Shown one piece after another: positions 1 through 64,000 of a stretch of DNA of 64,000 bases. Below the pieces are notes generated by a model. It did no database searches. It saw only the letters and a program-made list of their open reading frames with translations, and was not told the origin of the DNA. Origin of the DNA: Cupriavidus gilardii (GTDB lineage: Bacteria > Pseudomonadota > Gammaproteobacteria > Burkholderiales > Burkholderiaceae); NCBI RefSeq assembly GCF_013314895.1, contig NZ_JABTYE010000011.1, positions 1-64,000 on the forward strand. Reading direction: 5' to 3'. The first letter of the stretch is position 1; each line of letters opens with the position of its first letter. The position numbers and the translations under genes are program-made.

Positions 1-10
1 CCTCGCGAGT

Positions 11-484
11 TCAGGCGTAATGCGGTGTCATCAACCTAACGGTGTCCGCGTGTCCTGAGTTACAGGGGCAACTCCAATAGGTCGGTACGCATCCCAGATG
101 GGTACAGATGCCTACCGCCACAAAGAAGTCCGGGCGGAGCGAGCGTGTCGCATTACTCGCATACGCGGGCTGCTGGTCCTTCTGGGACAGGGGATCGCTC
201 AACAGGCGATCGTGCCTGCCCAGACGCGCCAGCATGTCGCGGGTCCGGTGCAGTATCCAGACGGGCTTGCCGCGCCAGGCGACGGTGACGAGTCCCCCTG
301 GCTCCACGGCGCCGAGCCTCACATCGACGGGCGCGCCCCGCGACCTTGCGGCGTCGCTTGGCGCCATGCTGGCCACGAATGGCACCATGGCGCCGACCAG
401 GCCTACGCCTCCCATGGCGCCGGTGGCCAGCAGAAGCAATCGGCGCTGGCGTGCGCTCTGTGTGTCTGCCGTCGGATTGTTCAT
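11..484 (-). pseudogene. Rieske iron-sulfur protein (petA-like), 5' fragment
   Basis: The first ~130 codons resemble the Rieske subunit of the cytochrome bc1 complex: an N-terminal transmembrane anchor (about residues 16-40) and the first Fe-S motif CTHLGC near residue 127. After VPTYW the expected second motif (CPCHGS) and the rest of the domain are absent. The frame runs into unrelated sequence (SCPCNSGH) and stops at 157 residues, against about 200 for the family. The start at 484 gives a typical positively charged leader. Without the second Cys/His pair a [2Fe-2S] cluster cannot form, so I call it a broken 5' fragment left by recombination. Confidence 0.7.
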
Positions 485-545
485 GGCGATTTACTCCAAT
501 CCCGGGGGGGCATGTGGCCAGCAACGTGACTGGCTGCCCAACCGC

Positions 546-680
546 TCACTCCCAGAGCTTGCCCAATAGCTGCGCCCATTGGCAGCGGCCCGGCAAGAAC
601 ACGGGCACCCGCTTGCGATACGCCTCATAGTCCGCCGCGAAGCGGTGGGCCAGGTCTTGCTCTTCCTGCCTTGCAAGCAT
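546..680 (-). pseudogene. Isoprenylcysteine methyltransferase-like C-terminal fragment
   Basis: About 44 codons containing EEQDLAHRFAADYEAYRKRV and then a VPVFLPG end, which is the typical C-terminus of ICMT/PEMT-type membrane methyltransferases. The membrane helices and SAM-binding region are missing. A related complete gene lies at 29424-30074. It sits between other gene fragments and is almost certainly not functional. Confidence 0.55.
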
Positions 681-780
681 CAATTTCCCACAAGGTTGCC
701 GAGTCCCCTTGCTTCGCCATGGCAGGAGGGCACGCACTTGCCCGTCTACTTCAGGCGCTGCTCCCCAGCTTGCACCCGGG

Positions 781-908
781 CTAGCAAAGACTGAACCCGC
801 CCATCATGCGTTGATGCATCACGAGCATGCCTACCGCGCCAAAGGATGCAGCACGCCGATGATGGCGAACACGATCAAGAGGACTCTCCATATCAACGAT
901 TTGTTCAC
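781..908 (-). pseudogene. Small one-helix membrane protein, frameshifted
   Basis: A GTG start at 908 with a GAGGT ribosome site encodes NKSLIWRVLLIVFAIIGVL and then stops at 831. In another frame the sequence continues as GMLVMHQRMMGGF to a stop at 781. The second part closely resembles GMLLMHKRMMGG in the plus-strand ORF at 59637-59783, so the two halves were probably one short Met/His-rich membrane protein. Function unknown. Confidence 0.45.
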
Positions 909-978
909 GTGTTACCTCTCTCTTCGTTGGCGGCCCGGGTACGCGTCCGCCATGCGTGCCAATTGCTCTGCCGTCCTG

Positions 979-1227
979 TCACTCCTTGATTCGAAATGGA
1001 TGGGGCTTCTGCTTTGGCGCTTGCTCGGTCATTCCGCCCACTTGATCGTCCTGCGCGCTCATGCTCTTCATCATCAGCCACATCGACAATGGGCAGATCA
1101 AGAGCAGGAGATACGGCCCAATACCCAGGACAAGCGCTCGGACCGGCGGCAATAGGGCATAGGCGGCTGCCAGCATTGCCGCCAGAGCGATGCCTGCGGT
1201 GATCATTGCTTTCGGATTGCATTTCAT
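979..1227 (-). CDS. DUF2933-like small membrane protein
   Basis: 82 residues with two hydrophobic segments (roughly 8-24 and 31-52) around PYLLLLICPLSMWLM, then a hydrophilic tail. This matches the short DUF2933 membrane proteins common in copper and mercury islands; their function is not established. I chose the ATG at 1227 rather than the upstream ATG at 1248 because GGAG lies about 12 bases before it. It lies in a run of small leftward envelope genes ahead of the copF block. Confidence 0.65.
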   Translation of the reverse strand: MKCNPKAMITAGIALAAMLAAAYALLPPVRALVLGIGPYLLLLICPLSMWLMMKSMSAQDDQVGGMTEQAPKQKPHPFRIKE

Positions 1228-1272
1228 GGTGGTGGTACTCCTTTTCAAATGGTTCGGATCTGGACAGCGTCC

Positions 1273-1575
1273 TTACTTCGTCGGTGGCGTCTGGATCTTG
1301 TCCGCGTACTTGCGCATGATCTCGCCCATCGCCTGCATCATGTCCGCATGCATCTGCATCGAAAGCTTCTCGTTGCCAGGTGGCAGGCCCATCATCGGGC
1401 AGCTTCCCATCATGCCGCCGCCCATCATGTGGTCCATCATCATGTCGTGCCCCTTGTCCTGTGCACCCGTCTTGGCGCTTTCGGCGCCACGGGTTGCACC
1501 GGCCGCTGCGGACCAGCCGCTGGCGCCAAGCATCACCACGGCTAGGGTTGCGGCTACTAGTGATTTCGTATTCAT
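1273..1575 (-). CDS. Periplasmic Met/His-rich protein (putative metal binding)
   Basis: 100 residues: a signal peptide (1-25, cleavage near SAAAGA) and a mature part dominated by DMMMDHMMGGGMMGSCPMMG, then an amphipathic stretch ending QTPPTK. Runs of Met and His with one Cys suggest binding of Cu(I) or Ag(I) in the periplasm. AGGAG precedes the ATG. There is no clear family assignment. The metal-binding role is inferred from composition and from neighbouring copper genes. Confidence 0.7.
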   Translation of the reverse strand: MNTKSLVAATLAVVMLGASGWSAAAGATRGAESAKTGAQDKGHDMMMDHMMGGGMMGSCPMMGLPPGNEKLSMQMHADMMQAMGEIMRKYADKIQTPPTK

Positions 1576-1730
1576 GGCGATCTCCTTATCGATCGCGATT
1601 CAATGACCACGCGCCAATCCAGTACCAGACAAGTGGGCGGGCAGACAGTCAGTCCGGCTCCCTCAGGGCGGATGCCAGAGGCCGGATTGCACGGATGCAT
1701 GCTTTGCCTGGTCGGCCGAAGCACCCTCAG

Positions 1731-1973
1731 TCACTTGGACTCGGAAGGCCCCATCGGGCTGCCGCCGCCGGTCGACTGGGAATCCATTTGTTTCATCATT
1801 GCATTGCAGCGCGCCAACATCGATGCCTGAGAGGCTGATGTACTGGAGGTCGCCGCAGGGTGTTGCGCTGCAGTGCGCGCGCGATTGATGACGTCCCAGT
1901 CGGGACCCGCGAGCGCCTGCGCGGTCGCGACGGCGAGTGAAATGAGAACGAGAGTCTTGAGAGTGGAATGCAT
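1731..1973 (-). CDS. Small exported protein, unknown function
   Basis: 80 residues with a signal peptide (1-22, ending AQALAG). The mature region contains GPDWDVINRAR and a CNAMMKQMDSQ segment. One Cys and several Met residues are present, but the protein is too short and low in complexity to place. Same strand as the two Met-rich genes downstream, so possibly co-transcribed with them. Confidence 0.55.
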   Translation of the reverse strand: MHSTLKTLVLISLAVATAQALAGPDWDVINRARTAAQHPAATSSTSASQASMLARCNAMMKQMDSQSTGGGSPMGPSESK

Positions 1974-2093
1974 GATGATCTTCCCCAGTATTCGGTTTTG
2001 TCTGGCTCAACCGCAACGGGTCAGAGCACCCACGCTCGGGTAGAGCCACCAAAGTCAAGCACGTGGCCGAAGTGGGCCACGCGTAGGGATAGA

Positions 2094-2351
2094 TCAGATG
2101 CGCAAGCGGGCCGTTGCGAGATAGACCGGACCAGGCGAGTTGTTCGCGCTGTCAGCCGTGTGGAAGATGCGGAAGGTGTATGGCGTGGGCGGCAGAACGT
2201 GTTCAAGCCCAGCCATAGTCGGCAAGACACCGAGATCGGGCCCGTGACCGTTGCTGTCGGCCCAGTGCCGACCGTCCTGTTGATGGTCAGCGCACAAGGC
2301 CAACAACAGCAGCGCAAGCAAGCGAGTGAAGGGGCTGCGGCTATGCTTCAT
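2094..2351 (-). CDS. Possible small exported protein
   Basis: 85-residue frame starting with a plausible signal peptide (RLLALLLLALCA) followed by a His/Pro-rich segment. No family recognised. An overlapping frame is also open, and a frameshift near codon 21 cannot be excluded. It lies just after copF on the same strand. Confidence 0.3.
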   Translation of the reverse strand: MKHSRSPFTRLLALLLLALCADHQQDGRHWADSNGHGPDLGVLPTMAGLEHVLPPTPYTFRIFHTADSANNSPGPVYLATARLRI

Positions 2352-2447
2352 GAATCACGCCAGCATTTGTCCTAGTCTAGCCCCCCGATCTGGGCAGCAA
2401 GGCAAGGAGACACGGGTTGGTAGAGTCGAATTCACACATGACAATAG

Positions 2448-4892
2448 CTACGCCACGCGGCGTCTGAGTCGTAGCGCATTGGAGATCACTGAAACGGAAC
2501 TCAGGCTCATGGCCAATGCCGCGATCATCGGCGACAGCAACCAGCCGGTGAACGGGTACAGCAACCCCGCCGCCAGCGGGATACCCAGCGCGTTATAGAT
2601 AAAGGCGAAGCCCAGGTTCTGCCGCATGTTGGCGATAGTGGCCTCGGAGAGTTCGCGTGCTCGGGCGATACCGCGCAGATCGCCCTTGACGAGGGTCATC
2701 TGGGCGCTGTGCATCGCCACATCTGTGCCGGTTCCCATCGCAACGCCCACATCGGCCTTTGCCAATGCCGGCGCGTCGTTGATGCCGTCGCCCGCCATCG
2801 CAACCACGCGGCCTTCCCCTTGCAGCTTCTCGACGAGCGCCAGCTTGTCGGCCGGCTTCACTTCGCCATGAAACTCGTCGATGCCCAGGCGACCGGCTAC
2901 CGCCTTCGCCGTGACAGCGCCGTCACCTGTCGCCATCACCACGCGGACCCCGGCTTGCCTGAGCGTCATCAGAGCCTCGGGCGTGCTGGCCTTGACGGGG
3001 TCGGAGACGGCAAGCAGACCGGCCAATGTTCGATCTGCCGCCAGATACATGACACTGGCGCCTTGCTGCCGCAGGGTATCCGCCTGAGACGCCAGTGGTG
3101 CAACGTCGACCTGTTCCTGCTGCATCAGGGCGGTGTTGCCCAGCACGAGCTGGTGGCCACCGACGCGGCCGCGTACCCCCATGCCCGTGTCCGAGGCGAA
3201 ATCCTCCGCCTTCGCCAGGGCCAGGCCGCGCTCACGCGCGGCGGTGACGAGGGTCGCGGCTAGCGGATGTTCGCTGCCCTGGTCGAGGCTCGCGGCCAAA
3301 CGAAGCACCTCGGTTTCCGTGAACGGATCGACACGATAGGCCCGTTCAAAACTCGGACGGCCTTCTGTCAGCGTGCCGGTCTTGTCCACGATCAGGGTGT
3401 CGACCTTGCGGAATTGCTCGATGGCCGCCGCGTCCCGGAACAGAATGCCCTTGGTCGCGCCATTCCCGCTGGCCACCATGATGGATGGGGTGGCCAATCC
3501 CAGCGCGCAGGGACAGGCAATGATCAGTACAGCCACCGCATTGACCAGGCCAAAGACCCAGCTCGGCTCGGGGCCGAAGACGCCCCAGGCGAAGAACGTG
3601 AGCAAGGCGATGGTTACGACCACCACCACGAACACGCCGGCGACCCGGTCCGCCATCCGCTGCATCGGCGCCTTGGAGCGCTGTGCCTGGGCCACCATCT
3701 GCACGATCTGCGACAGCACCGTCTGGGCGCCGACCTTTTCTGAGCGCATCACCAGGCTGCCCGAGGTGTTGATGGTGGCGCCGATCACGTGGTCGCCGAC
3801 GCGCTTGGAGACGGGCAGAGGCTCACCGGTGATCATCGATTCGTCGATGGCGCTGGCCCCTTCGTTCACGACGCCATCCGTGGGCACCTTTTCGTCGGGC
3901 CGGACCCTCAGGAGATCGCCGACATGCACGTGCGTGAGCGGAATATCGGCCTCGCTGCCGTCCGGATTGAGGCGGCGTGCCGTCTTGGGGGCCAGGCCGA
4001 GCAGCGACTTGATGGCTGCCGAGGTCTGCGAGCGCGCCCGCAACTCGAAGATCTGGCCGAGCAACGTCAGCGAAATGATGACGGCCGCGGCTTCGAAGTA
4101 GACCGCGATCCGGCCGTGCATGAGAAAGGCGCGGGGAAACAGCTCTGGGGCAACGGTGGCGGCGACGCTGTAGACGAACGCCGTACCCGTACCCAGACCG
4201 ATCAGCGTCCACATGTTCGGGCTGCGGTTTCGGAACGACTGGAGGCAGCGGACGTAGATGGGCCAGCCTGCCCAGAGGACCACCGGTGCGGACAAGACGA
4301 GTTCCACCCAGCTTTGCGTCGCGGGCTCCAGCACCCCGAGGCGGTCCCCAAGCATCACCAGCGACACGACGGCGATCGTCAGCGGCAAGGTCCACCAGAA
4401 GCGATGGCGAAACGCCGCGAGTTCGGGATTCTGGTCGTCGTCGAGGCTTGGCATGAGCGGCTCGAGTGCCATGCCGCACTTTGGGCACGTCCCGGGATGG
4501 TCCTCGCGGATTTCGGGGTGCATCGGGCACGTATAGGTCGTGCCCGGCGCCGTCTCGCCTTCATCGGGCGCCGAAACGCTTGGTGTCTCGACATAGCGCG
4601 TCGGCTCGGCCTCGAACCGCTTCTGGCAGCCGGCACTGCAGAAGAAGTATTGTGCCCCGGCATAGCTTGCCTGGTATGGCACATCCCGCATGACCGTCAT
4701 TCCACACACAGGATCGCGTGCACTGGCCCCACAGACGGCAGCGCCGTGACTGGTGGAATCATGGTCTCGTCGATTCGGCGCATTTCCGCTGCCGTGCCCT
4801 ACGTGCTCATCGTCTCGCGCTGCTGCCATCGCGTGATGTGAGGCAGGGTCGAGAGATTGCCGTTGTCGATCGCTCGTGGTCATCGCGCTCAC
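2448..4892 (-). CDS. copF: Cu(I)/Ag(I)-exporting P1B-type ATPase CopF
   Basis: 814-residue inner-membrane pump that moves Cu(I) or Ag(I) from cytoplasm to periplasm using ATP. In order: a His-rich N-terminus (to ~55); a YHS domain (~60-101, DPVCGM); a heavy-metal-binding domain (~120-147, TCPMHPEI...CPKCGM); membrane helices; actuator loop TGEPLP; the CPC ion motif in ACPCALG, typical of copper pumps; phosphorylation motif [15 protein letters not shown]; and [10 protein letters not shown]. There is no classical HMA domain; YHS plus the CPMHPEI domain replaces it, as in CopF-type pumps. The start is GTG at 4892, overlapping the cueR stop by 4 bases; an ATG at 4883 is an alternative. Co-transcribed with cueR. 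Confidence 0.93.
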
Positions 4893-5317
4893 TGCCTGGT
4901 TGCACGTACTGCCGCTCGATGTTTCGGCGGTTCGCCGCTGAACTCATCCAGGATCGGGCATTCGGGGCGGTCATCGCCTTCGCAATGTCGCGACAAGTAC
5001 AGGAGCGTGTCACGCATGCTGGACAGTGAGGCAATGCGGGCGTCCAGCTCCTGGATTCGCTGTTCCGCAATCGCCTTTACCGTTGCACTCGCGCGCCGTT
5101 TGTTTTGCCACAACCCGAGCAACTCGCGGATCTGGGCCATCGAGAAGCCCATCGCCCGCGCTCGCCCAATGAAGCGCAGGGTATGAATGTCAGCTTGACC
5201 ATACACCCGGTAGTTCCCCGCGCTGCGTGCGGCTGAAGTCACAAGACCAACGCTTTCGTAGTAGCGGATCATCTTGGCCGAGACGCCGGATGCGCCGGCG
5301 GCTTGTCCAATATTCAT
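4889..5317 (-). CDS. cueR: CueR-type MerR-family copper/silver regulator
   Basis: 142 residues. An N-terminal winged helix-turn-helix (1-70) is followed by a dimerisation helix and a metal loop with Cys112 and Cys120. Ser77, rather than Cys, is the residue that marks monovalent-metal (Cu+/Ag+/Au+) members. The longer frame extends upstream to 5512, but the [11 protein letters not shown] start at 5317 has the canonical MerR N-terminus. It probably activates its own operon through the CueR-type promoter at 5406-5437. The stop overlaps copF. Confidence 0.9.
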
Positions 5318-5405
5318 GATGTGCTCCTTACCTTCAATCCCTGTTGTCTCGGACACGCAACTTGAGCAAGCTGCGGGGTGGATGGCATCCAGGGTTCGAT
5401 GACTC

Positions 5406-5437
5406 AACGATAGACCTTGCCCCGGTGGGAAGGTCAA
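5406..5437 (-). promoter_or_regulatory. CueR-type promoter/operator for cueR-copF
   Basis: On the minus strand TTGACC (5437-5432) is separated by 19 bp from TATCGT (5411-5406). The spacer carries the dyad ACCTTCCC...GGCAAGGT. The long 19-bp spacer and this dyad are hallmarks of CueR/MerR-activated promoters. It lies about 90 bp upstream of the cueR start. Confidence 0.85.
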
Positions 5438-5555
5438 GGACACGATCCTTCGGAAACTTGGGCCACGTTGCGAGAAGACCCGGGGCGAAAGGTCCGGTTG
5501 CATTACCCGCAAAAGACAGTATCCTTGCGACTATCACGCCCACCGCAAAGAACTC

Positions 5556-5957
5556 TTGCGTCACTCGGTCCGCCGGCATCCCTGGTTCGCCGGCCTCCTT
5601 CTCGTTGTGTTTCTGACAGTCCAACTGGCAGCGGCCGCGTACGCCTGTACCGGTAGCCGCTATCAGGTGGAAGGCAGCGGCACGACGGCGGCAATGACCG
5701 AATCCTGTGCCGATATGGCGGCTGGCGGTAGCGACCAAGGCACTGACCAGAGTGCGCTCTGCCTGGCGCACTGCCAGGCAGATTCCAAGAGCGCGGACCA
5801 TGTTTCACCGCAGCTTCCGGCCTTCCTGCCAGTGCTGAAGAGCGTCGTGGAACCCACGCGCGTGGTCACGGCCGAGGTTCGCATCGCGCTGCGCGCCGAG
5901 GTCGAGGCGCGCGGCCCGCCGCCCCTGAACATCCTTCACTGCAGTTTTCAAACGTAG
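5556..5957 (+). CDS. Small periplasmic protein preceding the cus operon (CusD/SilD-like)
   Basis: 133 residues from a TTG start: a signal peptide (about 10-29, ending AYAC), a Cys-containing region with CLAHC near residue 90, and a Pro-rich tail ending ILHCSFQT. Short exported proteins of this kind commonly open cus/sil operons (cusD/silD in Cupriavidus). The assignment rests on position and composition, not on a firm domain match. No ATG gives a better leader. Confidence 0.6.
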   Translation: MRHSVRRHPWFAGLLLVVFLTVQLAAAAYACTGSRYQVEGSGTTAAMTESCADMAAGGSDQGTDQSALCLAHCQADSKSADHVSPQLPAFLPVLKSVVEPTRVVTAEVRIALRAEVEARGPPPLNILHCSFQT

Positions 5958-6027
5958 CCTCCAGATCGACGCCCATTCGGTGCTGCCCAGCTAGACTCGG
6001 GTAGCTGTCGTCGTTCACGGAGGCTTT

Positions 6028-7329
6028 ATGCTTTTTCCTCGTCGCCTGACGCTGGCGCTGCTTTGCGCGCCTGCCTTCAGCATGGCGGTGTCGCATGCCG
6101 CGGCTGCGCAATCTGCCCCTTCTCTTTCCCTCGAGGAGACCGTCGCGCTCGCGACCACTCACGCCGGCGATGCCGAATCCTCGCGAGGCGCCGTCGAGGC
6201 AGCCGTGCAAATGGCGGTTTCCGCCGGCCAATTGCCGGACCCGGTGCTCAAACTTGGACTCAACAACGTCCCCGTGACCGGGCCGGACCAGTTCTCGCTC
6301 ACGCGGGATTTCATGACCATGCGGTCCATCAGCGTGATGCAGGAATTCACGCGCTCGGACAAGCGCCGCGCCAAGGCGGCGCGCTTTGAAGCCGAGGCGA
6401 CTGCCGCCGAGGCGCAGCGCGCGGTCGGACTGGCCAACGTGCAACGGAATGCCGTCGGTGCCTGGCTCGATCGGTGGTATGCCGAGCAGACCGGTGTCCT
6501 GCTAGGCCATCACGGCCATCCCCTGGACCTGGCGCTCCAGGCGGCGACCGCCGCCTATCGCAGCGGGCGTGGCACGCGTGCGGATGTCTTGGCGATGGAG
6601 CTGGAAGTCCAGAAGCTGCATGACCGCCTCGACGAAAACCGGGCCGCCGTAGCCACCGCCATGCTTAATCTGCAGCGCTGGGTCGGGCCTGCGGCTAACC
6701 GCACACTGTCGCAGCGCCCGCCGCTCGACGTACCCCAGAGCATTCAGCAACTGGCGAAAGACGAATTCGACGCGGTTCCCGAGATCGCGGCGGCACGGCG
6801 CGACGTGGCCCTGGCCGAGTCGGAGATCCAGGTGGCAACGGAGGCCAGGACACCAGATGTGACGGTCGAGCTGATGTACAGCCAGCGCGGCCCAGCCTTC
6901 TCCAACATGGGGTCGATCAACGTCAGCTTCCCGGTGCCCTGGGACCGGGGCAATCGCCAAGACCGCGACGTCGCTGCCCGGCTGGCACAGGCCAATGAAG
7001 CGCGTGCCAAGTCCGAAATCATCCGGCGCAATACCCAGGCCATGGTAGGCGCCAAACTTGCCGAGCTGCAGCGCAACCTTGAGCGGCTCCAACGCTACGA
7101 CGAGAAGACCTTACCGCTCGCCAATCAGCAGGCGGAGGCAGCGCTCACGGCATACCGGGCCAATACCGGATCGCTGCTTGCCGTCGCCGAGGCCAACCAT
7201 CGCGCCATCGACACAGCGGTGGAGCGGCTGACGCTGGAGGCCAGGACGGCAAAGCTGTGGGCCGACTTGACCTTCCTGATCCCGCTGCCTACCGCGCAGA
7301 CCGAGCCAGCCACCAAGGAACGCAAATGA
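6028..7329 (+). CDS. cusC: Outer-membrane factor of Cu/Ag RND efflux (CusC/SilC-like)
   Basis: 433 residues of the TolC family with a signal peptide (1-27). The protein has two repeated helical-hairpin halves (LSLEETVALATTH near the start, then heptad-like helices ~170-230 and 340-410), as in trimeric outer-membrane channels. It provides the exit duct for the CusBA pump. ATG at 6028 with GGAGG upstream. Its stop overlaps the cusB start (ATGA), indicating translational coupling. The family fit is clear; the substrate is assigned from cusB, cusA and cusF. Confidence 0.88.
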   Translation: MLFPRRLTLALLCAPAFSMAVSHAAAAQSAPSLSLEETVALATTHAGDAESSRGAVEAAVQMAVSAGQLPDPVLKLGLNNVPVTGPDQFSLTRDFMTMRSISVMQEFTRSDKRRAKAARFEAEATAAEAQRAVGLANVQRNAVGAWLDRWYAEQTGVLLGHHGHPLDLALQAATAAYRSGRGTRADVLAMELEVQKLHDRLDENRAAVATAMLNLQRWVGPAANRTLSQRPPLDVPQSIQQLAKDEFDAVPEIAAARRDVALAESEIQVATEARTPDVTVELMYSQRGPAFSNMGSINVSFPVPWDRGNRQDRDVAARLAQANEARAKSEIIRRNTQAMVGAKLAELQRNLERLQRYDEKTLPLANQQAEAALTAYRANTGSLLAVAEANHRAIDTAVERLTLEARTAKLWADLTFLIPLPTAQTEPATKERK

Positions 7330-8867
7330 AGAAACCAGTCATTGCCGCGGTCGCCGGCGTCGTTGTCATCGGTGCCGCCCTCTATGGCGCCTACCACCTC
7401 GGCGTCATGCGCGGCACACAATCTGCGCAGACGGCCGCGCCAGGCGCGGCGTCTGCGCTCAAAGCAGGCGACACCGATCCGAACACTGGCAAGAAGATCC
7501 TGTACTGGCACGATCCGATGGTACCCGGCCAGCGTTTCGACAAGCCAGGCAAGTCCCCTTTCATGGACATGCAGCTCGTGCCCGTTTATGCGGATGGGGA
7601 TGCCGGAGGCAGCGGAGGCAGCGGCGTCACGGTCGACAGCCGTGTCGCGCAGAATTTGGGCATCCGCACGACTGAGGTCAAGGCGAGCCGGATGAGCGCC
7701 GTGCTCGAGGCACCTGGCAATGTCGCCATTGACGAGCGCAGTGTCCAGGTGATCCAGGCGCGGACGAATGCCTTCGTCCAGCACGTAGCGGTCAAAGCGA
7801 CCCTCGACCCGGTCCGGCGCGGCCAAGCACTGGTGACGCTGTACTCGCCCGATTGGGTGGCCGCGCAAGAGGAATATCTTGCCGTGTCCCGCATGGCCGC
7901 GGGTGGCCAATCCGACCTGCGCAGCGCGGCCAAGGCCCGCATGCTGCAGGCTGGCATGACCCCCGGCCAGGTCAGCACCGTCGAATCATCCGGCAAGCTC
8001 CAGCCTACTCTTGGCATTGTGAGCCCCGTCGACGGCCTTGTGACAGAGGTTGCGGTCCGGGAGGGCATGACTGTGTCTCCTGGCATGACCCTGTTTCGCC
8101 TGGCCGACCTGAGCCAGGTCTGGGTGATTGCCGAGGTACCGGAGGGACAAGCCCACGCCATCGCTCCGGGCCGGGCGGTCAAGGTGTCGCCGACCGGCGC
8201 AACCGAGTCAATCGTTGGCAAGGTCGATACCGTCCTGCCCGATGTCAATCCGGCCACGCGAACCATCAAGGTGCGCATTGTCCTGCCCAACAAGGGCAGG
8301 CACCTGTTGCCGGGGATGTTCGTGACGGTCCGGTTTGACAGCGGTGATCAGAAGGAATTGCTGATGATTCCGCTGGAGTCCGTCATCCGCACCGGCCAGC
8401 GCAGCATCGTCATGGTCGATGCGGGCAAGGCCGGCTTTGTGGCAACCGAAGTCAAGACCGGGCGCGAGGCCGCCGGCATGGTCGAGGTGCTGGACGGGCT
8501 GAAAGCGGGGCAGAAAGTGGTCACCTCCGGGCAGTTCCTCATCGATTCGGAAGCCAGCTTGCGTGGCACGGCCGAACGCATGAGCGCCACGACAGCGGCT
8601 TCCGCGCCGGCTGCGGCTGCGCCCGAGCACGAGGGCGTCGGGCGCATCGAGGCCGTGACGCGCGAAGGCCTGACCATCTCGCACGGGCCGATTCCCTCGG
8701 CACAGTGGGGCGCGATGACCATGGATTTCGCCGCGCCGCCTGCCGGCCTGCCGAAGGGGCTCAAGACCGGCGACCGCATCCGGTTCCGCTTCCACCTGGA
8801 CAAGGATGGCCTGGCGATCCTGTCCGCAGTCGAGCCGGCCGGCACCACCCAGGGGGCCAAGCCATGA
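7326..8867 (+). CDS. cusB: Membrane-fusion protein of Cu/Ag efflux with C-terminal CusF-like domain
   Basis: 513 residues: an N-terminal anchor (4-25); a heavy-metal-binding motif YWHDPMVPG...[10 protein letters not shown] (~residues 59-87); the HlyD-like barrel-sandwich and alpha-hairpin core; and from about residue 436 a CusF-like domain ([19 protein letters not shown], then WGAMTMDF, with the Trp/Met pair that binds Cu(I)). It links CusA to CusC and delivers metal to the pump. ATG at 7326 was chosen because it overlaps the cusC stop and gives a membrane leader. The fused CusF domain is additional to the separate cusF gene downstream. Confidence 0.92.
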
Positions 8868-11800
8868 TCGCCCGGCTCATTCTTGCTTCCATCCGCAACC
8901 GTTTCCTGGTCCTGCTGGTCACGGTCATGCTGACCGCCTGGGGACTGTGGGCCGTGCGCAGCACGCCGCTCGACGCGTTGCCGGACTTGTCCGATGTGCA
9001 AGTGATCATCCGCACGCCGTTTCCCGGCCAGGCGCCACAGATTGTCGAGAACCAGGTCACCTATCCACTGACCACGACCATGCTGTCGGTCCCGGGCGCC
9101 AAGACCGTACGCGGCTACTCGTTCTTCGGTGACTCGTTTGTCTATGTGCTATTCGAGGACGGCACCGACCTGTATTGGGCGCGCTCCCGCGTGCTGGAAT
9201 ATCTGAACCAGGTGCAATCCCGCCTGCCCGGCGCCGCCAAGCCGGCGCTGGGGCCGGACGCCACCGGCGTCGGCTGGATCTACGAGTACACGCTGGTGGA
9301 CAAGACCGGCCAGCACGACCTCAGTCAACTGCGTGCGCTCCAGGACTGGTTCTTGCGCTTCGAGCTGAAATCGCTGCCCAATGTTGCCGAGGTCGCGTCC
9401 CTCGGCGGCATGGTGAAGCAGTTCCAGGTCGTCCTGATGCCGGACCGGCTACGCGCCTACAACCTGTCGCAGGGCAAGGTGCTTACGGCGCTCAAGGGCG
9501 CCAACCAGGAAACCGGCGGCTCGGTGCTGGAATTGGGCGAGGCGGAGTACATGGTCCGGGCCAGCGGCTACCTGAAGACGCTCGATGATTTCCGGCAGAT
9601 CCCGCTGGTGACCAGCGACGCCGGCATCCCGGTGCGGCTGGGCGATGTCGCCACCGTCCAGCTTGGTCCCGAGATGCGGCGCGGCATCGCCGAGCTCGAC
9701 GGCCAGGGAGAGGTCGCCGGCGGTGTCATCGTGATGCGCTCGGGCAAGAACGCGCTGGAAACCATCGAAGCGGTCAAAGCCAAACTCGCCACGCTGCAGA
9801 AGAGCCTGCCGGCAGGCGTCCAGATCGTCACCACGTACGATCGCTCCGCCCTGATCAACCGGGCGGTGGAAAACCTGACCCACAAGCTGATCGAAGAGTT
9901 TATCGTCGTCGCGGTGGTCTGCCTGGTTTTCCTGTTCCACCTGCGCTCCGCGCTGGTTGCCATCGTTTCATTGCCGCTGGGTGTGCTGGCCGCGTTTCTG
10001 GTCATGCGATACCAGGGTGTCAATGCCAACATCATGTCGCTGGGCGGCATCGCCATTGCCATCGGCGCCATGGTCGATGCCGCGGTCGTCATGATCGAGA
10101 ACGCGCACAAGCATCTCGAGCATTGGCATGCGGATAAGCCCGGCCTGGATCTCACCGGCCATGAACGCTGGAGCGTGATCGGCGAGTCGGCGGCTGAGGT
10201 TGGACCGGCGCTGTTCTTCTCGCTGCTGATCATCACGCTGTCATTCATTCCGGTGTTCACGCTGGAGGCGCAGGAGGGCCGACTGTTTTCGCCGCTGGCC
10301 TTTACCAAGACCTACTCCATGGCCGCGGCGGCGGGCCTCTCCGTCACCCTGGTGCCGGTCCTGATGGGCTACATGATCCGTGGCAGGATCCCCACGGAGC
10401 AGTCCAATCCCCTCAGTCGGTGGCTGATTCGCGCCTATCAGCCAGTGTTGGCCAAGGTGCTCACCTACCCGAAGACCACTGTAGCGATCGCGGCAATTCT
10501 GCTCGTCGCGACCGCCTGGCCGATCATGCGAATTGGCGGCGAGTTCATGCCGCCTCTCGATGAGGGTGACCTACTCTACATGCCGTCGGCGCTCCCGGGG
10601 CTGTCCACCGGCAAGGCAGCGCAGTTGCTGCAGCAGACCGACCGCCTAATCAAGACCGTTCCCGAGGTAGCCACCGTGTTTGGCAAGGCCGGCCGCGCCG
10701 ACACGGCGACCGACCCGGCGCCCATCGAGATGTTCGAAACCACCATCCAGTTCAAGCCGCGCGACCAGTGGCGTTCCGGCATGACGACGGACAAGCTGGT
10801 GGAGGAGCTCGACCGCGTGGTGAAGGTGCCCGGCCTGTCCAATATCTGGGTGCCGCCGATCCGCAACCGCATCGACATGCTCGCCACCGGCATCAAGAGC
10901 CCGGTCGGCATTAAGGTGGCGGGCACCGACCTGAAGGAAATTGACCGACTGGCCACGAGGATCGAGGATGCTGTCAAGGCGGTGCCGGGCGTCACCTCTG
11001 CACTCGCCGAACGCCTGTCCGGCGGGCGCTACGTCGATGTCGACATAGACCGGATGGCCGCCGGGCGATATGGGCTCAACATCGAGGATGTCCAGAGCAT
11101 CGTGTCCTCGGCCATCGGTGGCGACAACGTCGGGGAAGTGGTCGACGGGCTGGCGCGCTTTCCGATCAATGTGCGTTATCCACGGGACTACCGCGACTCG
11201 GTGGAACAACTGCGCAGCCTGCCCATTGTCACCGACCGTGGCCAGCATATCACGCTGTCCGACGTGGCGCGCCTCCAGGTGGTGCAAGGACCGCCGATGC
11301 TGCGCAGCGAAAACGCCCGCCTGTCGGGCTGGGTGTACGTCGATATTCGCGGACGTGACCTGCGTTCGGCCGTCCAGGACATGCAGGCCGCCGTGGCCAA
11401 GGCGGTCCCGATGCCAGCGGGCTATTCCCTCAGTTGGTCGGGTCAGTTCGAGTATCTGGAGCGGGCCACCGCGAAGCTGAAGGTGGTGGTGCCGTTCACG
11501 CTGCTGATCATCTTCGTGTTGCTGTACCTGGTGTTCGGCCGTCTCGATGAAGCGCTACTGATCATGGGCACGCTGCCGCTGGCGCTCATCGGCGGATTCT
11601 GGCTGCTTTACTTGCTGGGCTACAACCTTTCGGTAGCGGGGGTTGTCGGCTTTATCGCCCTTGCCGGCGTGGCAGCCGAGTTCGGCGTCATCATGCTGCT
11701 CTACCTGAAGCAAGCCTGGAGCGAACGCGAGGGCCGAGGCGAAACCAGCGTGTCCGCATTGCTGGACGCCATTCAGGAAGGGGCAGTGCTGCGGGTCCGC

Positions 11801-12034
11801 CCCAAGGCCATGACCGTCGCTGTCATTCTTGCCGGCCTGATTCCCATCATGTGGTCGCATGGCACCGGCTCGGAGGTCATGCAGCGCATTGCGGCTCCGA
11901 TGGTTGGCGGCATGGTCACCGCGCCATTGCTTTCCCTGTTTGTTGTGCCGGCGGTGTACTTGCTGATACGCAGACGGCAGGCCGAATCTGTCTCACTTTC
12001 CACCCACCCCTCACTCCCGGAGGAATCACAATGA
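8864..12034 (+). CDS. cusA: Cu(I)/Ag(I) RND efflux pump (CusA/SilA-like)
   Basis: 1056-residue proton-driven inner-membrane transporter of the heavy-metal RND class. TM1 lies at ~13-30, with a second bundle from ~330 and the usual two periplasmic porter domains. TM4 carries [15 protein letters not shown] with the essential Asp. Copper/silver-type features include [14 protein letters not shown] and [17 protein letters not shown], whose Met lines the metal relay in CusA. ATG at 8864 overlaps the cusB stop; the 3' end overlaps cusF. Assembles with CusB and CusC across the envelope. Confidence 0.94.
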
Positions 12035-12384
12035 AATACGTCAAAACTCTTGCCATCATGGCTGCTCTCGCTGCCACACCGGCTGCGTTCGCGGCAGGGT
12101 CGATGGACGGCATGGATATGAAGGGCATGGACATGAAGCCGTCAGCCGAAACGAAGCAGGCCCCCCACCCGGTTGCGGCAGAGGTAAAGAAGATCGATGC
12201 GAAGGCAGGGAAAGTTACCCTCAAGCACGGCCCGATCGAAAATCTCGGCATGTCCGCCATGACCATGGCGTTCCCGGTCAAGGATCGCGCTTCGTTGAAG
12301 GACTTCAAGGAAGGTGATGCGGTTACCGCCGTATTCGACACGGTCGACGGCAAGCCGACAGTCGTGGACATGCAGCGCAAGTAA
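12031..12384 (+). CDS. cusF: Periplasmic Cu(I)/Ag(I) chaperone CusF
   Basis: 117 residues: signal peptide (1-22, AAFAAG), a Met-rich linker [14 protein letters not shown], then the small CusF beta-barrel ([29 protein letters not shown]). The His and two Met ligands are present, but the usual Trp before TM is replaced in NLGMSAMTM, so the cation-pi contact may differ. AGGAG ribosome site; overlaps cusA by 4 bases. It is the last gene of the coupled operon and probably hands metal to CusB. Confidence 0.9.
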
Positions 12385-12388
12385 AACT

Positions 12389-12429
12389 CAGGCGGCACCA
12401 CCGCTCGCATCGGGGCAGTGTGCCGCCTG
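12389..12429 (+). terminator. Hairpin after cusF
   Basis: A 10-bp stem CAGGCGGCAC / GTGCCGCCTG around a ~21-base loop begins 5 bases after the cusF stop. There is no downstream T-run, so it is not a classical intrinsic terminator, but its placement suggests 3'-end formation or mRNA protection for the cus operon. Confidence 0.45.
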
Positions 12430-12520
12430 CCATGGCCAAAATCCTCCGTCACGCCGCTTCGGTAGACCTCCGAATGGCGTCGTCGGGATCGAAACCGCTT
12501 TCCATGAACGTTCGGCCACA

Positions 12521-12712
12521 GTGAGCCGCCCACCCTTCGACCTGCCACGTGAAGTCATCGTTGTCATCGTGTTTGCCGTGGCGTTCACGGTGTGTGCTAC
12601 AGGTTCGCTTGCCTGGCATTTTCGTCGCCAGATGCGCATCAAGCGCGGCCTCGAGAATGACAGATCAGGTTCGTCCACGCGACGTCGCATAACTTCAAGA
12701 CGGCGCAAATAG
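12521..12712 (+). CDS. Possible one-helix membrane protein
   Basis: 63 residues from GTG: one hydrophobic helix (about 10-32, VIVVIVFAVAFTVCATGSLAW) and a very basic tail (RRRITSRRRK). The composition fits a small inner-membrane protein with a positive cytoplasmic end. No family is recognised and the start is uncertain. Confidence 0.35.
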   Translation: MSRPPFDLPREVIVVIVFAVAFTVCATGSLAWHFRRQMRIKRGLENDRSGSSTRRRITSRRRK

Positions 12713-12783
12713 TCCTGTCAGATCCCACCTGAGCATTCATGCTGGATGCAGCTTGCGAGCCGGTTTCACCAACGAGAGCGGCT

Positions 12784-13680
12784 TTAGACATCAGCATCGC
12801 GGCCCTGCGAGACGTCTTCGGTGGCCAGACGAACTTGCGGATCCGGTCGTTCAAACGGATAAATCAGTTGCTCGCCGTAGCGGTGCGGCACCGGGTCGCC
12901 TTCGATGCCGATTGCGCCCAGTGGCGCCTGCGGTTGATAGAAGGTACCGAAGAGGTGGTCCCATACCAGCCAGAACTCCCCGAAATTGACCTGCGCGTCC
13001 GCGAAGCGCTCCCGATGGTGCCAGCGATGGAGTTCTGCCACGCCTAACATATACCGCACCGGCCCCAGGCTATAGTCCAGGTTGGCATGCTGGAATGCCA
13101 GATGGACCGCCAGGATTGCGAACCAGCCGGCCACTACCTCGGCCGGCGCGCCTAGTATGCCCAGGACCAGTAAGCCCGGACCCGCCATCAGGGCTGCATG
13201 CAGCGGGTGGCGGCGTTCCCCGTTTAGCCAGTAGAGCCGCCGCGACGAATGATGAATGCTGTGCAGCCGCCACAGAAAGCCGTAGTGGTGGCTGAGCCGA
13301 TGGACGGCATACAGCGACAGGTCCAGTGGCGCCCCTGCGAGTAATACCTGCAACAAGTATGGCCATTCCGCAGGCCACCATAGCTTGGGCCAACCCGTTC
13401 CTTCCCGCAGCACCACGAACCCCAGCACGGCACCGTGCATCACGGCCAAATTCACAACGGCATGGGCGACATCCGCCGGAAAGTCGAGATCCCGCTTTTG
13501 CCACCGTGCATCGAACGGGACAATGCGCTCCAGCCAAGCAACAAGAAATAGCCCGGCGGCGGCCCACAACGCCAGCCAAGCCAGCGGCGTGCCGTGGGAT
13601 GGGGCGACCGAAACCCCTGTGATTACCAGGGCCATGATGGTCGGATAGGCGCCGTACCGCACCACAGAACGCGCTGTCAT
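12784..13680 (-). CDS. Sterol desaturase / fatty acid hydroxylase family membrane protein
   Basis: 298 residues, 4-5 hydrophobic segments, and the three di-iron His clusters of the family: HRLSHH, HSIHHSSRR and HRWHH (with FQHANLDYS between). Members use a membrane di-iron centre to hydroxylate or desaturate lipids; the substrate here is unknown. The ATG at 13680 has a CTGGAG site and is preferred over the upstream TTG. It lies back to back with the CDF gene across a CadR/PbrR-type promoter. A link to metal stress (lipid remodelling) is only inferred from position. Confidence 0.75.
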   Translation of the reverse strand: MTARSVVRYGAYPTIMALVITGVSVAPSHGTPLAWLALWAAAGLFLVAWLERIVPFDARWQKRDLDFPADVAHAVVNLAVMHGAVLGFVVLREGTGWPKLWWPAEWPYLLQVLLAGAPLDLSLYAVHRLSHHYGFLWRLHSIHHSSRRLYWLNGERRHPLHAALMAGPGLLVLGILGAPAEVVAGWFAILAVHLAFQHANLDYSLGPVRYMLGVAELHRWHHRERFADAQVNFGEFWLVWDHLFGTFYQPQAPLGAIGIEGDPVPHRYGEQLIYPFERPDPQVRLATEDVSQGRDADV

Positions 13681-13764
13681 TGCGACTCCAGAGTTCAATT
13701 TCCTCCAGTTTCTCCAAGCGACAGACAGCTAGCTTGAATAAACATGCTGTGTGCGGGCGACGTC

Positions 13765-13795
13765 TTGACTCTATAGCAGGTACGGGGTGTGAAAT
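13765..13795 (+). promoter_or_regulatory. CadR/PbrR-type promoter/operator upstream of the CDF gene
   Basis: TTGACT (13765-13770), exactly 19 bp, TGAAAT (13790-13795). The spacer contains CTATAGCAGGTACGGGGTG, close to the PbrR operator pattern (ACTCTATAG...GGGTG). It lies 46 bp before the CDF start. Confidence 0.8.
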
Positions 13796-13840
13796 TACTC
13801 AGATCTTCTGTGGAAACAGGCGGGTTAACAAAGGAGTTGC

Positions 13841-14473
13841 ATGAACGACCACTTCCCCGACAAAGAACGCCTTGACCTCGACGCGAGTCAGGCGGCCGAC
13901 CGCCGGATTCTGTGGCTGGTACTACTGATTAATGTCAGCCAATGTCTGGCAGGTATGGGCGTGGGCCTTTGGGCGGCGTCCACGGCGGTGCTTGGTGCGG
14001 CTCTGGACAACCTTGCCGACGCGTTGGTGTATGGCGTCAGCCTGTACGCCGTCGGCCGATCGCGAGCCATCAAGGTGCGGGCAGCGCGGCTATCGGGGTG
14101 GCTTTTGATTGGGCTGGCCCTGATGCTATGCGTGGAAGTCCTGCGCCGGTTCTTTGGCGGCGAGGCGCCATTGGGGCCGGCGATGATGGTCATGGCAGCG
14201 ATCAATGCGGCGCTGAACATTATTTGCTTGCGCTTACTGAAACGCCACCGCGGGGAAGACGTCAACTTCAAGGCTTCCGCCATATTCACCAGCAACGACT
14301 CGATTGTGAATCTGGCCATTGTGTTGTCCGGAGCGCTCGTGATGTGGTCGGGCTCCAACCTGCCAGACCTGGTTCTGGGTCTGGTGGTATCTGCGATCGC
14401 CGCTAACGGAGGTCGTGAAATCCTGGTTGACGCGACAGAACATGAGGAAAAGGCCCGTTCCGAGGCAACTTAA
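13841..14473 (+). CDS. Cation diffusion facilitator (CDF) transporter, short form
   Basis: 210 residues with about six membrane helices. The intramembrane metal site is recognisable as two Asp-containing segments: LDNLADALVYG in TM2 and TSNDSIVNLAI in TM5. CDF proteins exchange divalent metal (Zn, Cd, Co, Fe) for protons out of the cytoplasm. It lacks the ~90-residue cytoplasmic domain and the His-rich loop of CzcD. The start is supported by AAAGGAG. The promoter is of CadR/PbrR type, so a Pb/Cd/Zn role is likely. Confidence 0.8.
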   Translation: MNDHFPDKERLDLDASQAADRRILWLVLLINVSQCLAGMGVGLWAASTAVLGAALDNLADALVYGVSLYAVGRSRAIKVRAARLSGWLLIGLALMLCVEVLRRFFGGEAPLGPAMMVMAAINAALNIICLRLLKRHRGEDVNFKASAIFTSNDSIVNLAIVLSGALVMWSGSNLPDLVLGLVVSAIAANGGREILVDATEHEEKARSEAT

Positions 14474-14496
14474 CCTCCGACCAGGAGGCAGAGCCC

Positions 14497-14527
14497 TTGA
14501 CTCTGTATCTACTTTAGGGTGTGAAAT
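14497..14527 (+). promoter_or_regulatory. CadR/PbrR-type promoter/operator upstream of the four-HMA ATPase
   Basis: TTGACT (14497-14502), 19-bp spacer CTGTATCTACTTTAGGGTG, TGAAAT (14522-14527). Same architecture and -10 as the promoter at 13765. It lies 25 bp before the cadA-like start. Confidence 0.82.
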
Positions 14528-14551
14528 TCTGACATATACAGAAAGAGGCGA

Positions 14552-17500
14552 ATGATGAAACTCGACCAAGCCCATGCCGAAAGTGATGCGAGATCAACTC
14601 AAGAAAGGAAGAAGGCGGAGGACCTGAACGGCGCGACATCCGTCTTCCGCATTCCCAACATGGATTGCCGCAACGAAGAAGCGGCAATCCGTGCACGGCT
14701 TGCCAAATTGCCAGCGGTAGAGTCCCTTTCGTTCGACCTTCCCCAGCGCCGCCTCACCGTCCGGCATGGGCTACCGAACCCGGGGCCGTTGCTGGAGGCC
14801 CTCCATGAGATCGGCATGCAAGCATCGATGGAGGACGACGGCGAAGCCGCGGGCAACGCCGCTTGCGGATCCGCGTGCGCTGGATCCTGCGCCGGCAGCC
14901 AGAGCGCTGCGTTAGAAGAGTCAAAAGACACATTCACGATTCCAAACATGGATTGCCGCTCCGAAGAGGCGGCGATCCGCGCGCGGCTGGAGCCGTTGGC
15001 CGGCGTCCGGTCGCTCGAGTTCGACCTACCCGCACGCCAGCTGTCTGTCGTCCACACCTTGTCCTCGGTGGAACCCCTGCTGACGGCGTTGCAATCGATC
15101 GGCATGCAGGCAAGGCTGGGCGAAGACACAACTCCTCCGGGCGCGAATTGCGCAGCGACAACGGAGACTGCCTGCGGTCCCTGCGGCACGCCCCCCGTCT
15201 CCTTCGTCCCTGCAGCCACGGGCAATACCACGCAGTTCCTGATCACAAACATGGACTGCCCCACCGAGGAAGCTTTGATCCGCAAGCGCCTAGGCAAGGT
15301 GGAGGGCATCGAACGCCTCGACTTCGACCTGATGAATCGCCGACTGGAGGTGCAACACCGCCTGCCCGATCCGGCACCGGTCCTCGGCGCACTGCGCGAG
15401 ATCGGCATGCATGCCACGGTCGAGCGCGAGGCAGGGGCAAGTTCCAAGGGACGAGCCACCTACTTGATCGAAAAGATGGACTGCCCGACCGAAGAGGCGC
15501 TGCTGCGCAAGGCGTTGGAAGGCATGCCGGGTGTCAGCAGCCTGCAGTTCAACCTGATGAGCCGGACCCTGACCGTCAGCCATTCGCTGAAGGACGAGGT
15601 GCCAATCACAGCGGCCATTGAGCGACTTGGCATGCAGCCGGTGCTGCGCGACCATAGTCGGCCTGCCCCCGCAGTCACGAGGGACTTTGGCACCGGCATT
15701 TCGAAGGCGGAGTGGCTGCGCATGGGGGCCGCCGGCGTGCTGGCGGTTGGCGCGGAAGTCCTCACATTCGCCGGGATGGGTGAATCGGCATGGCCGGTGG
15801 TGGCCGCGTCGCTGGCGGCCATTGCGTTGGGCGGTATCGAGACCCTGAAGAAAGGCTGGATCGCGCTGCGCACGCTGTCACTGAACATGAACCTCCTGAT
15901 GACGATTGCCGTCATCGGTGCCGCTTTGATCGGCCAGTGGCCGGAAGCCGCCGTGGTGATCTGGCTGTTCGCCATCGCGGAGATGATCGAAGCGCTAAGC
16001 CTGGACCGGGCGCGCAACGCGATTCGCAAGCTGATGGACCTGGCGCCGGAAACCGCACTCGTCCGCCAGGACGACGGTCGCTGGCAAGAGGTCAAGGCCG
16101 AGACAGTGCCGCTTGGAGCCGTCGTGCGCGTTCGTCCCGGCGAACGTATCGCCTTGGATGGGGTCGTGGTGTCGGGCGCATCAGCCATCAACCAGGCGCC
16201 CATCACCGGCGAAAGCATGCCCGTGGAAAAGAACCCCGGCGACACGGTGTTCGCGGGCACGATCAATGAGCGCGGCACATTGGAATTCGAAGTGCACTCG
16301 CGCAAGGGAGAGACCACGCTCGACCGTATCGCGCGCTCGGTCCAGGAAGCCCAAGGCCAGCGCGCGCCGACGCAGCGTTTCGTTGATCGTTTCGCGAGCG
16401 TCTATACCCCCTCTGTCTTTGCGCTGGCGATCGCCATTGCCGTGATCCCGCCGCTGTTCTTTGGGGCGCCTTGGTTCGAATGGGTCTACAAGGCGCTGGT
16501 GATGCTGGTGATTGCTTGTCCCTGCGCCCTGGTGATCTCGACACCGGTGACGGTCGTCAGCGGCCTGGCTGCGGCCGCGCGGCGTGGCATCCTCGTCAAG
16601 GGTGGCCTGTACCTGGAGCAAGGGCGTCTGCTGCGCGCGGTGGCACTGGACAAGACTGGCACCCTTACGCACGGCCGCCCGGCGCTGACCGATACGGTAC
16701 CGACGGGCGCGCTCTCGGAGACGGAAGTGCTGCGCATTGCCGCCAGCCTGGATGCGTTGTCCGAACATCCAGTGGCCACAGCTATCGTCAACGCCTACGG
16801 CGACAAGCCGCACGCCTCAGTGCAACGCTTCGAGGCTCTGGCTGGCCGTGGCGTCAAGGGCGACATCGACGGCCAGACCTACTACGTCGGCAACCACCGC
16901 CTGGCAAATGAGCTTGGCGTGGCCAGCGAGCAGGTCCGCAAGCTGCTGGAGAGCCTGGAAGCGCAGGCCAAGACAGCAGTGGTGCTTGCCACCGATAAGC
17001 AGGCACTGGGTGTCCTGGCAGTTGCCGACACGGTCCGGGACAGCAGCAAGCGTGCGGTAGCGGCGCTCAAGCAGTTGGGCGTAGAGCCGGTGATGCTTAC
17101 CGGCGACAACCGCAAGACCGCGGAAGCGGTGGCCGCCCAGGTGGGCATCACCGACGCGCGCGGCGACCTGCTGCCGCACGACAAGTTGGCTGCGATCGCA
17201 GAGCTTGGCGCGAAGGCGCCGGTAGGCATGGTCGGGGATGGCGTCAACGATGCGCCCGCGCTGGCCAAATCGAACATCGGCTTTGCGATGGGCGCTGCTG
17301 GCACCGACACCGCGATCGAGACCGCCGACGTGGCGCTGATGCAGGACGACCTGCGCAAGCTGCCTGAGTTCATCAAGCTGTCGCGCCGGGTGGGTGGCGT
17401 GCTGAAGGCAAACATCGCCTTCGCGATCGGTACCAAGGCGGTCTTCATGGTGCTGGCCTTCACCGGCCATGCCAGCCTGTGGCTCGCGATTCTTGCCGAC

Positions 17501-17587
17501 ATGGGCGCAAGCCTGGCCGTGGTGTTCAACGGACTGCGCCTGCTGGGGACCAGCCCCTCCACTGAGAGTGACCACCATGCGGGCTGA
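14552..17587 (+). CDS. cadA: Zn/Cd/Pb P1B-type ATPase with four N-terminal HMA domains
   Basis: 1011-residue inner-membrane exporter of divalent soft metals. It has four tandem HMA domains (about 31-91, 127-187, 229-289, 303-363), each with a single-Cys motif: MDCRNEE, MDCRSEE, MDCPTEE, MDCPTEE. Cys-rich linkers lie between domains (CGSACAGSC, CGPCG). The catalytic core follows: TGESMP, ACPCALVIS, DKTGTLTHG, SEHPVA, GDGVNDAPAL. CadA/ZntA pumps usually have one or two HMA domains, so this N-terminus is expanded, probably by duplication in pairs. AGAGG precedes adjacent ATGs (14552 or 14555). Overlaps lspA; could equally be called pbrA. Confidence 0.92.
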   Translation: MMKLDQAHAESDARSTQERKKAEDLNGATSVFRIPNMDCRNEEAAIRARLAKLPAVESLSFDLPQRRLTVRHGLPNPGPLLEALHEIGMQASMEDDGEAAGNAACGSACAGSCAGSQSAALEESKDTFTIPNMDCRSEEAAIRARLEPLAGVRSLEFDLPARQLSVVHTLSSVEPLLTALQSIGMQARLGEDTTPPGANCAATTETACGPCGTPPVSFVPAATGNTTQFLITNMDCPTEEALIRKRLGKVEGIERLDFDLMNRRLEVQHRLPDPAPVLGALREIGMHATVEREAGASSKGRATYLIEKMDCPTEEALLRKALEGMPGVSSLQFNLMSRTLTVSHSLKDEVPITAAIERLGMQPVLRDHSRPAPAVTRDFGTGISKAEWLRMGAAGVLAVGAEVLTFAGMGESAWPVVAASLAAIALGGIETLKKGWIALRTLSLNMNLLMTIAVIGAALIGQWPEAAVVIWLFAIAEMIEALSLDRARNAIRKLMDLAPETALVRQDDGRWQEVKAETVPLGAVVRVRPGERIALDGVVVSGASAINQAPITGESMPVEKNPGDTVFAGTINERGTLEFEVHSRKGETTLDRIARSVQEAQGQRAPTQRFVDRFASVYTPSVFALAIAIAVIPPLFFGAPWFEWVYKALVMLVIACPCALVISTPVTVVSGLAAAARRGILVKGGLYLEQGRLLRAVALDKTGTLTHGRPALTDTVPTGALSETEVLRIAASLDALSEHPVATAIVNAYGDKPHASVQRFEALAGRGVKGDIDGQTYYVGNHRLANELGVASEQVRKLLESLEAQAKTAVVLATDKQALGVLAVADTVRDSSKRAVAALKQLGVEPVMLTGDNRKTAEAVAAQVGITDARGDLLPHDKLAAIAELGAKAPVGMVGDGVNDAPALAKSNIGFAMGAAGTDTAIETADVALMQDDLRKLPEFIKLSRRVGGVLKANIAFAIGTKAVFMVLAFTGHASLWLAILADMGASLAVVFNGLRLLGTSPSTESDHHAG

Positions 17588-18071
17588 TCGCAGCATTGGC
17601 CTGGGTTTCGTATTGGCGGCCCTTATCGTGGCGATGGATATCGGGACGAAAGTAGCCATCGTGGCCTGGGTCGACTACGGTGCAAGCCTCGACTGGCTGC
17701 CCGTCCTCAACGTCGTGCATGTGCTGAACCGAGGTGCCGCCTTCAGTTTTCTGCACGGCGCGGGGGGCTGGCAGCGATATTTTTTCATTGGAATTGCCTT
17801 GGCGGCCTCCGCGTTCCTTGTGTACATGATTCGGCGTACTGGTACCACCGATACCGAGCGGATCAGCTACGGACTGATCTTGGGCGGCGCGTTGGCCAAT
17901 ATGATCGACCGGGTCGCACGCGGAGCGGTGGTCGACTGGATCGATCTTCATTGGGGTTCGTACCATTGGCCGGCCTTCAATGTGGCTGACATCGGCATCA
18001 CACTCGGTGCTGCCTTGATCGTGTTCCATGAGCTCTTCGGCAGAATGCAGGCACGCCCAGCCCGCGGATGA
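17577..18071 (+). CDS. lspA: Lipoprotein signal peptidase (LspA; PbrC-like)
   Basis: 164 residues, four membrane helices, aspartyl protease of the inner membrane that cleaves prolipoprotein signals. The two catalytic Asp motifs are visible: NMIDRVARG...VVDWID and FNVADIGITLG. NRGAAFSFL is the family's conserved periplasmic motif. The ATG at 17577 overlaps the ATPase end by 11 bases. lspA copies linked to lead/cadmium ATPases are known (pbrC); the lipoprotein served is unknown. Confidence 0.9.
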   Translation: MRADRSIGLGFVLAALIVAMDIGTKVAIVAWVDYGASLDWLPVLNVVHVLNRGAAFSFLHGAGGWQRYFFIGIALAASAFLVYMIRRTGTTDTERISYGLILGGALANMIDRVARGAVVDWIDLHWGSYHWPAFNVADIGITLGAALIVFHELFGRMQARPARG

Positions 18072-18891
18072 ACACGAAGCATCCGACAGGCAGCCGCTGC
18101 TGACCATCGGCCGCGGCTGGGCCATTTACATCGGACCGATAGAGGCCGGTCGGTTGCACCGACATCAAGCAGCTCAGTTGGCATGGAGCAAACAGGGGAT
18201 GTTGCTCCTCGAAGGGGCCTGGGGCGGATTGCAGGCCCCGGGACATTTTCTTGCGGCCGGGGTGCCGCATCGTCTCGTAGCGGCCGGCCCGGTGCGCATG
18301 GTGTTTCTCGACCCGACCATGCACAGCGTTTGCCCTACTGGCCGTCGGCCCGCAGCCACGATGGCGCCGAGCCCCGTGCAGGCGGATATGCTGGAACATG
18401 AGCTGGACCGCTGGCTGCGAGGCGCAATGCCGTCTGAAACAGCGAATGTGTCACAACCTGCCACGGAGGCTTCGCGTTGGGCTGCGGTCCTCCAGTGGCT
18501 GGAAACGTCGCTGGAGGGACCCGTGCATGTCGCACATGCCGCCGACGCCGTAGGCCTGTCGTCCTCCCGTTTCATGCATTGGTTCGCGGAGGCGAGCGGA
18601 CTGTCGTTCCGGGCGTACGTGCGTTGGTTGCGCCTGCAGCGTGCGGTGCGCACCCTCTCCGATGGTTGTACGCTCACCGAGGCTGCTCATCTCGCCGGCT
18701 TCGCCGACAGCGCGCACCTGACGCGCACCTTCGTGTCCACATTCGGAGTCCGGCCAGCGCCGCTGCGTGGCGCTCGGATTGTCTGTACGGCACAGTCCAA
18801 ACCTCCATTCACACTGCACGGACTTGAATTTGTCGACACCATCCGGCATGGAGGGCGTCAGACAGGAGCCCAACAAAGGGGAAAAGCATGA
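18028..18891 (+). CDS. AraC-family transcriptional regulator
   Basis: 287 residues: an N-terminal cupin-like sensor part (about 30-110, HRHQAAQLAWS, GVPHRLVAAGPV) and a C-terminal double helix-turn-helix (about 165-260; VGLSSSRFMHWF, TEAAHLAGFADSAHLTRTF). The start overlaps lspA by 44 bases and the stop overlaps cadR (ATGA), so it is embedded in the operon. An AraC regulator between lspA and cadR is unusual; its ligand is unknown. His and acidic residues in the sensor part could bind metal but this is untested. Confidence 0.82.
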   Translation: MSSSAECRHAQPADEHEASDRQPLLTIGRGWAIYIGPIEAGRLHRHQAAQLAWSKQGMLLLEGAWGGLQAPGHFLAAGVPHRLVAAGPVRMVFLDPTMHSVCPTGRRPAATMAPSPVQADMLEHELDRWLRGAMPSETANVSQPATEASRWAAVLQWLETSLEGPVHVAHAADAVGLSSSRFMHWFAEASGLSFRAYVRWLRLQRAVRTLSDGCTLTEAAHLAGFADSAHLTRTFVSTFGVRPAPLRGARIVCTAQSKPPFTLHGLEFVDTIRHGGRQTGAQQRGKA

Positions 18892-19313
18892 AGATCGGCA
18901 AACTTGCTCAAACCGCCGGCACCACGGTGGAGACTATTCGCTTCTACGAGCATGAAGGCTTACTGCCGGCGCCGGCTCGTTCCTCTGGAAACTACCGACT
19001 CTACGCTTCCCAGCACCTTGAGCGGTTGGCGTTCATCCGCCATTGCCGCTCGTTGGACATGACCCTGAACGAGATTCGGTCCTTGCTGCGTCTCAAGGAT
19101 GCGCCCCACGAGGACTGTGGAGAGGTCAACGTCCTGCTAGAAGGCCACATTCGACACGTGGCGCGCCGCATACAAGAGTTGATGGCATTGGAACGTGACC
19201 TGAAGCAATTGCGCAGTCAATGCGGTCTGTCGCGAGAGGCCAAGGACTGCGGCATTCTGGAGGGCCTTACGAAAACAGCCCATCAGACACCACAGCTGTT
19301 GGGAGAAGAGTAG
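18888..19313 (+). CDS. cadR: CadR/PbrR MerR-family Pb/Cd/Zn regulator
   Basis: 141 residues: winged helix (1-70), dimer helix, and Cys53, Cys77, Cys112 and Cys121. Allowing for a 2-residue offset, the last three match the PbrR lead-binding cysteines (79, 114, 123). The extra Cys14 of PbrR is absent. Likely controls the six CadR/PbrR-type promoters seen in this window. It is the last gene of the ATPase-lspA-araC-cadR run, so the regulator would be induced together with the pump. Confidence 0.88.
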   Translation: MKIGKLAQTAGTTVETIRFYEHEGLLPAPARSSGNYRLYASQHLERLAFIRHCRSLDMTLNEIRSLLRLKDAPHEDCGEVNVLLEGHIRHVARRIQELMALERDLKQLRSQCGLSREAKDCGILEGLTKTAHQTPQLLGEE

Positions 19314-19560
19314 GGACGCGGATCCCACGAAGGACTACAGGCAGATCCGCCTTCAGCGAACGCTTTCCTGTCGCCGGCGCTAAGCGGCATGTGCGCCACC
19401 CCAAACAGCGCAGGCGGAAGCGTTCCCGACGCGCAAGGCAGCCTCTGCCATAGCCCCGCAGAAAGGCACAGACTCCCAAGTGCGCCTCCCAAGCCGCCAA
19501 AACGTCTGCCGGGAAATGCATGCCTGCGACCAGACGCGACCAGCCAACAAGGTCCACGCC
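19310..19560 (-). pseudogene. Decayed copy of the PAP2 + small membrane protein gene pair
   Basis: Minus-strand frames contain LVGWSRLVAGMHFPADVLAAW (tail of a PAP2 phosphatase; compare GWSRLATGMHFPADVLAGW in the intact gene at 21600). They are followed, with frameshifts, by LPPALFGVAHMPLSAGDRKAFA and LKADLPVV, which match LPPALFGLDGQLGIGDRVAFA and LKADLPVF of the neighbour at 21334-21553. Order and strand are the same as in the better copy. The 5' part of the PAP2 gene is deleted right up to the promoter at 19589. Confidence 0.75.
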
Positions 19561-19588
19561 AGTTTGGGCTAGCCCCTTCTAGTGCTTC

Positions 19589-19619
19589 ATCTAGCACTGT
19601 GTAGCTGCCATAGGGTCAA
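19589..19619 (-). promoter_or_regulatory. CadR/PbrR-type promoter in front of the decayed PAP2 pair
   Basis: Minus strand TTGACC (19619-19614), 19-bp spacer CTATGGCAGCTACACAGTG, CTAGAT (19594-19589). The promoter survives although its gene is almost entirely lost. Confidence 0.7.
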
Positions 19620-19711
19620 GGAAAACGCTACGCGTTTGCCGAACTTTTCTCCTGAAGTGCGGCGCGGGTGCTTTGTTCGTAGCAGGCGGCATATATGCGT
19701 GCAGCCTTGTC

Positions 19712-19742
19712 TTGACCCTGTAGCCACTACATGGTGTCAAAT
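19712..19742 (+). promoter_or_regulatory. CadR/PbrR-type promoter without a recognisable gene
   Basis: TTGACC (19712-19717), 19-bp spacer CTGTAGCCACTACATGGTG with a good dyad, TCAAAT (19737-19742). On the plus strand only a 21-codon ORF (19773) follows before the IS element. The original target gene has probably been lost. Confidence 0.75.
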
Positions 19743-19806
19743 CGCACCGACATATCAGCTGACAGGCTGCCAATGAGAGGCGCTGGGCTAAAGGCGACCG
19801 GCCATA

Positions 19807-19995
19807 TCATTGGGGCATGCCTCGGCACTGCTCTATAACCTGCCGAGCGCGGGATCCAAGCCGACCGATCCAATGTGCTGCAACATCTTCGATTTCACTA
19901 CACTCGAGCCCATGAATTTCTGCATGCCAAACGCCACTCCGAGAAGTAACCGGTAACCGCCATACACTCACAAAAGGTACGGCTCCGTCGCTCAT
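19807..19995 (-). CDS. Hypothetical 62-residue protein, third gene of the IS-split PAP2 operon
   Basis: 62 residues from ATG at 19995 (begins [15 protein letters not shown], ends IEQCRGMPQ); soluble, no family recognised. If the IS3 element is removed, the upstream small membrane protein would end in GRLAFA and its TGA would overlap this ATG (ATGA), as expected for a coupled operon. That junction is the main support for this being a real gene. The IS now separates it from its promoter. Confidence 0.5.
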
Positions 19996-20059
19996 GCAAA
20001 CGCCAACCTGAATCGCCCCGGGTTTTGCGGAGGCTCTCACTCTTGAGAGAATGCGAGCC

Positions 20060-20389
20060 ATGAGCAAGAACAACGCAAACAAGTTTTCCCCGGAAGTGCG
20101 CGAGCGCGCCGTGCGCCTGGTGCAGGAGTCGCGCGGCGAGTACCCGTCGCTGTGGGTGGCGGTCGAGTCCATCGCGCCCAAGATCGGCTGCTCGGCGCAG
20201 ACGCTGCTGACCTGGGTCAAGCGCCACGAAGTCGACAGCGGACAGCGCGAAGGCGTCACCACCAGCGAGCGAGAACGCATCAAGGAGTTGGAGCGGGAGA
20301 ACCGAGAGCTGCGCCGCGCCAACGACATCCTGCGCACTGCCAGCGCTTTTTTCGCGCAGGCGGAGCTCGACCGCAAGCTGAAGTCGTAA
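20060..20389 (+). CDS. IS3-family transposase OrfA
   Basis: 109 residues: a helix-turn-helix (about 8-60, [31 protein letters not shown]) and a leucine-zipper-like helix ([19 protein letters not shown]). Binds the terminal repeats. A T6 run (20347-20352) near the 3' end is a likely -1 frameshift site joining it to OrfB. ATG at 20060 is preferred to 20051 by family alignment. Confidence 0.85.
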
Positions 20390-21300
20390 ACACCTACATC
20401 GACCGGCACCGGGAGGTTTACGGGGTCGAGCCGATCTGCAAGGTGTTGCAGGTTGCCTCGTCGGCCTATCGGCGCCATGCCGCACGGCTGCGTGATCCGT
20501 CACGGCGCAGCGACCGTGCGCGTCGTGATGAACGGCTCATGCCGCAAGTCCAGCGAGTGTGGCAGGAGAACCATCGCGTCTACGGCGCCGACAAGGTCTG
20601 GCGGCAACTGAACCGCGAGGGCGTGACGGTTGCCCGCTGCACGGTCGAGCGATTGATGCGCGCCCAGGGACTGCAAGGTGTGCGGCGCGGCAAGCGGCTG
20701 CGAACGACCATCGCTGACGACGCCGCCAGTCGCCCGGTGGATCGCGTCAACCGGCAGTTCCGGGCCGACCGTCCCAATCAGCTCTGGGTCTCGGACTTCA
20801 CCTACGTCTCGACATGGCAGGGTTGGCTGTACGTGGCCTTCGTCGTCGACGTCTACGCCAGGCGCATCGTCGGCTGGCGCGTGAGCAAATCCATGACGAC
20901 GGACTTCGTGCTCGATGCGCTGGAGCAGGCCCTATACGCTCGCCAGCCTGGCAACGACGGTTCTCTGACCCACCACTCCGATAGGGGATCGCAGTACGTC
21001 AGCATCCGCTATAGCGAACGCCTGGCCGAAGCCGGCATCGAGCCGTCGGTCGGCAGCCGTGGCGACAGTTACGACAACGCCTTGGCCGAGACGATCAATG
21101 GCTTGTACAAGGCCGAGCTGATCCATCGCCGCGCGCCTTGGAAAACCAGGGAATCCGTCGAACTGGCAACACTGGAATGGGTCGCTTGGTTCAACCATAA
21201 GCGCCTGCACTCATCCATCGGCTATATCCCGCCCGCCGAGGCTGAGGCAAACTACTACAACCAACTCGGCAAAACCGCCGACGAGGCCGTTTTACTTTAA
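20386..21300 (+). CDS. IS3-family transposase OrfB (DDE integrase)
   Basis: About 304 residues in the -1 frame relative to OrfA: HTH_21-type region ([12 protein letters not shown]) and a DDE catalytic core with WVSDFTYV (first Asp), HHSDRGSQY (second Asp) and [13 protein letters not shown] (Glu). Normally made as an OrfAB fusion by frameshifting, so no independent start is proposed; 20386 is the first in-frame codon after OrfA overlap. Confidence 0.85.
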
Positions 21301-21333
21301 CCAAACAGCCTCCGCGAAAACCGGGGCGATTCA

Positions 21334-21553
21334 GTCCCTTGCTTACGGCTCTCACGCAATCTGCTAACCATAGGAAAACAGGGAGATCGGCCTTGAGCGC
21401 AAACGCGACACGGTCGCCAATACCAAGCTGTCCATCGAGGCCGAACAGAGCGGGGGGAAGCCAGATATAACCCGCGCCAAGAACTACCGCGCAAACTAAG
21501 CAGGCAAGCATCGAATCGCGTACGATGCGACGTTGTTGCAGACTCCATGGCAT
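21334..21553 (-). pseudogene. Small MAPEG-like membrane protein, interrupted by the IS3 element
   Basis: 73 codons remain before the IS end: MPWSLQQRRI, a hydrophobic helix (15-33), PPALFGLDGQLGIGDRVAFA, and a second helix LPVFLWLADCVRAV. The AFALKADLPVFLWLA pattern recalls MAPEG-family proteins, but the assignment is weak. Removing the IS restores a 78-residue protein ending SKGRLAFA. A decayed second copy lies at 19310-19430. It follows the PAP2 gene by 46 bp on the same strand. Confidence 0.6.
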
Positions 21554-21599
21554 GGTTGCACTCCTCGCCTGTTACCCCGGCACGACGATCCTTGGTACG

Positions 21600-22172
21600 T
21601 TAAGCAGCCCCCTTCAATAACCGGCTCGAAAGAGCCAAACTGCCGAGCGCTACTAACCAGCCCGCCAAGACGTCCGCCGGGAAGTGCATCCCTGTGGCCA
21701 AACGTGACCAGCCGACTAGCGCGACATAGGTAAGTAGAGCCGGTCGCCAGTGGGCGCGGACCATTGGCCATAACCCACCAGCAACCAGAGCGGCGTACGT
21801 GGAATGTCCACTCGGAAGACTGTAGTGCGTCTCAATTGAACCGATTGAATGCCACAGGTGACCGAACACGGCAGCCGGCCGCGGGAAATCGAAGAGAAAC
21901 TTTGATGCTCCAACTACAGCAAATGCCATACCGAATGCGACTACAAATCGTGCCAAGTGAGCCTGTAGCTCCAACGAACGATCTACATCCGAGGTTGTTC
22001 TTGACCAGACCCAAAAGCCTCCCATGACAACAGGCGCGGTCCAATAGTTGCCCAATAGGTAGCTAAACAGCTTGGCCAAAGGCAAGAACATTGCCGGCGT
22101 GCCTTCATTGACCAGTAGGAAGATCTCTCGATTCCAGCCGCTCCAGTCGTAGAGAACAAGTGCCCAACTCAT
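21600..22172 (-). CDS. pbrB: PAP2-family undecaprenyl-pyrophosphate phosphatase (PbrB-like)
   Basis: 190 residues, about six membrane helices, with the three PAP2 catalytic motifs: KFLFDFPRP, YSLPSGHS and GWSRLATGMHFPAD. These enzymes release inorganic phosphate from lipid pyrophosphate in the periplasm; PbrB is known to support lead resistance by precipitating Pb as phosphate. I chose ATG at 22172 (MSWALVL); an ATG at 22199 adds 9 residues with no family match. The CadR/PbrR-type promoter at 22449-22479 points toward it over ~275 bases. Confidence 0.82.
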   Translation of the reverse strand: MSWALVLYDWSGWNREIFLLVNEGTPAMFLPLAKLFSYLLGNYWTAPVVMGGFWVWSRTTSDVDRSLELQAHLARFVVAFGMAFAVVGASKFLFDFPRPAAVFGHLWHSIGSIETHYSLPSGHSTYAALVAGGLWPMVRAHWRPALLTYVALVGWSRLATGMHFPADVLAGWLVALGSLALSSRLLKGAA

Positions 22173-22448
22173 CGGATCACCATCCTCCGCCCCTCGCATC
22201 CCACCATACGGTAAGGACTCGCGATATGGGAGCGTTGGGTTCTATTGTTCGCAATCGTGCGAACGCCTGAAAGCCGAGGCGGAGGGTCGCCCGAAGTTGT
22301 GCGCACCTCACGTAAGCGCATTGCACCCTCCCGCATCTTGCACGCGGCTGCACTTGGCTCGACCCCATACGAGCAATCCGCCGGAAGTCCCCATCGGTTT
22401 GTGTTGCGCTGACTCAAAGTAGGTCGCCAGTATTGACTAACGTTGTTA

Positions 22449-22479
22449 TTTCTACGCCCTCTAGCGGCTATAGAGTCAA
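22449..22479 (-). promoter_or_regulatory. CadR/PbrR-type promoter/operator between pbrT and the PAP2 operon
   Basis: Minus strand TTGACT (22479-22474), 19-bp spacer CTATAGCCGCTAGAGGGCG, TAGAAA (22454-22449). The dyad CTATAG...CTAGAGGG is close to the PbrR site. It points leftward to the PAP2 operon and lies ~110 bp from the pbrT start, so it may serve both. The 22173-22448 interval holds no convincing gene. Confidence 0.78.
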
Positions 22480-22589
22480 GCGCGATTCCCCATACTTCCA
22501 TCACCAAGATGGGTCGCTCGCGCAAACGATATGAATTACAATCATTCGCATTTGTCCGCGAAAACTGCCGCCCGCCCGGCGTGTTCCTC

Positions 22590-24515
22590 ATGCAAGCCCT
22601 GCGCATCCTCTCCCTCGTTCTAGTCTCCTTGGCGCTATCCGTCTCGACGGCTTTGGCCGAGCCTCTATCCACGCAAGACAAGGCCAAGCAAGTCTGGCAA
22701 TTGCTGGACTACCTTGCCGTTGACTATGGCGGTTCAGTCAACGATGGCCGCATCACCAATGAGGCTGAATATGCCGAGATGCAAGAGTTCGCGCAGACGG
22801 TCGCGCGACAGCTAGGCGAATTGCCGCCAGGACCCGCCTCCGAACAACTAGGCAAGGAAGCTGGCGCATTGCGTTTGTCCATCGCAGCGAAGGCCTCGCC
22901 AGAAACTGTCGCCGAACTGGCTCGGAAGTTGGCCAGCGGCGTCCTCACAGCCTATCCGGTTCCTATGGCACCAAGCAAGGCGCCTGATTTGCAGAACGGG
23001 GCGAAGCTCTATCAAAGCCATTGTGCGTCCTGCCACGGCGTATCCGGTAACGCGGACGGCCCCCTCGCAGCGAAACTCAACCCGCCCCCGATTGCGCTGG
23101 CCGACCACGCGCGCGCGCAGGAACGCAGCGTCTTTGCCTTGCAACAGATCATCACGCGCGGCGTGGAGGGAACATCGATGCCGGGCTTTGCCCATCTCTC
23201 CGAAGACGACCGATGGGCTCTGGCCTATTTTGCTTCGACGCTGTCTTATTCAGATACTGACCGCCAGGCGGGCGCCAAGCTTTGGACTGCTGAACCGGGG
23301 CTGCGCGCGGCGGTTCCCACGCTCGACAAGCTTAGCCAGACCTCGGAGGCGGCACTTGCTAAATTCGTGGGTGCACAGACCTCTCGTGATGGTCTTGCAT
23401 ACCTGCGAAGCTCACCGGACGTACTGGCCGCATCGACCACCGATAGTCTCTCAATCGCCAAGGAAAAGCTGAAGGAAAGTGTCACTGCGCTTGACAAGGG
23501 AGACACGCGGGCCGCATCGCAACTGGCTTTGTCCGCATATCTTGATGGGTTCGAACCAGTTGAGCCTGCGTTGGCTGCCAAGAACCAGGCTCTCTTCCTG
23601 GACATCGAGAAGACGATGGGACTCTATCGAAATGCCGTCGCGAATGGCCAGGCAGAGCGCGCGCATGACATCGCAGCGCAACTGCAGTCAAGGCTGGACG
23701 AGGCGCAGGAAGCGCTCGCAGGCGCCAATGACGCATTCTCGACCTTCCTTGGCGCCTTTACGATCCTGCTTCGTGAAGGGCTTGAAGCGCTGTTGGTAGT
23801 CGTAGCCATGCTGGCGTTCCTCAAGAAGGCCAATCGCACTGACGTCCTTCCCTACGTTCACGCGGGTTGGGTCACTGCGCTGGGAGCCGGTGGATTGACG
23901 TGGGCGGTAGCTACCTACGTCGTTGATCTGAGCGGCGCTAGTCGCGAAATGACCGAAGGCTTCTCCGCGGTCTTCGCGGCGGTCGTCCTACTCGGCGTCG
24001 GCATGTGGATGCACCAGAAGAGTCTGGCGGGACGCTGGCAATCGTACGTGAAGGAAAAGCTGTCGTCGGCATTGAACAGGAAATCGGCGTTTATGCTCTT
24101 CCTGCTATCGTTCGTCACGGTCTACCGGGAAGTATTTGAGACCGTGCTCTTCTACGCGGCCCTGTGGTCCGATGGCAACGGTGCCTACATGCTCGCGGGA
24201 CTCGGTTGCGGTATTGCTGTGCTGGCAGTGATTGCGTTTCTGCTCCTGCGATCGACGGCGCGTTTGCCGATTCGACAATTTTTCGCGTTCAGCTCCGCCT
24301 TGGTTGGCGTGCTTGCCGTGGTCCTGATTGGCAAGGGCGTGGCGGCACTGCAGAAAGTTGGCCTGTTGCAAGTGACGCCGCTCTCTATGCCGCGTATCGA
24401 TGTCTTGGGCGTTTACCCCTCTGTGCAAACCATTGCCGCGCAAGTGGCTATTCTCCTCATCATCGTTGCCAGCGTGACCTATAACTTGCGATCGCAACGT
24501 ACCGCGAGGGTGTGA
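22590..24515 (+). CDS. pbrT: Pb(II)/Fe uptake permease PbrT (FTR1 family with cytochrome c domain)
   Basis: 641 residues. Signal peptide (1-23), a periplasmic region with a cytochrome c haem site CASCHG (145-150), then an FTR1 permease with seven-helix layout. The two Glu motifs of iron permeases are present: LLREGLEALL and VYREVFETVLF. PbrT imports Pb2+; it is thought to work with phosphate precipitation. ATG at 22590 gives a clean leader; an upstream in-frame start at 22443 adds only low-quality sequence. Divergent from the PAP2 gene, as pbrT is from the pbr operon in known lead clusters. Confidence 0.9.
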   Translation: MQALRILSLVLVSLALSVSTALAEPLSTQDKAKQVWQLLDYLAVDYGGSVNDGRITNEAEYAEMQEFAQTVARQLGELPPGPASEQLGKEAGALRLSIAAKASPETVAELARKLASGVLTAYPVPMAPSKAPDLQNGAKLYQSHCASCHGVSGNADGPLAAKLNPPPIALADHARAQERSVFALQQIITRGVEGTSMPGFAHLSEDDRWALAYFASTLSYSDTDRQAGAKLWTAEPGLRAAVPTLDKLSQTSEAALAKFVGAQTSRDGLAYLRSSPDVLAASTTDSLSIAKEKLKESVTALDKGDTRAASQLALSAYLDGFEPVEPALAAKNQALFLDIEKTMGLYRNAVANGQAERAHDIAAQLQSRLDEAQEALAGANDAFSTFLGAFTILLREGLEALLVVVAMLAFLKKANRTDVLPYVHAGWVTALGAGGLTWAVATYVVDLSGASREMTEGFSAVFAAVVLLGVGMWMHQKSLAGRWQSYVKEKLSSALNRKSAFMLFLLSFVTVYREVFETVLFYAALWSDGNGAYMLAGLGCGIAVLAVIAFLLLRSTARLPIRQFFAFSSALVGVLAVVLIGKGVAALQKVGLLQVTPLSMPRIDVLGVYPSVQTIAAQVAILLIIVASVTYNLRSQRTARV

Positions 24516-24600
24516 GCCCCTGTCAGGCGCGAAGCTTTGTTCGTCGACCATTTCAAAGTCAGCGATTTGGCCCAAATGTGGCGGACTTTTTGCGACTACC

Positions 24601-24642
24601 TTCCATTCGCGGCAGGATCGATGGACGGCATGGACATGTAGG
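24601..24642 (+). pseudogene. cusF-like leader remnant
   Basis: The sequence encodes [11 protein letters not shown] followed directly by TAG, and matches the [12 protein letters not shown] region of cusF at about 12090-12123 almost base for base over ~35 bases. The rest of a cusF gene is absent. It is a recombination scar next to the doxX fragment. Confidence 0.6.
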
Positions 24643-24697
24643 GCTGCCAAGGATGTCACGCAACTGTCGTGCTGTGCGGGCTGAGAAAAAGCCAACC

Positions 24698-24874
24698 TTC
24701 TGGAACTCGGCGATCGCCAAGCTGGCCAATTGGAATGCCGCCCTCGACCTGTTCCGCGAGGACTACCGGGTGCCGCTGGTGCCCTCGGAGTCTGCGGCCT
24801 GCCTGGCGGTGTCAATCGAGCTGACCGCCCCAGCTTTGCTGTTGCTGGGACTGGCGACCCGCGCCGTGGCGATG
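24698..24874 (+). pseudogene. DoxX-family membrane protein, 5' part (split by insertion)
   Basis: FWNSAIAKLANWNAALDLFR and PLVPSESAACLAVSIEL...LLLLGLATRAVAM match the middle of DoxX-like four-helix membrane proteins. The frame breaks where the recombinase element begins and resumes at 27644 with LIQTFVYSLAWPH. The N-terminal helix is also missing, so the gene was damaged on both sides. Confidence 0.7.
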
Positions 24875-24897
24875 CGACAAGGCAACGCGCGCTGTCG

Positions 24898-26403
24898 CTA
24901 CGGCCCATCATCCGCAAACGTGGCATCGACAAAGGCCCGCAACTGCGTCAGGTCGGTCCTGGCATAGGCCGCCGTGGTCTGCACCGAGGCGTGGCCGAGC
25001 AGCGCCTGGGCGGCCGGCAGCGGCACCTGGTGGTCGACCACCAGTGTGCGCGCATAGGCATGGCGCAGCCAGTGCGGGGAGGCCGCGCGCAGTAAGAGCG
25101 CCTGCGCCGGCTCGCGCGCCTGCAGACCATCGGCCACGGCCGCAAAGATCGCCTTGACCTCCCGGTACAGGCCTGCCGACTGTAGCGCTTCGCCCTTGTT
25201 GCCGTGGATTACAGGCAGCGCCTCGTGCGCCGGCGGCTCGGACGGCAGGCCGCGTGCTTGTCGGTAGGCGCGCAATACCGTCACGCACGGCACCGGCAGC
25301 GGAATGGCCCGTGCCTTGCGCCCCTTGCCGCAGACATAGAGCGTCCACCGCCCGGGCGCCTCGGCCTCCAGGCGGGGCAGTGCGATCTCTGTCGACCAGG
25401 CCAGTTCCGCCAGGCGCACGCCGGCGTAACGATACAGCGCCCAAATCGCGCGCCGCCGCTGCGCCGCCAGCGTGTTGGTCGTGTTGGCGGCGGCAAACTC
25501 CGGCGCCTCAAGCCAGGCATCGCACGCGGCCAGCAGCGCTGGCGGGATCAGCCGCGTCGGCGCGAAGCCGGCCCGGGTGCGGCTGCCGGCGGACAGGCCC
25601 GCGGCCGGATTGGCATGCAAGTAGCCGGTGTCGTACCAGTAGCCGTAGAGGCTTGCCACCACCGCCAGCGCGCGCGTGCGGGTCGCTTCTGACAAGGGCG
25701 GCGCGGCGTCCTCCCTGCCGGTCTCCCCGTGCTGCAGCGCGTGCCGGTAGCCGAGCAACCGCTGGCGCGTGAGGTCCGAGAGCGGCCCAAGCTCGTGCGC
25801 GCCGCACCAGCGCATCAGGCGGCGCAGTTCGGCGCCATAGGCGCGCAACGTGTGGGGCGAGCGCCCGGTTCGGTCGCGCAGGAAGAGCGCCAGCGCCTGT
25901 GCATCGTCGGCGGCGCCGAGCGTGTTGGCCGCCGCGTGCGGCTGGGCGAAGCGGCCGGCGCGCGTGAGCCACGCGTGGTCAGCAGGGCCGTAAGCGGCCA
26001 GCCACGGGTTCGCCGCGACAGCTCCCCTCGCTTCCGCGGCGGTCGGCACCGTTGCTTCGCTCGCTAAGGCGGCGGTGGACCGGATGCGGCGCCGGTGCGT
26101 GTGCAGCAGCCGCGCGAGGACCGTCTCCGGGCGGGGCGCCAGATCCGCCGTCACCGTGCGCAGGCGCCCGCGCTCCCAGTATTCGACTGCCCCATCGTGC
26201 GCCAGCAGCAGCTTGAGCACGGTCGGCTGCGCGGCCTTGGCGTCGGCCAGCGAGCCATAGCGGCGCTTGACGCGCGCCAGCGTCCAGTGCGCGTAGACCG
26301 GGTGCCCGAGTGCCTCCGCCAGGTAGGCGAGGGCCGCCGCGACGGTGGCCGGCAGTGGGCGCGGCGGCACCGCGCCCGTATCGATCCAGTCGGCCGGCTT
26401 CAT
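24898..26403 (-). CDS. Tyrosine recombinase/integrase (XerC-like)
   Basis: 501 residues: a ~130-residue N-terminal extension, a SAM-like core-binding domain (SPHTLRAYGAELRRLMRWC) and a catalytic domain with YRYAGVRLAEL (Arg I), CGKGRKARAIPL (Lys), HWLRHAYA (HxxR) and GHASVQTTAAYAR (His and nucleophilic Tyr). All catalytic residues look intact. ATG at 26403 overlaps the stop of the KfrA-like gene, so the two are coupled. It probably mediates excision or integration of its own element. Confidence 0.88.
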   Translation of the reverse strand: MKPADWIDTGAVPPRPLPATVAAALAYLAEALGHPVYAHWTLARVKRRYGSLADAKAAQPTVLKLLLAHDGAVEYWERGRLRTVTADLAPRPETVLARLLHTHRRRIRSTAALASEATVPTAAEARGAVAANPWLAAYGPADHAWLTRAGRFAQPHAAANTLGAADDAQALALFLRDRTGRSPHTLRAYGAELRRLMRWCGAHELGPLSDLTRQRLLGYRHALQHGETGREDAAPPLSEATRTRALAVVASLYGYWYDTGYLHANPAAGLSAGSRTRAGFAPTRLIPPALLAACDAWLEAPEFAAANTTNTLAAQRRRAIWALYRYAGVRLAELAWSTEIALPRLEAEAPGRWTLYVCGKGRKARAIPLPVPCVTVLRAYRQARGLPSEPPAHEALPVIHGNKGEALQSAGLYREVKAIFAAVADGLQAREPAQALLLRAASPHWLRHAYARTLVVDHQVPLPAAQALLGHASVQTTAAYARTDLTQLRAFVDATFADDGP

Positions 26404-27338
26404 GACTGGGCGGTCCGCTTGGCGGCCGCCTTGCCCGTCGATCTGGGCACGCGCGTCTTGGCCGCTGGTGGCGCCGCGGCCAGGGTCGCACGCAGCAGCT
26501 CGTCGAGCTGGGCGCGCTGGCTGGCGGTGACGGCCTTGAGTGCGCTCGCCTCGCCCGCGGCGGTCTGGCGCGCGGCCCGCTCGCTGGCCAGGTCGGCGTC
26601 GAGTCGTGCGCGCTCGTCTTCCAGCGCGGCGATGCGCCGCTCGGCGAATTTGAGTTGGGAGGCCAGTTGCGCGCGCTCGGCCCGCACCGCGTCGCGCTGG
26701 TGCGCGGTTTCCTGCAGGAGCTGCTTCGACAGCGCCTCGTAGCGCGCCTGGGTGGTGGCGATCGCCTCGGTGTGGGTGCGCTCGCCCGCCGTGGCGCGCT
26801 CCTGGGCGGTCGCCAGCGCCGCCTCGAGCTCGCCCCGGCGTGCGGCTTGCTCATCGGCGCGCGCGCACGCCGCCGCCTGGGCGGCGCACGCTACGGCCAG
26901 CGCGGTGTCGCGCGCGGCGAGCTGGCCGCGCACCTCGCTCAGTTCGGCCCGCAGCAGCTCGACCCGCAGTTCGGCCTCGGCGCGGGCGGCCTCGGCGGTG
27001 TCGGCTGTGGCTTGCGCCTCGCGCTTCAGGCGCACCACGTCGTCGAGCTGCACCGCGACCGCGGCCTGCCACAGCGCGCGCATCGCTTCGGCGATCTCGA
27101 CCGGAATCTCGGGCAGGGCGAGGTCGGCCAGGCCCGAGCGCACCACCTCGGCCTCGATCGCGTTGAGCGTACGCGACAGCGTTGCAGGGTCACCGCCGCC
27201 CAGGCGGTCACGCAGCTTGCGCACCGACACCACGCGGCGAAAGCGTGCGGCCGTGGGCGGCGCCGCGTCGCCGGCCTCGGTGAGCATGGCCAGCACGGTG
27301 GCGCGGATCTGGTCGGGGGTGGCGGCGAGGCGGGGCAT
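26400..27338 (-). CDS. KfrA-like DNA-binding coiled-coil protein
   Basis: 312 residues: an N-terminal helix-turn-helix of KfrA_N type (about 1-80; TPDQIRATVLAMLTEAG, VRKLRDRLGGGDPATLSRTL), a very long Ala/Glu/Arg coiled coil (~110-285) and a basic tail. KfrA-type proteins autorepress and form filaments on plasmids. Paired here with a recombinase, it may be an accessory or architectural factor. A palindrome lies 44 bp upstream. Confidence 0.82.
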   Translation of the reverse strand: MPRLAATPDQIRATVLAMLTEAGDAAPPTAARFRRVVSVRKLRDRLGGGDPATLSRTLNAIEAEVVRSGLADLALPEIPVEIAEAMRALWQAAVAVQLDDVVRLKREAQATADTAEAARAEAELRVELLRAELSEVRGQLAARDTALAVACAAQAAACARADEQAARRGELEAALATAQERATAGERTHTEAIATTQARYEALSKQLLQETAHQRDAVRAERAQLASQLKFAERRIAALEDERARLDADLASERAARQTAAGEASALKAVTASQRAQLDELLRATLAAAPPAAKTRVPRSTGKAAAKRTAQS

Positions 27339-27640
27339 GGCAGTTTCCGGAGGCGCATTTCAGCCTATCTTACGCACATACCTAACGTTAGAAAAGCCAT
27401 TTATGTGTTGCTTGGGAAAACCAAAGACGGATAAATCTAGTTATCTTGCGGAAACAATGGCTTCCAGCCACAGGGCGCGCTTGGCCGCGCGGCGGGGGCG
27501 GTCAACGTTCCAAAACCAAGGGGAAAAGGACCAGTCAGCAAGTGACTGATTTGACTAGGGTTTTAGGGTGGGCATCACCCTGGAACCCGCATGGCTGCTA
27601 CGGGTGGCTACCCCGGTAAATTGCGGCGAAATCAAGGGGA
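27339..27640. promoter_or_regulatory. Upstream region of the KfrA-like gene with palindrome CTAACGTTAG
   Basis: The perfect 10-bp palindrome at 27382-27391 lies 44 bp before the KfrA-like start and is a candidate autoregulatory site. The rest of this 300-base stretch shows no gene. Confidence 0.4.
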
Positions 27641-27643
27641 CCC

Positions 27644-27754
27644 CTGATCCAGACATTCGTCTATTCGCTGGCCTGGCCGCATATCCAGTGGGCGGCGATG
27701 CTGGTGGTGCGGCTGCGCCCGGGTGCGGGTAACTAGTCGCTGGACGAACTGTAG
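27644..27754 (+). pseudogene. DoxX-family membrane protein, 3' part
   Basis: LIQTFVYSLAWPHIQWAAML then VRLRPGAGN is the C-terminal helix of DoxX. An in-frame TAG (27734-27736) occurs where the family has a Leu-Ser-Leu-Asp end; SLDEL and a second stop follow. Continues the fragment at 24698-24874. Confidence 0.7.
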
Positions 27755-27822
27755 GGGGCGAGCACTAACCGTCTCGCGCGGCGGCTTGCGAACCATAGGT
27801 CGGCCCGCGGCCGGAAAAATGC

Positions 27823-27854
27823 TTGACCTTCCCTGCCGTGGGAACGTCCATATT
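27823..27854 (+). promoter_or_regulatory. CueR-type promoter
   Basis: TTGACC (27823-27828) followed by a spacer with the dyad ACCTTCCC-TGCCGT-GGGAACGT and a weak -10 (CATATT, 27849-27854, 20-bp spacer). It resembles the cueR-copF promoter. It faces the 58-residue ORF at 27937, with no pump gene present, so a copper gene may have been deleted. Confidence 0.65.
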
Positions 27855-27936
27855 AACCATGGGGGACAGAAGCCCCTGCGGCGTGGCAGGACCAAGTCGG
27901 CAGAGAGCATCGGATTTTCCGCCGGAGGTTAGTCAA

Positions 27937-28113
27937 ATGGGCGTTCCGGGGCGCACGTTGTATGAAGAGGTCTTTGCGGTGTTCGAAAGGGCATGCCAGG
28001 AAAGCGATTTCGAGCTGGCCGAGGACCTCCTGCTCGCCCTAGAAGCGATGGATCGCCGGCAGGAAGCTCATCGGCAACTCGACCGCGCCTACCTGCTGCT
28101 AGCCGATCTCTGA
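27937..28113 (+). CDS. Hypothetical 58-residue protein under a CueR-type promoter
   Basis: 58 residues, helical and acidic (TLYEEVFAVFERACQESD, LAEDLLLALEAMDRRQEA), with no signal peptide. The GGAGG site 8 bases before ATG fixes the start. No family recognised. It lies between the CueR-type promoter and a Tn3-family terminal repeat. Confidence 0.65.
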   Translation: MGVPGRTLYEEVFAVFERACQESDFELAEDLLLALEAMDRRQEAHRQLDRAYLLLADL

Positions 28114-28199
28114 GAACGGGAGTCCCCCGACTTTGGTTTCTACCTGCTTGCCATCGGCTGGCCAATGCCCCTGGGGACAGCAGTGGTCCTCTTCCATGC

Positions 28200-28237
28200 C
28201 TTAGCGTGCAATATTTTCCGTTTTCTGAAGTGACCCC
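28200..28237 (-). repeat. Tn3-family (Tn21-like) 38-bp terminal inverted repeat
   Basis: On the minus strand GGGGTCACTTCAGAAAACGG then AAAATATTGCACGCTAAG. It follows the Tn21-type terminal pattern and differs at one base from the copy at 57227-57264. The outer GGGG end is on the right, so the transposon body would lie to the left. No tnpA is present in the window. Confidence 0.85.
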
Positions 28238-28608
28238 TTCTTTACGGAGTCCCGCGTATACCAGTCGTTCTTCTCGACAACCGGCTCTTTGCGATAGTGC
28301 CGCATGACCCGAAGAAAGCACTCGAGAGGCTGTTCTTCTTTCGTAACCATCGGGCCTAACGTCGTCGGAGACAATTGCACGTTCCGGCTAATTCGAGAAA
28401 CATCGTCTATTTTGCAGAAAGCGGCCGCTAACCGATCGAGCGGGGGAGTATCCGAAGGTCTTGCGAGCGCCGAGGCAATTTCTTCCATGTGCGCCGGGCT
28501 GCAAGGAAACTCATGTCGATCGGACAGTGCGCTCACTTTGGCTTGCAGAGCCGGGTTCGTGCCCTCGTGAAGGTACGCAAACAGGTTGTAATCCAGGTAA
28601 ATTCTCAT
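28238..28608 (-). pseudogene. PIN-domain-like protein, cut by the Tn3-family repeat
   Basis: MRIYLDYNLFAYLHEG and later acidic residues suggest a PIN-type nuclease fold, though without a recognisable toxin-antitoxin partner. After about 123 codons the frame enters the terminal repeat (SLQKTENIAR) and stops. The C-terminal part is missing. Confidence 0.5.
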
Positions 28609-28715
28609 GCGATGGAGTTTGCGTATTGTTAAGCGCGCTCATACGTTTGGGAAATGCTGGCCGAACCTGAAGTTGGCGCATTCGCGCTGCACGTGGCTTG
28701 GGAGCAGTGGGAGTC

Positions 28716-29174
28716 TTACTTCTTCGACATTTGAAGGATTCTGAGCACGATGAGTGCGAAGGCAGTCGCGACGATGGCCGTCACCGCATGGCCCATGCCG
28801 GCGGCCACGCCGATCGCGGCAGCAATCCAGATGCTCGCGGCAGTTGTGAGCCCCCTGACGTGTGTCTCATTGTCCGGCTTCAGGATCGCCCCTGCACAAA
28901 GGAATCCGATGCCTGACGTGAGACCCTGAAGCACGCGGCTCATGTCGGCAAGCTGCACGCCCGCCTGGAGGGGAACCACGACAAAAACGCATGCCCCCAG
29001 CGCGACGAGCATGTGAGTGCGCACGCCTGCGGATTTTCCCGAGCTCTCCCGCTCGTACCCCAGCAAGCCCCCCAAAACGATAGAGACGGTCATTCGAACG
29101 ACGGCACGTACTGCCTCGGCAGCATTAGCGAGATCGGAGAATTCCGAGCTCAATGTGCGGATGATGTCGTTCAT
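28716..29174 (-). CDS. MgtC/SapB-family membrane protein
   Basis: 152 residues with four to five helices and the family motifs GGLLGYERE, AGVRTHMLVALGA, GIGFLCAGAI and VRGLTTAASIWIAAAIG. MgtC-like proteins affect Mg homeostasis and F-ATPase activity; the exact role here is unknown. Complete by length. A direct-repeat ATTAC box (29288) lies in the divergent region shared with the methyltransferase gene. Confidence 0.85.
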   Translation of the reverse strand: MNDIIRTLSSEFSDLANAAEAVRAVVRMTVSIVLGGLLGYERESSGKSAGVRTHMLVALGACVFVVVPLQAGVQLADMSRVLQGLTSGIGFLCAGAILKPDNETHVRGLTTAASIWIAAAIGVAAGMGHAVTAIVATAFALIVLRILQMSKK

Positions 29175-29287
29175 TGCGGAGCGTCTCTGGGTGTGTCCTG
29201 AAAATGGCCAAGACAGTCTATGTCGCAGAAGATGACTGTCAGATTGCCGAGCTATGACACAACCGGATTCGCTGGCCCGGGGGCAAG

Positions 29288-29303
29288 ATTAACAACGTAT
29301 TAC
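29288..29303 (+). promoter_or_regulatory. ATTAC direct-repeat box (putative CzcR-type site)
   Basis: ATTAA-CAACGT-ATTAC: two half-sites with an 11-bp period. The core is nearly identical to ATTAC-CAACGC-ATTAC upstream of czcP (47116-47131). It lies 121 bp before the methyltransferase start. Confidence 0.6.
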
Positions 29304-29423
29304 ATTTCGGCAATAAAGCCTGACAACGGAAGGGCAACCTTAGAATGCCGGCCATTAGTGCTCGTTTTCGCGCCAGTGTGTCCACTCGAAGTGCGCGACA
29401 TTCTCCTCCAGCCCCCGAACCGC

Positions 29424-30074
29424 ATGACCGATTCTTCAATCTCCCCGTCCCAACCCGCTGGTCTCTCGAGGGCGCTGGACAATTTCCTGACACGCCACCG
29501 CATCGGCGTTTGGCGTGTTGTCGTAACGTTTGTCCTGGCAAGTCTGGTCTTTGGCCATTCTCGCTGGGACGGTACCTGGGTGTCGCCGCTGCTGCTGACG
29601 CTGGGGATGTTGGGGGTGAGCCTGGCCACGGTCGGGCGGCTCTGGTGCGCGTTGTACATTTCCGGGCGCAAGAACAATACCTTGGTGACCTCGGGTCCAT
29701 ATTCACTGTGTCGCCATCCGCTCTATGTCTGCAACTTGCTAGGCATTATCGGACTAGGGGCGATGACCGAGTCGCTGGCGGTTACCGCAGTCCTGGCGCT
29801 CGCATTTGCGCTGATGTACCCGGCTGTCATCCGGACGGAAGACCGCTTTCTGGCTTCCGCCTTCCCGGAATTCGCCGAATACGCACGCCGTACACCAGCG
29901 TTCTTTCCCCGTCTGTCGCTGTATAGGGGGGAGTCGACATGGACGGTCCATGTGTCTTCCTTTCAACGCAATATTGCGGACTCGGTCTGGTTTCTCGGCC
30001 TGTCGGTGGTCGTGGAGTCGTTTGATTTGTTCCATGACGCCGGCGTCCTCCGGGCGGTCGTGACGCTTGCCTGA
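29424..30074 (+). CDS. Isoprenylcysteine carboxyl methyltransferase-family membrane protein
   Basis: 216 residues with five or so helices and the ICMT/PEMT signature SGPYSLCRHPLYVCNLLG followed by RTEDRFLASAFPEFAEYARRTPAF. Such SAM-dependent membrane enzymes are frequent in czc-type islands (CzcN belongs here) though their substrate is unknown. ATG at 29424 was chosen because upstream in-frame sequence is not family-like. Could be a CzcN homologue; it does not lie directly beside czcI because the transposon intervenes. Confidence 0.78.
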   Translation: MTDSSISPSQPAGLSRALDNFLTRHRIGVWRVVVTFVLASLVFGHSRWDGTWVSPLLLTLGMLGVSLATVGRLWCALYISGRKNNTLVTSGPYSLCRHPLYVCNLLGIIGLGAMTESLAVTAVLALAFALMYPAVIRTEDRFLASAFPEFAEYARRTPAFFPRLSLYRGESTWTVHVSSFQRNIADSVWFLGLSVVVESFDLFHDAGVLRAVVTLA

Positions 30075-30257
30075 TGCGGGCAACTCCGCATACTGTGCGT
30101 GAGCACGGAGTTTGATGGATGGGCGTGCTCGGTAAATGATGGACTTGGAGCGCGAGAGCGAGGCGGAGTCCATCGCAGATCTTGAACGCGAGCAGTCAGT
30201 GGTGATGGGCGTGATGCTGGTGCTGGGGGGCTATTTGCCTGCGCGGGTGCGCAAGCG

Positions 30258-30284
30258 AACAAGGAGCCGCGAAGGCTCCTTGTT
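30258..30284. terminator. Strong hairpin, possible bidirectional terminator
   Basis: AACAAGGAGCC / GGCTCCTTGTT, an 11-bp perfect stem with a 5-base loop. It lies between the methyltransferase gene and the end of the leftward transposon genes. Confidence 0.65.
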
Positions 30285-30291
30285 GTCTGGG

Positions 30292-30468
30292 TCAGAACGG
30301 TTCGTCCGCGCCTTTCCTGTCCGGTGGCTCCCCGCAGGTTTTTAGATCTTCGCGCAGCAGATCGAACAGCGCCAACTGGTAGTGCGCACAGATTCGCTCG
30401 CGCAGGTCGTCAAGCAGTTCCACCACCGCCAGGGCTTGTTCTGGCGTCCAATCGGCATTGATGAGCAA
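30292..30468 (-). CDS. Small transposon protein, unknown function
   Basis: 58 residues from TTG at 30468 (an in-frame stop lies upstream and no ATG is available). Helical: DWTPEQALAVVELLDDLRER then HYQLALFDLLRE. Last gene of the transposon block. Confidence 0.45.
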   Translation of the reverse strand: MLINADWTPEQALAVVELLDDLRERICAHYQLALFDLLREDLKTCGEPPDRKGADEPF

Positions 30469-30507
30469 GGACAGGCCCTGGTGTTAGGCCGGAGGACTGG
30501 CGCCAGA

Positions 30508-30753
30508 TCATGCGTTTCTCCCAGTGTTTTTCCGTTTGGTGCGCGTGGTGATGGACATGCTTGCGCCGGTGTTATCGGGGTTCTGTCTCCCGGTGCGTCG
30601 CAGTCGTGCCAGGGCATGGCGACGATTCTGTTCGTGGTAGTGCGACTCGAGCAGCGTCACCAGTTCGTGCAGGTAGTCGAGGATCGACGCGGCGTCCTCA
30701 TCGGTCAGCTCCGGCAAGATGGGGCCGAGCAAGGGTAGGAAGGCTTCGGTCAT
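30508..30753 (-). CDS. Small transposon accessory protein
   Basis: 81 residues from ATG at 30753: LTDEDAASILDYLHELVTLL and a very basic C-terminus (TRTKRKNTGR). It begins 7 bases after the ATPase stop. Could be a DNA-binding accessory factor; no family recognised. Confidence 0.5.
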   Translation of the reverse strand: MTEAFLPLLGPILPELTDEDAASILDYLHELVTLLESHYHEQNRRHALARLRRTGRQNPDNTGASMSITTRTKRKNTGRNA

Positions 30754-30760
30754 GGGTATC

Positions 30761-31594
30761 TCAGCGCTTGGCGCGCCGATTCTGGGTTGCGGTATAGGTT
30801 TCAAGGTAGAGCTTCTCGTCGATCTGGGGCAGTTCGCGCTGGGCGGCCTGGGCCAGCAGTTCGCCGGACAGGTTCATCAGGATGCGAGGGTTGCCGGCGG
30901 CGTGCTCGCACAGGGTCTGGCGCAGCGCCTCGGTCATCAGGCTGGCGTTGCCGGCGGCCGCCAGCAGGTGGTTCAGGCAAGCCAGCAACTCGTCCACGGT
31001 GGCGGCCTCGATGGCCAGGCGGCAGCGGATGCGGCTGCCCAGGGGGATGAGGTCCTCGCGCGAGAACTTCTCGGGCAGGCGGGCATCGCCAGCCAGCACC
31101 ACGCACAGCAGCGCCTGGGAGTCGAAGCGGGCCGAGGCCAGCAACCGCAGTTCGGACAGCACTGGCGAACTCATCTCCTGCGCCTCATCGATCAGCAGCA
31201 CGCAGCGCCGGCGGCTCGCTTCGAGATGGGCCAGCCAGCGTTCACGCAAGGCCTTGAAGCCGCCCCATCGGTTGTGCGTCTTGATGGGTACGGCGAACAC
31301 GTCGCTCAGCTCGCGGTAGAAGTCCGCCAGGCTGCTCTGCGGATGGGTGATGGCACCGACCATCAGATCGGGCAAGCGGGTCAGGCGCTGATGGAGCACG
31401 CGCAAGGCCACGCTCTTGCCACTGCCCGGGTCGCCATGCACCATCGCGAAGCCGCCCTCGCGGGCCATGCCGTTCTCGATGCGCCAGCAGAAGTGGTCCA
31501 GCTTGGAACTGACGAACACCGCCTCGACGGGGATGTCCTGGGCAAAGGGGTTGAACTTCAGGCCGTACAGGGCCAGCAGGTTGGATGGCATCAT
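30761..31594 (-). CDS. AAA+ ATPase of the transposon (TniB/ExeA-like)
   Basis: 277 residues: Walker A GDPGSGKS, Walker B VLLIDEAQEM, and the GspA/ExeA layout (LKFNPFAQDI at the N-terminus). It probably regulates target choice and activates the adjacent transposase, as TniB or MuB do. ATG at 31594 overlaps the transposase stop. The match to secretion ATPases is a shared fold and does not indicate secretion. Confidence 0.85.
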   Translation of the reverse strand: MMPSNLLALYGLKFNPFAQDIPVEAVFVSSKLDHFCWRIENGMAREGGFAMVHGDPGSGKSVALRVLHQRLTRLPDLMVGAITHPQSSLADFYRELSDVFAVPIKTHNRWGGFKALRERWLAHLEASRRRCVLLIDEAQEMSSPVLSELRLLASARFDSQALLCVVLAGDARLPEKFSREDLIPLGSRIRCRLAIEAATVDELLACLNHLLAAAGNASLMTEALRQTLCEHAAGNPRILMNLSGELLAQAAQRELPQIDEKLYLETYTATQNRRAKR

Positions 31595-33021
31595 GCTTGG
31601 GGTGAGGGATTCGTAGGCAGATAGGCGGGAGGCAGACCGGTGGCGGCATGCTCGGCAAGCAACTGACGCAGCAGCGGTGCGGGACCGTCCTGCGCAGACT
31701 CGTGGCGGGTCTCGGCGGCTATCCGGCCGCGCTGCCCATCGGCATTAGCGGACTTGTCCAACGGGAACACTGCAGCCAGGAAGGCGCCGGTGCGCTCGTC
31801 GACCAGCTCCACCTGGGAGAGGTCCCAGCGTGCGTAACGCACGCAAACTTTCTCCAGATGGCGGTAAGCGCTTGGGATGACGAAGCGTCTGCCATCAAGG
31901 CTGAAGGTACCGTCCGCACGGCGCTGGCGGCGAAGCAGACGGATGCAGAAGGCGCGTCGCAGCACGGTGGCTTCGGGGCATGGCCGCGCCACATCGGCGC
32001 AGGACAGGTAGCGCTGCAGCGGCGTGGCTTCGAGTTCGGTGTTCGGTTTGCGGTGATACTCCTGCTCCGCCCAGGCTTGGGTGACGAGGTTAAGCCGATC
32101 GAGCGTCAAGTGCGCCTCGCCCTCAAGCATGGCCATCAGTCTGGATTCGATCTGCGCCCAGAAGCGTTCTTGCTTCCCGTTCTGGTATGGCGAGTAAGGC
32201 AAGGTAGTCTGGTGCAGGATGCCCAGGCTGGCCAGGCCCTCGACGAACTCGTCGGCCATCATGGCCGAACCGTTGTCGGTCATGATGGCCCGAGGCAGGC
32301 CACGCTTCATGCAGGCCTGCGAGACGCCGTGCACCAGCGATGCGGTCGTCTCGTCTAGGAACCACTGGAGGTGACAGACCAGCCGGGAGTGGTCGTCCAT
32401 CACGCACAGCAGCAGCGGCTTGTGCCATTGCCCGTCGGGCGTGATGACCTTGCGCGAGCCATGATGGAAGTCCAGGTGCCAGAGTGCGGCACCGTGATCG
32501 ACTTCGTAGCTGCGCACCTCGCGGGTATCGCGCCGAACGGCCGCGGCGATGGCGCCCTCCGTGCTGGATCGCGGGGTCGGTTTGCGCACCAAACCGTGCG
32601 CCTTCAGATACCGGCACACCGTAGTATAGGAAGGCAACGTGTCCGGCCCGCCCCGAGTGGCGGCTTGCAGGTTGTCGTAGTGCAACTGCATGGTCCAGCC
32701 GGGATGTTGCCGGTACTGCGCCACCAACGCATCGATGATGGCCGGGCTCAGACTGACGAAGTGGCCGCAGTCATCGCGCAGGCGATTCTTGAGTTGGTCG
32801 ACCGGATCCTGAACGTGGCGGCTGCGGTAGAACCAGCGCTCGATAGTGGAAACGCCGAACTGAACATCGGCGCCGGTGATGGGGTGCCGCCAGATCTTGG
32901 CGGCGAGTACCTGCAGGGCTTGCTGCAGCTCACCCTTGCCCGGCGGCGAGGCCAGCAATGGACCGATGACCGAGAAGCGCAGGCGCGCCCATCGGTTGCG
33001 GTGATCGATGGAAAGTGACAT
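31591..33021 (-). CDS. DDE transposase (TniA/Mu-like integrase core)
   Basis: 476 residues: N-terminal DNA-binding helices (~1-140), an rve catalytic core with LWHLDFHHG (Asp), IMTDNGSAM (Asp) and YQNGKQERFW (Glu), then a Mu-type C-terminal barrel (SLDGRRFVIPSAYRHLEKV). Catalyses strand transfer for the element. The next gene, the ATPase, overlaps by 4 bases. Confidence 0.87.
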   Translation of the reverse strand: MSLSIDHRNRWARLRFSVIGPLLASPPGKGELQQALQVLAAKIWRHPITGADVQFGVSTIERWFYRSRHVQDPVDQLKNRLRDDCGHFVSLSPAIIDALVAQYRQHPGWTMQLHYDNLQAATRGGPDTLPSYTTVCRYLKAHGLVRKPTPRSSTEGAIAAAVRRDTREVRSYEVDHGAALWHLDFHHGSRKVITPDGQWHKPLLLCVMDDHSRLVCHLQWFLDETTASLVHGVSQACMKRGLPRAIMTDNGSAMMADEFVEGLASLGILHQTTLPYSPYQNGKQERFWAQIESRLMAMLEGEAHLTLDRLNLVTQAWAEQEYHRKPNTELEATPLQRYLSCADVARPCPEATVLRRAFCIRLLRRQRRADGTFSLDGRRFVIPSAYRHLEKVCVRYARWDLSQVELVDERTGAFLAAVFPLDKSANADGQRGRIAAETRHESAQDGPAPLLRQLLAEHAATGLPPAYLPTNPSPQA

Positions 33022-33135
33022 GGCTCTCCCAATGGAGTGTGAAGAGGGAGACAGGCTACGAGCGGATCATGTGCGCCGCCATCGACAAGTTCTGCGGAAT
33101 TCCTCCCGGTCCCGGACACCCCTCAGCCAGCGCGC

Positions 33136-33636
33136 TTAGCGCGGCGGCAGCAACAGGCGCAATACCTTGATCAAGCGGTCGGCATCGGTCTCGGCCTGAA
33201 CCGACGCCAGCATGCGTTCCGGATAGGAGGCAGTCTGCGCGGCGGGCGGCAGCAGACCGCTGATCCAGCGTCCCGCGGGCGTGGTTGGGAAGGTCTCGCT
33301 CCACCAGAGGCGCCAGCGCTTGAGCGTGGCCCAACTGACTGGTGGCAGCAGATCACCATTGGTGGCGCCGTACCCGCGCAGCACCACGATGATCGACATG
33401 TAGACGCGCCGCCCCAGGAAGCGCACTGAATCAGGCGTCGTACGCTTGCGGCATTCGGCACAGCAAAGGCTCAGGCGTGTGCTGCAGTCCATGTGCGCCT
33501 GCGGCGGGCAGCCCCTTGGCTTACGCGGGTAGTCGGCGCGGTGCAACCGCTGGCCGCAATGGCGACAGCCACTCTCCTGCGCTGACTGCATCAGGTCTTC
33601 ATCGATTCTGCGCAACAGCGCAAAGAATGCTGGCAT
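33136..33636 (-). CDS. Zinc-ribbon protein of the transposon
   Basis: 166 residues with CRHCG and CCAEC zinc-ribbon cysteine pairs (~24-72), then a basic helical region (VSWATLKRWRLWWSETF). Resembles the Cys-rich N-terminal proteins found next to transposases, probably DNA binding. The start is uncertain: ATG at 33636 was chosen over 33768 because upstream residues look non-coding. Confidence 0.6.
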   Translation of the reverse strand: MPAFFALLRRIDEDLMQSAQESGCRHCGQRLHRADYPRKPRGCPPQAHMDCSTRLSLCCAECRKRTTPDSVRFLGRRVYMSIIVVLRGYGATNGDLLPPVSWATLKRWRLWWSETFPTTPAGRWISGLLPPAAQTASYPERMLASVQAETDADRLIKVLRLLLPPR

Positions 33637-33727
33637 TTGCAGCAACGCGTCGCACACTGTGGATGTCCCTTCATTGTTGGCACAATAAAGGCGACATCTT
33701 CCCTCAAGGACGTGTGTGCACGATGCC

Positions 33728-33754
33728 TGAGGGAAGCTCCCCCAGCTTCCCTCA
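33728..33754. repeat. Inverted repeat near the right transposon end
   Basis: TGAGGGAAGCT-CCCCC-AGCTTCCCTCA, an 11-bp perfect stem; a CTTCCCTCA half-copy also occurs at ~33700. Immediately to the right CGTTCTTGAT and ATCAAGAACG form a second inverted pair (33755-33794). These may be transposase-binding end repeats. Confidence 0.5.
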
Positions 33755-33824
33755 TCGTTCTTGATCAAATACCCCCTGATTCGCCATCAAGAACGCTGCT
33801 TATGCACAGCATACACGTACAGCC

Positions 33825-34004
33825 ATGCACTACGCTCACGTCTCCGATTCTGTTGTCGAGAGCATGCTCGTGATGCTGGTCGGCCTGATCGTCCTGTATG
33901 TGGGGTTCGCTGTCTATTTGCGGTGGAAGCATGGGCCCGCCCCCAAGCGTAAGACTGATGAGGGGCGAAAGCGGCACCCCAAAACGAGCAGGCGAAAGCG
34001 ATAA
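33825..34004 (+). CDS. Small membrane protein upstream of czcI
   Basis: 59 residues: one helix (about 14-34, LVMLVGLIVLYVGFAVYL) and a strongly basic tail (KRKTDEGRKRHPKTSRRKR). The frame is clean and intact to the stop. It lies between the transposon and czcI. No known family; could be a small inner-membrane modulator. Its end abuts a putative CzcR-type box. Confidence 0.5.
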   Translation: MHYAHVSDSVVESMLVMLVGLIVLYVGFAVYLRWKHGPAPKRKTDEGRKRHPKTSRRKR

Positions 34005-34006
34005 TC

Positions 34007-34022
34007 GTAATCTGCTCTTAAT
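34007..34022 (-). promoter_or_regulatory. ATTAC direct-repeat box upstream of czcI
   Basis: Minus strand ATTAA-GAGCAG-ATTAC with an 11-bp period, 88 bp before the czcI start. Candidate response-regulator (CzcR) site for the czc operon. Confidence 0.5.
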
Positions 34023-34109
34023 GCTGGTGATCGAGGATTCATGTAAACTTCGGCGACGGCCCAGCCGTTAGTACTTCAACCCCAAGCCCCCCGCACAGTC
34101 TCCCAAGGA

Positions 34110-34457
34110 ATGCGACGTTTCGTTCTGATCTTCGTGCTGCTCATTTTGCCGTTCCAGTTTTCCTGGGCGGCAGCGGCACGCTATTGTCAGCACGAGAAAG
34201 CCACGGCCACTTGGCACCTTGGGCACCACGAGCATCGTCATCAGCAGCCGGAAGGTAAAACGGATGCCGAGAAAAAGCCATTCGTGGATACAGACTGCGG
34301 GGTATGCCATCTGGTCTCCCTCCCGTTCGTCTATGGACAGACGCAGGACGTGTTGATAGCGAATCGGGTAGAAGTGACCGATACTCAACATGCGTCCGAG
34401 TTCTCGTCTCTGAATGCCAGGGCTCCCGACCGTCCTCAGTGGCAGCGTCTCGCTTGA
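34110..34457 (+). CDS. czcI: CzcI, exported regulator-like protein of the czc operon
   Basis: 115 residues with a signal peptide (1-20, FQFSWAAA), a His-rich stretch (GHHEHRHQQPEG) and CGVCHL. It matches what I know of CzcI in length, leader and His/Cys placement. CzcI is thought to damp czc expression; its mechanism is unclear. It opens the rightward czcICBA run. Confidence 0.88.
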   Translation: MRRFVLIFVLLILPFQFSWAAAARYCQHEKATATWHLGHHEHRHQQPEGKTDAEKKPFVDTDCGVCHLVSLPFVYGQTQDVLIANRVEVTDTQHASEFSSLNARAPDRPQWQRLA

Positions 34458-34532
34458 TCGGCGAGACGACGACTCTTTTTCTCCTTTCGTCTCTCGCCGA
34501 ATTCTCCTGGTCACATACCTTGGTGCAATTCG

Positions 34533-35789
34533 ATGCGAAGACTATTTCTGCCGCTCGGGCTGGCGGTAGCATTTCTCAGCCCAAACTTTGCCGTAGCGCA
34601 ATCTGACACCGGCACGTCCATGGTGCCCGTCTTCCCAAGGGAAGCGGCGGGACCGTTGACCCTCGAGGCCGCGTTGTCGCTGGCGGCAGGAAGCAATTTC
34701 AACCTGTCCGCCGCCGCCAAGGAACTCGATTCCACAGAAGGTGGGATCATGCAGGCCCGGGTTATTCCGAACCCGGAACTCCAGACGCTGGTCGAGGACA
34801 CGCGGAAATCCACCCGTACATCCACCGCCCAGATGAATATCCCCATCGAACTGGGCGGCAAGCGCTCGGCTCGTATCAATGCCGCGGAAAGGACGCGCGA
34901 ACTGGCGCAGGCAACGCTGGCTGGCGTTCGCGGTGACATTCGGGCGCAGGTAATCGAGAGCTTTTTTTCCGTCTTGATCGCACAGGAACGCGTCAAGCTG
35001 GCAACTGGCTCCGCGGATATCGCTGCGAGGGGCGCGCAAGCCGCTTCACGCCGCGTCGCGGCCGGCAAGATCTCCCCGGTTGACGAAACTAAGGCACGTG
35101 TCGAACAGGCCAACGCCGAACTTGAATTGGCCGAAGCAACGGCGAGCCTGCAGTCCGCCCGTCAGGCGTTGACGGCGTTGTGGGGCAATGCATCGCCGCA
35201 GTTTACCGAAGCACAGGGCAATCTGGACGCGCTGCCATCCAGGCCGGCGCCTGAACTCCTTCTGAAGGAGCTGGAAAACTCACCGCTGGTGGCCGCAAGC
35301 CGCGCTGAACTTGACCGCCGCCAGGCATTGGTGGGCGTTGAGCGCAGCCGCCAGTATCCGGATCTGACAGTCAGTCTGGGTGCCAAGCGAGATACAGAAG
35401 CCAACCGCAACATGGCGGTGATCGGTGTGGCGATCCCGTTGCCGATTTTTGACCGGAATCAGGGCAACTTGTATTCGGCCATTCGCCAGGCGGACAAGGC
35501 CCAGGATGAATATCTGGCCAATCGCATCAGCCTGACCCGAAATCTCCTGATGGCATCGAACCAGCTGTCGGTATCGCGCGCCTCGGCACAAACGCTGAAG
35601 CAGACCGTCTTGCCAGGCGCCGAGCAAGCCTTCAACGCGGCGACCATTGGCTTCGAGGCCGGCAAGTTCAATTATCTGGACGTCCTGGATGCCCAGCGCA
35701 CGCTGTTCCAGGCACGCATCCGCTATCTCGGCGTGCTTGGACAAACCTATCAGGCGGCGACCACGATCGATCGCATTCTGGGACGTTAA
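34533..35789 (+). CDS. czcC: CzcC, outer-membrane factor of Co/Zn/Cd efflux
   Basis: 418 residues, TolC family. Signal peptide (1-22), then two helical-hairpin repeats (LTLEAALSLAAGSNFNL; late YLDVLDAQRTLFQAR). Provides the outer-membrane channel for CzcBA. Length and motifs fit CzcC. ATG at 34533, 75 bp after czcI; 17 bp before czcB. Confidence 0.94.
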   Translation: MRRLFLPLGLAVAFLSPNFAVAQSDTGTSMVPVFPREAAGPLTLEAALSLAAGSNFNLSAAAKELDSTEGGIMQARVIPNPELQTLVEDTRKSTRTSTAQMNIPIELGGKRSARINAAERTRELAQATLAGVRGDIRAQVIESFFSVLIAQERVKLATGSADIAARGAQAASRRVAAGKISPVDETKARVEQANAELELAEATASLQSARQALTALWGNASPQFTEAQGNLDALPSRPAPELLLKELENSPLVAASRAELDRRQALVGVERSRQYPDLTVSLGAKRDTEANRNMAVIGVAIPLPIFDRNQGNLYSAIRQADKAQDEYLANRISLTRNLLMASNQLSVSRASAQTLKQTVLPGAEQAFNAATIGFEAGKFNYLDVLDAQRTLFQARIRYLGVLGQTYQAATTIDRILGR

Positions 35790-35806
35790 GACGGGATTCA
35801 TAAAAC

Positions 35807-37369
35807 ATGGCTATTTCGAACAAACAAAAGGCTGCCATTGCGGCCATCGTACTGGTGGGCGGCGTCGCGACTGGTGGCGTTCTGCTGAGCGGGCGCTCTG
35901 CGCCGGAAGAGCAGGGTGGGCACTCGGAATCCAAGGGGCATGGCGACACCGAGCACCATGGCAAGCAGGCGGCGGAAGCCGACCACAAGGATGACAAGTC
36001 ACACGGCGACGGCGAGCATCACGAGGTCAAGAAGGGCCCCAATGGTGGCGCGCTCTTTTCGCGTGATGGCTATGACGTCGAAATTGGCACGGCCGAATCC
36101 AAGGGCGAGGCCCGTATTCGGCTCTGGGTTAGCAAGTCTGGGAAGGCGGTGGCAAATGGCGTGGCAGCGACAGGCCAGCTCGTGCGGGCTACGGGCGAGT
36201 CTCAAGCGCTCAAGTTCGTGGTGTCTGGCGACGCGCTGGAAAGCCAACAGCCAGTTGCCGAGCCCCATGTCTTTGACGTGACCGCAAATGTGACCTTGCC
36301 CGGTTCGTCTTCGCCACTCGCCGTGCGGCTCTCGAAAGAGGAAGGCAAGATTGAGTTGACAGCGGACCAGCTGGCCAAGACAGGGGTAGTGGTTCAAACC
36401 GCGGGCTCGGCAAAGGTCCAGGCTGGCGTCCAGTTCCCCGGCGAAATCCGTTTCAACGAAGACAAGACAGCCCACGTGGTGCCGCGACTGGCTGGCGTCG
36501 TAGAGAGCGTTCCGGCCAATATTGGGCAACAGGTTAAGAAGGGACAGGTTCTCGCGGTCATCGCGAGCACCGGACTTTCTGACCAGCGCAGCGAACTGCT
36601 CGCAGCACAGAAACGTCTGGATCTGGCGCGTGTCACTTATGACCGCGAGAAGAAGCTCTGGGAACAGAAGATCTCTGCGGAGCAAGATTATCTGAGCGCC
36701 CGCAACGCGCTGCAGGAAGCGCAGATCAGTGTCCAGAACGCGCAGCAGAAGCTGACCGCCATTGGCGCCAGCAACAGCTCGACGGCACTCAATCGCTACG
36801 AGCTGCGCGCACCGTTCGACGGCATGATCGTTGAAAAGCATATCTCGCTTGGGGAAGCGGTGGCGGACAACGCCAACGTGTTCACGCTGTCGGATCTGTC
36901 GTCCGTCTGGGCCGAGTTCGTGGTGTCTGCCAAGGATGTCGAGCGGGTGCGCATCGGCGAAAAGGCGTCGATCAATTCGGCATCGTCCGATGTGAAGGCA
37001 GATGGCACCGTTTCATACGTGGGTTCGCTGCTGGGCGAGCAGACGCGGACGGCGAAGGCCCGCGTAACATTGACCAATCCACAGATGGCTTGGCGACCGG
37101 GTCTCTTCGTCACGGTCGACGTATTCGGTGCTGATGTCGAGGTGCCCGTTGCGGTGAAGACCGAGGCCGTCCAGGACGTCAATGGCGAGAGCGTAGTCTT
37201 TGTCGCGGTTCAAGGTGGATTCGTGCCGCAGCCGGTGAAGGTCGGCCGGACAAACGGCAAGGTCATCGAGATTGTCGAGGGCCTGAAGCCGGGCGCACGT
37301 TACGCCGCCGCCAACAGTTTTGTTCTGAAGGCCGAACTTGGCAAATCCAGCGCCGAACACGGCCATTGA
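35807..37369 (+). CDS. czcB: CzcB, membrane-fusion protein of Co/Zn/Cd efflux
   Basis: 520 residues: an N-terminal anchor (8-27), a long His/Asp/Glu-rich stretch (about 40-75, HSESKGHGDTEHHG and DGEHHEVKKGPNGG) likely to bind Zn, then the HlyD-type hairpin, lipoyl and barrel domains (VVPRLAGVVESVPANIGQQV). Links CzcA with CzcC and may deliver periplasmic metal. ATG at 35807; czcA begins 16 bp downstream. Confidence 0.94.
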   Translation: MAISNKQKAAIAAIVLVGGVATGGVLLSGRSAPEEQGGHSESKGHGDTEHHGKQAAEADHKDDKSHGDGEHHEVKKGPNGGALFSRDGYDVEIGTAESKGEARIRLWVSKSGKAVANGVAATGQLVRATGESQALKFVVSGDALESQQPVAEPHVFDVTANVTLPGSSSPLAVRLSKEEGKIELTADQLAKTGVVVQTAGSAKVQAGVQFPGEIRFNEDKTAHVVPRLAGVVESVPANIGQQVKKGQVLAVIASTGLSDQRSELLAAQKRLDLARVTYDREKKLWEQKISAEQDYLSARNALQEAQISVQNAQQKLTAIGASNSSTALNRYELRAPFDGMIVEKHISLGEAVADNANVFTLSDLSSVWAEFVVSAKDVERVRIGEKASINSASSDVKADGTVSYVGSLLGEQTRTAKARVTLTNPQMAWRPGLFVTVDVFGADVEVPVAVKTEAVQDVNGESVVFVAVQGGFVPQPVKVGRTNGKVIEIVEGLKPGARYAAANSFVLKAELGKSSAEHGH

Positions 37370-37385
37370 TACGGGGGAAACAGCA

Positions 37386-40300
37386 ATGTTTGAACGTATC
37401 ATTAGTTTCGCCATCCAGCAGCGATGGCTGGTCCTGCTCGCCGTGTTTGGAATGGCCGGGTTAGGGATTTTCAGCTACAACCGACTACCGATCGACGCGG
37501 TCCCTGACATTACCAACGTTCAGGTTCAGGTCAATACCTCGGCACCAGGCTATTCACCGCTCGAAACCGAACAGCGTGTTACGTATCCGATCGAGGTCGT
37601 GATGGCCGGCCTGCCGGGACTCGAACAGACGCGTTCCCTGTCCCGCTATGGCTTGTCGCAGGTGACGGTCATCTTCAAGGATGGCACGGACGTCTATTTC
37701 GCGCGCCAACTCGTCAACCAGCGCATCCAGGAAGCCAAGGACAATCTGCCTGAAGGCGTTGTGCCGGCGATGGGGCCTATTTCGACCGGCCTCGGGGAGA
37801 TCTATCTATGGACCGTTGAAGCCGAAGAGGGTGCTCGCAAAGCTGACGGGACTGCCTATACGCCGACAGATTTGCGCGAAATCCAGGATTGGGTGGTACG
37901 GCCGCAACTGCGTAACGTGCCCGGTGTCACCGAGATCAATACTATCGGTGGTTTCAACAAGCAGTACCTGGTCGCGCCGAGTCTTGAACGGCTAGCGTCG
38001 TACGGGCTGACGCTGACCGACGTCGTCAATGCGCTGAACAAGAACAACGACAACGTGGGTGCGGGCTACATCGAGCGTAGGGGCGAGCAGTATCTGGTTC
38101 GTGCGCCGGGTCAGGTTGCGTCCGAAGACGACATCCGCAACATTATTGTCGGTACAGCGCAGGGGCAGCCGATCCGCATTCGCGACATCGGGGATGTGGA
38201 GATTGGCAAGGAACTGCGTACCGGTGCGGCAACCGAGAATGGCAAGGAAGTTGTGCTGGGCACGGTATTCATGCTCATCGGCGAAAACAGCCGGGCTGTG
38301 TCAAAAGCGGTCGATGAAAAGGTCGCTTCCATTAACCGTACGATGCCGGAAGGTGTGAAGATCGTAACGGTATACGACCGGACACGTCTGGTCGACAAGG
38401 CCATTGCGACCGTCAAGAAGAACCTTCTTGAAGGCGCGGTGCTCGTCATCGTAATTCTGTTCCTTTTCCTGGGTAACATCCGCGCGGCGCTGATTACCGC
38501 GACGATCATTCCGCTGGCGATGTTGTTCACCTTCACGGGGATGGTGAACTACAAGATCAGTGCGAACCTGATGAGCTTGGGCGCGCTCGACTTCGGCATC
38601 ATCATCGATGGCGCGGTGGTGATTGTCGAAAACTGTGTGAGGCGACTGGCGCATGCGCAGGAACACCATGGCCGGCCATTGACGCGCTCCGAGCGGTTCC
38701 ATGAGGTGTTTGCCGCAGCGAAGGAGGCGCGTCGCCCACTGATCTTCGGTCAGCTCATCATTATGATCGTCTACCTGCCGATCTTTGCGCTGACGGGGGT
38801 GGAAGGCAAGATGTTCCACCCGATGGCGTTCACGGTCGTCCTGGCGCTGCTGGGCGCGATGATTCTGTCCGTGACGTTCGTTCCGGCTGCGGTCGCCTTG
38901 TTCATCGGCGAACGGGTGGCCGAGAAAGAAAATCGTCTCATGCTCTGGGCGAAGCGTCGCTACGAGCCGCTGCTGGAAAAGTCGCTCGCGAACACGGCCG
39001 TTGTATTGACGTTTGCCGCGGTGTCAATTGTTCTGTGCGTGGCCATTGCGGCCCGCCTGGGCAGCGAGTTCATCCCCAATCTGAACGAAGGCGACATTGC
39101 CATCCAGGCGCTGCGCATTCCTGGCACGAGCCTGTCGCAGTCCGTGGAGATGCAGAAGACGATCGAGACGACCCTCAAGGCAAAATTCCCCGAAATCGAG
39201 CGCGTGTTTGCGCGGACAGGTACGGCGGAGATTGCATCCGATCCGATGCCGCCGAATATTTCGGATGGCTACATCATGCTCAAGCCTGAGAAGGATTGGC
39301 CAGAGCCGAAGAAAACACATGCCGAACTGCTGTCCGCCATCCAGGAGGAAGCCGGCAAGATCCCCGGGAACAACTACGAGTTCTCCCAACCGATCCAGCT
39401 GCGGTTCAACGAGCTGATCTCCGGGGTCCGCTCGGACGTCGCAGTCAAGATCTTCGGCGATGACAACAACGTGCTCAGCGAGACGGCGAAGAAGGTATCG
39501 GCCGTGCTGCAGGGCATCCCCGGCGCGCAGGAGGTGAAGGTAGAACAGACCACCGGCTTGCCGATGCTGACGGTCAAGATCGATCGGGAGAAGGCGGCGC
39601 GATACGGGCTTAACATGAGCGACGTGCAAGACGCGGTGGCAACGGGCGTCGGAGGCCGTGATTCCGGAACCTTCTTCCAGGGCGATCGTCGTTTCGATAT
39701 CGTGGTCCGCCTGCCCGAAGCTGTGCGCGGCGAGGTCGAGGCTCTGCGCCGATTGCCGATTCCGTTGCCAAAAGGAGTGGACGCGAGAACGACGTTTATC
39801 CCATTGAGCGAGGTGGCGACGCTGGAAATGGCGCCCGGCCCGAACCAGATCTCGCGCGAGAACGGCAAGCGCCGCATCGTGATCAGTGCCAACGTTCGTG
39901 GACGTGATATTGGTTCATTCGTGCCCGAGGCGGAAGCGGCTATCCAAAGCCAGGTCAAGATCCCGGCTGGCTACTGGATGACATGGGGTGGCACCTTTGA
40001 GCAACTGCAGTCCGCCACCACCCGCCTGCAGGTGGTAGTGCCGGTGGCGCTGTTGCTGGTCTTCGTACTGTTGTTTGCGATGTTCAACAACATCAAGGAT
40101 GGCTTGCTAGTCTTCACGGGCATTCCCTTTGCGCTGACTGGCGGGATTCTTGCCCTGTGGATACGCGGCATTCCGATGTCCATTACTGCAGCGGTGGGCT
40201 TCATCGCGCTGTGCGGGGTGGCGGTGCTCAATGGTCTGGTGATGCTGTCGTTTATCCGATCGCTGCGCGAAGAAGGGCATTCCCTCGACAGCGCGGTCCG

Positions 40301-40577
40301 AGTTGGCGCCCTGACGCGACTGCGTCCGGTGCTGATGACGGCCCTGGTGGCATCCCTGGGTTTCGTGCCGATGGCCATCGCCACCGGTACGGGCGCTGAG
40401 GTGCAACGTCCCCTCGCAACGGTGGTAATCGGTGGCATCTTGTCGTCCACGGCGCTGACCCTACTGGTGTTGCCGGTGCTCTATCGACTTGCTCACCGCA
40501 AGGATGAGGACGCGGAAGATACTCGCGAGCCAGTCACTCAGACGCATCAACCGGATCAAGGCCGCCAGCCTGCATGA
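37386..40577 (+). CDS. czcA: CzcA, Co/Zn/Cd RND efflux pump
   Basis: 1063 residues, the length of the CH34 pump as I recall it. TM1 (~12-30), two periplasmic porter domains, 12 membrane helices. TM4 contains DFGIIIDGAVVIVEN, the HME1 signature whose two Asp and Glu drive proton-coupled metal export. Proton-driven antiport of divalent cations from periplasm or cytoplasm to outside through CzcBC. ATG at 37386 with GGGG upstream; earlier in-frame starts fall inside czcB. Confidence 0.96.
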   Translation: MFERIISFAIQQRWLVLLAVFGMAGLGIFSYNRLPIDAVPDITNVQVQVNTSAPGYSPLETEQRVTYPIEVVMAGLPGLEQTRSLSRYGLSQVTVIFKDGTDVYFARQLVNQRIQEAKDNLPEGVVPAMGPISTGLGEIYLWTVEAEEGARKADGTAYTPTDLREIQDWVVRPQLRNVPGVTEINTIGGFNKQYLVAPSLERLASYGLTLTDVVNALNKNNDNVGAGYIERRGEQYLVRAPGQVASEDDIRNIIVGTAQGQPIRIRDIGDVEIGKELRTGAATENGKEVVLGTVFMLIGENSRAVSKAVDEKVASINRTMPEGVKIVTVYDRTRLVDKAIATVKKNLLEGAVLVIVILFLFLGNIRAALITATIIPLAMLFTFTGMVNYKISANLMSLGALDFGIIIDGAVVIVENCVRRLAHAQEHHGRPLTRSERFHEVFAAAKEARRPLIFGQLIIMIVYLPIFALTGVEGKMFHPMAFTVVLALLGAMILSVTFVPAAVALFIGERVAEKENRLMLWAKRRYEPLLEKSLANTAVVLTFAAVSIVLCVAIAARLGSEFIPNLNEGDIAIQALRIPGTSLSQSVEMQKTIETTLKAKFPEIERVFARTGTAEIASDPMPPNISDGYIMLKPEKDWPEPKKTHAELLSAIQEEAGKIPGNNYEFSQPIQLRFNELISGVRSDVAVKIFGDDNNVLSETAKKVSAVLQGIPGAQEVKVEQTTGLPMLTVKIDREKAARYGLNMSDVQDAVATGVGGRDSGTFFQGDRRFDIVVRLPEAVRGEVEALRRLPIPLPKGVDARTTFIPLSEVATLEMAPGPNQISRENGKRRIVISANVRGRDIGSFVPEAEAAIQSQVKIPAGYWMTWGGTFEQLQSATTRLQVVVPVALLLVFVLLFAMFNNIKDGLLVFTGIPFALTGGILALWIRGIPMSITAAVGFIALCGVAVLNGLVMLSFIRSLREEGHSLDSAVRVGALTRLRPVLMTALVASLGFVPMAIATGTGAEVQRPLATVVIGGILSSTALTLLVLPVLYRLAHRKDEDAEDTREPVTQTHQPDQGRQPA

Positions 40578-40586
40578 CGTAAATCC

Positions 40587-40615
40587 TTGGGCGGTCATCG
40601 TACCGCCCAATTTTT
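40587..40615 (+). terminator. Intrinsic terminator between czcA and czcD
   Basis: TTGGGCGGT / ACCGCCCAA (9-bp stem, 6-base loop) followed by TTTTT. It lies 10 bp after czcA and 13 bp before czcD, so it probably uncouples czcD expression from czcICBA, fully or partly. Confidence 0.85.
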
Positions 40616-40627
40616 ATAGGAGTTTCT

Positions 40628-41578
40628 ATGGGCGCAGGTCACTCACACGACCATCCCGGTGGCAACGAGCGATCGCTCAAGATCGCCCTTGCGCTGACCG
40701 GTACGTTCCTGATTGCCGAAGTGGTCGGTGGTGTCATGACGAAGAGCCTGGCGTTGATCTCCGACGCCGCGCACATGCTCACGGACACCGTCGCACTGGC
40801 CATCGCACTGGCTGCTATTGCGATCGCCAAGCGACCCGCGGACAAGAAGCGGACATTTGGCTACTACCGTTTTGAGATTCTTGCCGCGGCCTTTAACGCA
40901 TTGCTGCTGTTCGGTGTGGCTATCTACATCCTGTACGAAGCCTACCTGCGGCTGAAATCGCCACCTCAGATTGAGTCAACCGGCATGTTCGTCGTGGCTG
41001 TGCTGGGCCTGATCATCAATCTCATCAGCATGCGCATGCTGTCCTCCGGGCAAAGCAGCAGCCTGAACGTGAAGGGTGCTTATCTGGAAGTCTGGAGCGA
41101 TCTGCTCGGGTCGGTTGGCGTCATCGCCGATGCGATCATCATCCGCTTCACGGGCTGGGCGTGGGTCGACTCCGCCATTGCGGTGCTGATCGGCCTCTGG
41201 GTACTGCCTCGCACTTGGATCCTGCTGAAGTCGAGCCTGAATGTGCTGCTCGAAGGCGTACCCGATGACGTGGATCTGGCAGAGGTTGAGAAGCAAATTC
41301 TGGCGACGCCCGGGGTAAAAAGCTTCCATGACCTCCACATCTGGGCACTTACCAGCGGCAAGGCGAGCTTGACGGTTCATGTCGTGAATGACACGGCCGT
41401 CAACCCGGAAATGGAAGTGCTACCGGAATTGAAGCAGATGCTGGCTGACAAATTCGATATCACGCACGTGACCATTCAGTTCGAACTGGCACCATGCGAA
41501 CAAGCGGATGCAGCTCAGCATTTCAATGCATCGCCAGCACTGGTCGGATCGAAGTCGCTTGCTGCAGGAGGAAACTAA
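40628..41578 (+). CDS. czcD: CzcD, CDF-family Zn/Cd/Co exporter
   Basis: 316 residues, six helices plus a cytoplasmic C-terminal domain. Metal site in TM2 ([14 protein letters not shown]) and TM5 ([14 protein letters not shown]), His-containing N-terminus (HSHDHPGG). Removes Zn, Co and Cd from cytoplasm to periplasm by proton or K+ antiport and supplies CzcCBA. AGGAG site. Follows the terminator at 40587, so it may have its own promoter or depend on read-through. Confidence 0.95.
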
Positions 41579-41579
41579 G

Positions 41580-42257
41580 GTGCGGGTACTTGTTGTAGAA
41601 GACGAACCGCGTACTGCGGAGTATTTGCAGAAGGGATTGTCGGAGTCGGGTTTCGTGGTCGACATCGCGAACAATGGTGGCGATGGGCTCCACATGGCGG
41701 AAGAGACCGACTACGACGTCATCATCCTGGACGTCATGCTGCCAGGTATGGACGGGTGGACGGTCATCAAGTCCATTCGATCCAAGTCCGAGACACCCGT
41801 ACTGTTTCTGACGGCGCTGGATGATGTGGCGGATCGTGTCAGAGGCTTCGAGTTGGGGGCAGACGATTACCTGGTCAAGCCCTTCGCCTTTGCCGAGCTC
41901 CTTGCCCGTATCCGGCGTTGCTTGCGCCAAAGCACCTCGAAGGAGTCCGAGCGATTGCGCATTGCCGATCTGGACATCGACGTGCTTGGAAGGCGGGTAT
42001 TCCGGGGAACTACCCGCATTGAATTGACGAATCAGGAGTTCTCGCTGTTGCACCTGCTCATGCGCCGGAGAGGGGAGGTGCTGTCGCGAACCACGATCGC
42101 GTCCCAGGTCTGGGACGTCAACTTCGACACGGATACCAATGTCGTTGACGTCGCGATCCGGCGCCTGAGATCCAAGGTGGATGATCCCTTCGATCAAAAG
42201 CTGATCCATACCGTACGGGGAATGGGCTATGTCCTCGACCCAGAGCGCGGCCGGTGA
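41580..42257 (+). CDS. czcR: CzcR, OmpR-family response regulator
   Basis: 225 residues. Receiver domain with Asp51 ([14 protein letters not shown]), Thr and Lys (FLTAL, DYLVKPF), and a winged-helix effector ([26 protein letters not shown]). The start is GTG at 41580, directly after the czcD stop with AGGAGG. Partner of CzcS; probable binder of the ATTAC boxes found in this block. Confidence 0.93.
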
Positions 42258-42261
42258 CGGA

Positions 42262-43692
42262 ATGAGGCCCGGGACTTCGATAACCCCGCTGTCACTGACG
42301 AGGCGGCTTGGGCTCTTCTTTGCATTGGTACTGTCTATCGCGCTGGCCAGCATGGGCGCCTTTGCTTACTACTCGCTCGCCGCGCAACTCGAGGCCAGAG
42401 ACGATGAGGTTGTAAAGGGAAAACTCGAACAGGTCGAGCATTTCTTGCGCGAGGTGGACGGGGTGCAGGGCGTCCCGGCGGCGCAGCATCGCTTCGATGA
42501 TCTGGTGCGAGGTTACTCGGACCTCATCGTTCGCGTCACGGCGCTGGATGGCCGGCTTTTGTTTCGCACGGGCAACGATGCATTGCTGGAAGGCACTGAC
42601 CAAGCGGCGGTCACGGGAAAGTCATCGCTCATGTTCCAGTCCGCCGATGCGGTGTTGGGGCGAGACGGTACGCGGGCGACGGTGTTCGTGGCGAAGTCTG
42701 GCGAGGACAGGAAGCAGGTGACTGCGCGATTCCGGACGACGCTCGTGCTTGGTACCACCGTCGGTGTGATATTGACGGCCCTGGTGGGGGCGGCCATTAC
42801 GCGCCGTGAGCTGGAGCCGGCGCACGTACTTATCAAGCAGATCAACCGGATCAGTGTGGAACGGCTGAGCTACCGGGTGGACATGCCACCCAAGCCCACC
42901 GAAGTGCGTGATATCGCCTCTGCGTTCAATGCGATGCTGCAACGCCTCGAGGATGGTTATCAGAAGCTGTCGCGGTTCTCCGCCGATCTTGCCCATGATT
43001 TGCGCACGCCGCTTAACAACCTCATTGGACATGCCGAGGTCGCCTTGTCACGAGACCGCACCGGGCCCGAGTATGTCGCCTTGGTGGAGGAAAGCCTGGT
43101 CGAATACCAGCGACTTGCGAGGATGATCGATGCGATGTTGTTCCTCGCGCGAGCTGACAGTGCCAATGTGGCGCTCGAGTTGACGGAACTCCAGTTGAAT
43201 GCAGAACTTCGCAAGTTGTCCGCCTACTTTTCGGTGCTTGCAGAGGAGCGAAGCGTCGTAATCAGGGTAAGCGGGGATGCCACCCTGGTCGCTGATGCCA
43301 TTCTGTTCCAGCGTGCGATCAACAATGTTCTGTCAAATGCGGTCCGTCATGCGTGGCCGAATTCGATGATAGATCTGGTGGTGCGCCGCGAAGCGGCACA
43401 TTGTTGCATCGACATCACGAACGTTGGAGACCCAATCCCGGAGCGGGAACTTTCCCTCATCTTTGATCGGTTCTTCCGTGGGGATAGGGCGAGATCCAAC
43501 TCGTCACAGTCCACGGGGCTGGGCCTGGCCATCGTCCTGTCGATCATGGAGCTCCATGGCGGCGACGCGTCAGCCGTGAGCGGCTTGGATGGGAAGACAC
43601 GCTTTACATTGCGCTTCCCGCTCAACGGTGCTGAAGCCTCAGCGCGGGTTTCGGTGGGTAGGCCGAGTCAGGACCGACCAGTCGTTGGGTAG
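42262..43692 (+). CDS. czcS: CzcS, sensor histidine kinase
   Basis: 476 residues: TM1 (~15-38), periplasmic sensor (~39-165), TM2 (~166-187), HAMP, His-box FSADLAHDLRTPLNN, and ATP-binding motifs (NNVLSNAVRHA, DRFFRGDRAR, GLGLAIV). Senses periplasmic divalent metal and phosphorylates CzcR. I took ATG at 42262, just after the czcR stop, instead of the upstream frame starting inside czcR. Confidence 0.92.
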   Translation: MRPGTSITPLSLTRRLGLFFALVLSIALASMGAFAYYSLAAQLEARDDEVVKGKLEQVEHFLREVDGVQGVPAAQHRFDDLVRGYSDLIVRVTALDGRLLFRTGNDALLEGTDQAAVTGKSSLMFQSADAVLGRDGTRATVFVAKSGEDRKQVTARFRTTLVLGTTVGVILTALVGAAITRRELEPAHVLIKQINRISVERLSYRVDMPPKPTEVRDIASAFNAMLQRLEDGYQKLSRFSADLAHDLRTPLNNLIGHAEVALSRDRTGPEYVALVEESLVEYQRLARMIDAMLFLARADSANVALELTELQLNAELRKLSAYFSVLAEERSVVIRVSGDATLVADAILFQRAINNVLSNAVRHAWPNSMIDLVVRREAAHCCIDITNVGDPIPERELSLIFDRFFRGDRARSNSSQSTGLGLAIVLSIMELHGGDASAVSGLDGKTRFTLRFPLNGAEASARVSVGRPSQDRPVVG

Positions 43693-43806
43693 AGTGGTGC
43701 AATGAGCCCGATTGCCTATTTGTAATCGCCGGGCAAGGCTGCAGCATGCGTACAATTTATACACTCGTTTTCATAGATCAACGAAGTCTCTAGAAAGGAG
43801 ATGACT

Positions 43807-44202
43807 ATGAAAACGAAGAAACACGCCTTGCTGTTTGCGGCGTTGCTGTTGGGTGGGATGTCGGCTTCGTATGCTTTGGAAATGACCGGGTTGAAACCGG
43901 GCGTGCCTGCGTCGACGGCGACGGCGCAGGCGATGGCGAAGCGTCACGCGACCTTGTATGGCGATCCAGCCGGCCAATCTCAGGCCAGTCGCATTATCGA
44001 CGTGAAGCCAGGGATGCGGTATGTCAACGTGGACTCTGGCGAGACGGTGGCGTTTCGGGCCGGCGAGAAGATCGTCGCATGGACCTTCGCCCAGATGGTC
44101 AGGGATACGAGTGTGGACCTTGGCTTGTTGATGCCGGATCTGCCGGGTAGCGCTGGCGTGCGCGTCTATATTGATAGAAGCGACCTCTTCACAGGTGGCT
44201 GA
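43807..44202 (+). CDS. czcE: CzcE, periplasmic metal-binding protein
   Basis: 131 residues: signal peptide (1-24, SASYALE) and a mature beta-rich domain (RIIDVKPGMRYVNVDSGETV...). CzcE is a small periplasmic Cu(II)-binding protein thought to buffer or sense metal. ATG at 43807 is chosen over 43801 because AAAGGAG ends directly before 43801 and leaves proper spacing to 43807. A terminator follows at 44228. Confidence 0.92.
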   Translation: MKTKKHALLFAALLLGGMSASYALEMTGLKPGVPASTATAQAMAKRHATLYGDPAGQSQASRIIDVKPGMRYVNVDSGETVAFRAGEKIVAWTFAQMVRDTSVDLGLLMPDLPGSAGVRVYIDRSDLFTGG

Positions 44203-44227
44203 ACGTTGCTGAACCGGTGAACTACAG

Positions 44228-44252
44228 GCCCCGCACAATGCGGGGCCTTTTT
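44228..44252 (+). terminator. Intrinsic terminator after czcE
   Basis: GCCCCGC / GCGGGGC stem with a short loop, then CTTTTT, 26 bases after the czcE stop. Confidence 0.9.
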
Positions 44253-44358
44253 CATCGTCATTGGCGTCGGTTCTGCCGCTTAGCAATACACGAGGCGATG
44301 GGAAGTTGTAGCACGCGCCACCGCATCATGAACGGCACCGGATTGACGCCGATGGAGG

Positions 44359-44392
44359 GAAAAAAAGCTTGCCCTCCGGGGAGGGCAAGCTT
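44359..44392 (-). terminator. Intrinsic terminator for the CzcJ-like gene
   Basis: On the minus strand AAGCTTGCCCTC / GAGGGCAAGCTT, a 12-bp stem, is followed by a run of T. It lies about 110 bases past the CzcJ-like stop. Confidence 0.85.
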
Positions 44393-44500
44393 CGGAAGCT
44401 TTCGCCATCGGGATAAAGCGAAAGAGCACCAAGAGCCAAGCAACTGACGGGTGCCTGGCTCCCCCACAGAGGTCGGTCTGAGTTTCAGGGACGGCTTGCG

Positions 44501-44779
44501 TCAAATTCCGCGTGCGCCATCGGTGAACACATCACGCGGCCCAATACGCGAGCCGTCGGTAAATACGTCACGCTGGCCGAGGCGTGCGCCGTCGGTGAAC
44601 ACGTCGCGCTTGTCGATGCGTGCACCGCCGGCGTAAATGTCGTTGACTGCGGCGCGTCCGCCGTCGGTGTAGGGGTCGCGGGGACGGTGGATCTGGCCAT
44701 CAGGGGTAGCAGCGATGGCGGAGCCGGCGGCAGCAATCGTGAGGGCAGCAGCAATCAGGGCAGTGTGAATCGTCTTCAT
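44501..44779 (-). CDS. Exported repeat protein, CzcJ/CopQ-like
   Basis: 92 residues with a signal peptide (1-23, GSAIAA). The mature part is nearly all five 12-residue repeats: RDPYTDGGRAAV, NDIYAGGARIDK, RDVFTDGARLGQ, RDVFTDGSRIGP, RDVFTDGARGI. This resembles the short metal-induced CzcJ/CopQ-type proteins as I remember them; their function is unknown. Its own promoter region has an ATTAC direct-repeat box at 44861. Confidence 0.7.
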   Translation of the reverse strand: MKTIHTALIAAALTIAAAGSAIAATPDGQIHRPRDPYTDGGRAAVNDIYAGGARIDKRDVFTDGARLGQRDVFTDGSRIGPRDVFTDGARGI

Positions 44780-44860
44780 GGAATCTCTCCGGAGTCAATG
44801 TTTGTGAGTCTCTAATCGCTCACCGTGTTCACAGTCTAGCTACCGGACCTGCTCCACTGA

Positions 44861-44876
44861 ATTACCCGCGTATTAC
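44861..44876 (-). promoter_or_regulatory. ATTAC direct-repeat box upstream of the CzcJ-like gene
   Basis: ATTAC-CCGCGT-ATTAC on the plus strand, exact half-sites with an 11-bp period, 82-97 bp before the leftward CzcJ-like start. Confidence 0.65.
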
Positions 44877-44887
44877 GATCCTGTCAT

Positions 44888-44914
44888 AAAAAAATGCCTC
44901 CCGGTTGGGAGGCA
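44888..44914 (-). terminator. Intrinsic terminator for the porin gene
   Basis: Minus strand TGCCTCCC / GGGAGGCA hairpin followed by a T-run, about 48 bases past the porin stop. Confidence 0.85.
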
Positions 44915-44961
44915 CAAACTCTCTTGAATTAACAAGAAAGTGTCGATTCTTTTGAGCTCGC

Positions 44962-46029
44962 TCAGAACTTGTGGCGTACGCCTACGACGACGCCGGTCTG
45001 ATCCTTGCCAGGGACAACGTTGGTCGGGCTGCCGGTCGTCGAGTTGTAGCCGTTCATGCCCAGCTGCGAGTTGCCGCGGTTCAGTGCATAACCGACGTTC
45101 ATATACACATCGGTACGCTTCGAGAAAGCGTAATCTGCCGAGGCAACGAACAGGAACGGGTCTGCGCCAGAATTGCGGCTGTCCGTGTAGTAGGCGGCGC
45201 CGGTCAGCGTCAGTGCGGGCGTCAGGCCATAGCGCAGGCCGGCCCAGTAAATGTTAGAACCGTTCGTCGGCAGCGCACCGACATTGCCGTTGTACCAGCG
45301 ATAACCAATAAATGCCTTAGCCGGTCCGAAAGCGTAGCTCGCGCCAATTAGAGCGCGGCGGTCCTTGCGGTCGGCCGTGGCGACGGTGCTGCCCTGGATC
45401 TCGTCGTACACCGCGCCGACAGCGAGGGCGCCGGTTTCATACATGAGCGATACGCCCATGTTTCGATCGACCTTGTAGTTCCCCGGCACTTCGCCGCCGC
45501 CGGTGCGGCTAAAGCTGTAGAGGCCGGTGACCGTCAGGCCACTGAAGATGCCACGGTACTTGATAGCATTGTCAGCGCGACCCGCCAAGACGTCATCCAT
45601 CTTGAAGAGCGAGTAGCGCGGCGCGAAGCCCATCGGGTCGAGTTGCAGCGTGGTGTCATACATTGGTGTCGTTTGACGACCCAACGTCAGTTGACCATAT
45701 TTGCTACCCAATCCTACGAAGGCACTACGATCAAAAAGACGGGTGCTGTTGTTCTGTGCGCCGGTGTCGAACGAAATGCCGCTTTCCAATTCGAAGATGG
45801 CTTTCAGACCGCCGCCAAGGTCTTCGACGCCACGCAGGCCCCAACGCGACGTCGACATGTTGCCGGAGGTCATGCGAACCTGGTTCGAGCCACCGGGCGA
45901 AGCCGATGGGACGTTGCTCAGATACTCGATACCCGCGTCGGCCACACCATACAGCGTGACGCTCGATTGAGCGAATGCGGTTGTAGCGAACAGACCGAGG
46001 GATGCGACGGCAATGCGACTAATCTTCAT
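44962..46029 (-). CDS. Gram-negative trimeric porin (OmpC/OmpP-like)
   Basis: 355 residues: signal peptide (1-20, TTAFAQ), then a 16-strand porin (SSVTLYGVADAGIEY at the N-terminus, SRWGLRGVEDLGGGL, terminal Phe in VVVGVRHKF). This is a betaproteobacterial general porin. It lies inside the czc block and next to an ATTAC box at 46100, so metal control is likely; substrate not deducible. A porin is also found next to czc in C. metallidurans. Confidence 0.9.
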   Translation of the reverse strand: MKISRIAVASLGLFATTAFAQSSVTLYGVADAGIEYLSNVPSASPGGSNQVRMTSGNMSTSRWGLRGVEDLGGGLKAIFELESGISFDTGAQNNSTRLFDRSAFVGLGSKYGQLTLGRQTTPMYDTTLQLDPMGFAPRYSLFKMDDVLAGRADNAIKYRGIFSGLTVTGLYSFSRTGGGEVPGNYKVDRNMGVSLMYETGALAVGAVYDEIQGSTVATADRKDRRALIGASYAFGPAKAFIGYRWYNGNVGALPTNGSNIYWAGLRYGLTPALTLTGAAYYTDSRNSGADPFLFVASADYAFSKRTDVYMNVGYALNRGNSQLGMNGYNSTTGSPTNVVPGKDQTGVVVGVRHKF

Positions 46030-46099
46030 GGATTCTCCTCATTAAGACCCGAAATTAATTTGGTGGGGGCGAGTATAGAAATCTGCAGATGACGGTCAG

Positions 46100-46115
46100 A
46101 TTGCGAAGTAATTAC
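46100..46115 (+). promoter_or_regulatory. ATTAC-type direct-repeat box between porin and flgB-like gene
   Basis: ATTGC-GAAGTA-ATTAC, 11-bp period, 71 bp upstream of the porin start on the other strand. ATTGC also occurs as the outer half-site of the czcP box. Confidence 0.5.
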
Positions 46116-46325
46116 GTGGGGTCACTTCGTCGCGTGATGACGACAAGGTGGAACGTACCGGGGTTATGTGGATTGACATGGCTTTCGCGCGGACGCGTCA
46201 ACCTGTGTGCGCGCGAACATTGCGGGCCGGTAATGGGAAACTCACGAAAAGAGGTCGCTTCTCTCGAAGCAAGATCGACTGCCTTTGCAATACGCTGCGG
46301 GTTCCGATCTAGTTGGAGAGTAAGG

Positions 46326-46748
46326 ATGGACACGCCATACGTCGCAAAATGGGCGCGTAGCGAAGACAGCGTTCATGAGCAAGCGCTGCGACTTCGCACA
46401 CGGAGGTTCGAGCTGCTGTCTGCAAATATTGCAAATGCGGATACGCCGAACTACAAGGCGCGCGATATCGACTTCAGCGCCGAGTTGGATAGGGTGATGG
46501 GCAGTGGCCAGAATTTTGCGGGCATGACCATGACTTCGCCGCGACACATCGAGGCAAGCAAGCCCGCGCTGGAAGAGGATCTGATGTATCGCGTCCCCCT
46601 GCAGTCGAGTATGGACGGCAACACCGTGGAGATGGACGTCGAGCGTGTGGCGTTTGCAGAGAACGCGCTGCGGATGCGGTTCTCCATTCAAAAGACTGCC
46701 GACGAGTACAAGGACATGCTCAAGCTCTACCAGGACATGCGGCCCTAG
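46326..46748 (+). CDS. FlgB-like flagellar rod protein, orphan
   Basis: 140 residues matching proximal-rod protein FlgB: ALRLRTRRFELLSANIANAD and TPNYKARDIDFSAEL, with a coiled C-terminus (FAENALRMRFSIQKTADEYK). FlgB normally sits in flgBCDEF; no other flagellar gene is present here. The protein looks intact. A role outside the flagellum, or a stray copy, are both possible. Confidence 0.85.
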   Translation: MDTPYVAKWARSEDSVHEQALRLRTRRFELLSANIANADTPNYKARDIDFSAELDRVMGSGQNFAGMTMTSPRHIEASKPALEEDLMYRVPLQSSMDGNTVEMDVERVAFAENALRMRFSIQKTADEYKDMLKLYQDMRP

Positions 46749-46762
46749 CGGGGAAACCGCGA

Positions 46763-47044
46763 CTACTGGCAGGGCGGCTTGGGTGCGGCGACAGCGCTGG
46801 ACGCGTCTCTGGAAGACGGCTCCGGTGTGCTCGCTGCGGATTCCTGCTTCGACGGATGTTTGGCTGTGCGATGTCGCGGGTTGGCCGCCCAGGCAACCCG
46901 TTGGTCGCGGGAGGCGTATCCCGTGTCTGAATGTCCAATGGCGAGGGTGTGCCACTGGGTCGGCTTCTCGCTGAGTCGATCACCGGTCGCAGGAGCCGGC
47001 AAAGCGTAGGCCAGCAAGGCAGAGCATGCGACGGCGCTAATCAT
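46763..47044 (-). CDS. Small exported protein, unknown
   Basis: 93 residues: a signal peptide (1-20, LLAYALPAPATG), then a soluble Ser/Ala/Pro-rich tail (AASTPEPSSRDASSAVAAPK). No family recognised. Divergent from czcP, with which it shares the triple ATTAC box region. Confidence 0.5.
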   Translation of the reverse strand: MISAVACSALLAYALPAPATGDRLSEKPTQWHTLAIGHSDTGYASRDQRVAWAANPRHRTAKHPSKQESAASTPEPSSRDASSAVAAPKPPCQ

Positions 47045-47104
47045 CTGTATGGTTCCTGGACGGATGACATGAGGATCCTGTCATCCGCAAGATAGTACGC
47101 TCAG

Positions 47105-47131
47105 ATTGCGGGCACATTACCAACGCATTAC
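47105..47131 (+). promoter_or_regulatory. Triple ATTAC-type direct repeat upstream of czcP
   Basis: ATTGC-GGGCAC-ATTAC-CAACGC-ATTAC: three half-sites at an exact 11-bp period (one helical turn). It lies 117 bp before czcP and 61 bp before the leftward exported-protein gene. Confidence 0.7.
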
Positions 47132-47247
47132 GGCGGGGCATTGGGGCGCTGACTCGTTGAGCTTTGTTGTTGCAATGCGGGGCACACTAGTTGCTAATAG
47201 TGTGCAACGGCGTGAATGCCGATTCAGACTGACTGGAGCCCGCGACA

Positions 47248-49737
47248 ATGACCGAAAAGCTGCGCCTGGACATTCCTGTCTTGCTTCCTGGCCTTCCCGA
47301 TTCCTCTGATCCCTGTGTAGAACGGTTGCTGTCCGAACTGAGAGGGAAAGAGGGCGTCGAGGCGGCGCATATAAAAACTGCAAATGTTGATAGCGATTCA
47401 CAGATATGTGTCCACTACGATCCCGCAGCGATTTCCCTTGCCCGCATCCGGGAGCTGGTGACAAGCACGGGTGCGGTGATTTCGTCGCGGTTTGGTCATG
47501 TGCTTTGGCAATTGAAGGGCGTCTGGCACGAACGACGAGCGCGAACCGTAGCTAGCCAACTGCGGGCCTTGCCCGGCGTCATCGAGGCCGAAGTCAGCGC
47601 CTCCGGCATAGCGCGCGTCGAATTCGACAACGATCGGATCTCCGCGGCAGGGATCGAGCAGGCCCTGTCAAAACGCGGGCTCGCGCCGGTTGAGATCGGT
47701 GCCCGGAAGAGCGGTCATGCAGACCATGAACACCGCGAAGGCGTCAAGGATCATGCACATGGGGAAGGCGAGGGGCATGAGGCCCACGCACACGGCAGCG
47801 TGTTTGGCCCGAATACTGAGCTAATCTTCTCCCTGATCTGTGGGGCCTTGCTTGGTCTCGGATTTGCCGTTGGTAAGCTGTTCGGCAGCCTGCCAGCATG
47901 GATTCCGGTTGCCTTCTTTGTCGGCGCGTATTTTTTTGGTGGTTTCTATACCGTTCGGGAAGCGATAGAGAACCTCCGGCTAAAGAAGTTCGAAATCGAC
48001 ACACTGATGCTGGTAGCCGCCGCAGGGGCGGCGGCGTTAGGCGCTTGGGCGGAAGGCGCGCTACTTCTCTTTTTGTTCAGTCTCGGCCACGGGCTCGAAC
48101 ACTACGCCATGGGGCGCGCCAAGCGGGCGATCGAAGCGTTGGCGGCGCTCGCACCGGCTACAGCAAGTGTGCGGCGTGAAGGCGAGGTACGAGAGGTCCC
48201 CGTCGAGGAATTGCAGGTGGGGGATGTGGTGGTGGTTCGGCCGAACGAACGCCTCCCCGCCGATGGTTTTCTGGTAAAGGGGGCTTCCGCAGTCAATCAA
48301 GCGCCGGTTACTGGCGAAAGCATCCCGGTCGACAAGCAGCCCGTGGATGACGCCGCCGCAGCCAGGAGGAAGCCCGATGCCGTAGGGGCCGTGTCCCGCG
48401 TGTTCGCCGGAACCATCAATGGCGCCGGCGCCATTGAAGTGGAAGTGACGCGCCTTTCCACGGACAGCGCCCTGGCGAAAGTCGTCAAGATGGTCAACGA
48501 GGCCGAAGCGCAAAAGTCACCGAGCCAGCGGTTCACTGAGAAGTTCGAACGGATCTTTGTTCCTGCAGTGCTTGTGCTGGCGGTATTGCTGCTGTTTGCA
48601 GGGCTAGTGATCAATGAGCCGTTCAGTGCGACCTTCTACCGCGCCATGGCGGTGCTGGTTGCCGCCAGCCCATGCGCGCTCGCCATCGCGACACCGAGCG
48701 CGGTGCTGTCGGGGGTAGCGCGCGCCGCTAGAGGGGGTGTACTGATCAAGGGCGGGGCGCCGCTCGAAAACCTGGGTTCACTGAAAGCCATTGCATTCGA
48801 TAAGACGGGGACGCTGACGGAGGGGCGCCCCCGTATTACCGATGTGATGGTCGCCGAAGGAGTAGCTGAAGCGGAATTGTTGAGCGTAGCGGTCGCCGTG
48901 GAGTCGCTCAGCGACCACCCGTTGGCTGCGGCCATTGCCCGCGATGGCCGCAAGCGCCTGGAAGGCAGTTCCATCCCGGAAGCGTCTCATCTCCAAAGCT
49001 TGACCGGACGCGGGGTCACGGCGACGTTGTGCGGTAAGACCGTCTGGATTGGCAAGCCTGACATGTTCGGCGCCGACGGGATTGCACCGCTTAGCGAATC
49101 GATGGCGAGCGCAGTGCAGACGCTGCGCAGCACTGGCCGCACGACAATGATCGTCAGGCAGGGAGATCGGGACCTCGGCGCCATTGGGCTGATGGACACG
49201 CCGCGCGCCTCGGCGCGCGCTGCCCTCGAGGCACTGCGCAGGCTGGGTATCACACGCATGATCATGATCTCCGGCGATCACCAGCGCGCAGCCGAAGCCG
49301 TCGCCAAGGACGTAGGTATCGATGAAGCCTGGGGCGATCTGATGCCTGAGGACAAGGTCAAAGCCATCCAGACGTTGCGCGCGGAAGCCAAAGTGGCCAT
49401 GGTCGGCGACGGCGTCAACGACGCGCCGGCAATGGCCAACGCCACGGTGGGCATCGCAATGGGTGCGGCAGGTTCAGATGTGGCACTGGAAACGGCGGAT
49501 GTTGCGCTGATGGCCGACGACCTCCAACACCTGCCTTTTGTGGTCGGTTTAAGCCGACATACGCGGGCCATCATCCTTCAGAACGTGTATATCAGCCTCG
49601 GCGTCGTGGCGTTCCTTCTGCCAGCCACGATCCTCGGCCTCGGTATCGGGCCCGCCGTGGCCATGCATGAGGGGTCGACGCTGATCGTCGTGTTCAATGC
49701 GCTTCGACTGCTAGCCTATCGCGACAAATCCCCATGA
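47248..49737 (+). CDS. czcP: CzcP, P1B4-type Zn/Cd/Co ATPase
   Basis: 829 residues. The N-terminus has two degenerate HMA-like folds without CxxC, a His-rich stretch (about 155-190, HADHEHREGVKDHAHGEGEG), then the pump core: TGESIP, the SPC motif in AASPCALAIATP (not CPC), [28 protein letters not shown] marks the P1B4 class, which exports Zn, Cd and Co. czcP lies beside the czc operon in C. metallidurans. The pump adds fast cytosolic export to CzcD and CzcCBA. Confidence 0.93.
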   Translation: MTEKLRLDIPVLLPGLPDSSDPCVERLLSELRGKEGVEAAHIKTANVDSDSQICVHYDPAAISLARIRELVTSTGAVISSRFGHVLWQLKGVWHERRARTVASQLRALPGVIEAEVSASGIARVEFDNDRISAAGIEQALSKRGLAPVEIGARKSGHADHEHREGVKDHAHGEGEGHEAHAHGSVFGPNTELIFSLICGALLGLGFAVGKLFGSLPAWIPVAFFVGAYFFGGFYTVREAIENLRLKKFEIDTLMLVAAAGAAALGAWAEGALLLFLFSLGHGLEHYAMGRAKRAIEALAALAPATASVRREGEVREVPVEELQVGDVVVVRPNERLPADGFLVKGASAVNQAPVTGESIPVDKQPVDDAAAARRKPDAVGAVSRVFAGTINGAGAIEVEVTRLSTDSALAKVVKMVNEAEAQKSPSQRFTEKFERIFVPAVLVLAVLLLFAGLVINEPFSATFYRAMAVLVAASPCALAIATPSAVLSGVARAARGGVLIKGGAPLENLGSLKAIAFDKTGTLTEGRPRITDVMVAEGVAEAELLSVAVAVESLSDHPLAAAIARDGRKRLEGSSIPEASHLQSLTGRGVTATLCGKTVWIGKPDMFGADGIAPLSESMASAVQTLRSTGRTTMIVRQGDRDLGAIGLMDTPRASARAALEALRRLGITRMIMISGDHQRAAEAVAKDVGIDEAWGDLMPEDKVKAIQTLRAEAKVAMVGDGVNDAPAMANATVGIAMGAAGSDVALETADVALMADDLQHLPFVVGLSRHTRAIILQNVYISLGVVAFLLPATILGLGIGPAVAMHEGSTLIVVFNALRLLAYRDKSP

Positions 49738-49794
49738 CGGGCCCCGGCCGCAATGATGGCGATGCCAGATGCGGCGGCAGCTATGGCCGCCGAC

Positions 49795-50097
49795 TCATTT
49801 GGCGGCATTGCCGCAACTTCCACAGAACTTTGCGTCGCGTGGGAGTAAGGTGCCGCATCGACTGCACGGCGCCGGAGCCAGTGAACTGCCGCATTGCTGG
49901 CAGAAGCGCGCGCCCTGGGCGCTCACCGTGCCGCAGTTGGGGCAGTGGACGCCGGCGGGGCTTTGTGGTGGCAAAGGATTCCCATAGCCGTAGCTGCCGC
50001 CACCATCATGATGACCTCCTCGACGACCGTGCTCACTTCCGCCGCCGTGATGACCGCCGCTGTGACGGCCCATGAGCCTTTCCAAGAAACCCATCAT
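49795..50097 (-). CDS. Zinc-ribbon protein with His/Gly-rich head
   Basis: 100 residues: HSGGHHGGGSEHGRRGGHH (about 12-30), a short linker, then two zinc-ribbon pairs CPNCG...CQQCG and CSRCG...CGSCG. No signal peptide or membrane helix. The promoter at 50185 is of the CadR/PbrR type, which suggests induction by Pb/Cd/Zn and a possible role in metal storage, delivery or sensing. Convergent with czcP. Confidence 0.75.
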   Translation of the reverse strand: MMGFLERLMGRHSGGHHGGGSEHGRRGGHHDGGGSYGYGNPLPPQSPAGVHCPNCGTVSAQGARFCQQCGSSLAPAPCSRCGTLLPRDAKFCGSCGNAAK

Positions 50098-50184
50098 TCC
50101 TCCTAAGTGGATGGATCGTCGCTGCGGCCCCGTGGTGTCGGGTGCTGCGACGACTTGCGCTGCTACGCGTCAGCCAATGCCTGT

Positions 50185-50215
50185 AGTAAATAGTCTGTAG
50201 TGACTACAGGGTCAA
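50185..50215 (-). promoter_or_regulatory. CadR/PbrR-type promoter upstream of the zinc-ribbon gene
   Basis: Minus strand TTGACC (50215-50210), 19-bp spacer CTGTAGTCACTACAGACTA with the dyad CTGTAGT-C-ACTACAG, TTTACT (50190-50185). The best dyad of the six sites. Confidence 0.85.
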
Positions 50216-50329
50216 TGGTCGGTGGATGCGAAGAACGGAATAAGTTGAATACGAGGCTCTTTCTTTCGAAAACGTCATGATCCCGATAGTTGCTGGCCAT
50301 GTCGTGAGAGCGCATGGAAGGCGGGCTGT

Positions 50330-51451
50330 CTATCGGCTTGGCGCAAGGGTTTCCGTGAGGATGGCATCCCGCTGAGGAGCCTCGGGGAGGCCAGGAGCTT
50401 TGCCTTCCGGGCATCCGGGTGCGTGAAAGATTGCTGCAGGCGGGGTGCCACCCCGTGTCGCTGCGGCCACCTGCCCCGGCTCAGCGGTGGGGGTGCCGGG
50501 GCCGATCGGCGCCGTATAGCTTGCCACCAGATACACCGGCCGCCGCTTGACTTCATTGAACAGACGCCCAACATATTCCCCGAGCACGCCTAGGAAAACC
50601 AGTTGCAGGCCGCCCAGCAGAAGCAGGGCGGTCATCATGGATGGGTAGCCGTGTACGGGGTCGCCGTAGAGCAGCGTCTTGCCAACGATGAAGGCGGCCA
50701 TGCCAAAGGCGGGAACGGCAACAAGCAGGCCGATCGAGGTTGCAAACTTGAGCGGCACGGTGGAAAAGGCAGTGATGCCATCCACGGCAAAACGCAACAG
50801 CTTGCGGTAGTTGAACTTGGTCGTCCCGGATGCCCGCGCGTCACGCCGATACAAGACGGCCGTCTGCCGGAATCCTATCCAGGCATACAGCCCCTTCATG
50901 AAGCGGTGCTGCTCCCGGAGTTGTCCGAGTGCGGCAACGGCACGACGGCTCATGACGCGGAAGTCGCCGGTGTCGGCCGGAATCTCCGTATCGCTGAGCT
51001 TGCCCATCAGGCGGTAAAACCAGTGCGCGGTGAACTTCTTGAGGAACGATTCGCCATCCCGGGAAGTGCGCGTGGCGTACACCACGTCGAACCCCTCGCG
51101 CCATTTCTCGATCAACGACGGAATCAGTTCGGGCGGATCCTGCAGATCGGCGTCGATGATCACAACGGCGTCGCCGCTTGCCACGTCGAGGCCCGCCGTT
51201 AGCGCGGCTTCCTTGCCGAAGTTGCGACTCAGCTCGACAATGCCGACGCGCGCTTCGGCCGCCTTGAGATTGTGTGCAACCGCCAGTGATCGATCGCGGC
51301 TGCCATCGTCCACGTAGATAATCTCGTAGTCCGATGCCAATCCATCCATCACGCGGAGAAGCCGAAAGTGAAACTGTGGCAGGACAGCTTCTTCATTGAA
51401 GAGCGGTACGACGACCGAGATCTTCTCTGGCAGCAGGCTGGCGGCATTCAT
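50330..51451 (-). CDS. Family 2 glycosyltransferase (ArnC/DPMS/GtrB-like)
   Basis: 373 residues. GT-A domain: VVPLFNEE, DDGSRD, SRNFGKEAALTAGLD, DADLQDPP; then two membrane helices (about 230-300) and a Pro-rich tail. Transfers a sugar to undecaprenyl phosphate on the cytosolic face. ATG at 51451 overlaps the gtrA stop by 4 bases. Third gene of an arnT-gtrA-arnC-like operon. Confidence 0.87.
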   Translation of the reverse strand: MNAASLLPEKISVVVPLFNEEAVLPQFHFRLLRVMDGLASDYEIIYVDDGSRDRSLAVAHNLKAAEARVGIVELSRNFGKEAALTAGLDVASGDAVVIIDADLQDPPELIPSLIEKWREGFDVVYATRTSRDGESFLKKFTAHWFYRLMGKLSDTEIPADTGDFRVMSRRAVAALGQLREQHRFMKGLYAWIGFRQTAVLYRRDARASGTTKFNYRKLLRFAVDGITAFSTVPLKFATSIGLLVAVPAFGMAAFIVGKTLLYGDPVHGYPSMMTALLLLGGLQLVFLGVLGEYVGRLFNEVKRRPVYLVASYTAPIGPGTPTAEPGQVAAATRGGTPPAAIFHAPGCPEGKAPGLPEAPQRDAILTETLAPSR

Positions 51452-51831
51452 CGCATCGCTCCATTCATGAACGTCCAATTTGCATGGAGTACGTAGTTGA
51501 CCAACATGACGAAAATTGTCGAGAGGATTTGAGCAACCAGGTAGTGAAGCCCCAATGCTAGTCCAGCCCACATCAGAAGTGAGTTAAGAAAGAACGCCAG
51601 CGCGGAAACGAGAATGAACCGTCCGAAAGTGGCGCGTTGTGGTCGGACTGGTGTGAACACCCATCGGCTGCTGATGCAGTAGTGCGTCAGAAGGCCTGCA
51701 ACACTGCCGGCGGCAGACGCCGGTAGCGCTGCAACCCCGAAACCGACCAGCGTGATCAGTGTTGCGTAGTGTGTAGCGGTTGCCGTCGCCCCCGCGCCCA
51801 GAAACCGTACAAATCGTGATGGGATGTTCAT
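51448..51831 (-). CDS. GtrA-family flippase
   Basis: 127 residues, four helices: FLGAGATATATHYATL, VAGLLTHYCISSRWVF, VLHANWTF. GtrA flips undecaprenyl-linked sugar to the periplasm for O-antigen or lipid A glycosylation. Overlaps both neighbours by 4 bases, so it is made with them. Confidence 0.88.
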   Translation of the reverse strand: MNIPSRFVRFLGAGATATATHYATLITLVGFGVAALPASAAGSVAGLLTHYCISSRWVFTPVRPQRATFGRFILVSALAFFLNSLLMWAGLALGLHYLVAQILSTIFVMLVNYVLHANWTFMNGAMR

Positions 51832-53453
51832 GGTTTTTGCACCAGAACGTTGACGCCATGTCGTCCGATCACAGTTGTGTTGCCGCCGAGCAGCGGTCTC
51901 AGTCGATGAAACGTCTCGTGCCGCATGACCGCGAGCTTGTGACCAGGGGTCAGCCATCGCTGCGCAAAAGCTTCTTCATTAGCAATCCACTTGTCGGGCT
52001 CGACCGAGAAGCCGAGATCCAGCTCGGATCTGGCCCCGACAATGATCGGTTCTCGTTCGGCGTAAAACGCCAGACCTCGGTCAATCTGGCCCACGTTGAA
52101 CAGTTGTGTGTTGTCGCGGGACGCCGCCTTGGCTTCCAAGCCAAGTGGTTTGATGGAGAGGGACCCAAACGCCCGAGACGCCATCAAGCCAGCCTGAAGG
52201 CTGGCCAGCGTCGCCAGCGAAGCGACGGCAACCGCGCAGAGCCTGTGGCCGCGCAGGGCGATCCCAAAGGCCAGGAAGCCACCGATGACCAGAATGCCCA
52301 TCGTGATGGCGCCCCAGGTATGCAATGAGGCCGGATTGCTGATATTGAGCTTCAGTACCGCATTCGACATTGTCGGATGCCATAGCAGCACGGCGATGGC
52401 AACGCCGAGCACAGGCATGGCAAGAAAGCTTGCCGCCAGTGTGGGGCGGGCTGCAGTCATGGATCTGTACGCGAGCAAGACGGCCACCGGTGGTAAGGCG
52501 GGCAGGATATAGAGCGGCAGCTTCGAGCGCGAAATCGAAAAGAAGGCAATGACAACGACTACCCACAGCGACAGAAACAGTCGTGCGTCGAAGCCAGGCG
52601 TTGCCTGTGCGCTGCGAGAGCGGAGTGCGATAGCACGGGGAATCAAGCCCATGAACGGCAGGACGCCTGCCGCACCAACGGCCAGGAAGAACCAGAATGG
52701 CTTGTCCCGCTCGTGAACCGAGGACGAGAATCTCGCGAAGTGTTCGTGGATGAAGAAGTAATTCAGAAATTCGGGGTTGCGCTGGGACACCACGACAAAC
52801 CAAGGCATGGTGATGGCCACCGCAAGCAGGCTCCAGCGCCAGAATCTCGCGCTAAAAAATGCGGAAAATTGTCGAGTGACCGCCCCGTATAGCAGCAGCG
52901 TGATTCCTGGCAGTACCAGGGCAATCAGGCCTTTGGCAAGAAATGCCAGACCGACCAACAACCAGATCAGGGGGTATAAGCGAGGTTCCCGATTCTGGTA
53001 GGCCACGGCGAAAACGAGAGCGGCACTGCCGAGCAGTGCGCCGACACCAATGTCTGTTGTTGTCAGATTCGAGCCGAGAATCCAGAGGGGAGCGCCGATG
53101 AGCACCAGCGCTGAGGCGAGGCCTATGCGCGTGTCATAGAGCGATCGCGCCGCCCACCATGCGGCGAGTGCGCCCAGCAGTCCCACAAGCGCACTCCAGA
53201 TCCTTGCTGTCCACTCGGACGGCCCGAAGAGCGTATAGGCGCTGGCGGTCGCCCAATACTGCAGGGGCGGCTTGTCGAAGAACTTGATGCCGTTCAACCG
53301 CGGCGTGACCCAATCGCCGGAGACGAACATCTCGCGCGGAACCTCGGCGTAACGACCCTCGTCGGGTTCATAGAGGGGACGCACGGATAGCGTGGACATC
53401 CAGAGGACCACCGTGAGTGCGATGGTCAAAGCCATGAAAATCTGTCGCTTCAA
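51828..53453 (-). CDS. Family 39 glycosyltransferase, ArnT-like
   Basis: 541 residues, about 12 helices. The catalytic acidic motif EPDEGRYAEVPREM and KFFDKPPLQYW are typical of ArnT/PMT enzymes that transfer a sugar from undecaprenyl phosphate to lipid A or another acceptor. TTG start at 53453 (or ATG at 53435). With GtrA and ArnC-like partners it could make the envelope less negatively charged and so lower cation binding; that link to metal resistance is inferred. Confidence 0.85.
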   Translation of the reverse strand: MKRQIFMALTIALTVVLWMSTLSVRPLYEPDEGRYAEVPREMFVSGDWVTPRLNGIKFFDKPPLQYWATASAYTLFGPSEWTARIWSALVGLLGALAAWWAARSLYDTRIGLASALVLIGAPLWILGSNLTTTDIGVGALLGSAALVFAVAYQNREPRLYPLIWLLVGLAFLAKGLIALVLPGITLLLYGAVTRQFSAFFSARFWRWSLLAVAITMPWFVVVSQRNPEFLNYFFIHEHFARFSSSVHERDKPFWFFLAVGAAGVLPFMGLIPRAIALRSRSAQATPGFDARLFLSLWVVVVIAFFSISRSKLPLYILPALPPVAVLLAYRSMTAARPTLAASFLAMPVLGVAIAVLLWHPTMSNAVLKLNISNPASLHTWGAITMGILVIGGFLAFGIALRGHRLCAVAVASLATLASLQAGLMASRAFGSLSIKPLGLEAKAASRDNTQLFNVGQIDRGLAFYAEREPIIVGARSELDLGFSVEPDKWIANEEAFAQRWLTPGHKLAVMRHETFHRLRPLLGGNTTVIGRHGVNVLVQKP

Positions 53454-54050
53454 GAGACTGCCCGTCCAGGTGTGCGGTGGCCACTGCTACCGCGCTTGGT
53501 CAAATGCTCTCAGGGCGCAACGACATAGATGCCGGATGTGGTTCGTCGCCGTCGTGATGTTGGATCATGGAGCAGTTCACGCGGCGCCGCTTGACGCCCC
53601 ACGAGCCGAGGATGCGATTCACGCGGGAGTCCGAAGGATGGCGACTTGGCCAGCAGAGAGCGAACAGCGGGATTCTAGGGCGCTCACCTGTCGGGGGGAT
53701 TACGAGATGATGACGGCGCAGTCCGCCGTCGAGTGCTTTGCGGCAGAAGAAGTTGCCTGACGAAGCGTCAGCGTTAGCTCATGGTAACCCAAGTGCTTCG
53801 GAGAACGGGCGTCGGGTTCGATGCGTTGGTGCGTAACCATTCGGCAATGTCGCCGCAATGTTCTGCATAGTAAACTTGACGCCCCGCAGTTGTCAGCGGG
53901 CCTCATCACCCTTAGTGCTCAAGCCTAGGAAGTCGCTTTCCATCAGATGTTCTTAGGCGCAGCCTCTTTCGAAGGTGCTTGTCTTTCGCGCTGCGCTTAG
54001 ATCCGGGGTGTTCGTTGTCAACCCCAAAAAGTCGCAAGGACTTCGCTGCT
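53454..54050. other. Intergenic stretch
   Basis: Nothing convincing is seen. A 122-codon plus-strand frame (53392-53760) overlaps arnT antisense and lacks family features. Probably promoter region of the leftward operon plus scar sequence. Confidence 0.4.
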
Positions 54051-54611
54051 ATGCGGTCGAGACTGACGGCACTTCTGATGGCAATCTCGACCTATCAGGC
54101 GTGGGATTTCTACCACCTTGCAACGCGAACACCGGACGCTCATGTCGTCGCCGACGCAGTCGCGTAGGTAGTGGGCGGCCTCGCGATCCTTTGGTTCGTG
54201 ATTCGAAAACGGTGTCGTCGTGTCAGCCCAAACCGACCTGTTTCTGAGGCGCTACCTGGCGCAGCCAAGGTACGAGGGCAGGTGATGGCGGAACGAAACG
54301 AGGTGGCAATTCAGGCGACGCGGCAGTTGTTGCAGTCGATGCTGCTGCAGTTCGAGCGCTGGAAATATACGCCATCGGAAACGGAAGTGGCGATGCTTCT
54401 CATAAAAGGGTTGACCCTTGAAGAGTGCGCTCACTCGCTAGCGTGGCATGATGTGACGGTGCGGACAATTGCCGCGGGCGTATTCGCCAAGGCGAACCTC
54501 AGCAATCGCCATCAATTTGCCGCCTACTTTTTCGGTGATCTGTTGGTTGAGCCGATCGAGCCTGCACCTCGATCAAAAACCGGTGAGTGTAGGCACGACG
54601 CCGGCATGTAA
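54051..54611 (+). pseudogene. LuxR-type regulator with an in-frame stop
   Basis: From ATG 54051 the frame encodes a membrane N-terminus (SRLTALLMAISTYQAWDFYH), meets TAG at 54165, then continues in the same frame through GTG 54171 with a second helix (GLAILWFVIRKR). It ends with a LuxR helix-turn-helix (YTPSETEVAMLLIKGLTLEE, VRTIAAGVFAKANLSNRHQF). Homologues of this layout are uninterrupted. It could restart at GTG 54171 as a 146-residue protein. Confidence 0.65.
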
Positions 54612-54709
54612 GTTGTCGCGCTTGACCTTCAAGCAAAGACCGGAACGGTAAAAATCCGATTATTGGTATCTGTGCCACAGTACGGTGCTGTGGCTGTATC
54701 TCTATTTCG

Positions 54710-55273
54710 ATGAACAAACTTCTTCAAGCTATACACGAAAGCTTGCCGCAGTGGCTGGCAGATTGGTTCGACATTCTTGTTCCCGCTATCGAGGTCGTGC
54801 TGATTGCGGCTGGCGCATGGTTAGCAGTGCGCATCGCGCGGCGGTTGCTTAGAAAGCTGACCAATACATATTCTCTGCCAGGAAAAGTTGCGGCGCTGTC
54901 TTTGCGTGTGGTCGCGACCATCGTGTACGTAGCTGCCACGCTCTGGGCTCTGGAGCGAATGGGCGTGTCTGGAACCGTCCTGTGGACCGCATTCACGGGA
55001 TTTGCCACTGTCGGGGCGGTCGCGTTTTTCGCCGCGTGGAGTGTACTCTCGAACCTGTTCTGCGCGCTCCTGATATACGTCACCGGTGCGTTCCGCATTG
55101 GGGATGTTGTGGAGCTTCTTGAGAACGGGGAAAAGCCGGGAATTAAGGGCCGTGTGCTCGACGTAAATCTCGTCTATACCACCTTACTGGAAACAACAGT
55201 CGAAGGACAAGAGGTGGTGCTGCAGCTGCCGAACAGTCTGGTGTTTCAACGTGTGCTACGAAGGTGGAAGTAA
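54710..55273 (+). CDS. Small MscS-family mechanosensitive channel
   Basis: 187 residues: three helices (about 22-42, 60-82, 90-110), the pore helix region (GFATVGAVAFFAAWSVLSN) and a short beta domain (FRIGDVVELLENGEKPGIKG, LPNSLVFQRVLRR). Releases turgor under osmotic downshift; the link to the metal region is unknown. Looks complete for the short MscS type. Confidence 0.85.
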   Translation: MNKLLQAIHESLPQWLADWFDILVPAIEVVLIAAGAWLAVRIARRLLRKLTNTYSLPGKVAALSLRVVATIVYVAATLWALERMGVSGTVLWTAFTGFATVGAVAFFAAWSVLSNLFCALLIYVTGAFRIGDVVELLENGEKPGIKGRVLDVNLVYTTLLETTVEGQEVVLQLPNSLVFQRVLRRWK

Positions 55274-55418
55274 CCGCAAGGGTGGCGCGGTCAGGCAAGG
55301 ACGGAGACCGGCGCAAGAAGGGAAGCCCCGCTTCGCTTTTTTGAGGCCGAGCAAACTACTCAAGACCTTAAGCCGCTGGCGTCCGCGATGTCGGCGGACG
55401 CCGCAATACTGCTTGACT

Positions 55419-55550
55419 TCAGTGGCAGTGACGAATGCCGGTCTTGTGGTCCATATGGCAGCCTTGGCTGTCAGTCCCACCACTATGCGCCCACACGCCG
55501 CCCGACGCACAGGCCAGAACGGCCGTGAGAATGATGGTGATCCGTTTCAA
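55419..55550 (-). CDS. YHYH-type small exported peptide
   Basis: 43 residues from TTG at 55550 with AGGGAG at good spacing. Signal peptide (KRITIILTAVLACASGG), then HSGGTDSQGCHMDHKTG and the terminal HCH. The GCH...HCH pattern is shared by small secreted YHYH-type proteins. Possible Cys/His metal site; function unknown. Confidence 0.65.
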   Translation of the reverse strand: MKRITIILTAVLACASGGVWAHSGGTDSQGCHMDHKTGIRHCH

Positions 55551-55775
55551 GAAAGGTCTCCCTGGAGTGTTGGTTAGCGGTCTCAGTCTGCCGCAAGTTC
55601 CACACTATCATCACTGCGATTGCCAGCCCTCCCCGCCGCGGTAGGGCTGTTGCGGCTGTGTCACAACTGTCTGCGCTCGCTACGGCCAACGCACCTCAGC
55701 AACTTAACGAAAATGCTGACGGCCGCTGGCGCCCAAGTTTGTAGGTGAATCGACGCATAGCGTCCCCGCAATCCC

Positions 55776-57206
55776 GATGGCCTCGCCGATGGCCAGGCCA
55801 TCAGGGTTCTGCGTGCTCTGCCTGCGCCGCAGCCACAGGTCACCGACGACATTGAACTGTGGCTGGCACCGCGGGCCGTGCGCGCATTGCGAGCCCACGG
55901 CATTTCCACACTGGCGGACCTGACCGTGCGCGTGCCGCGCCGGCGCCGCTGGTGGGGCGCGATCCCGGGGCTGGGGCAAGCGAGCGCGCGGCACATCGAG
56001 GCCTTCTTCCACGCCCATCCGCGGTTGACGGAGCGTGCGCGTGCCCTGATCGTCGGCGCGCCGCCAGGCGAGGTGGTCCCGTGGGAGCGGCTGAAACTGC
56101 CCGACGAGGTGGACGGCTCGCGAGGCAGCTTCCGGGCACCGCGACAGGCCTGCACGCTCGACGCATCGAACGACTACGAAGCCGTGCAGGCCTGGCTCGC
56201 CCTGCACGAAACCCAGACCACGCAGCGCGCCTATCGCAAGGAGGCGGAACGCCTGATCCTGTGGGCGATTATCGAGCGCGGTCGGGCGCTGTCGTCGCTT
56301 ACGACCGAGGACGCCATCGCCTACCGCGGGTTCCTGCGGCGACCAACTCCGCGTGAGCGCTGGATCGGGCCACCGCGGGCACGCAGCGCGCCCGACTGGC
56401 GCCCCTTCGCACGGGGGCTATCGGCACGTTCGACGGCCTACGCCCTCACGGTGCTGGGCGCCATGTTCCGATGGCTGATCGAGCAGCGCTATGTATTGGC
56501 CAACCCGTTTGCCGGCATCAAAGTCCGCGGCCGCACGCGGGTCGCGCCACTCGATACCACACGTGGCTTTACTGAGGGCGAATGGCTGCTGGTGCGCACC
56601 ATTGCCGATGGCCTGGAATGGTCGTACGGGTGGGACGTGCCCGCAGCGCAGCGCTTGCGCTTCATTCTCGATTTTGCCTACGCGACCGGCCTGCGGGCCA
56701 GCGAACTGGTTGGCGCGACGCTGGGCGATATCCGCACTGACGAGCGCAACGACCGCTGGCTGCACCTGGTCGGCAAAGGTGGGCGCCCGGGAAAGGTGGC
56801 GCTACCGCCACTTGCGCGAACCGCACTCGATCAGCATCTTGTACAGCGCGGACTGCCGGTGACACCAGCCCGTTGGGACCCCAGGACACCCTTGATCGCC
56901 AGCCTGGAGCAGGACAGCGTCACTAACATCACCGGCACCCGGCTGTGGATGGTAATGCGGCGCTTCTTTGGCCAGGCCGCGGACATCATCGCCGGCGACC
57001 ACCCGACACTCGCCGAAAAGCTGCGCCGAGCCAGTCCCCACTGGACGCGGCATACCCACGCTACACACGCCCTCGCTCGCGGCGCGGAACTGACCACCGT
57101 GCGCGATAACCTACGCCACGCGTCGGTGGCCACCACCTCGATTTACTTGCAAAGCGACGAAGTCAAGCGGGCACACCAAATAGGTCAGGCCTTTGCCGCT
57201 CGGTAG
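55776..57206 (+). pseudogene. Tyrosine recombinase (DUF3701/XerC-like), 5'-truncated
   Basis: In-frame homology to the recombinase at 62534 starts near 55776 (GLADGQAIRVLRALPAPQPQ); the first ~110 residues are gone and no good start precedes GTG 55878. From there 442 residues remain with the full catalytic set: FAYATGLRASEL (Arg), GKGGRPGKVALPP (Lys), HWTRHTHATHAL, and HASVATTSIYLQSDE (His, Tyr). It might still be made as a shortened protein. It ends 21 bp before a Tn3-family terminal repeat. Confidence 0.8.
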
Positions 57207-57226
57207 CCGACGTCCGTGCCGACTGG

Positions 57227-57264
57227 CTTAGCGTGCAATATTTTCCGTTTTCTGAAGCGACCCC
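57227..57264 (-). repeat. Second Tn3-family 38-bp terminal repeat
   Basis: Same sequence and orientation as 28200-28237 with one base different (GAAGCG vs GAAGTG). Body side to the left, outer GGGG end on the right. It cuts the oxidoreductase gene. Confidence 0.85.
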
Positions 57265-58397
57265 AGGTACAGCGAACTCCAACGGCTCTGCGCGCCGATG
57301 ATCTGATCAGTAATGATGTGGGCCGCGACTGTGCCGTACACCAGCCCGTCGGTGGAGAAACCAGTGGCGATGAAAGCCCCTGACTCGTCCCGGCCGATGT
57401 AGGGAAGGCCGTCCGGAGAATGAAAGTGTTGTGCCGACCAGCGCTGAACGGGTGAACCGACAGCCAGGTATTCCTGCGCGGCCCGTTCAAGTTGAGCGAG
57501 TGCCGCGGCTGCATCATGCCTTCCCGTTTCGTGGTGTTCACCGATGCAAAGCAAGTAATGCTTGCCGTTTGCCTCCAATCCGCGGACCGATAGCCTGGGA
57601 TGGGCCTGCGCCCAGAAGATGCCAGCCGGAACGGCTTGTTCGTGGAAGGCCAAACCATATTCGCGGCGCACAGCCATGCCGGCTTGCACCAAGTGAAAAC
57701 CCAGCGGGGAATGGGTGGCCAGCACAATATGGTGGCCGAAGGCGGTACCGGTCCGTGTGCGAACGACGCCGACTTCCAGGTCCAGCTCGAGGGCAGGGGA
57801 GTTTTCGAAGAGGCGGGCGCCGGCGTGTTCGGCTTGCAGGGCCAAGGCGTGCAGATAGCCGATCGGATGGAACTGCGCTTGTGCCGAAAGCAGAAGCACC
57901 GCGCCCTTTGCGGCGGGCAAGCCGGGGGGCATCTCAGAGGCCAACTGCGCGTCCAGACCTGCTGCGCGCAATGCCTTCAGCTCCCCCAGTATGGTCGGCT
58001 CGGCATCCGGGCTTAGCGGATACTGGTACATCGGGCAGCGGCGGAAGCCGCTGCTCGGCCCCATCGCCTGCGCTTGCTGCTCGATCCAGGCGATCGCTTC
58101 CCCGCGAGACGCTACGACGGCGCGGGCGGTGTCCGCTTCGCACTTAGCCGCCAGCGTTTCGAGGCCACCGGTGACGGTCTGATACAGGTTACCGGTGGAG
58201 CCGCCGCTATCACCCGCGCCTACGGCACGGGCTTCGATCGCCGCCACCGACCGGGCGGTCTTTGCGAGCAGCAGGGCGGCGGTCAGGCCCGTGATGCCGG
58301 CACCGACGATCACCACGTCGACGCGCAGGTCGCCCTCAAGGGCCGGTCGAGGCCGACGCGGGCGCGTGGCCGCCCAGATGGAGATCGAGCCCATCAT
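57265..58397 (-). pseudogene. FAD-dependent amino-acid-type oxidoreductase, 3'-truncated
   Basis: 377 codons of a DadA/GlpO-like flavoprotein: FAD-binding VDVVIVGAGITGLTAALLLA near the N-terminus and late GLPYIGRDESGAFIATGFS. After SRWSSLYLG the frame enters the terminal repeat (SLQKTENIAR) and stops. Related proteins are longer, often with a C-terminal Rieske domain, so the end is missing. The FAD part may still fold. Confidence 0.75.
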
Positions 58398-58801
58398 GCC
58401 TCCTTGTACCGAGTTTCATGGCGGCACAGGTTATCGGCGCAGGCGTCCAGGACTTCCCGACATCGCGGGTCAACGCCATGGTGCTTGCGTGCGCCGGGCG
58501 CCGTCCCTTGGTGGCGCGGCGGCACTGGCAGCCCAACAGATAGCAAAGCAGATAGCAAAGCGCGTGCCGTGATTGGATAGCCCGCGCGTGAATGCTGGTC
58601 TCAAATTGAGCGCCGGGCATCGCGCGGGAGAACGCTCGTCGGCGAAGGCAACGCGAGAAGAGGCGCGTGTGCGGGACGAACTGGTCAGCCCGAGCAATGT
58701 TGGCATCGCCCCTCCCAAGGAAGCGAATCAAACGGAGTCATCCGCGCATGACCAGCGAAATACTAAGTCGCCATAAACTCGAAGTGCCGGCAGGCCACGA
58801 C
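58398..58801. other. Intergenic stretch with short tandem repeat
   Basis: No gene is supported. Around 58541-58562 the unit AGATAGCAAAGC is duplicated in tandem. The rest shows only shadow frames. Confidence 0.4.
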
Positions 58802-58817
58802 ATTACCGGGCTGTAAT
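58802..58817 (+). promoter_or_regulatory. ATTAC inverted-repeat box (putative CopR site) upstream of the four-helix copper protein
   Basis: ATTAC-CGGGCT-GTAAT, a perfect inverted repeat with 6-bp spacing, identical in layout to the box before copR (60206-60221). About 205 bp before the copper-protein start. Confidence 0.65.
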
Positions 58818-59022
58818 CAACGCGCAAGCTTATTCCTGAAAGATATTCCTCGCCTTGTAATTTGGCCTCAATCTTTAAGCGGAAATGAGCGCGGTCATAG
58901 CACCGTCGCGAGCAAAGGGAGGGCAAAACGTGCGAGCGCTGCGGCCTCGCGGTGCGGCCGGTCCAAATATTGCTGTGACGACAGCGGCGCCGACGTGGCG
59001 TCATCACTTCAAGGAGCCGACC

Positions 59023-59349
59023 ATGCCGCATCAGAATTTTCAACACTGTATCGACGAGTGCAATGCTTGCGCAGTGGCATGCGAGCACTGCGCCGCCTCG
59101 TGTCTAAGTGAGCCGAACGTACACGAGATGGCCGAGTGCATTCGCCTGGATCTCGATTGCGCCGCAATGTGCCGGATGGCCAGCGCCTATATGGCGCGGG
59201 GAAGTCGCTTCGCCAAGGATCTGTGCAACCTTTGCGCGACCGCTTGCGAAGCATGCGGTGCCGAGTGCGAGCGACATGCGGCTCAGCATTGCCAGGAATG
59301 CGCTCAAGCGTGCCGGCGTTGTGCGCAGGCATGCCGCGCCATGGCGTAG
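59023..59349 (+). CDS. Four-helix-bundle copper-binding protein (DUF326/Csp-like)
   Basis: 108 residues with 15 Cys arranged as CxxxC/CxxC pairs along helices (CIDECNACAVACEHCAASC, LCNLCATACEACGAEC, CQECAQACRRCAQACRAM). This matches the Csp/DUF326 copper-storage family, in which the bundle core holds many Cu(I). No signal peptide, so it probably works in the cytosol. ATG at 59023 with AAGGAG. A CopR-type box lies upstream. Confidence 0.87.
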   Translation: MPHQNFQHCIDECNACAVACEHCAASCLSEPNVHEMAECIRLDLDCAAMCRMASAYMARGSRFAKDLCNLCATACEACGAECERHAAQHCQECAQACRRCAQACRAMA

Positions 59350-59636
59350 CACGATCGGCTGCCAACGGCAGAACGGCCATGACGCTAACTTTTTGGCTCT
59401 CTACGGTCACGCGAAAGCCCGCGCGGACTACAGGACTGCAACGTCGCTGTCATTAAACGCGTCGGTTCTTCCGGCCGCCACCAGCGGCGACGGGATGCCG
59501 TCTCAGCGTCCGGTCGAGCATGGCGAAGACATCCCTAGCGTCGATTCGTTGCGCCGTCACCGTTGACGAAGTCGCTCATTCGTGCCGGCGGCTGCGGCGT
59601 GCCACCCATCGCGGGTCCATCGGAAGAGCCGCCTCC

Positions 59637-59783
59637 GTGCGAGTTGTGTGCACAATCATCTGCGTGATTGCCATCCTGGCTGTGGTAGGCATGCTGTTGA
59701 TGCATAAGCGCATGATGGGCGGGCTAAGTTGTTGCTGGACCGGCGGCCGCGTAGTGCGCCGGATAAGGGCGGTGGCCGCCTAG
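59637..59783 (+). CDS. Small one-helix membrane protein (paralogue of the 781-908 fragment)
   Basis: 48 residues from GTG: helix TIICVIAILAVVGMLL, then MHKRMMGGLSCCWTGG. GMLLMHKRMMGG parallels GMLVMHQRMMGGF at the left edge of the window. Possible Met/His/Cys metal contact near the membrane. Start and length uncertain. Confidence 0.4.
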   Translation: MRVVCTIICVIAILAVVGMLLMHKRMMGGLSCCWTGGRVVRRIRAVAA

Positions 59784-59847
59784 TTGATGCCCGCCCGGAG
59801 ATCGCTCCGGCGACCGCGCGCACGCAGCGCACCGGAGAGCGGCTGGG

Positions 59848-60118
59848 TTACTTGGTCTGATCCATCATTTCGCGACACTTTTGCATCATGGCGTCATGGT
59901 GGCGCAACATCGCCTTGGAGTCGTCCGGCTTCTGTGGCTTGTGTTGCTGCGCTTCAGCCCGTTTGGCGGTACGAGCGCGGCTTGTCTGATGCTTGGGCCC
60001 ACGCGATGCCCCCAAGACCGGACAATCCTGCCATCACACCCCCCGCAGCCAGACCCTGCACGAAGCGGCGGCGCGGTAGGTTGGCCAGCACAATGCCAGA
60101 CTGTCGATCACGTCCCAT
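59848..60118 (-). pseudogene. CopA-like TAT leader joined to a Met-rich tail by a frameshift
   Basis: From ATG 60118: LPRRRFVQGLAAGGVMAGL and GIAWAQ, a twin-arginine leader like that of multicopper oxidase CopA, then a stop at 59954. In another frame the sequence goes on as SKAMLRHHDAMMQKCREMMD to a stop at 59848. No oxidase domain is present. It is either a broken small exported Met-rich protein or a fusion of two remnants. Divergent from copRS across the CopR-type box. Confidence 0.55.
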
Positions 60119-60203
60119 GAAATAGTCCTTTTTGCTTGAATGGCCGCATCGGACAGCGGCAAAGAGAGAGTAACGAGGACGAGGCTACCGACAACTTACC
60201 TGA

Positions 60204-60223
60204 ACATTACATTCCGGTAATGT
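60204..60223 (+). promoter_or_regulatory. CopR-type box upstream of copR
   Basis: ACATTAC-ATTCCG-GTAATGT, a perfect 7-bp inverted repeat; CTTAC at 60195-60199 adds a third half-site at an 11-bp period. 85 bp before copR and about 86 bp from the divergent leader remnant. Candidate autoregulatory site. Confidence 0.7.
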
Positions 60224-60307
60224 CCGGGCCACTCGGAGCAGGGCTGCGTAGACTCGCCATGGGCTGACCCAAGCGCAGCCATACAATCGGAAAAAGGAAG
60301 CTCGAAC

Positions 60308-60994
60308 ATGAAACTGCTCGTCGTAGAGGACGAATCCAAGACAGGCCAGTACCTGCGCCAGGGATTGACCGAGGCCGGATTCGTTGTCGACCTGGTTGGC
60401 AACGGGCTTGATGGACAACACCTGGCGCTCAACGAGTCTTACGATCTGATTATTCTCGACGTCATGCTGCCGGACCTCGATGGCTGGAGAATTCTGCTGA
60501 GCCTGCGCGCGGCCGAGAGCGCGGTTCCGGTCTTGTTCCTTACTGCCCGCGACAGCGTCGCTGATCGGGTCAAGGGACTGGAGCTCGGCGCGGACGATTA
60601 CCTGGTAAAGCCATTTGCATTCTCCGAACTGTTGGCTCGCGTCCGGACGCTGCTGCGCCGCGGCACTGTGCAGATGGGGCTGGACCGCATTCAGGTGGGC
60701 GACCTGGTGCTTGATCTTAGTCGACGTCGCGCTTCGCGCGGAGGTCGCCGGATAGCGCTGACCAGCAAGGAGTTTGCGCTGCTCGAACTGCTCGCCCGCA
60801 GGCGGGGAGAAGTTCTGCCCCGCTCGTTGATTGCGTCCCAGGTGTGGGATATGAACTTCGACAGCGACAGCAATGTGATCGACGTTGCGATTCGCCGCTT
60901 GCGAGCCAAGATCGACGACGACTTCGACGCCAAGCTGATTCAGACGGTGCGAGGCATGGGGTACGTGCTGGAAGCGCCCGAGGGGCAAGAATGA
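60308..60994 (+). CDS. copR: CopR/CusR-type response regulator
   Basis: 228 residues: receiver with Asp51 ([14 protein letters not shown]), [14 protein letters not shown]; winged-helix DNA-binding domain ([28 protein letters not shown]). Pairs with CopS and probably acts at the ATTAC inverted boxes. Closely related to CzcR in this window but with its own kinase. The stop overlaps the copS start (ATGA). Confidence 0.92.
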
Positions 60995-62376
60995 AGCGCC
61001 GTATGTCGCTGACCATGCGGCTGACGTTGTTGTTTTCTCTGACGTCGGCATTGGTGCTACTTGGCCTCGGAATACTGATCTGGCTTTCCATGGACCGGCA
61101 TTTTGCCGACGAAGATTATGTGGTGCTTGGGGACAACGTTCGTCTGATTCAAAAGATCGCTCAGGAGCAATCCAGCACGCACCTGCCGAGCCGTCTTGCG
61201 GAAATGGTGGAACATCACCCCGGTTTTGTCGCCCATGTGAGCACCGCGAAAGGTGACGTCATTTACCGCACCAATGGGTTCGATTTTGGCGCCATGCTCA
61301 ACGTTATTGGCCGGCTTGGACCGGATGAGACGACCTTGAGCTGGCAGCAGGGAGACAAGGAATACCGAGGTATGCGCGCGCACGCGACAGTGCCCGGCGA
61401 GTCGGTGCCCTTGGCGGTGATGGTCGGCATGGACACCGAAATCCATGCCCACTTTATGCACGCGTTTCGTCGCTCGCTGGCCTTCTATACCACGTTGGCG
61501 GTGCTCGCCAGCGGCTTGTTCGGCTGGTGGGCAGCCAGGCGCGGTCTGGCGCCGTTGCGAACGATGGCCTCTCGCGCCAAGGGTGTCACGTCGAATCACC
61601 TTGACGCCCGCATGCCCGTGGAGACCGTGCCGGTGGAGATGGCCGATCTGGCGGCGACGCTGAATGCCATGCTCGAGCGCTTGCAGGACGATTTCCGGCG
61701 ATTGTCCGAATTCTCGTCCGACCTGGCTCACGAATTGCGCACGCCGATCACCAACCTGATGACCCAGACCCATGTCGTGTTGTCGCAGCCGCGCGAGGCC
61801 GCCAAGTACCGCGACGTGTTGGCCTCCAACGCCGAGGAGCTGCTGCGCCTTGGCCGCATGGTGTCCGATATGCTTTACTTGGCCAAGATGGAGCACGGCA
61901 TCACGCTGCCCAACGAGGAGTCGATCCATGTCGGCGACGAGGCCCGCGCGCTGTTTGATTTCTACGACGCCTTGGCCGAGGACAAGGGTGTGCAGCTGCG
62001 CCTGCAGGGCGACGCCAGCATCGTGGGCGATCGCCTGATGTTGCGCCGCGCACTGAGCAATCTGCTGTCGAACGCACTGCGGTATACGCCCAGCGGCAAA
62101 GCGATTGTGATCAAGGCATGCGAGCAAGACGGCGGCGCCACCATCGTGGTCGAGAACCAGGGCGAGGGGATCGATCCCGAGCTGTTGCCGTCGTTGTTCG
62201 ACCGGTTCTTTCGGGCCGACAAGTCCAGGGCGCGCGCTGATTCGGACAGCGTGGGGCTTGGCTTGTCGATCACGCAAGCCATCATGGTGGCGCACCGCGG
62301 TGGAATCTCGGCTGAGTCGTCAGGCGGTCTCACCCGCTTTATTCTGACCTTCCCGCGGCGCCAGCCACGAGCTTAG
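60991..62376 (+). CDS. copS: CopS/CusS-type sensor histidine kinase
   Basis: 461 residues: TM1 (~9-31), a periplasmic sensor with several His ([26 protein letters not shown] near TM2), TM2 (~165-185), [49 protein letters not shown]. Senses periplasmic Cu/Ag. ATG at 60991 overlaps copR. Confidence 0.92.
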
Positions 62377-62533
62377 GGAGGCCGGTCCCCCATGGCGAGC
62401 TGCGAGGCACGTGCTGATGCCAGCAAGATCGGCATACTGTTAGGCCATGTGCCGGATCCCGCTGCCAATAGCGACGCTATTGAGATAAGTGTTCTTATCG
62501 TAATAGCTATTTTGCTGCGCTAAACTGGCGCCC

Positions 62534-64000
62534 ATGAAAGCGCGCCTGACCCTACCGAGCCCCGCATCTGCCGCCAGCACGGGTATGGATACGTCCTCCG
62601 CCGATGCCTGCACGGCATTTCCCGATGCCGCCTCCCTGGCCGCGCTGCGCGCCTGGCATGCCGGCCTGAGCTCCCGGCAAGCCGTGGCGCAATACCTGGG
62701 GCAGGAGAGGGCGCGCGGCCAATCCTCGCGCGCCGTGCTGGGCCGCATTCGCCGCCAGCTGGCCGCGCTGGCACGCGAGCGCGGCCGCGACGATCTGGCC
62801 TCGTTGTTCGAGATGCCGGCGTCGGCGCGGGTGGCGCAGGGCAGGGCGGCTGACCGTGCCATCGAGGTCTTGCGCACGCTGCCGCCGCCACAGCCTGCGA
62901 TCACCGACGACATCGGCCGCTGGCTGCCGGCCCGCGCCGTCGCCGCCTTGCGCGCCCACGGCATCGAGACGCTGGCGGCGCTGACGGTGCGCGTGCCCAG
63001 GCGTCGACGCTGGTGGGCAGCCATCCCAGGGCTGGGCGCTACCGGTGCCAGACAGATCGAGGCGTTCTTCGCCGCGCATCCCGAGTTGACCGAGCGGGCC
63101 CGCGCGCTGATCGTGCAGGAGCGGCGCAGCAGCGTCGTGCCGTGGGAGCAGCTGCGCTTGCCCCATCAGGTCGACGGCTCCGAAGGGCGCTTTCGCGCCC
63201 CGCGCGCGACGTGCACCTTGACCGCGGACAACGACTACGAGGCGGTGCAGGCCTGGCTGGCACTGCACGAGTCGCCCGCCACTCATCGCACCTACCGCAA
63301 GGAAGCGGAACGGCTGATGCTGTGGGCCATCGTCGAGCGTCAGCGGCCGCTGTCGTCGTTGACCACCGAAGACGCCGTGGCCTACCGCACCTTCCTGCGG
63401 CGGCCCATGCCGCGAGAGCGGTGGGTCGGGCCCCCACGCCCGCGCTCGTCGCCGGACTGGCGGCCGTTCACCGGTGCGCTGGCCGCACGCTCGGTCGCCC
63501 ATGCGCTGTCGATCCTTGGGGCGATGTTCCGCTGGCTGGTCGAGCAACGCTACGTGCTGGCCAATCCCTTCGCCGGCATCAAGGTGCGCGGCGGCGGCCG
63601 CACCGCGGCGCTGGACAATTCGCGCGCCTTTACCGACGGAGAATGGAAGTTAGTGCGGACCATTGCTGACGGGCTCGAATGGTCCCACGGCTGGGAGGCC
63701 GCCGCGGCGCAGCGCCTGCGCTTCGTGCTGGATTTTGCCTATGCGACGGGGCTACGTCGCAGCGAGCTGGTAGGGGCCACGCTCGGGGATATCTGGACCG
63801 ACGCGCAAGGCGACGAATGGCTCGAGCTGACCGGGAAGGGCGGGCGCATCGGCAAGGTGGCCTTGCCGCCGTTGGCCCGGCGGGCCTTGGAGCGCTATCT
63901 GTCCGAACGCGGTTTGCCCATCAGCCGGCGCTTGTGGCGTCCGGAGATTCGCCTGGTCGGTGACCTGAGCGACGAGTCCGGCTCAGGAATCACGAGCACG
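62534..64000 (+). CDS. Tyrosine recombinase (DUF3701/XerC-like), runs off the window
   Basis: 489 codons to the window edge, no stop seen. N-terminal helical domain (DAASLAALRAWHAGLSSRQA, GRIRRQLAALARERG), DUF3701-like region (ALTVRVPRRRRWWAAIPG), core-binding domain (ATHRTYRKEAERLMLWAI) and the start of the catalytic domain (FAYATGLRRSELVG, GKGGRIGKVALPP). The His and Tyr motifs would lie beyond the edge. Highly similar to the shortened copy at 55776-57206 in the same orientation. ATG at 62534 starts the conserved N-terminus. Confidence 0.88.
   Translation, partial: MKARLTLPSPASAASTGMDTSSADACTAFPDAASLAALRAWHAGLSSRQAVAQYLGQERARGQSSRAVLGRIRRQLAALARERGRDDLASLFEMPASARVAQGRAADRAIEVLRTLPPPQPAITDDIGRWLPARAVAALRAHGIETLAALTVRVPRRRRWWAAIPGLGATGARQIEAFFAAHPELTERARALIVQERRSSVVPWEQLRLPHQVDGSEGRFRAPRATCTLTADNDYEAVQAWLALHESPATHRTYRKEAERLMLWAIVERQRPLSSLTTEDAVAYRTFLRRPMPRERWVGPPRPRSSPDWRPFTGALAARSVAHALSILGAMFRWLVEQRYVLANPFAGIKVRGGGRTAALDNSRAFTDGEWKLVRTIADGLEWSHGWEAAAAQRLRFVLDFAYATGLRRSELVGATLGDIWTDAQGDEWLELTGKGGRIGKVALPPLARRALERYLSERGLPISRRLWRPEIRLVGDLSDESGSGITST

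Follow-up and report, generated by a model that had tools for sequence, protein, structure and literature searches.

Does a PAP2 phosphatase gene of a Cupriavidus lead cluster form an operon with two small genes that stand next to it? The initial annotation of a 64,000-nucleotide stretch of C. gilardii DNA (hereafter the window) had proposed such a unit, made up of the PAP2 gene, a 78-residue membrane protein and a 62-residue protein. We examined each of the frames, the insertion element between them and the related loci (designated by L numbers) in other genomes.

The cluster around the PAP2 gene

The region carries a metal-resistance cluster of pbr/cad type, located on a mobile island of Cupriavidus type (Table 1). 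With the pbrTRABCD genes of Cupriavidus metallidurans CH34 pMOL30 it shares a CadR/PbrR regulator, an FTR1-type PbrT, a P-type ATPase, a PAP2 phosphatase, a signal peptidase II and the promoter layout. PbrB and PbrC are fused in CH34, according to PMC3431237, whereas PAP2 and signal peptidase II are two separate genes in the window. The window also has AraC and OmpH genes in addition to those of the CH34 operon, and a stump of a MAPEG gene behind PAP2, of which none was found in the CH34-type loci examined. The starts given for the cytochrome c/FTR1 gene (22590) and the signal peptidase II gene (17577) follow the annotation of L001 and that of L001 and L004, respectively.

Table 1. Features of the PAP2-MAPEG region and its surroundings, in window coordinates.
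Feature	Position	Strand	Basis or remark
Zn/Cd/Pb-type P-type ATPase, four HMA domains	14552..17587	+	PF00122; PF00403 x4; TIGR01525 over cut-off
Signal peptidase II, PbrC type	17577..18071	+	PF01252 E 6.4e-37 on frame from 17526
CadR/PbrR regulator	18888..19313	+	TIGR02047 178 bits, cut-off 151.45
Second MAPEG gene, remnant	19331..19421	-	score 59 vs shuffle maximum 46
Second PAP2 gene, remnant (3' part)	19438..19551	-	score 94 vs shuffle maximum 47
CadR/PbrR-type promoter of decayed pair	19589..19619	-	TTGACC-19-CTAGAT
CadR/PbrR-type promoter facing truncated OmpH gene	19712..19742	+	TTGACC-19-TCAAAT
62-residue open frame, judged spurious	19807..19995	-	opposite OmpH leader; identical copies only
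OmpH-family gene, first bases only, remainder missing	19994..20008	+	aligned to L001
IS3-type element, ISRme15 family	20009..21333	+	terminal inverted repeats; replaces 1262 bp
MAPEG-family gene, 5' part, 73 codons, broken at insertion element	21335..21553	-	identity to longer relatives
PAP2 phosphatase, stand-alone PbrB type	21600..22172	-	PF01569; alternative longer start 22199 possible
CadR/PbrR-type promoter of PAP2-MAPEG pair	22449..22479	-	TTGACT-19-TAGAAA
Cytochrome c/FTR1 permease, PbrT type	22590..24515	+	PF03239, PF13442 on longer frame from 22443

The PAP2 gene had been described as intact, and we confirmed this: its product matched the Pfam model PF01569 with E 2.7e-17 and 63.2 bits (cut-off 27.2), while it scored far under the cut-offs of the undecaprenyl-diphosphatase models of NCBIfam. 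The motifs K-x6-RP, PSGH and SR-x5-H-x3-D, which we take to be those of PAP2 enzymes, were legible in the translation, and the gene shared ~57% identity with the PAP2 genes of L106 and L107. It sits in the pbr-type cluster behind a CadR/PbrR-type promoter that was called by pattern only. The three promoters of this type (19619 and 22479 on the minus strand, 19712 on the plus strand) all have a 19-bp spacer; three sites were found against 0.00 expected, a figure that is flattering since the pattern was composed after viewing the sites. The layout of PpbrA in print, TTGACT with a 19-bp spacer, is alike (PMC3431237).

The membrane protein is a broken MAPEG gene

The second frame had been read as a 78-residue membrane protein, an undescribed partner of PAP2 cut at its last codons. 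A membrane protein does follow PAP2 and its frame runs into the insertion element, but 73 of the codons are native, the cut falls in the middle of the protein, and the family is a known one, MAPEG (PF01124). The stump showed 100% identity with the beginning of a MAPEG protein of 159 aa that occurs in C. oxalaticus T2 and C. campinensis MJ1, and this relative matched PF01124 with E 4.9e-8 and 33.6 bits (cut-off 23.4). Pfam gave no match for the stump alone nor for the 62-aa frame, and NCBIfam gave none for the 62-aa frame nor for three MAPEG relatives; the MAPEG identity was thus taken from the longer relatives. The 159-aa form was present behind PAP2 in seven records (L001, L002, L028, L029, L030, L031 and L101), with L095, L096, L099 and L100 being repeats of contigs already in this count. 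Uncut island copies measure 159 aa and distant relatives up to ~180 aa: the island form breaks off about where the last predicted helix would begin (151-177 in the structure predicted for the relative L015), a helix that most longer relatives possess. As this helix is missing even from the uncut island MAPEG, the PAP2-MAPEG pair looks like a relic.

A second, decayed copy of the pair had been reported behind a CadR/PbrR-type promoter of its own. We recovered it at 19331-19551, and none of 1000 dinucleotide shuffles reached the real alignment score for either part. The PAP2 remnant was 84% identical over 64-65 bp to the PAP2 genes of Cupriavidus sp. P-10 and C. pauculus. The pairing had been taken as conserved, and hence as a functional unit. 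It is indeed found twice behind CadR/PbrR-type promoters, but it is not general: in the window's family, taken to be the Burkholderiaceae, MAPEG was found in 8 of the 27 loci with a PbrT-like FTR1 protein, and those eight come from a single island family plus its cousin in P-10. Cupriavidus sp. P-10 has only a decayed PAP2-MAPEG pair. In C. pauculus (L005) we found no MAPEG match behind PAP2, just ~50 bp of DNA similarity to the MAPEG start; a MAPEG-like piece of 64 codons follows CadR there. Class-wide searches gave matches in 2 of 274 genomes for PAP2 and in 3 of 185 for the MAPEG alignment, the window's own genome included in both, and were too sparse to use.

It is improbable that the pair still works in the Cupriavidus island with the shortened MAPEG as a functional protein. 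The seven records with the 159-aa form behind PAP2 speak for it, as does the promoter that precedes the pair in the window and in L028-L031; against it stand the stop near the start of the last helix, the decay of the pair in P-10 and the situation in C. pauculus.

The insertion element and the 62-codon frame

The element beside the MAPEG stump is near-identical to elements with an ISRme15-family annotation (IS3 family) in L001 and L004 (T2 and QJ1, respectively), and a single copy was seen in its own genome, a draft assembly of 60 contigs. Simple insertions of such elements gave 3-bp duplications at two sites, one in L001 and one common to L002, L030 and L101. The window copy, in contrast, has no target duplication (flanks ACC / GTC) and occupies the place of 1262 bp; duplications were also missing at the element in L004/L097 and in L098. 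Both IS-free alleles, L029 and L031, hold these 1262 bp between the break points, including an oppositely oriented OmpH gene. The intact OmpH gene matched PF03938 with E 2.6e-29, and its start in L001 (5242) aligned to window position 19994, the alignment stopping at 20008. Sister islands showed two other kinds of deletion beside an ISRme15-type element, and transposition of ISRme15 has been reported in C. metallidurans under zinc selection (PMC4803752).

These alleles do not bear out the proposal that deleting the element would join the TGA of the membrane protein to the next ATG. The uncut MAPEG gene ends ~1.0 kb away from the 62-aa frame in both, so that the three genes are contiguous in neither of the two. 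The open frame beyond the element exists as had been noted, but it is no operon partner: it begins where the OmpH gene begins on the other strand, and we found no diverged homologue of it. Conservation of the frame amounts to identical island copies, namely three identical plasmid records and 100% matches in 7 of 93 loci, with the window's own contig among the seven; two more short matches among the 93 loci had E values of 0.19 and 0.46. A leader peptide of OmpH was also considered for this frame and dropped, as the frame is on the wrong strand. A three-gene lead operon of PAP2, 78-aa membrane protein and 62-aa protein, suggested by the succession of frames on one strand, is next to untenable given the interval with an opposite OmpH gene in both IS-free alleles, a third frame known from identical island copies alone and a second frame that is a MAPEG stump.

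Very probably, the region represents a PbrB-type unit in decay within a lead/cadmium cluster, a unit that was duplicated, with one copy rotted and the MAPEG gene broken beside an ISRme15-type element. A CadR/PbrR-type promoter would formerly have driven the PAP2 phosphatase gene and, directly after it, the gene of the MAPEG membrane protein; this unit would have been duplicated and one copy would then have rotted. In a working cluster, the P-type ATPase would export the metal and the PAP2 enzyme would free periplasmic phosphate, by which lead would be trapped, in line with the model published for PbrA/PbrB. For the MAPEG relatives, the most likely function is that of glutathione-dependent membrane transferases or lipid-hydroperoxide peroxidases, which would protect the membrane during metal stress; we infer this role from family, fold and gene neighbourhood. 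The 1262 bp were most likely lost by deletion next to the element, in one or two events, which would have removed all but the first bases of the OmpH gene as well as the second half of MAPEG and brought an unrelated 62-codon frame next to the stump. The window is a caution that genes can come to look like an operon through an insertion element and a deletion next to it.

A MAPEG subfamily in proteobacterial metal clusters

The suspicion of an undescribed component stands in another form, as a MAPEG subfamily in metal clusters of many proteobacteria. Of the 194 relatives recovered by a genome scan seeded with plasmid-borne MAPEG proteins, we examined the best 80. Within 5 kb, 69 of these 80 loci had one or more of seven marker genes and 65 had two or more, while 11 had no marker. 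The 80 loci formed 48 clusters at 90% identity (in-match stops entered as X), with at least one marker in 39 and at least two in 36. Within the same genomes, at least two markers accompanied 23 of 27 subfamily loci versus 0 of 27 other MAPEG genes. These controls were the one best-scoring generic MAPEG per genome in 27 of 30 genomes (L088 had no PF01124 match, L019 and L057 weak matches only), with flanks of ~6 kb that end at contig ends in L142 and L161. Controls from the window's family, where 210 genomes had a match and 20 of them were used, gave 0/20.

The usual neighbours of MAPEG were CadR, CDF, LspA and FTR1, and not PAP2. LspA was directly upstream on the same strand, at most 200 bp away, in 23 of the best 80 loci and 11 of the 48 clusters, ranging from Brevundimonas to Stagnimonas, though some of the LspA matches with 30-50% identity may represent housekeeping genes. 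CadR/PbrR-type sites lay at most 1.5 kb upstream of MAPEG in 7 of the best 80 loci, four of them from the Cupriavidus island, so the case for co-regulation extends to few of the MAPEG loci. MAPEG-bearing metal clusters occurred in alpha-, beta- and gammaproteobacteria.

We give roughly even chances to the view that this five-helix subfamily is an overlooked functional part of proteobacterial lead/cadmium/zinc clusters, often directly behind a signal peptidase II of PbrC type, and would link membrane glutathione chemistry to metal export and phosphate trapping. We found no description of a MAPEG link to metal-resistance clusters in the open-licence literature searched. In its available part, the account of the pbr model assigns no role to PbrT, PbrC and PbrD and leaves a glutathione enzyme unmentioned (PMC3431237), and a marine plasmid MAPEG cassette, not in a metal cluster, was interpreted as a defence against xenobiotics or oxidative stress (PMC10434023). 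If the view is true, the MAPEG gene accompanying such clusters would be a testable added part of the pbr model.

A passenger status of the subfamily in metal islands, with no role in metal tolerance, appears rather unlikely. Such islands are mobile and gene-collecting, and several of the loci are near-identical copies; however, the association with at least two markers survived dereplication, and the same-strand position of LspA recurs across clusters. Action of the MAPEG protein on organometals, or on what the neighbouring SAM methyltransferases and cytochrome P450 produce, is very improbable: a family with a methyltransferase representative occurred at 19 of 86 loci at a distance of up to 7 kb, and a cytochrome P450 was annotated near MAPEG in Microvirga and Roseomonas, but the methyltransferase family was missing from most loci.

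Fold and conserved residues of the subfamily

The assignment to MAPEG draws in part on the fold. By its predicted structure (pLDDT 95.5), the L015 relative, which was modelled rather than the window fragment, has the MAPEG fold. The top 37 PDB matches in a fold search with this model were entries of LTC4 synthase, MGST2 and PGES-1, with probability 1.00, yet with E values of only 0.013-0.18. The PDB sequence search with the MAPEG alignment A2 gave no match, and the subfamily profile matched generic MAPEG weakly (hhalign probability 31.7%, E 0.00049).

An arginine that precedes the conserved Asn by seven positions in all nine generic MAPEG proteins compared is missing from the subfamily, whose use of glutathione is thus not assured. 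The subfamily further differs from the MAPEG family (microsomal glutathione transferases, LTC4 synthase) in its five predicted helices, the first of them beyond the Pfam match, in its place in metal clusters and in the truncation of the window copy. In common with that family are PF01124 for the 159-aa relative, the predicted fold for L015 and the Asn, Glu, Arg and Tyr positions, which presumably have roles in the glutathione pocket. Finally, Asn (90% or more), Glu, Arg, Tyr and a further Arg, the last one judged by eye, were kept in the 46 relatives of alignment A3, drawn from the best 80 of 194.

Identity and context of the membrane protein

The gene set of the window is a pbr/cad-type cluster. 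The PAP2 gene was found intact, as the initial annotation had described it, and is surrounded by a CadR/PbrR regulator that scores above the TIGR02047 cut-off, a P-type ATPase with four HMA domains, signal peptidase II (LspA), an AraC-type regulator and a cytochrome c/FTR1 permease. All the plasmid records similar to positions 21335-22600 came from Cupriavidus (13 of 13).

The membrane protein encoded behind PAP2 is a MAPEG protein. Its 73 native residues were identical to the N-terminal part of a 159-residue C. oxalaticus T2 protein annotated as MAPEG, which scored 33.6 bits against PF01124 (Pfam cut-off, 23.4). That match begins only at residue 73, and the window fragment by itself gave no Pfam match. 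The relative L015, modelled with AlphaFold2, has five long helices (mean pLDDT 95.5); the model's 37 best PDB matches were all MAPEG entries with probability 1.00 and weak E-values (0.013 to 0.18). In the window's strain, MAPEG lacks the half that carries the Asn/Glu and Arg/Tyr positions and cannot be expected to function.

Features of the PAP2-MAPEG region in the window
Feature	Position	Strand	Basis or remark
PAP2 gene, intact	21600-22172	-	open frame and Pfam
Membrane-protein (MAPEG) frame, 73 native codons	21335-21553	-	enters the IS3-type element
IS3-type element	20009-21333		
62-codon open frame	19807-19995	-	far side of the element
OmpH gene, first bases left	19994-20008	opposite to 62-codon frame	
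CadR/PbrR-type promoter, 19-bp spacer	22479	-	pattern match
CadR/PbrR-type promoter, 19-bp spacer	19619	-	pattern match
CadR/PbrR-type promoter, 19-bp spacer	19712	+	pattern match; faces OmpH

The three promoter-like sites agree with the PpbrA layout published in PMC3431237. Shuffled sequences gave 0.00 expected matches to the promoter pattern, but the pattern was drawn up only once these sites were known. A looser MerR-type pattern also matched at 50215 (-), away from the pair (TTGACC, 19-bp spacer, TTTACT).

The second, decayed copy of the pair is real. The PAP2 remnant (19438-19551) and the MAPEG remnant (19331-19421) scored 94 and 59, respectively, against maxima of 47 and 46 in 1000 dinucleotide shuffles, and both keep the order and strand of the main copy.

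The 62-residue frame and the element

The initial annotation read PAP2, the membrane protein and the 62-residue frame as a lead operon of three genes split by the element. Two element-free alleles, in Cupriavidus sp. 2SB (L029) and C. necator SHC 2-3 (L031), matched the window at 99.8-100% on either side. In both, 1262 bp separate the break points; this stretch contains the missing half of MAPEG and almost all of OmpH, which is encoded on the opposite strand. In these alleles the frames are not contiguous: about 1.0 kb separates the end of the uncut MAPEG gene from the 62-codon frame. This frame is known solely from identical copies of the island, at 7 of 93 loci (including the window's own contig) and in three plasmid records; two further short matches had E 0.19 and 0.46. 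It lies opposite the OmpH leader, below the promoter-like site directed towards OmpH. We judge the 62-residue frame to be a by-product of deletion; the pair and its decayed copy stand, while the operon and the third protein do not.

Simple insertions of this ISRme15-type element produced 3-bp target duplications at two sites, one in C. oxalaticus T2 (L001) and one inside OmpH, common to L002, L030 and L101. No target duplication was seen in the window, L004/L097 or L098, and these three forms have three different break points: mid-MAPEG in the window, near the MAPEG end in L098, and inside PAP2 in L004 and L097. On the other side, L004 and L098 retain the OmpH insertion site, so one side was deleted. 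The window has that site at neither flank, so it underwent two deletions, or else a separate insertion and a single deletion. The same element has differing adjacent deletions in the sister islands L098, L004 and L097, so rearrangement has recurred at this spot.

The PAP2-MAPEG pair in the Cupriavidus island

Within the mobile island, the pair looks like a relic. The longest MAPEG form in seven island records has 159 residues and ends close to where the final helix of the L015 model begins. The pair is decayed in Cupriavidus sp. P-10, and in C. pauculus (L005) PAP2 is followed by about 50 bp of similar DNA, with no MAPEG match behind it. We also surveyed 398 genomes of the window's family for the FTR1 permease, and 22 of them gave 27 loci. 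MAPEG was present at 8 of these loci, window counted, each belonging either to the same island family or to its relative in P-10, and was absent from the CH34-type loci among the 27 (such as L106 and L107); the other 19 include L097, the island with MAPEG deleted, and two short contig pieces (L104, L120).

C. pauculus also has a 64-codon stretch resembling MAPEG (43%), located behind CadR (L005:2761-2952). In P-10, a second MAPEG gene, this one of full length, likewise lies behind CadR (L013:7863-8525, 45% identity), adjoining a group that resembles, by eye, CcdA/DsbD-type redox genes. In less deleted alleles, a remnant behind MAPEG (L001:7474-7695; L002, about 8420-8650) resembles by eye the third HMA domain of the window ATPase, and looks like the trace of an older duplication in the island.

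MAPEG genes in metal clusters

MAPEG proteins from plasmid records seeded an alignment with which we searched the genome collection, and the best 80 of 194 relatives were examined. Within 5 kb, at least one of seven markers was found at 69 of these 80 loci and at least two at 65 (39 and 36, respectively, of 48 clusters at 90% identity). CadR was the most frequent (58 loci), followed by CDF (45), LspA (41), FTR1 (36), P-type ATPase (27), CzcA (26) and PAP2 (6). At 23 of the 80 loci (11 of 48 clusters), a same-strand LspA gene immediately precedes MAPEG, no more than 200 bp away. Ten of the 11 loci without a marker were among the more distant relatives (rank L070 onward). For comparison, we took the best generic MAPEG gene from each of 27 of the same genomes: none had a marker within about 6 kb (0/27, two flanks shortened), whereas the subfamily members had at least two in 23 of the 27. 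A further 20 MAPEG loci of the window's family had none of the seven in about 20 kb. One cluster type, e.g. in Rhizobium and Bradyrhizobium records, gave no PAP2 match and has a BacA-type undecaprenyl pyrophosphate phosphatase in its place (L018). From the marker counts and the PAP2-free clusters, the partnership is therefore of MAPEG with metal clusters, not with PAP2. We found no description of this link in the open-licence library searched.

SAM-dependent methyltransferase genes recur near the subfamily (L007, L009 and others; one family at 19 of 86 loci), and a cytochrome P450 was found near it in two records.

Predicted functions

In the CH34 system, as PMC3431237 describes it, lead is exported by the ATPase PbrA and then precipitated by phosphate that the phosphatase PbrB frees; the window PAP2 would act like PbrB in such trapping. 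A Synechocystis MAPEG protein guards against lipid peroxidation, according to PMC6798054. Asn, Glu, Arg and Tyr, which are conserved positions in generic MAPEG, are retained by the subfamily, as is one more Arg judged by eye; the arginine that generic MAPEG has ahead of the Asn is missing. Given the Synechocystis role and the retained positions, a glutathione-dependent peroxidase or transferase would be the likeliest prediction.

Finally, the BacA-type phosphatase of L018 (15092-16060), in a cluster that gave no PAP2 match, is possibly a non-homologous replacement of PbrB. BacA-type genes (25-26% to the L018 protein) also occur in pbr-like clusters without a PAP2 match at L108, L109, L113 and L116, and all five adjoin or stand near signal peptidase II.
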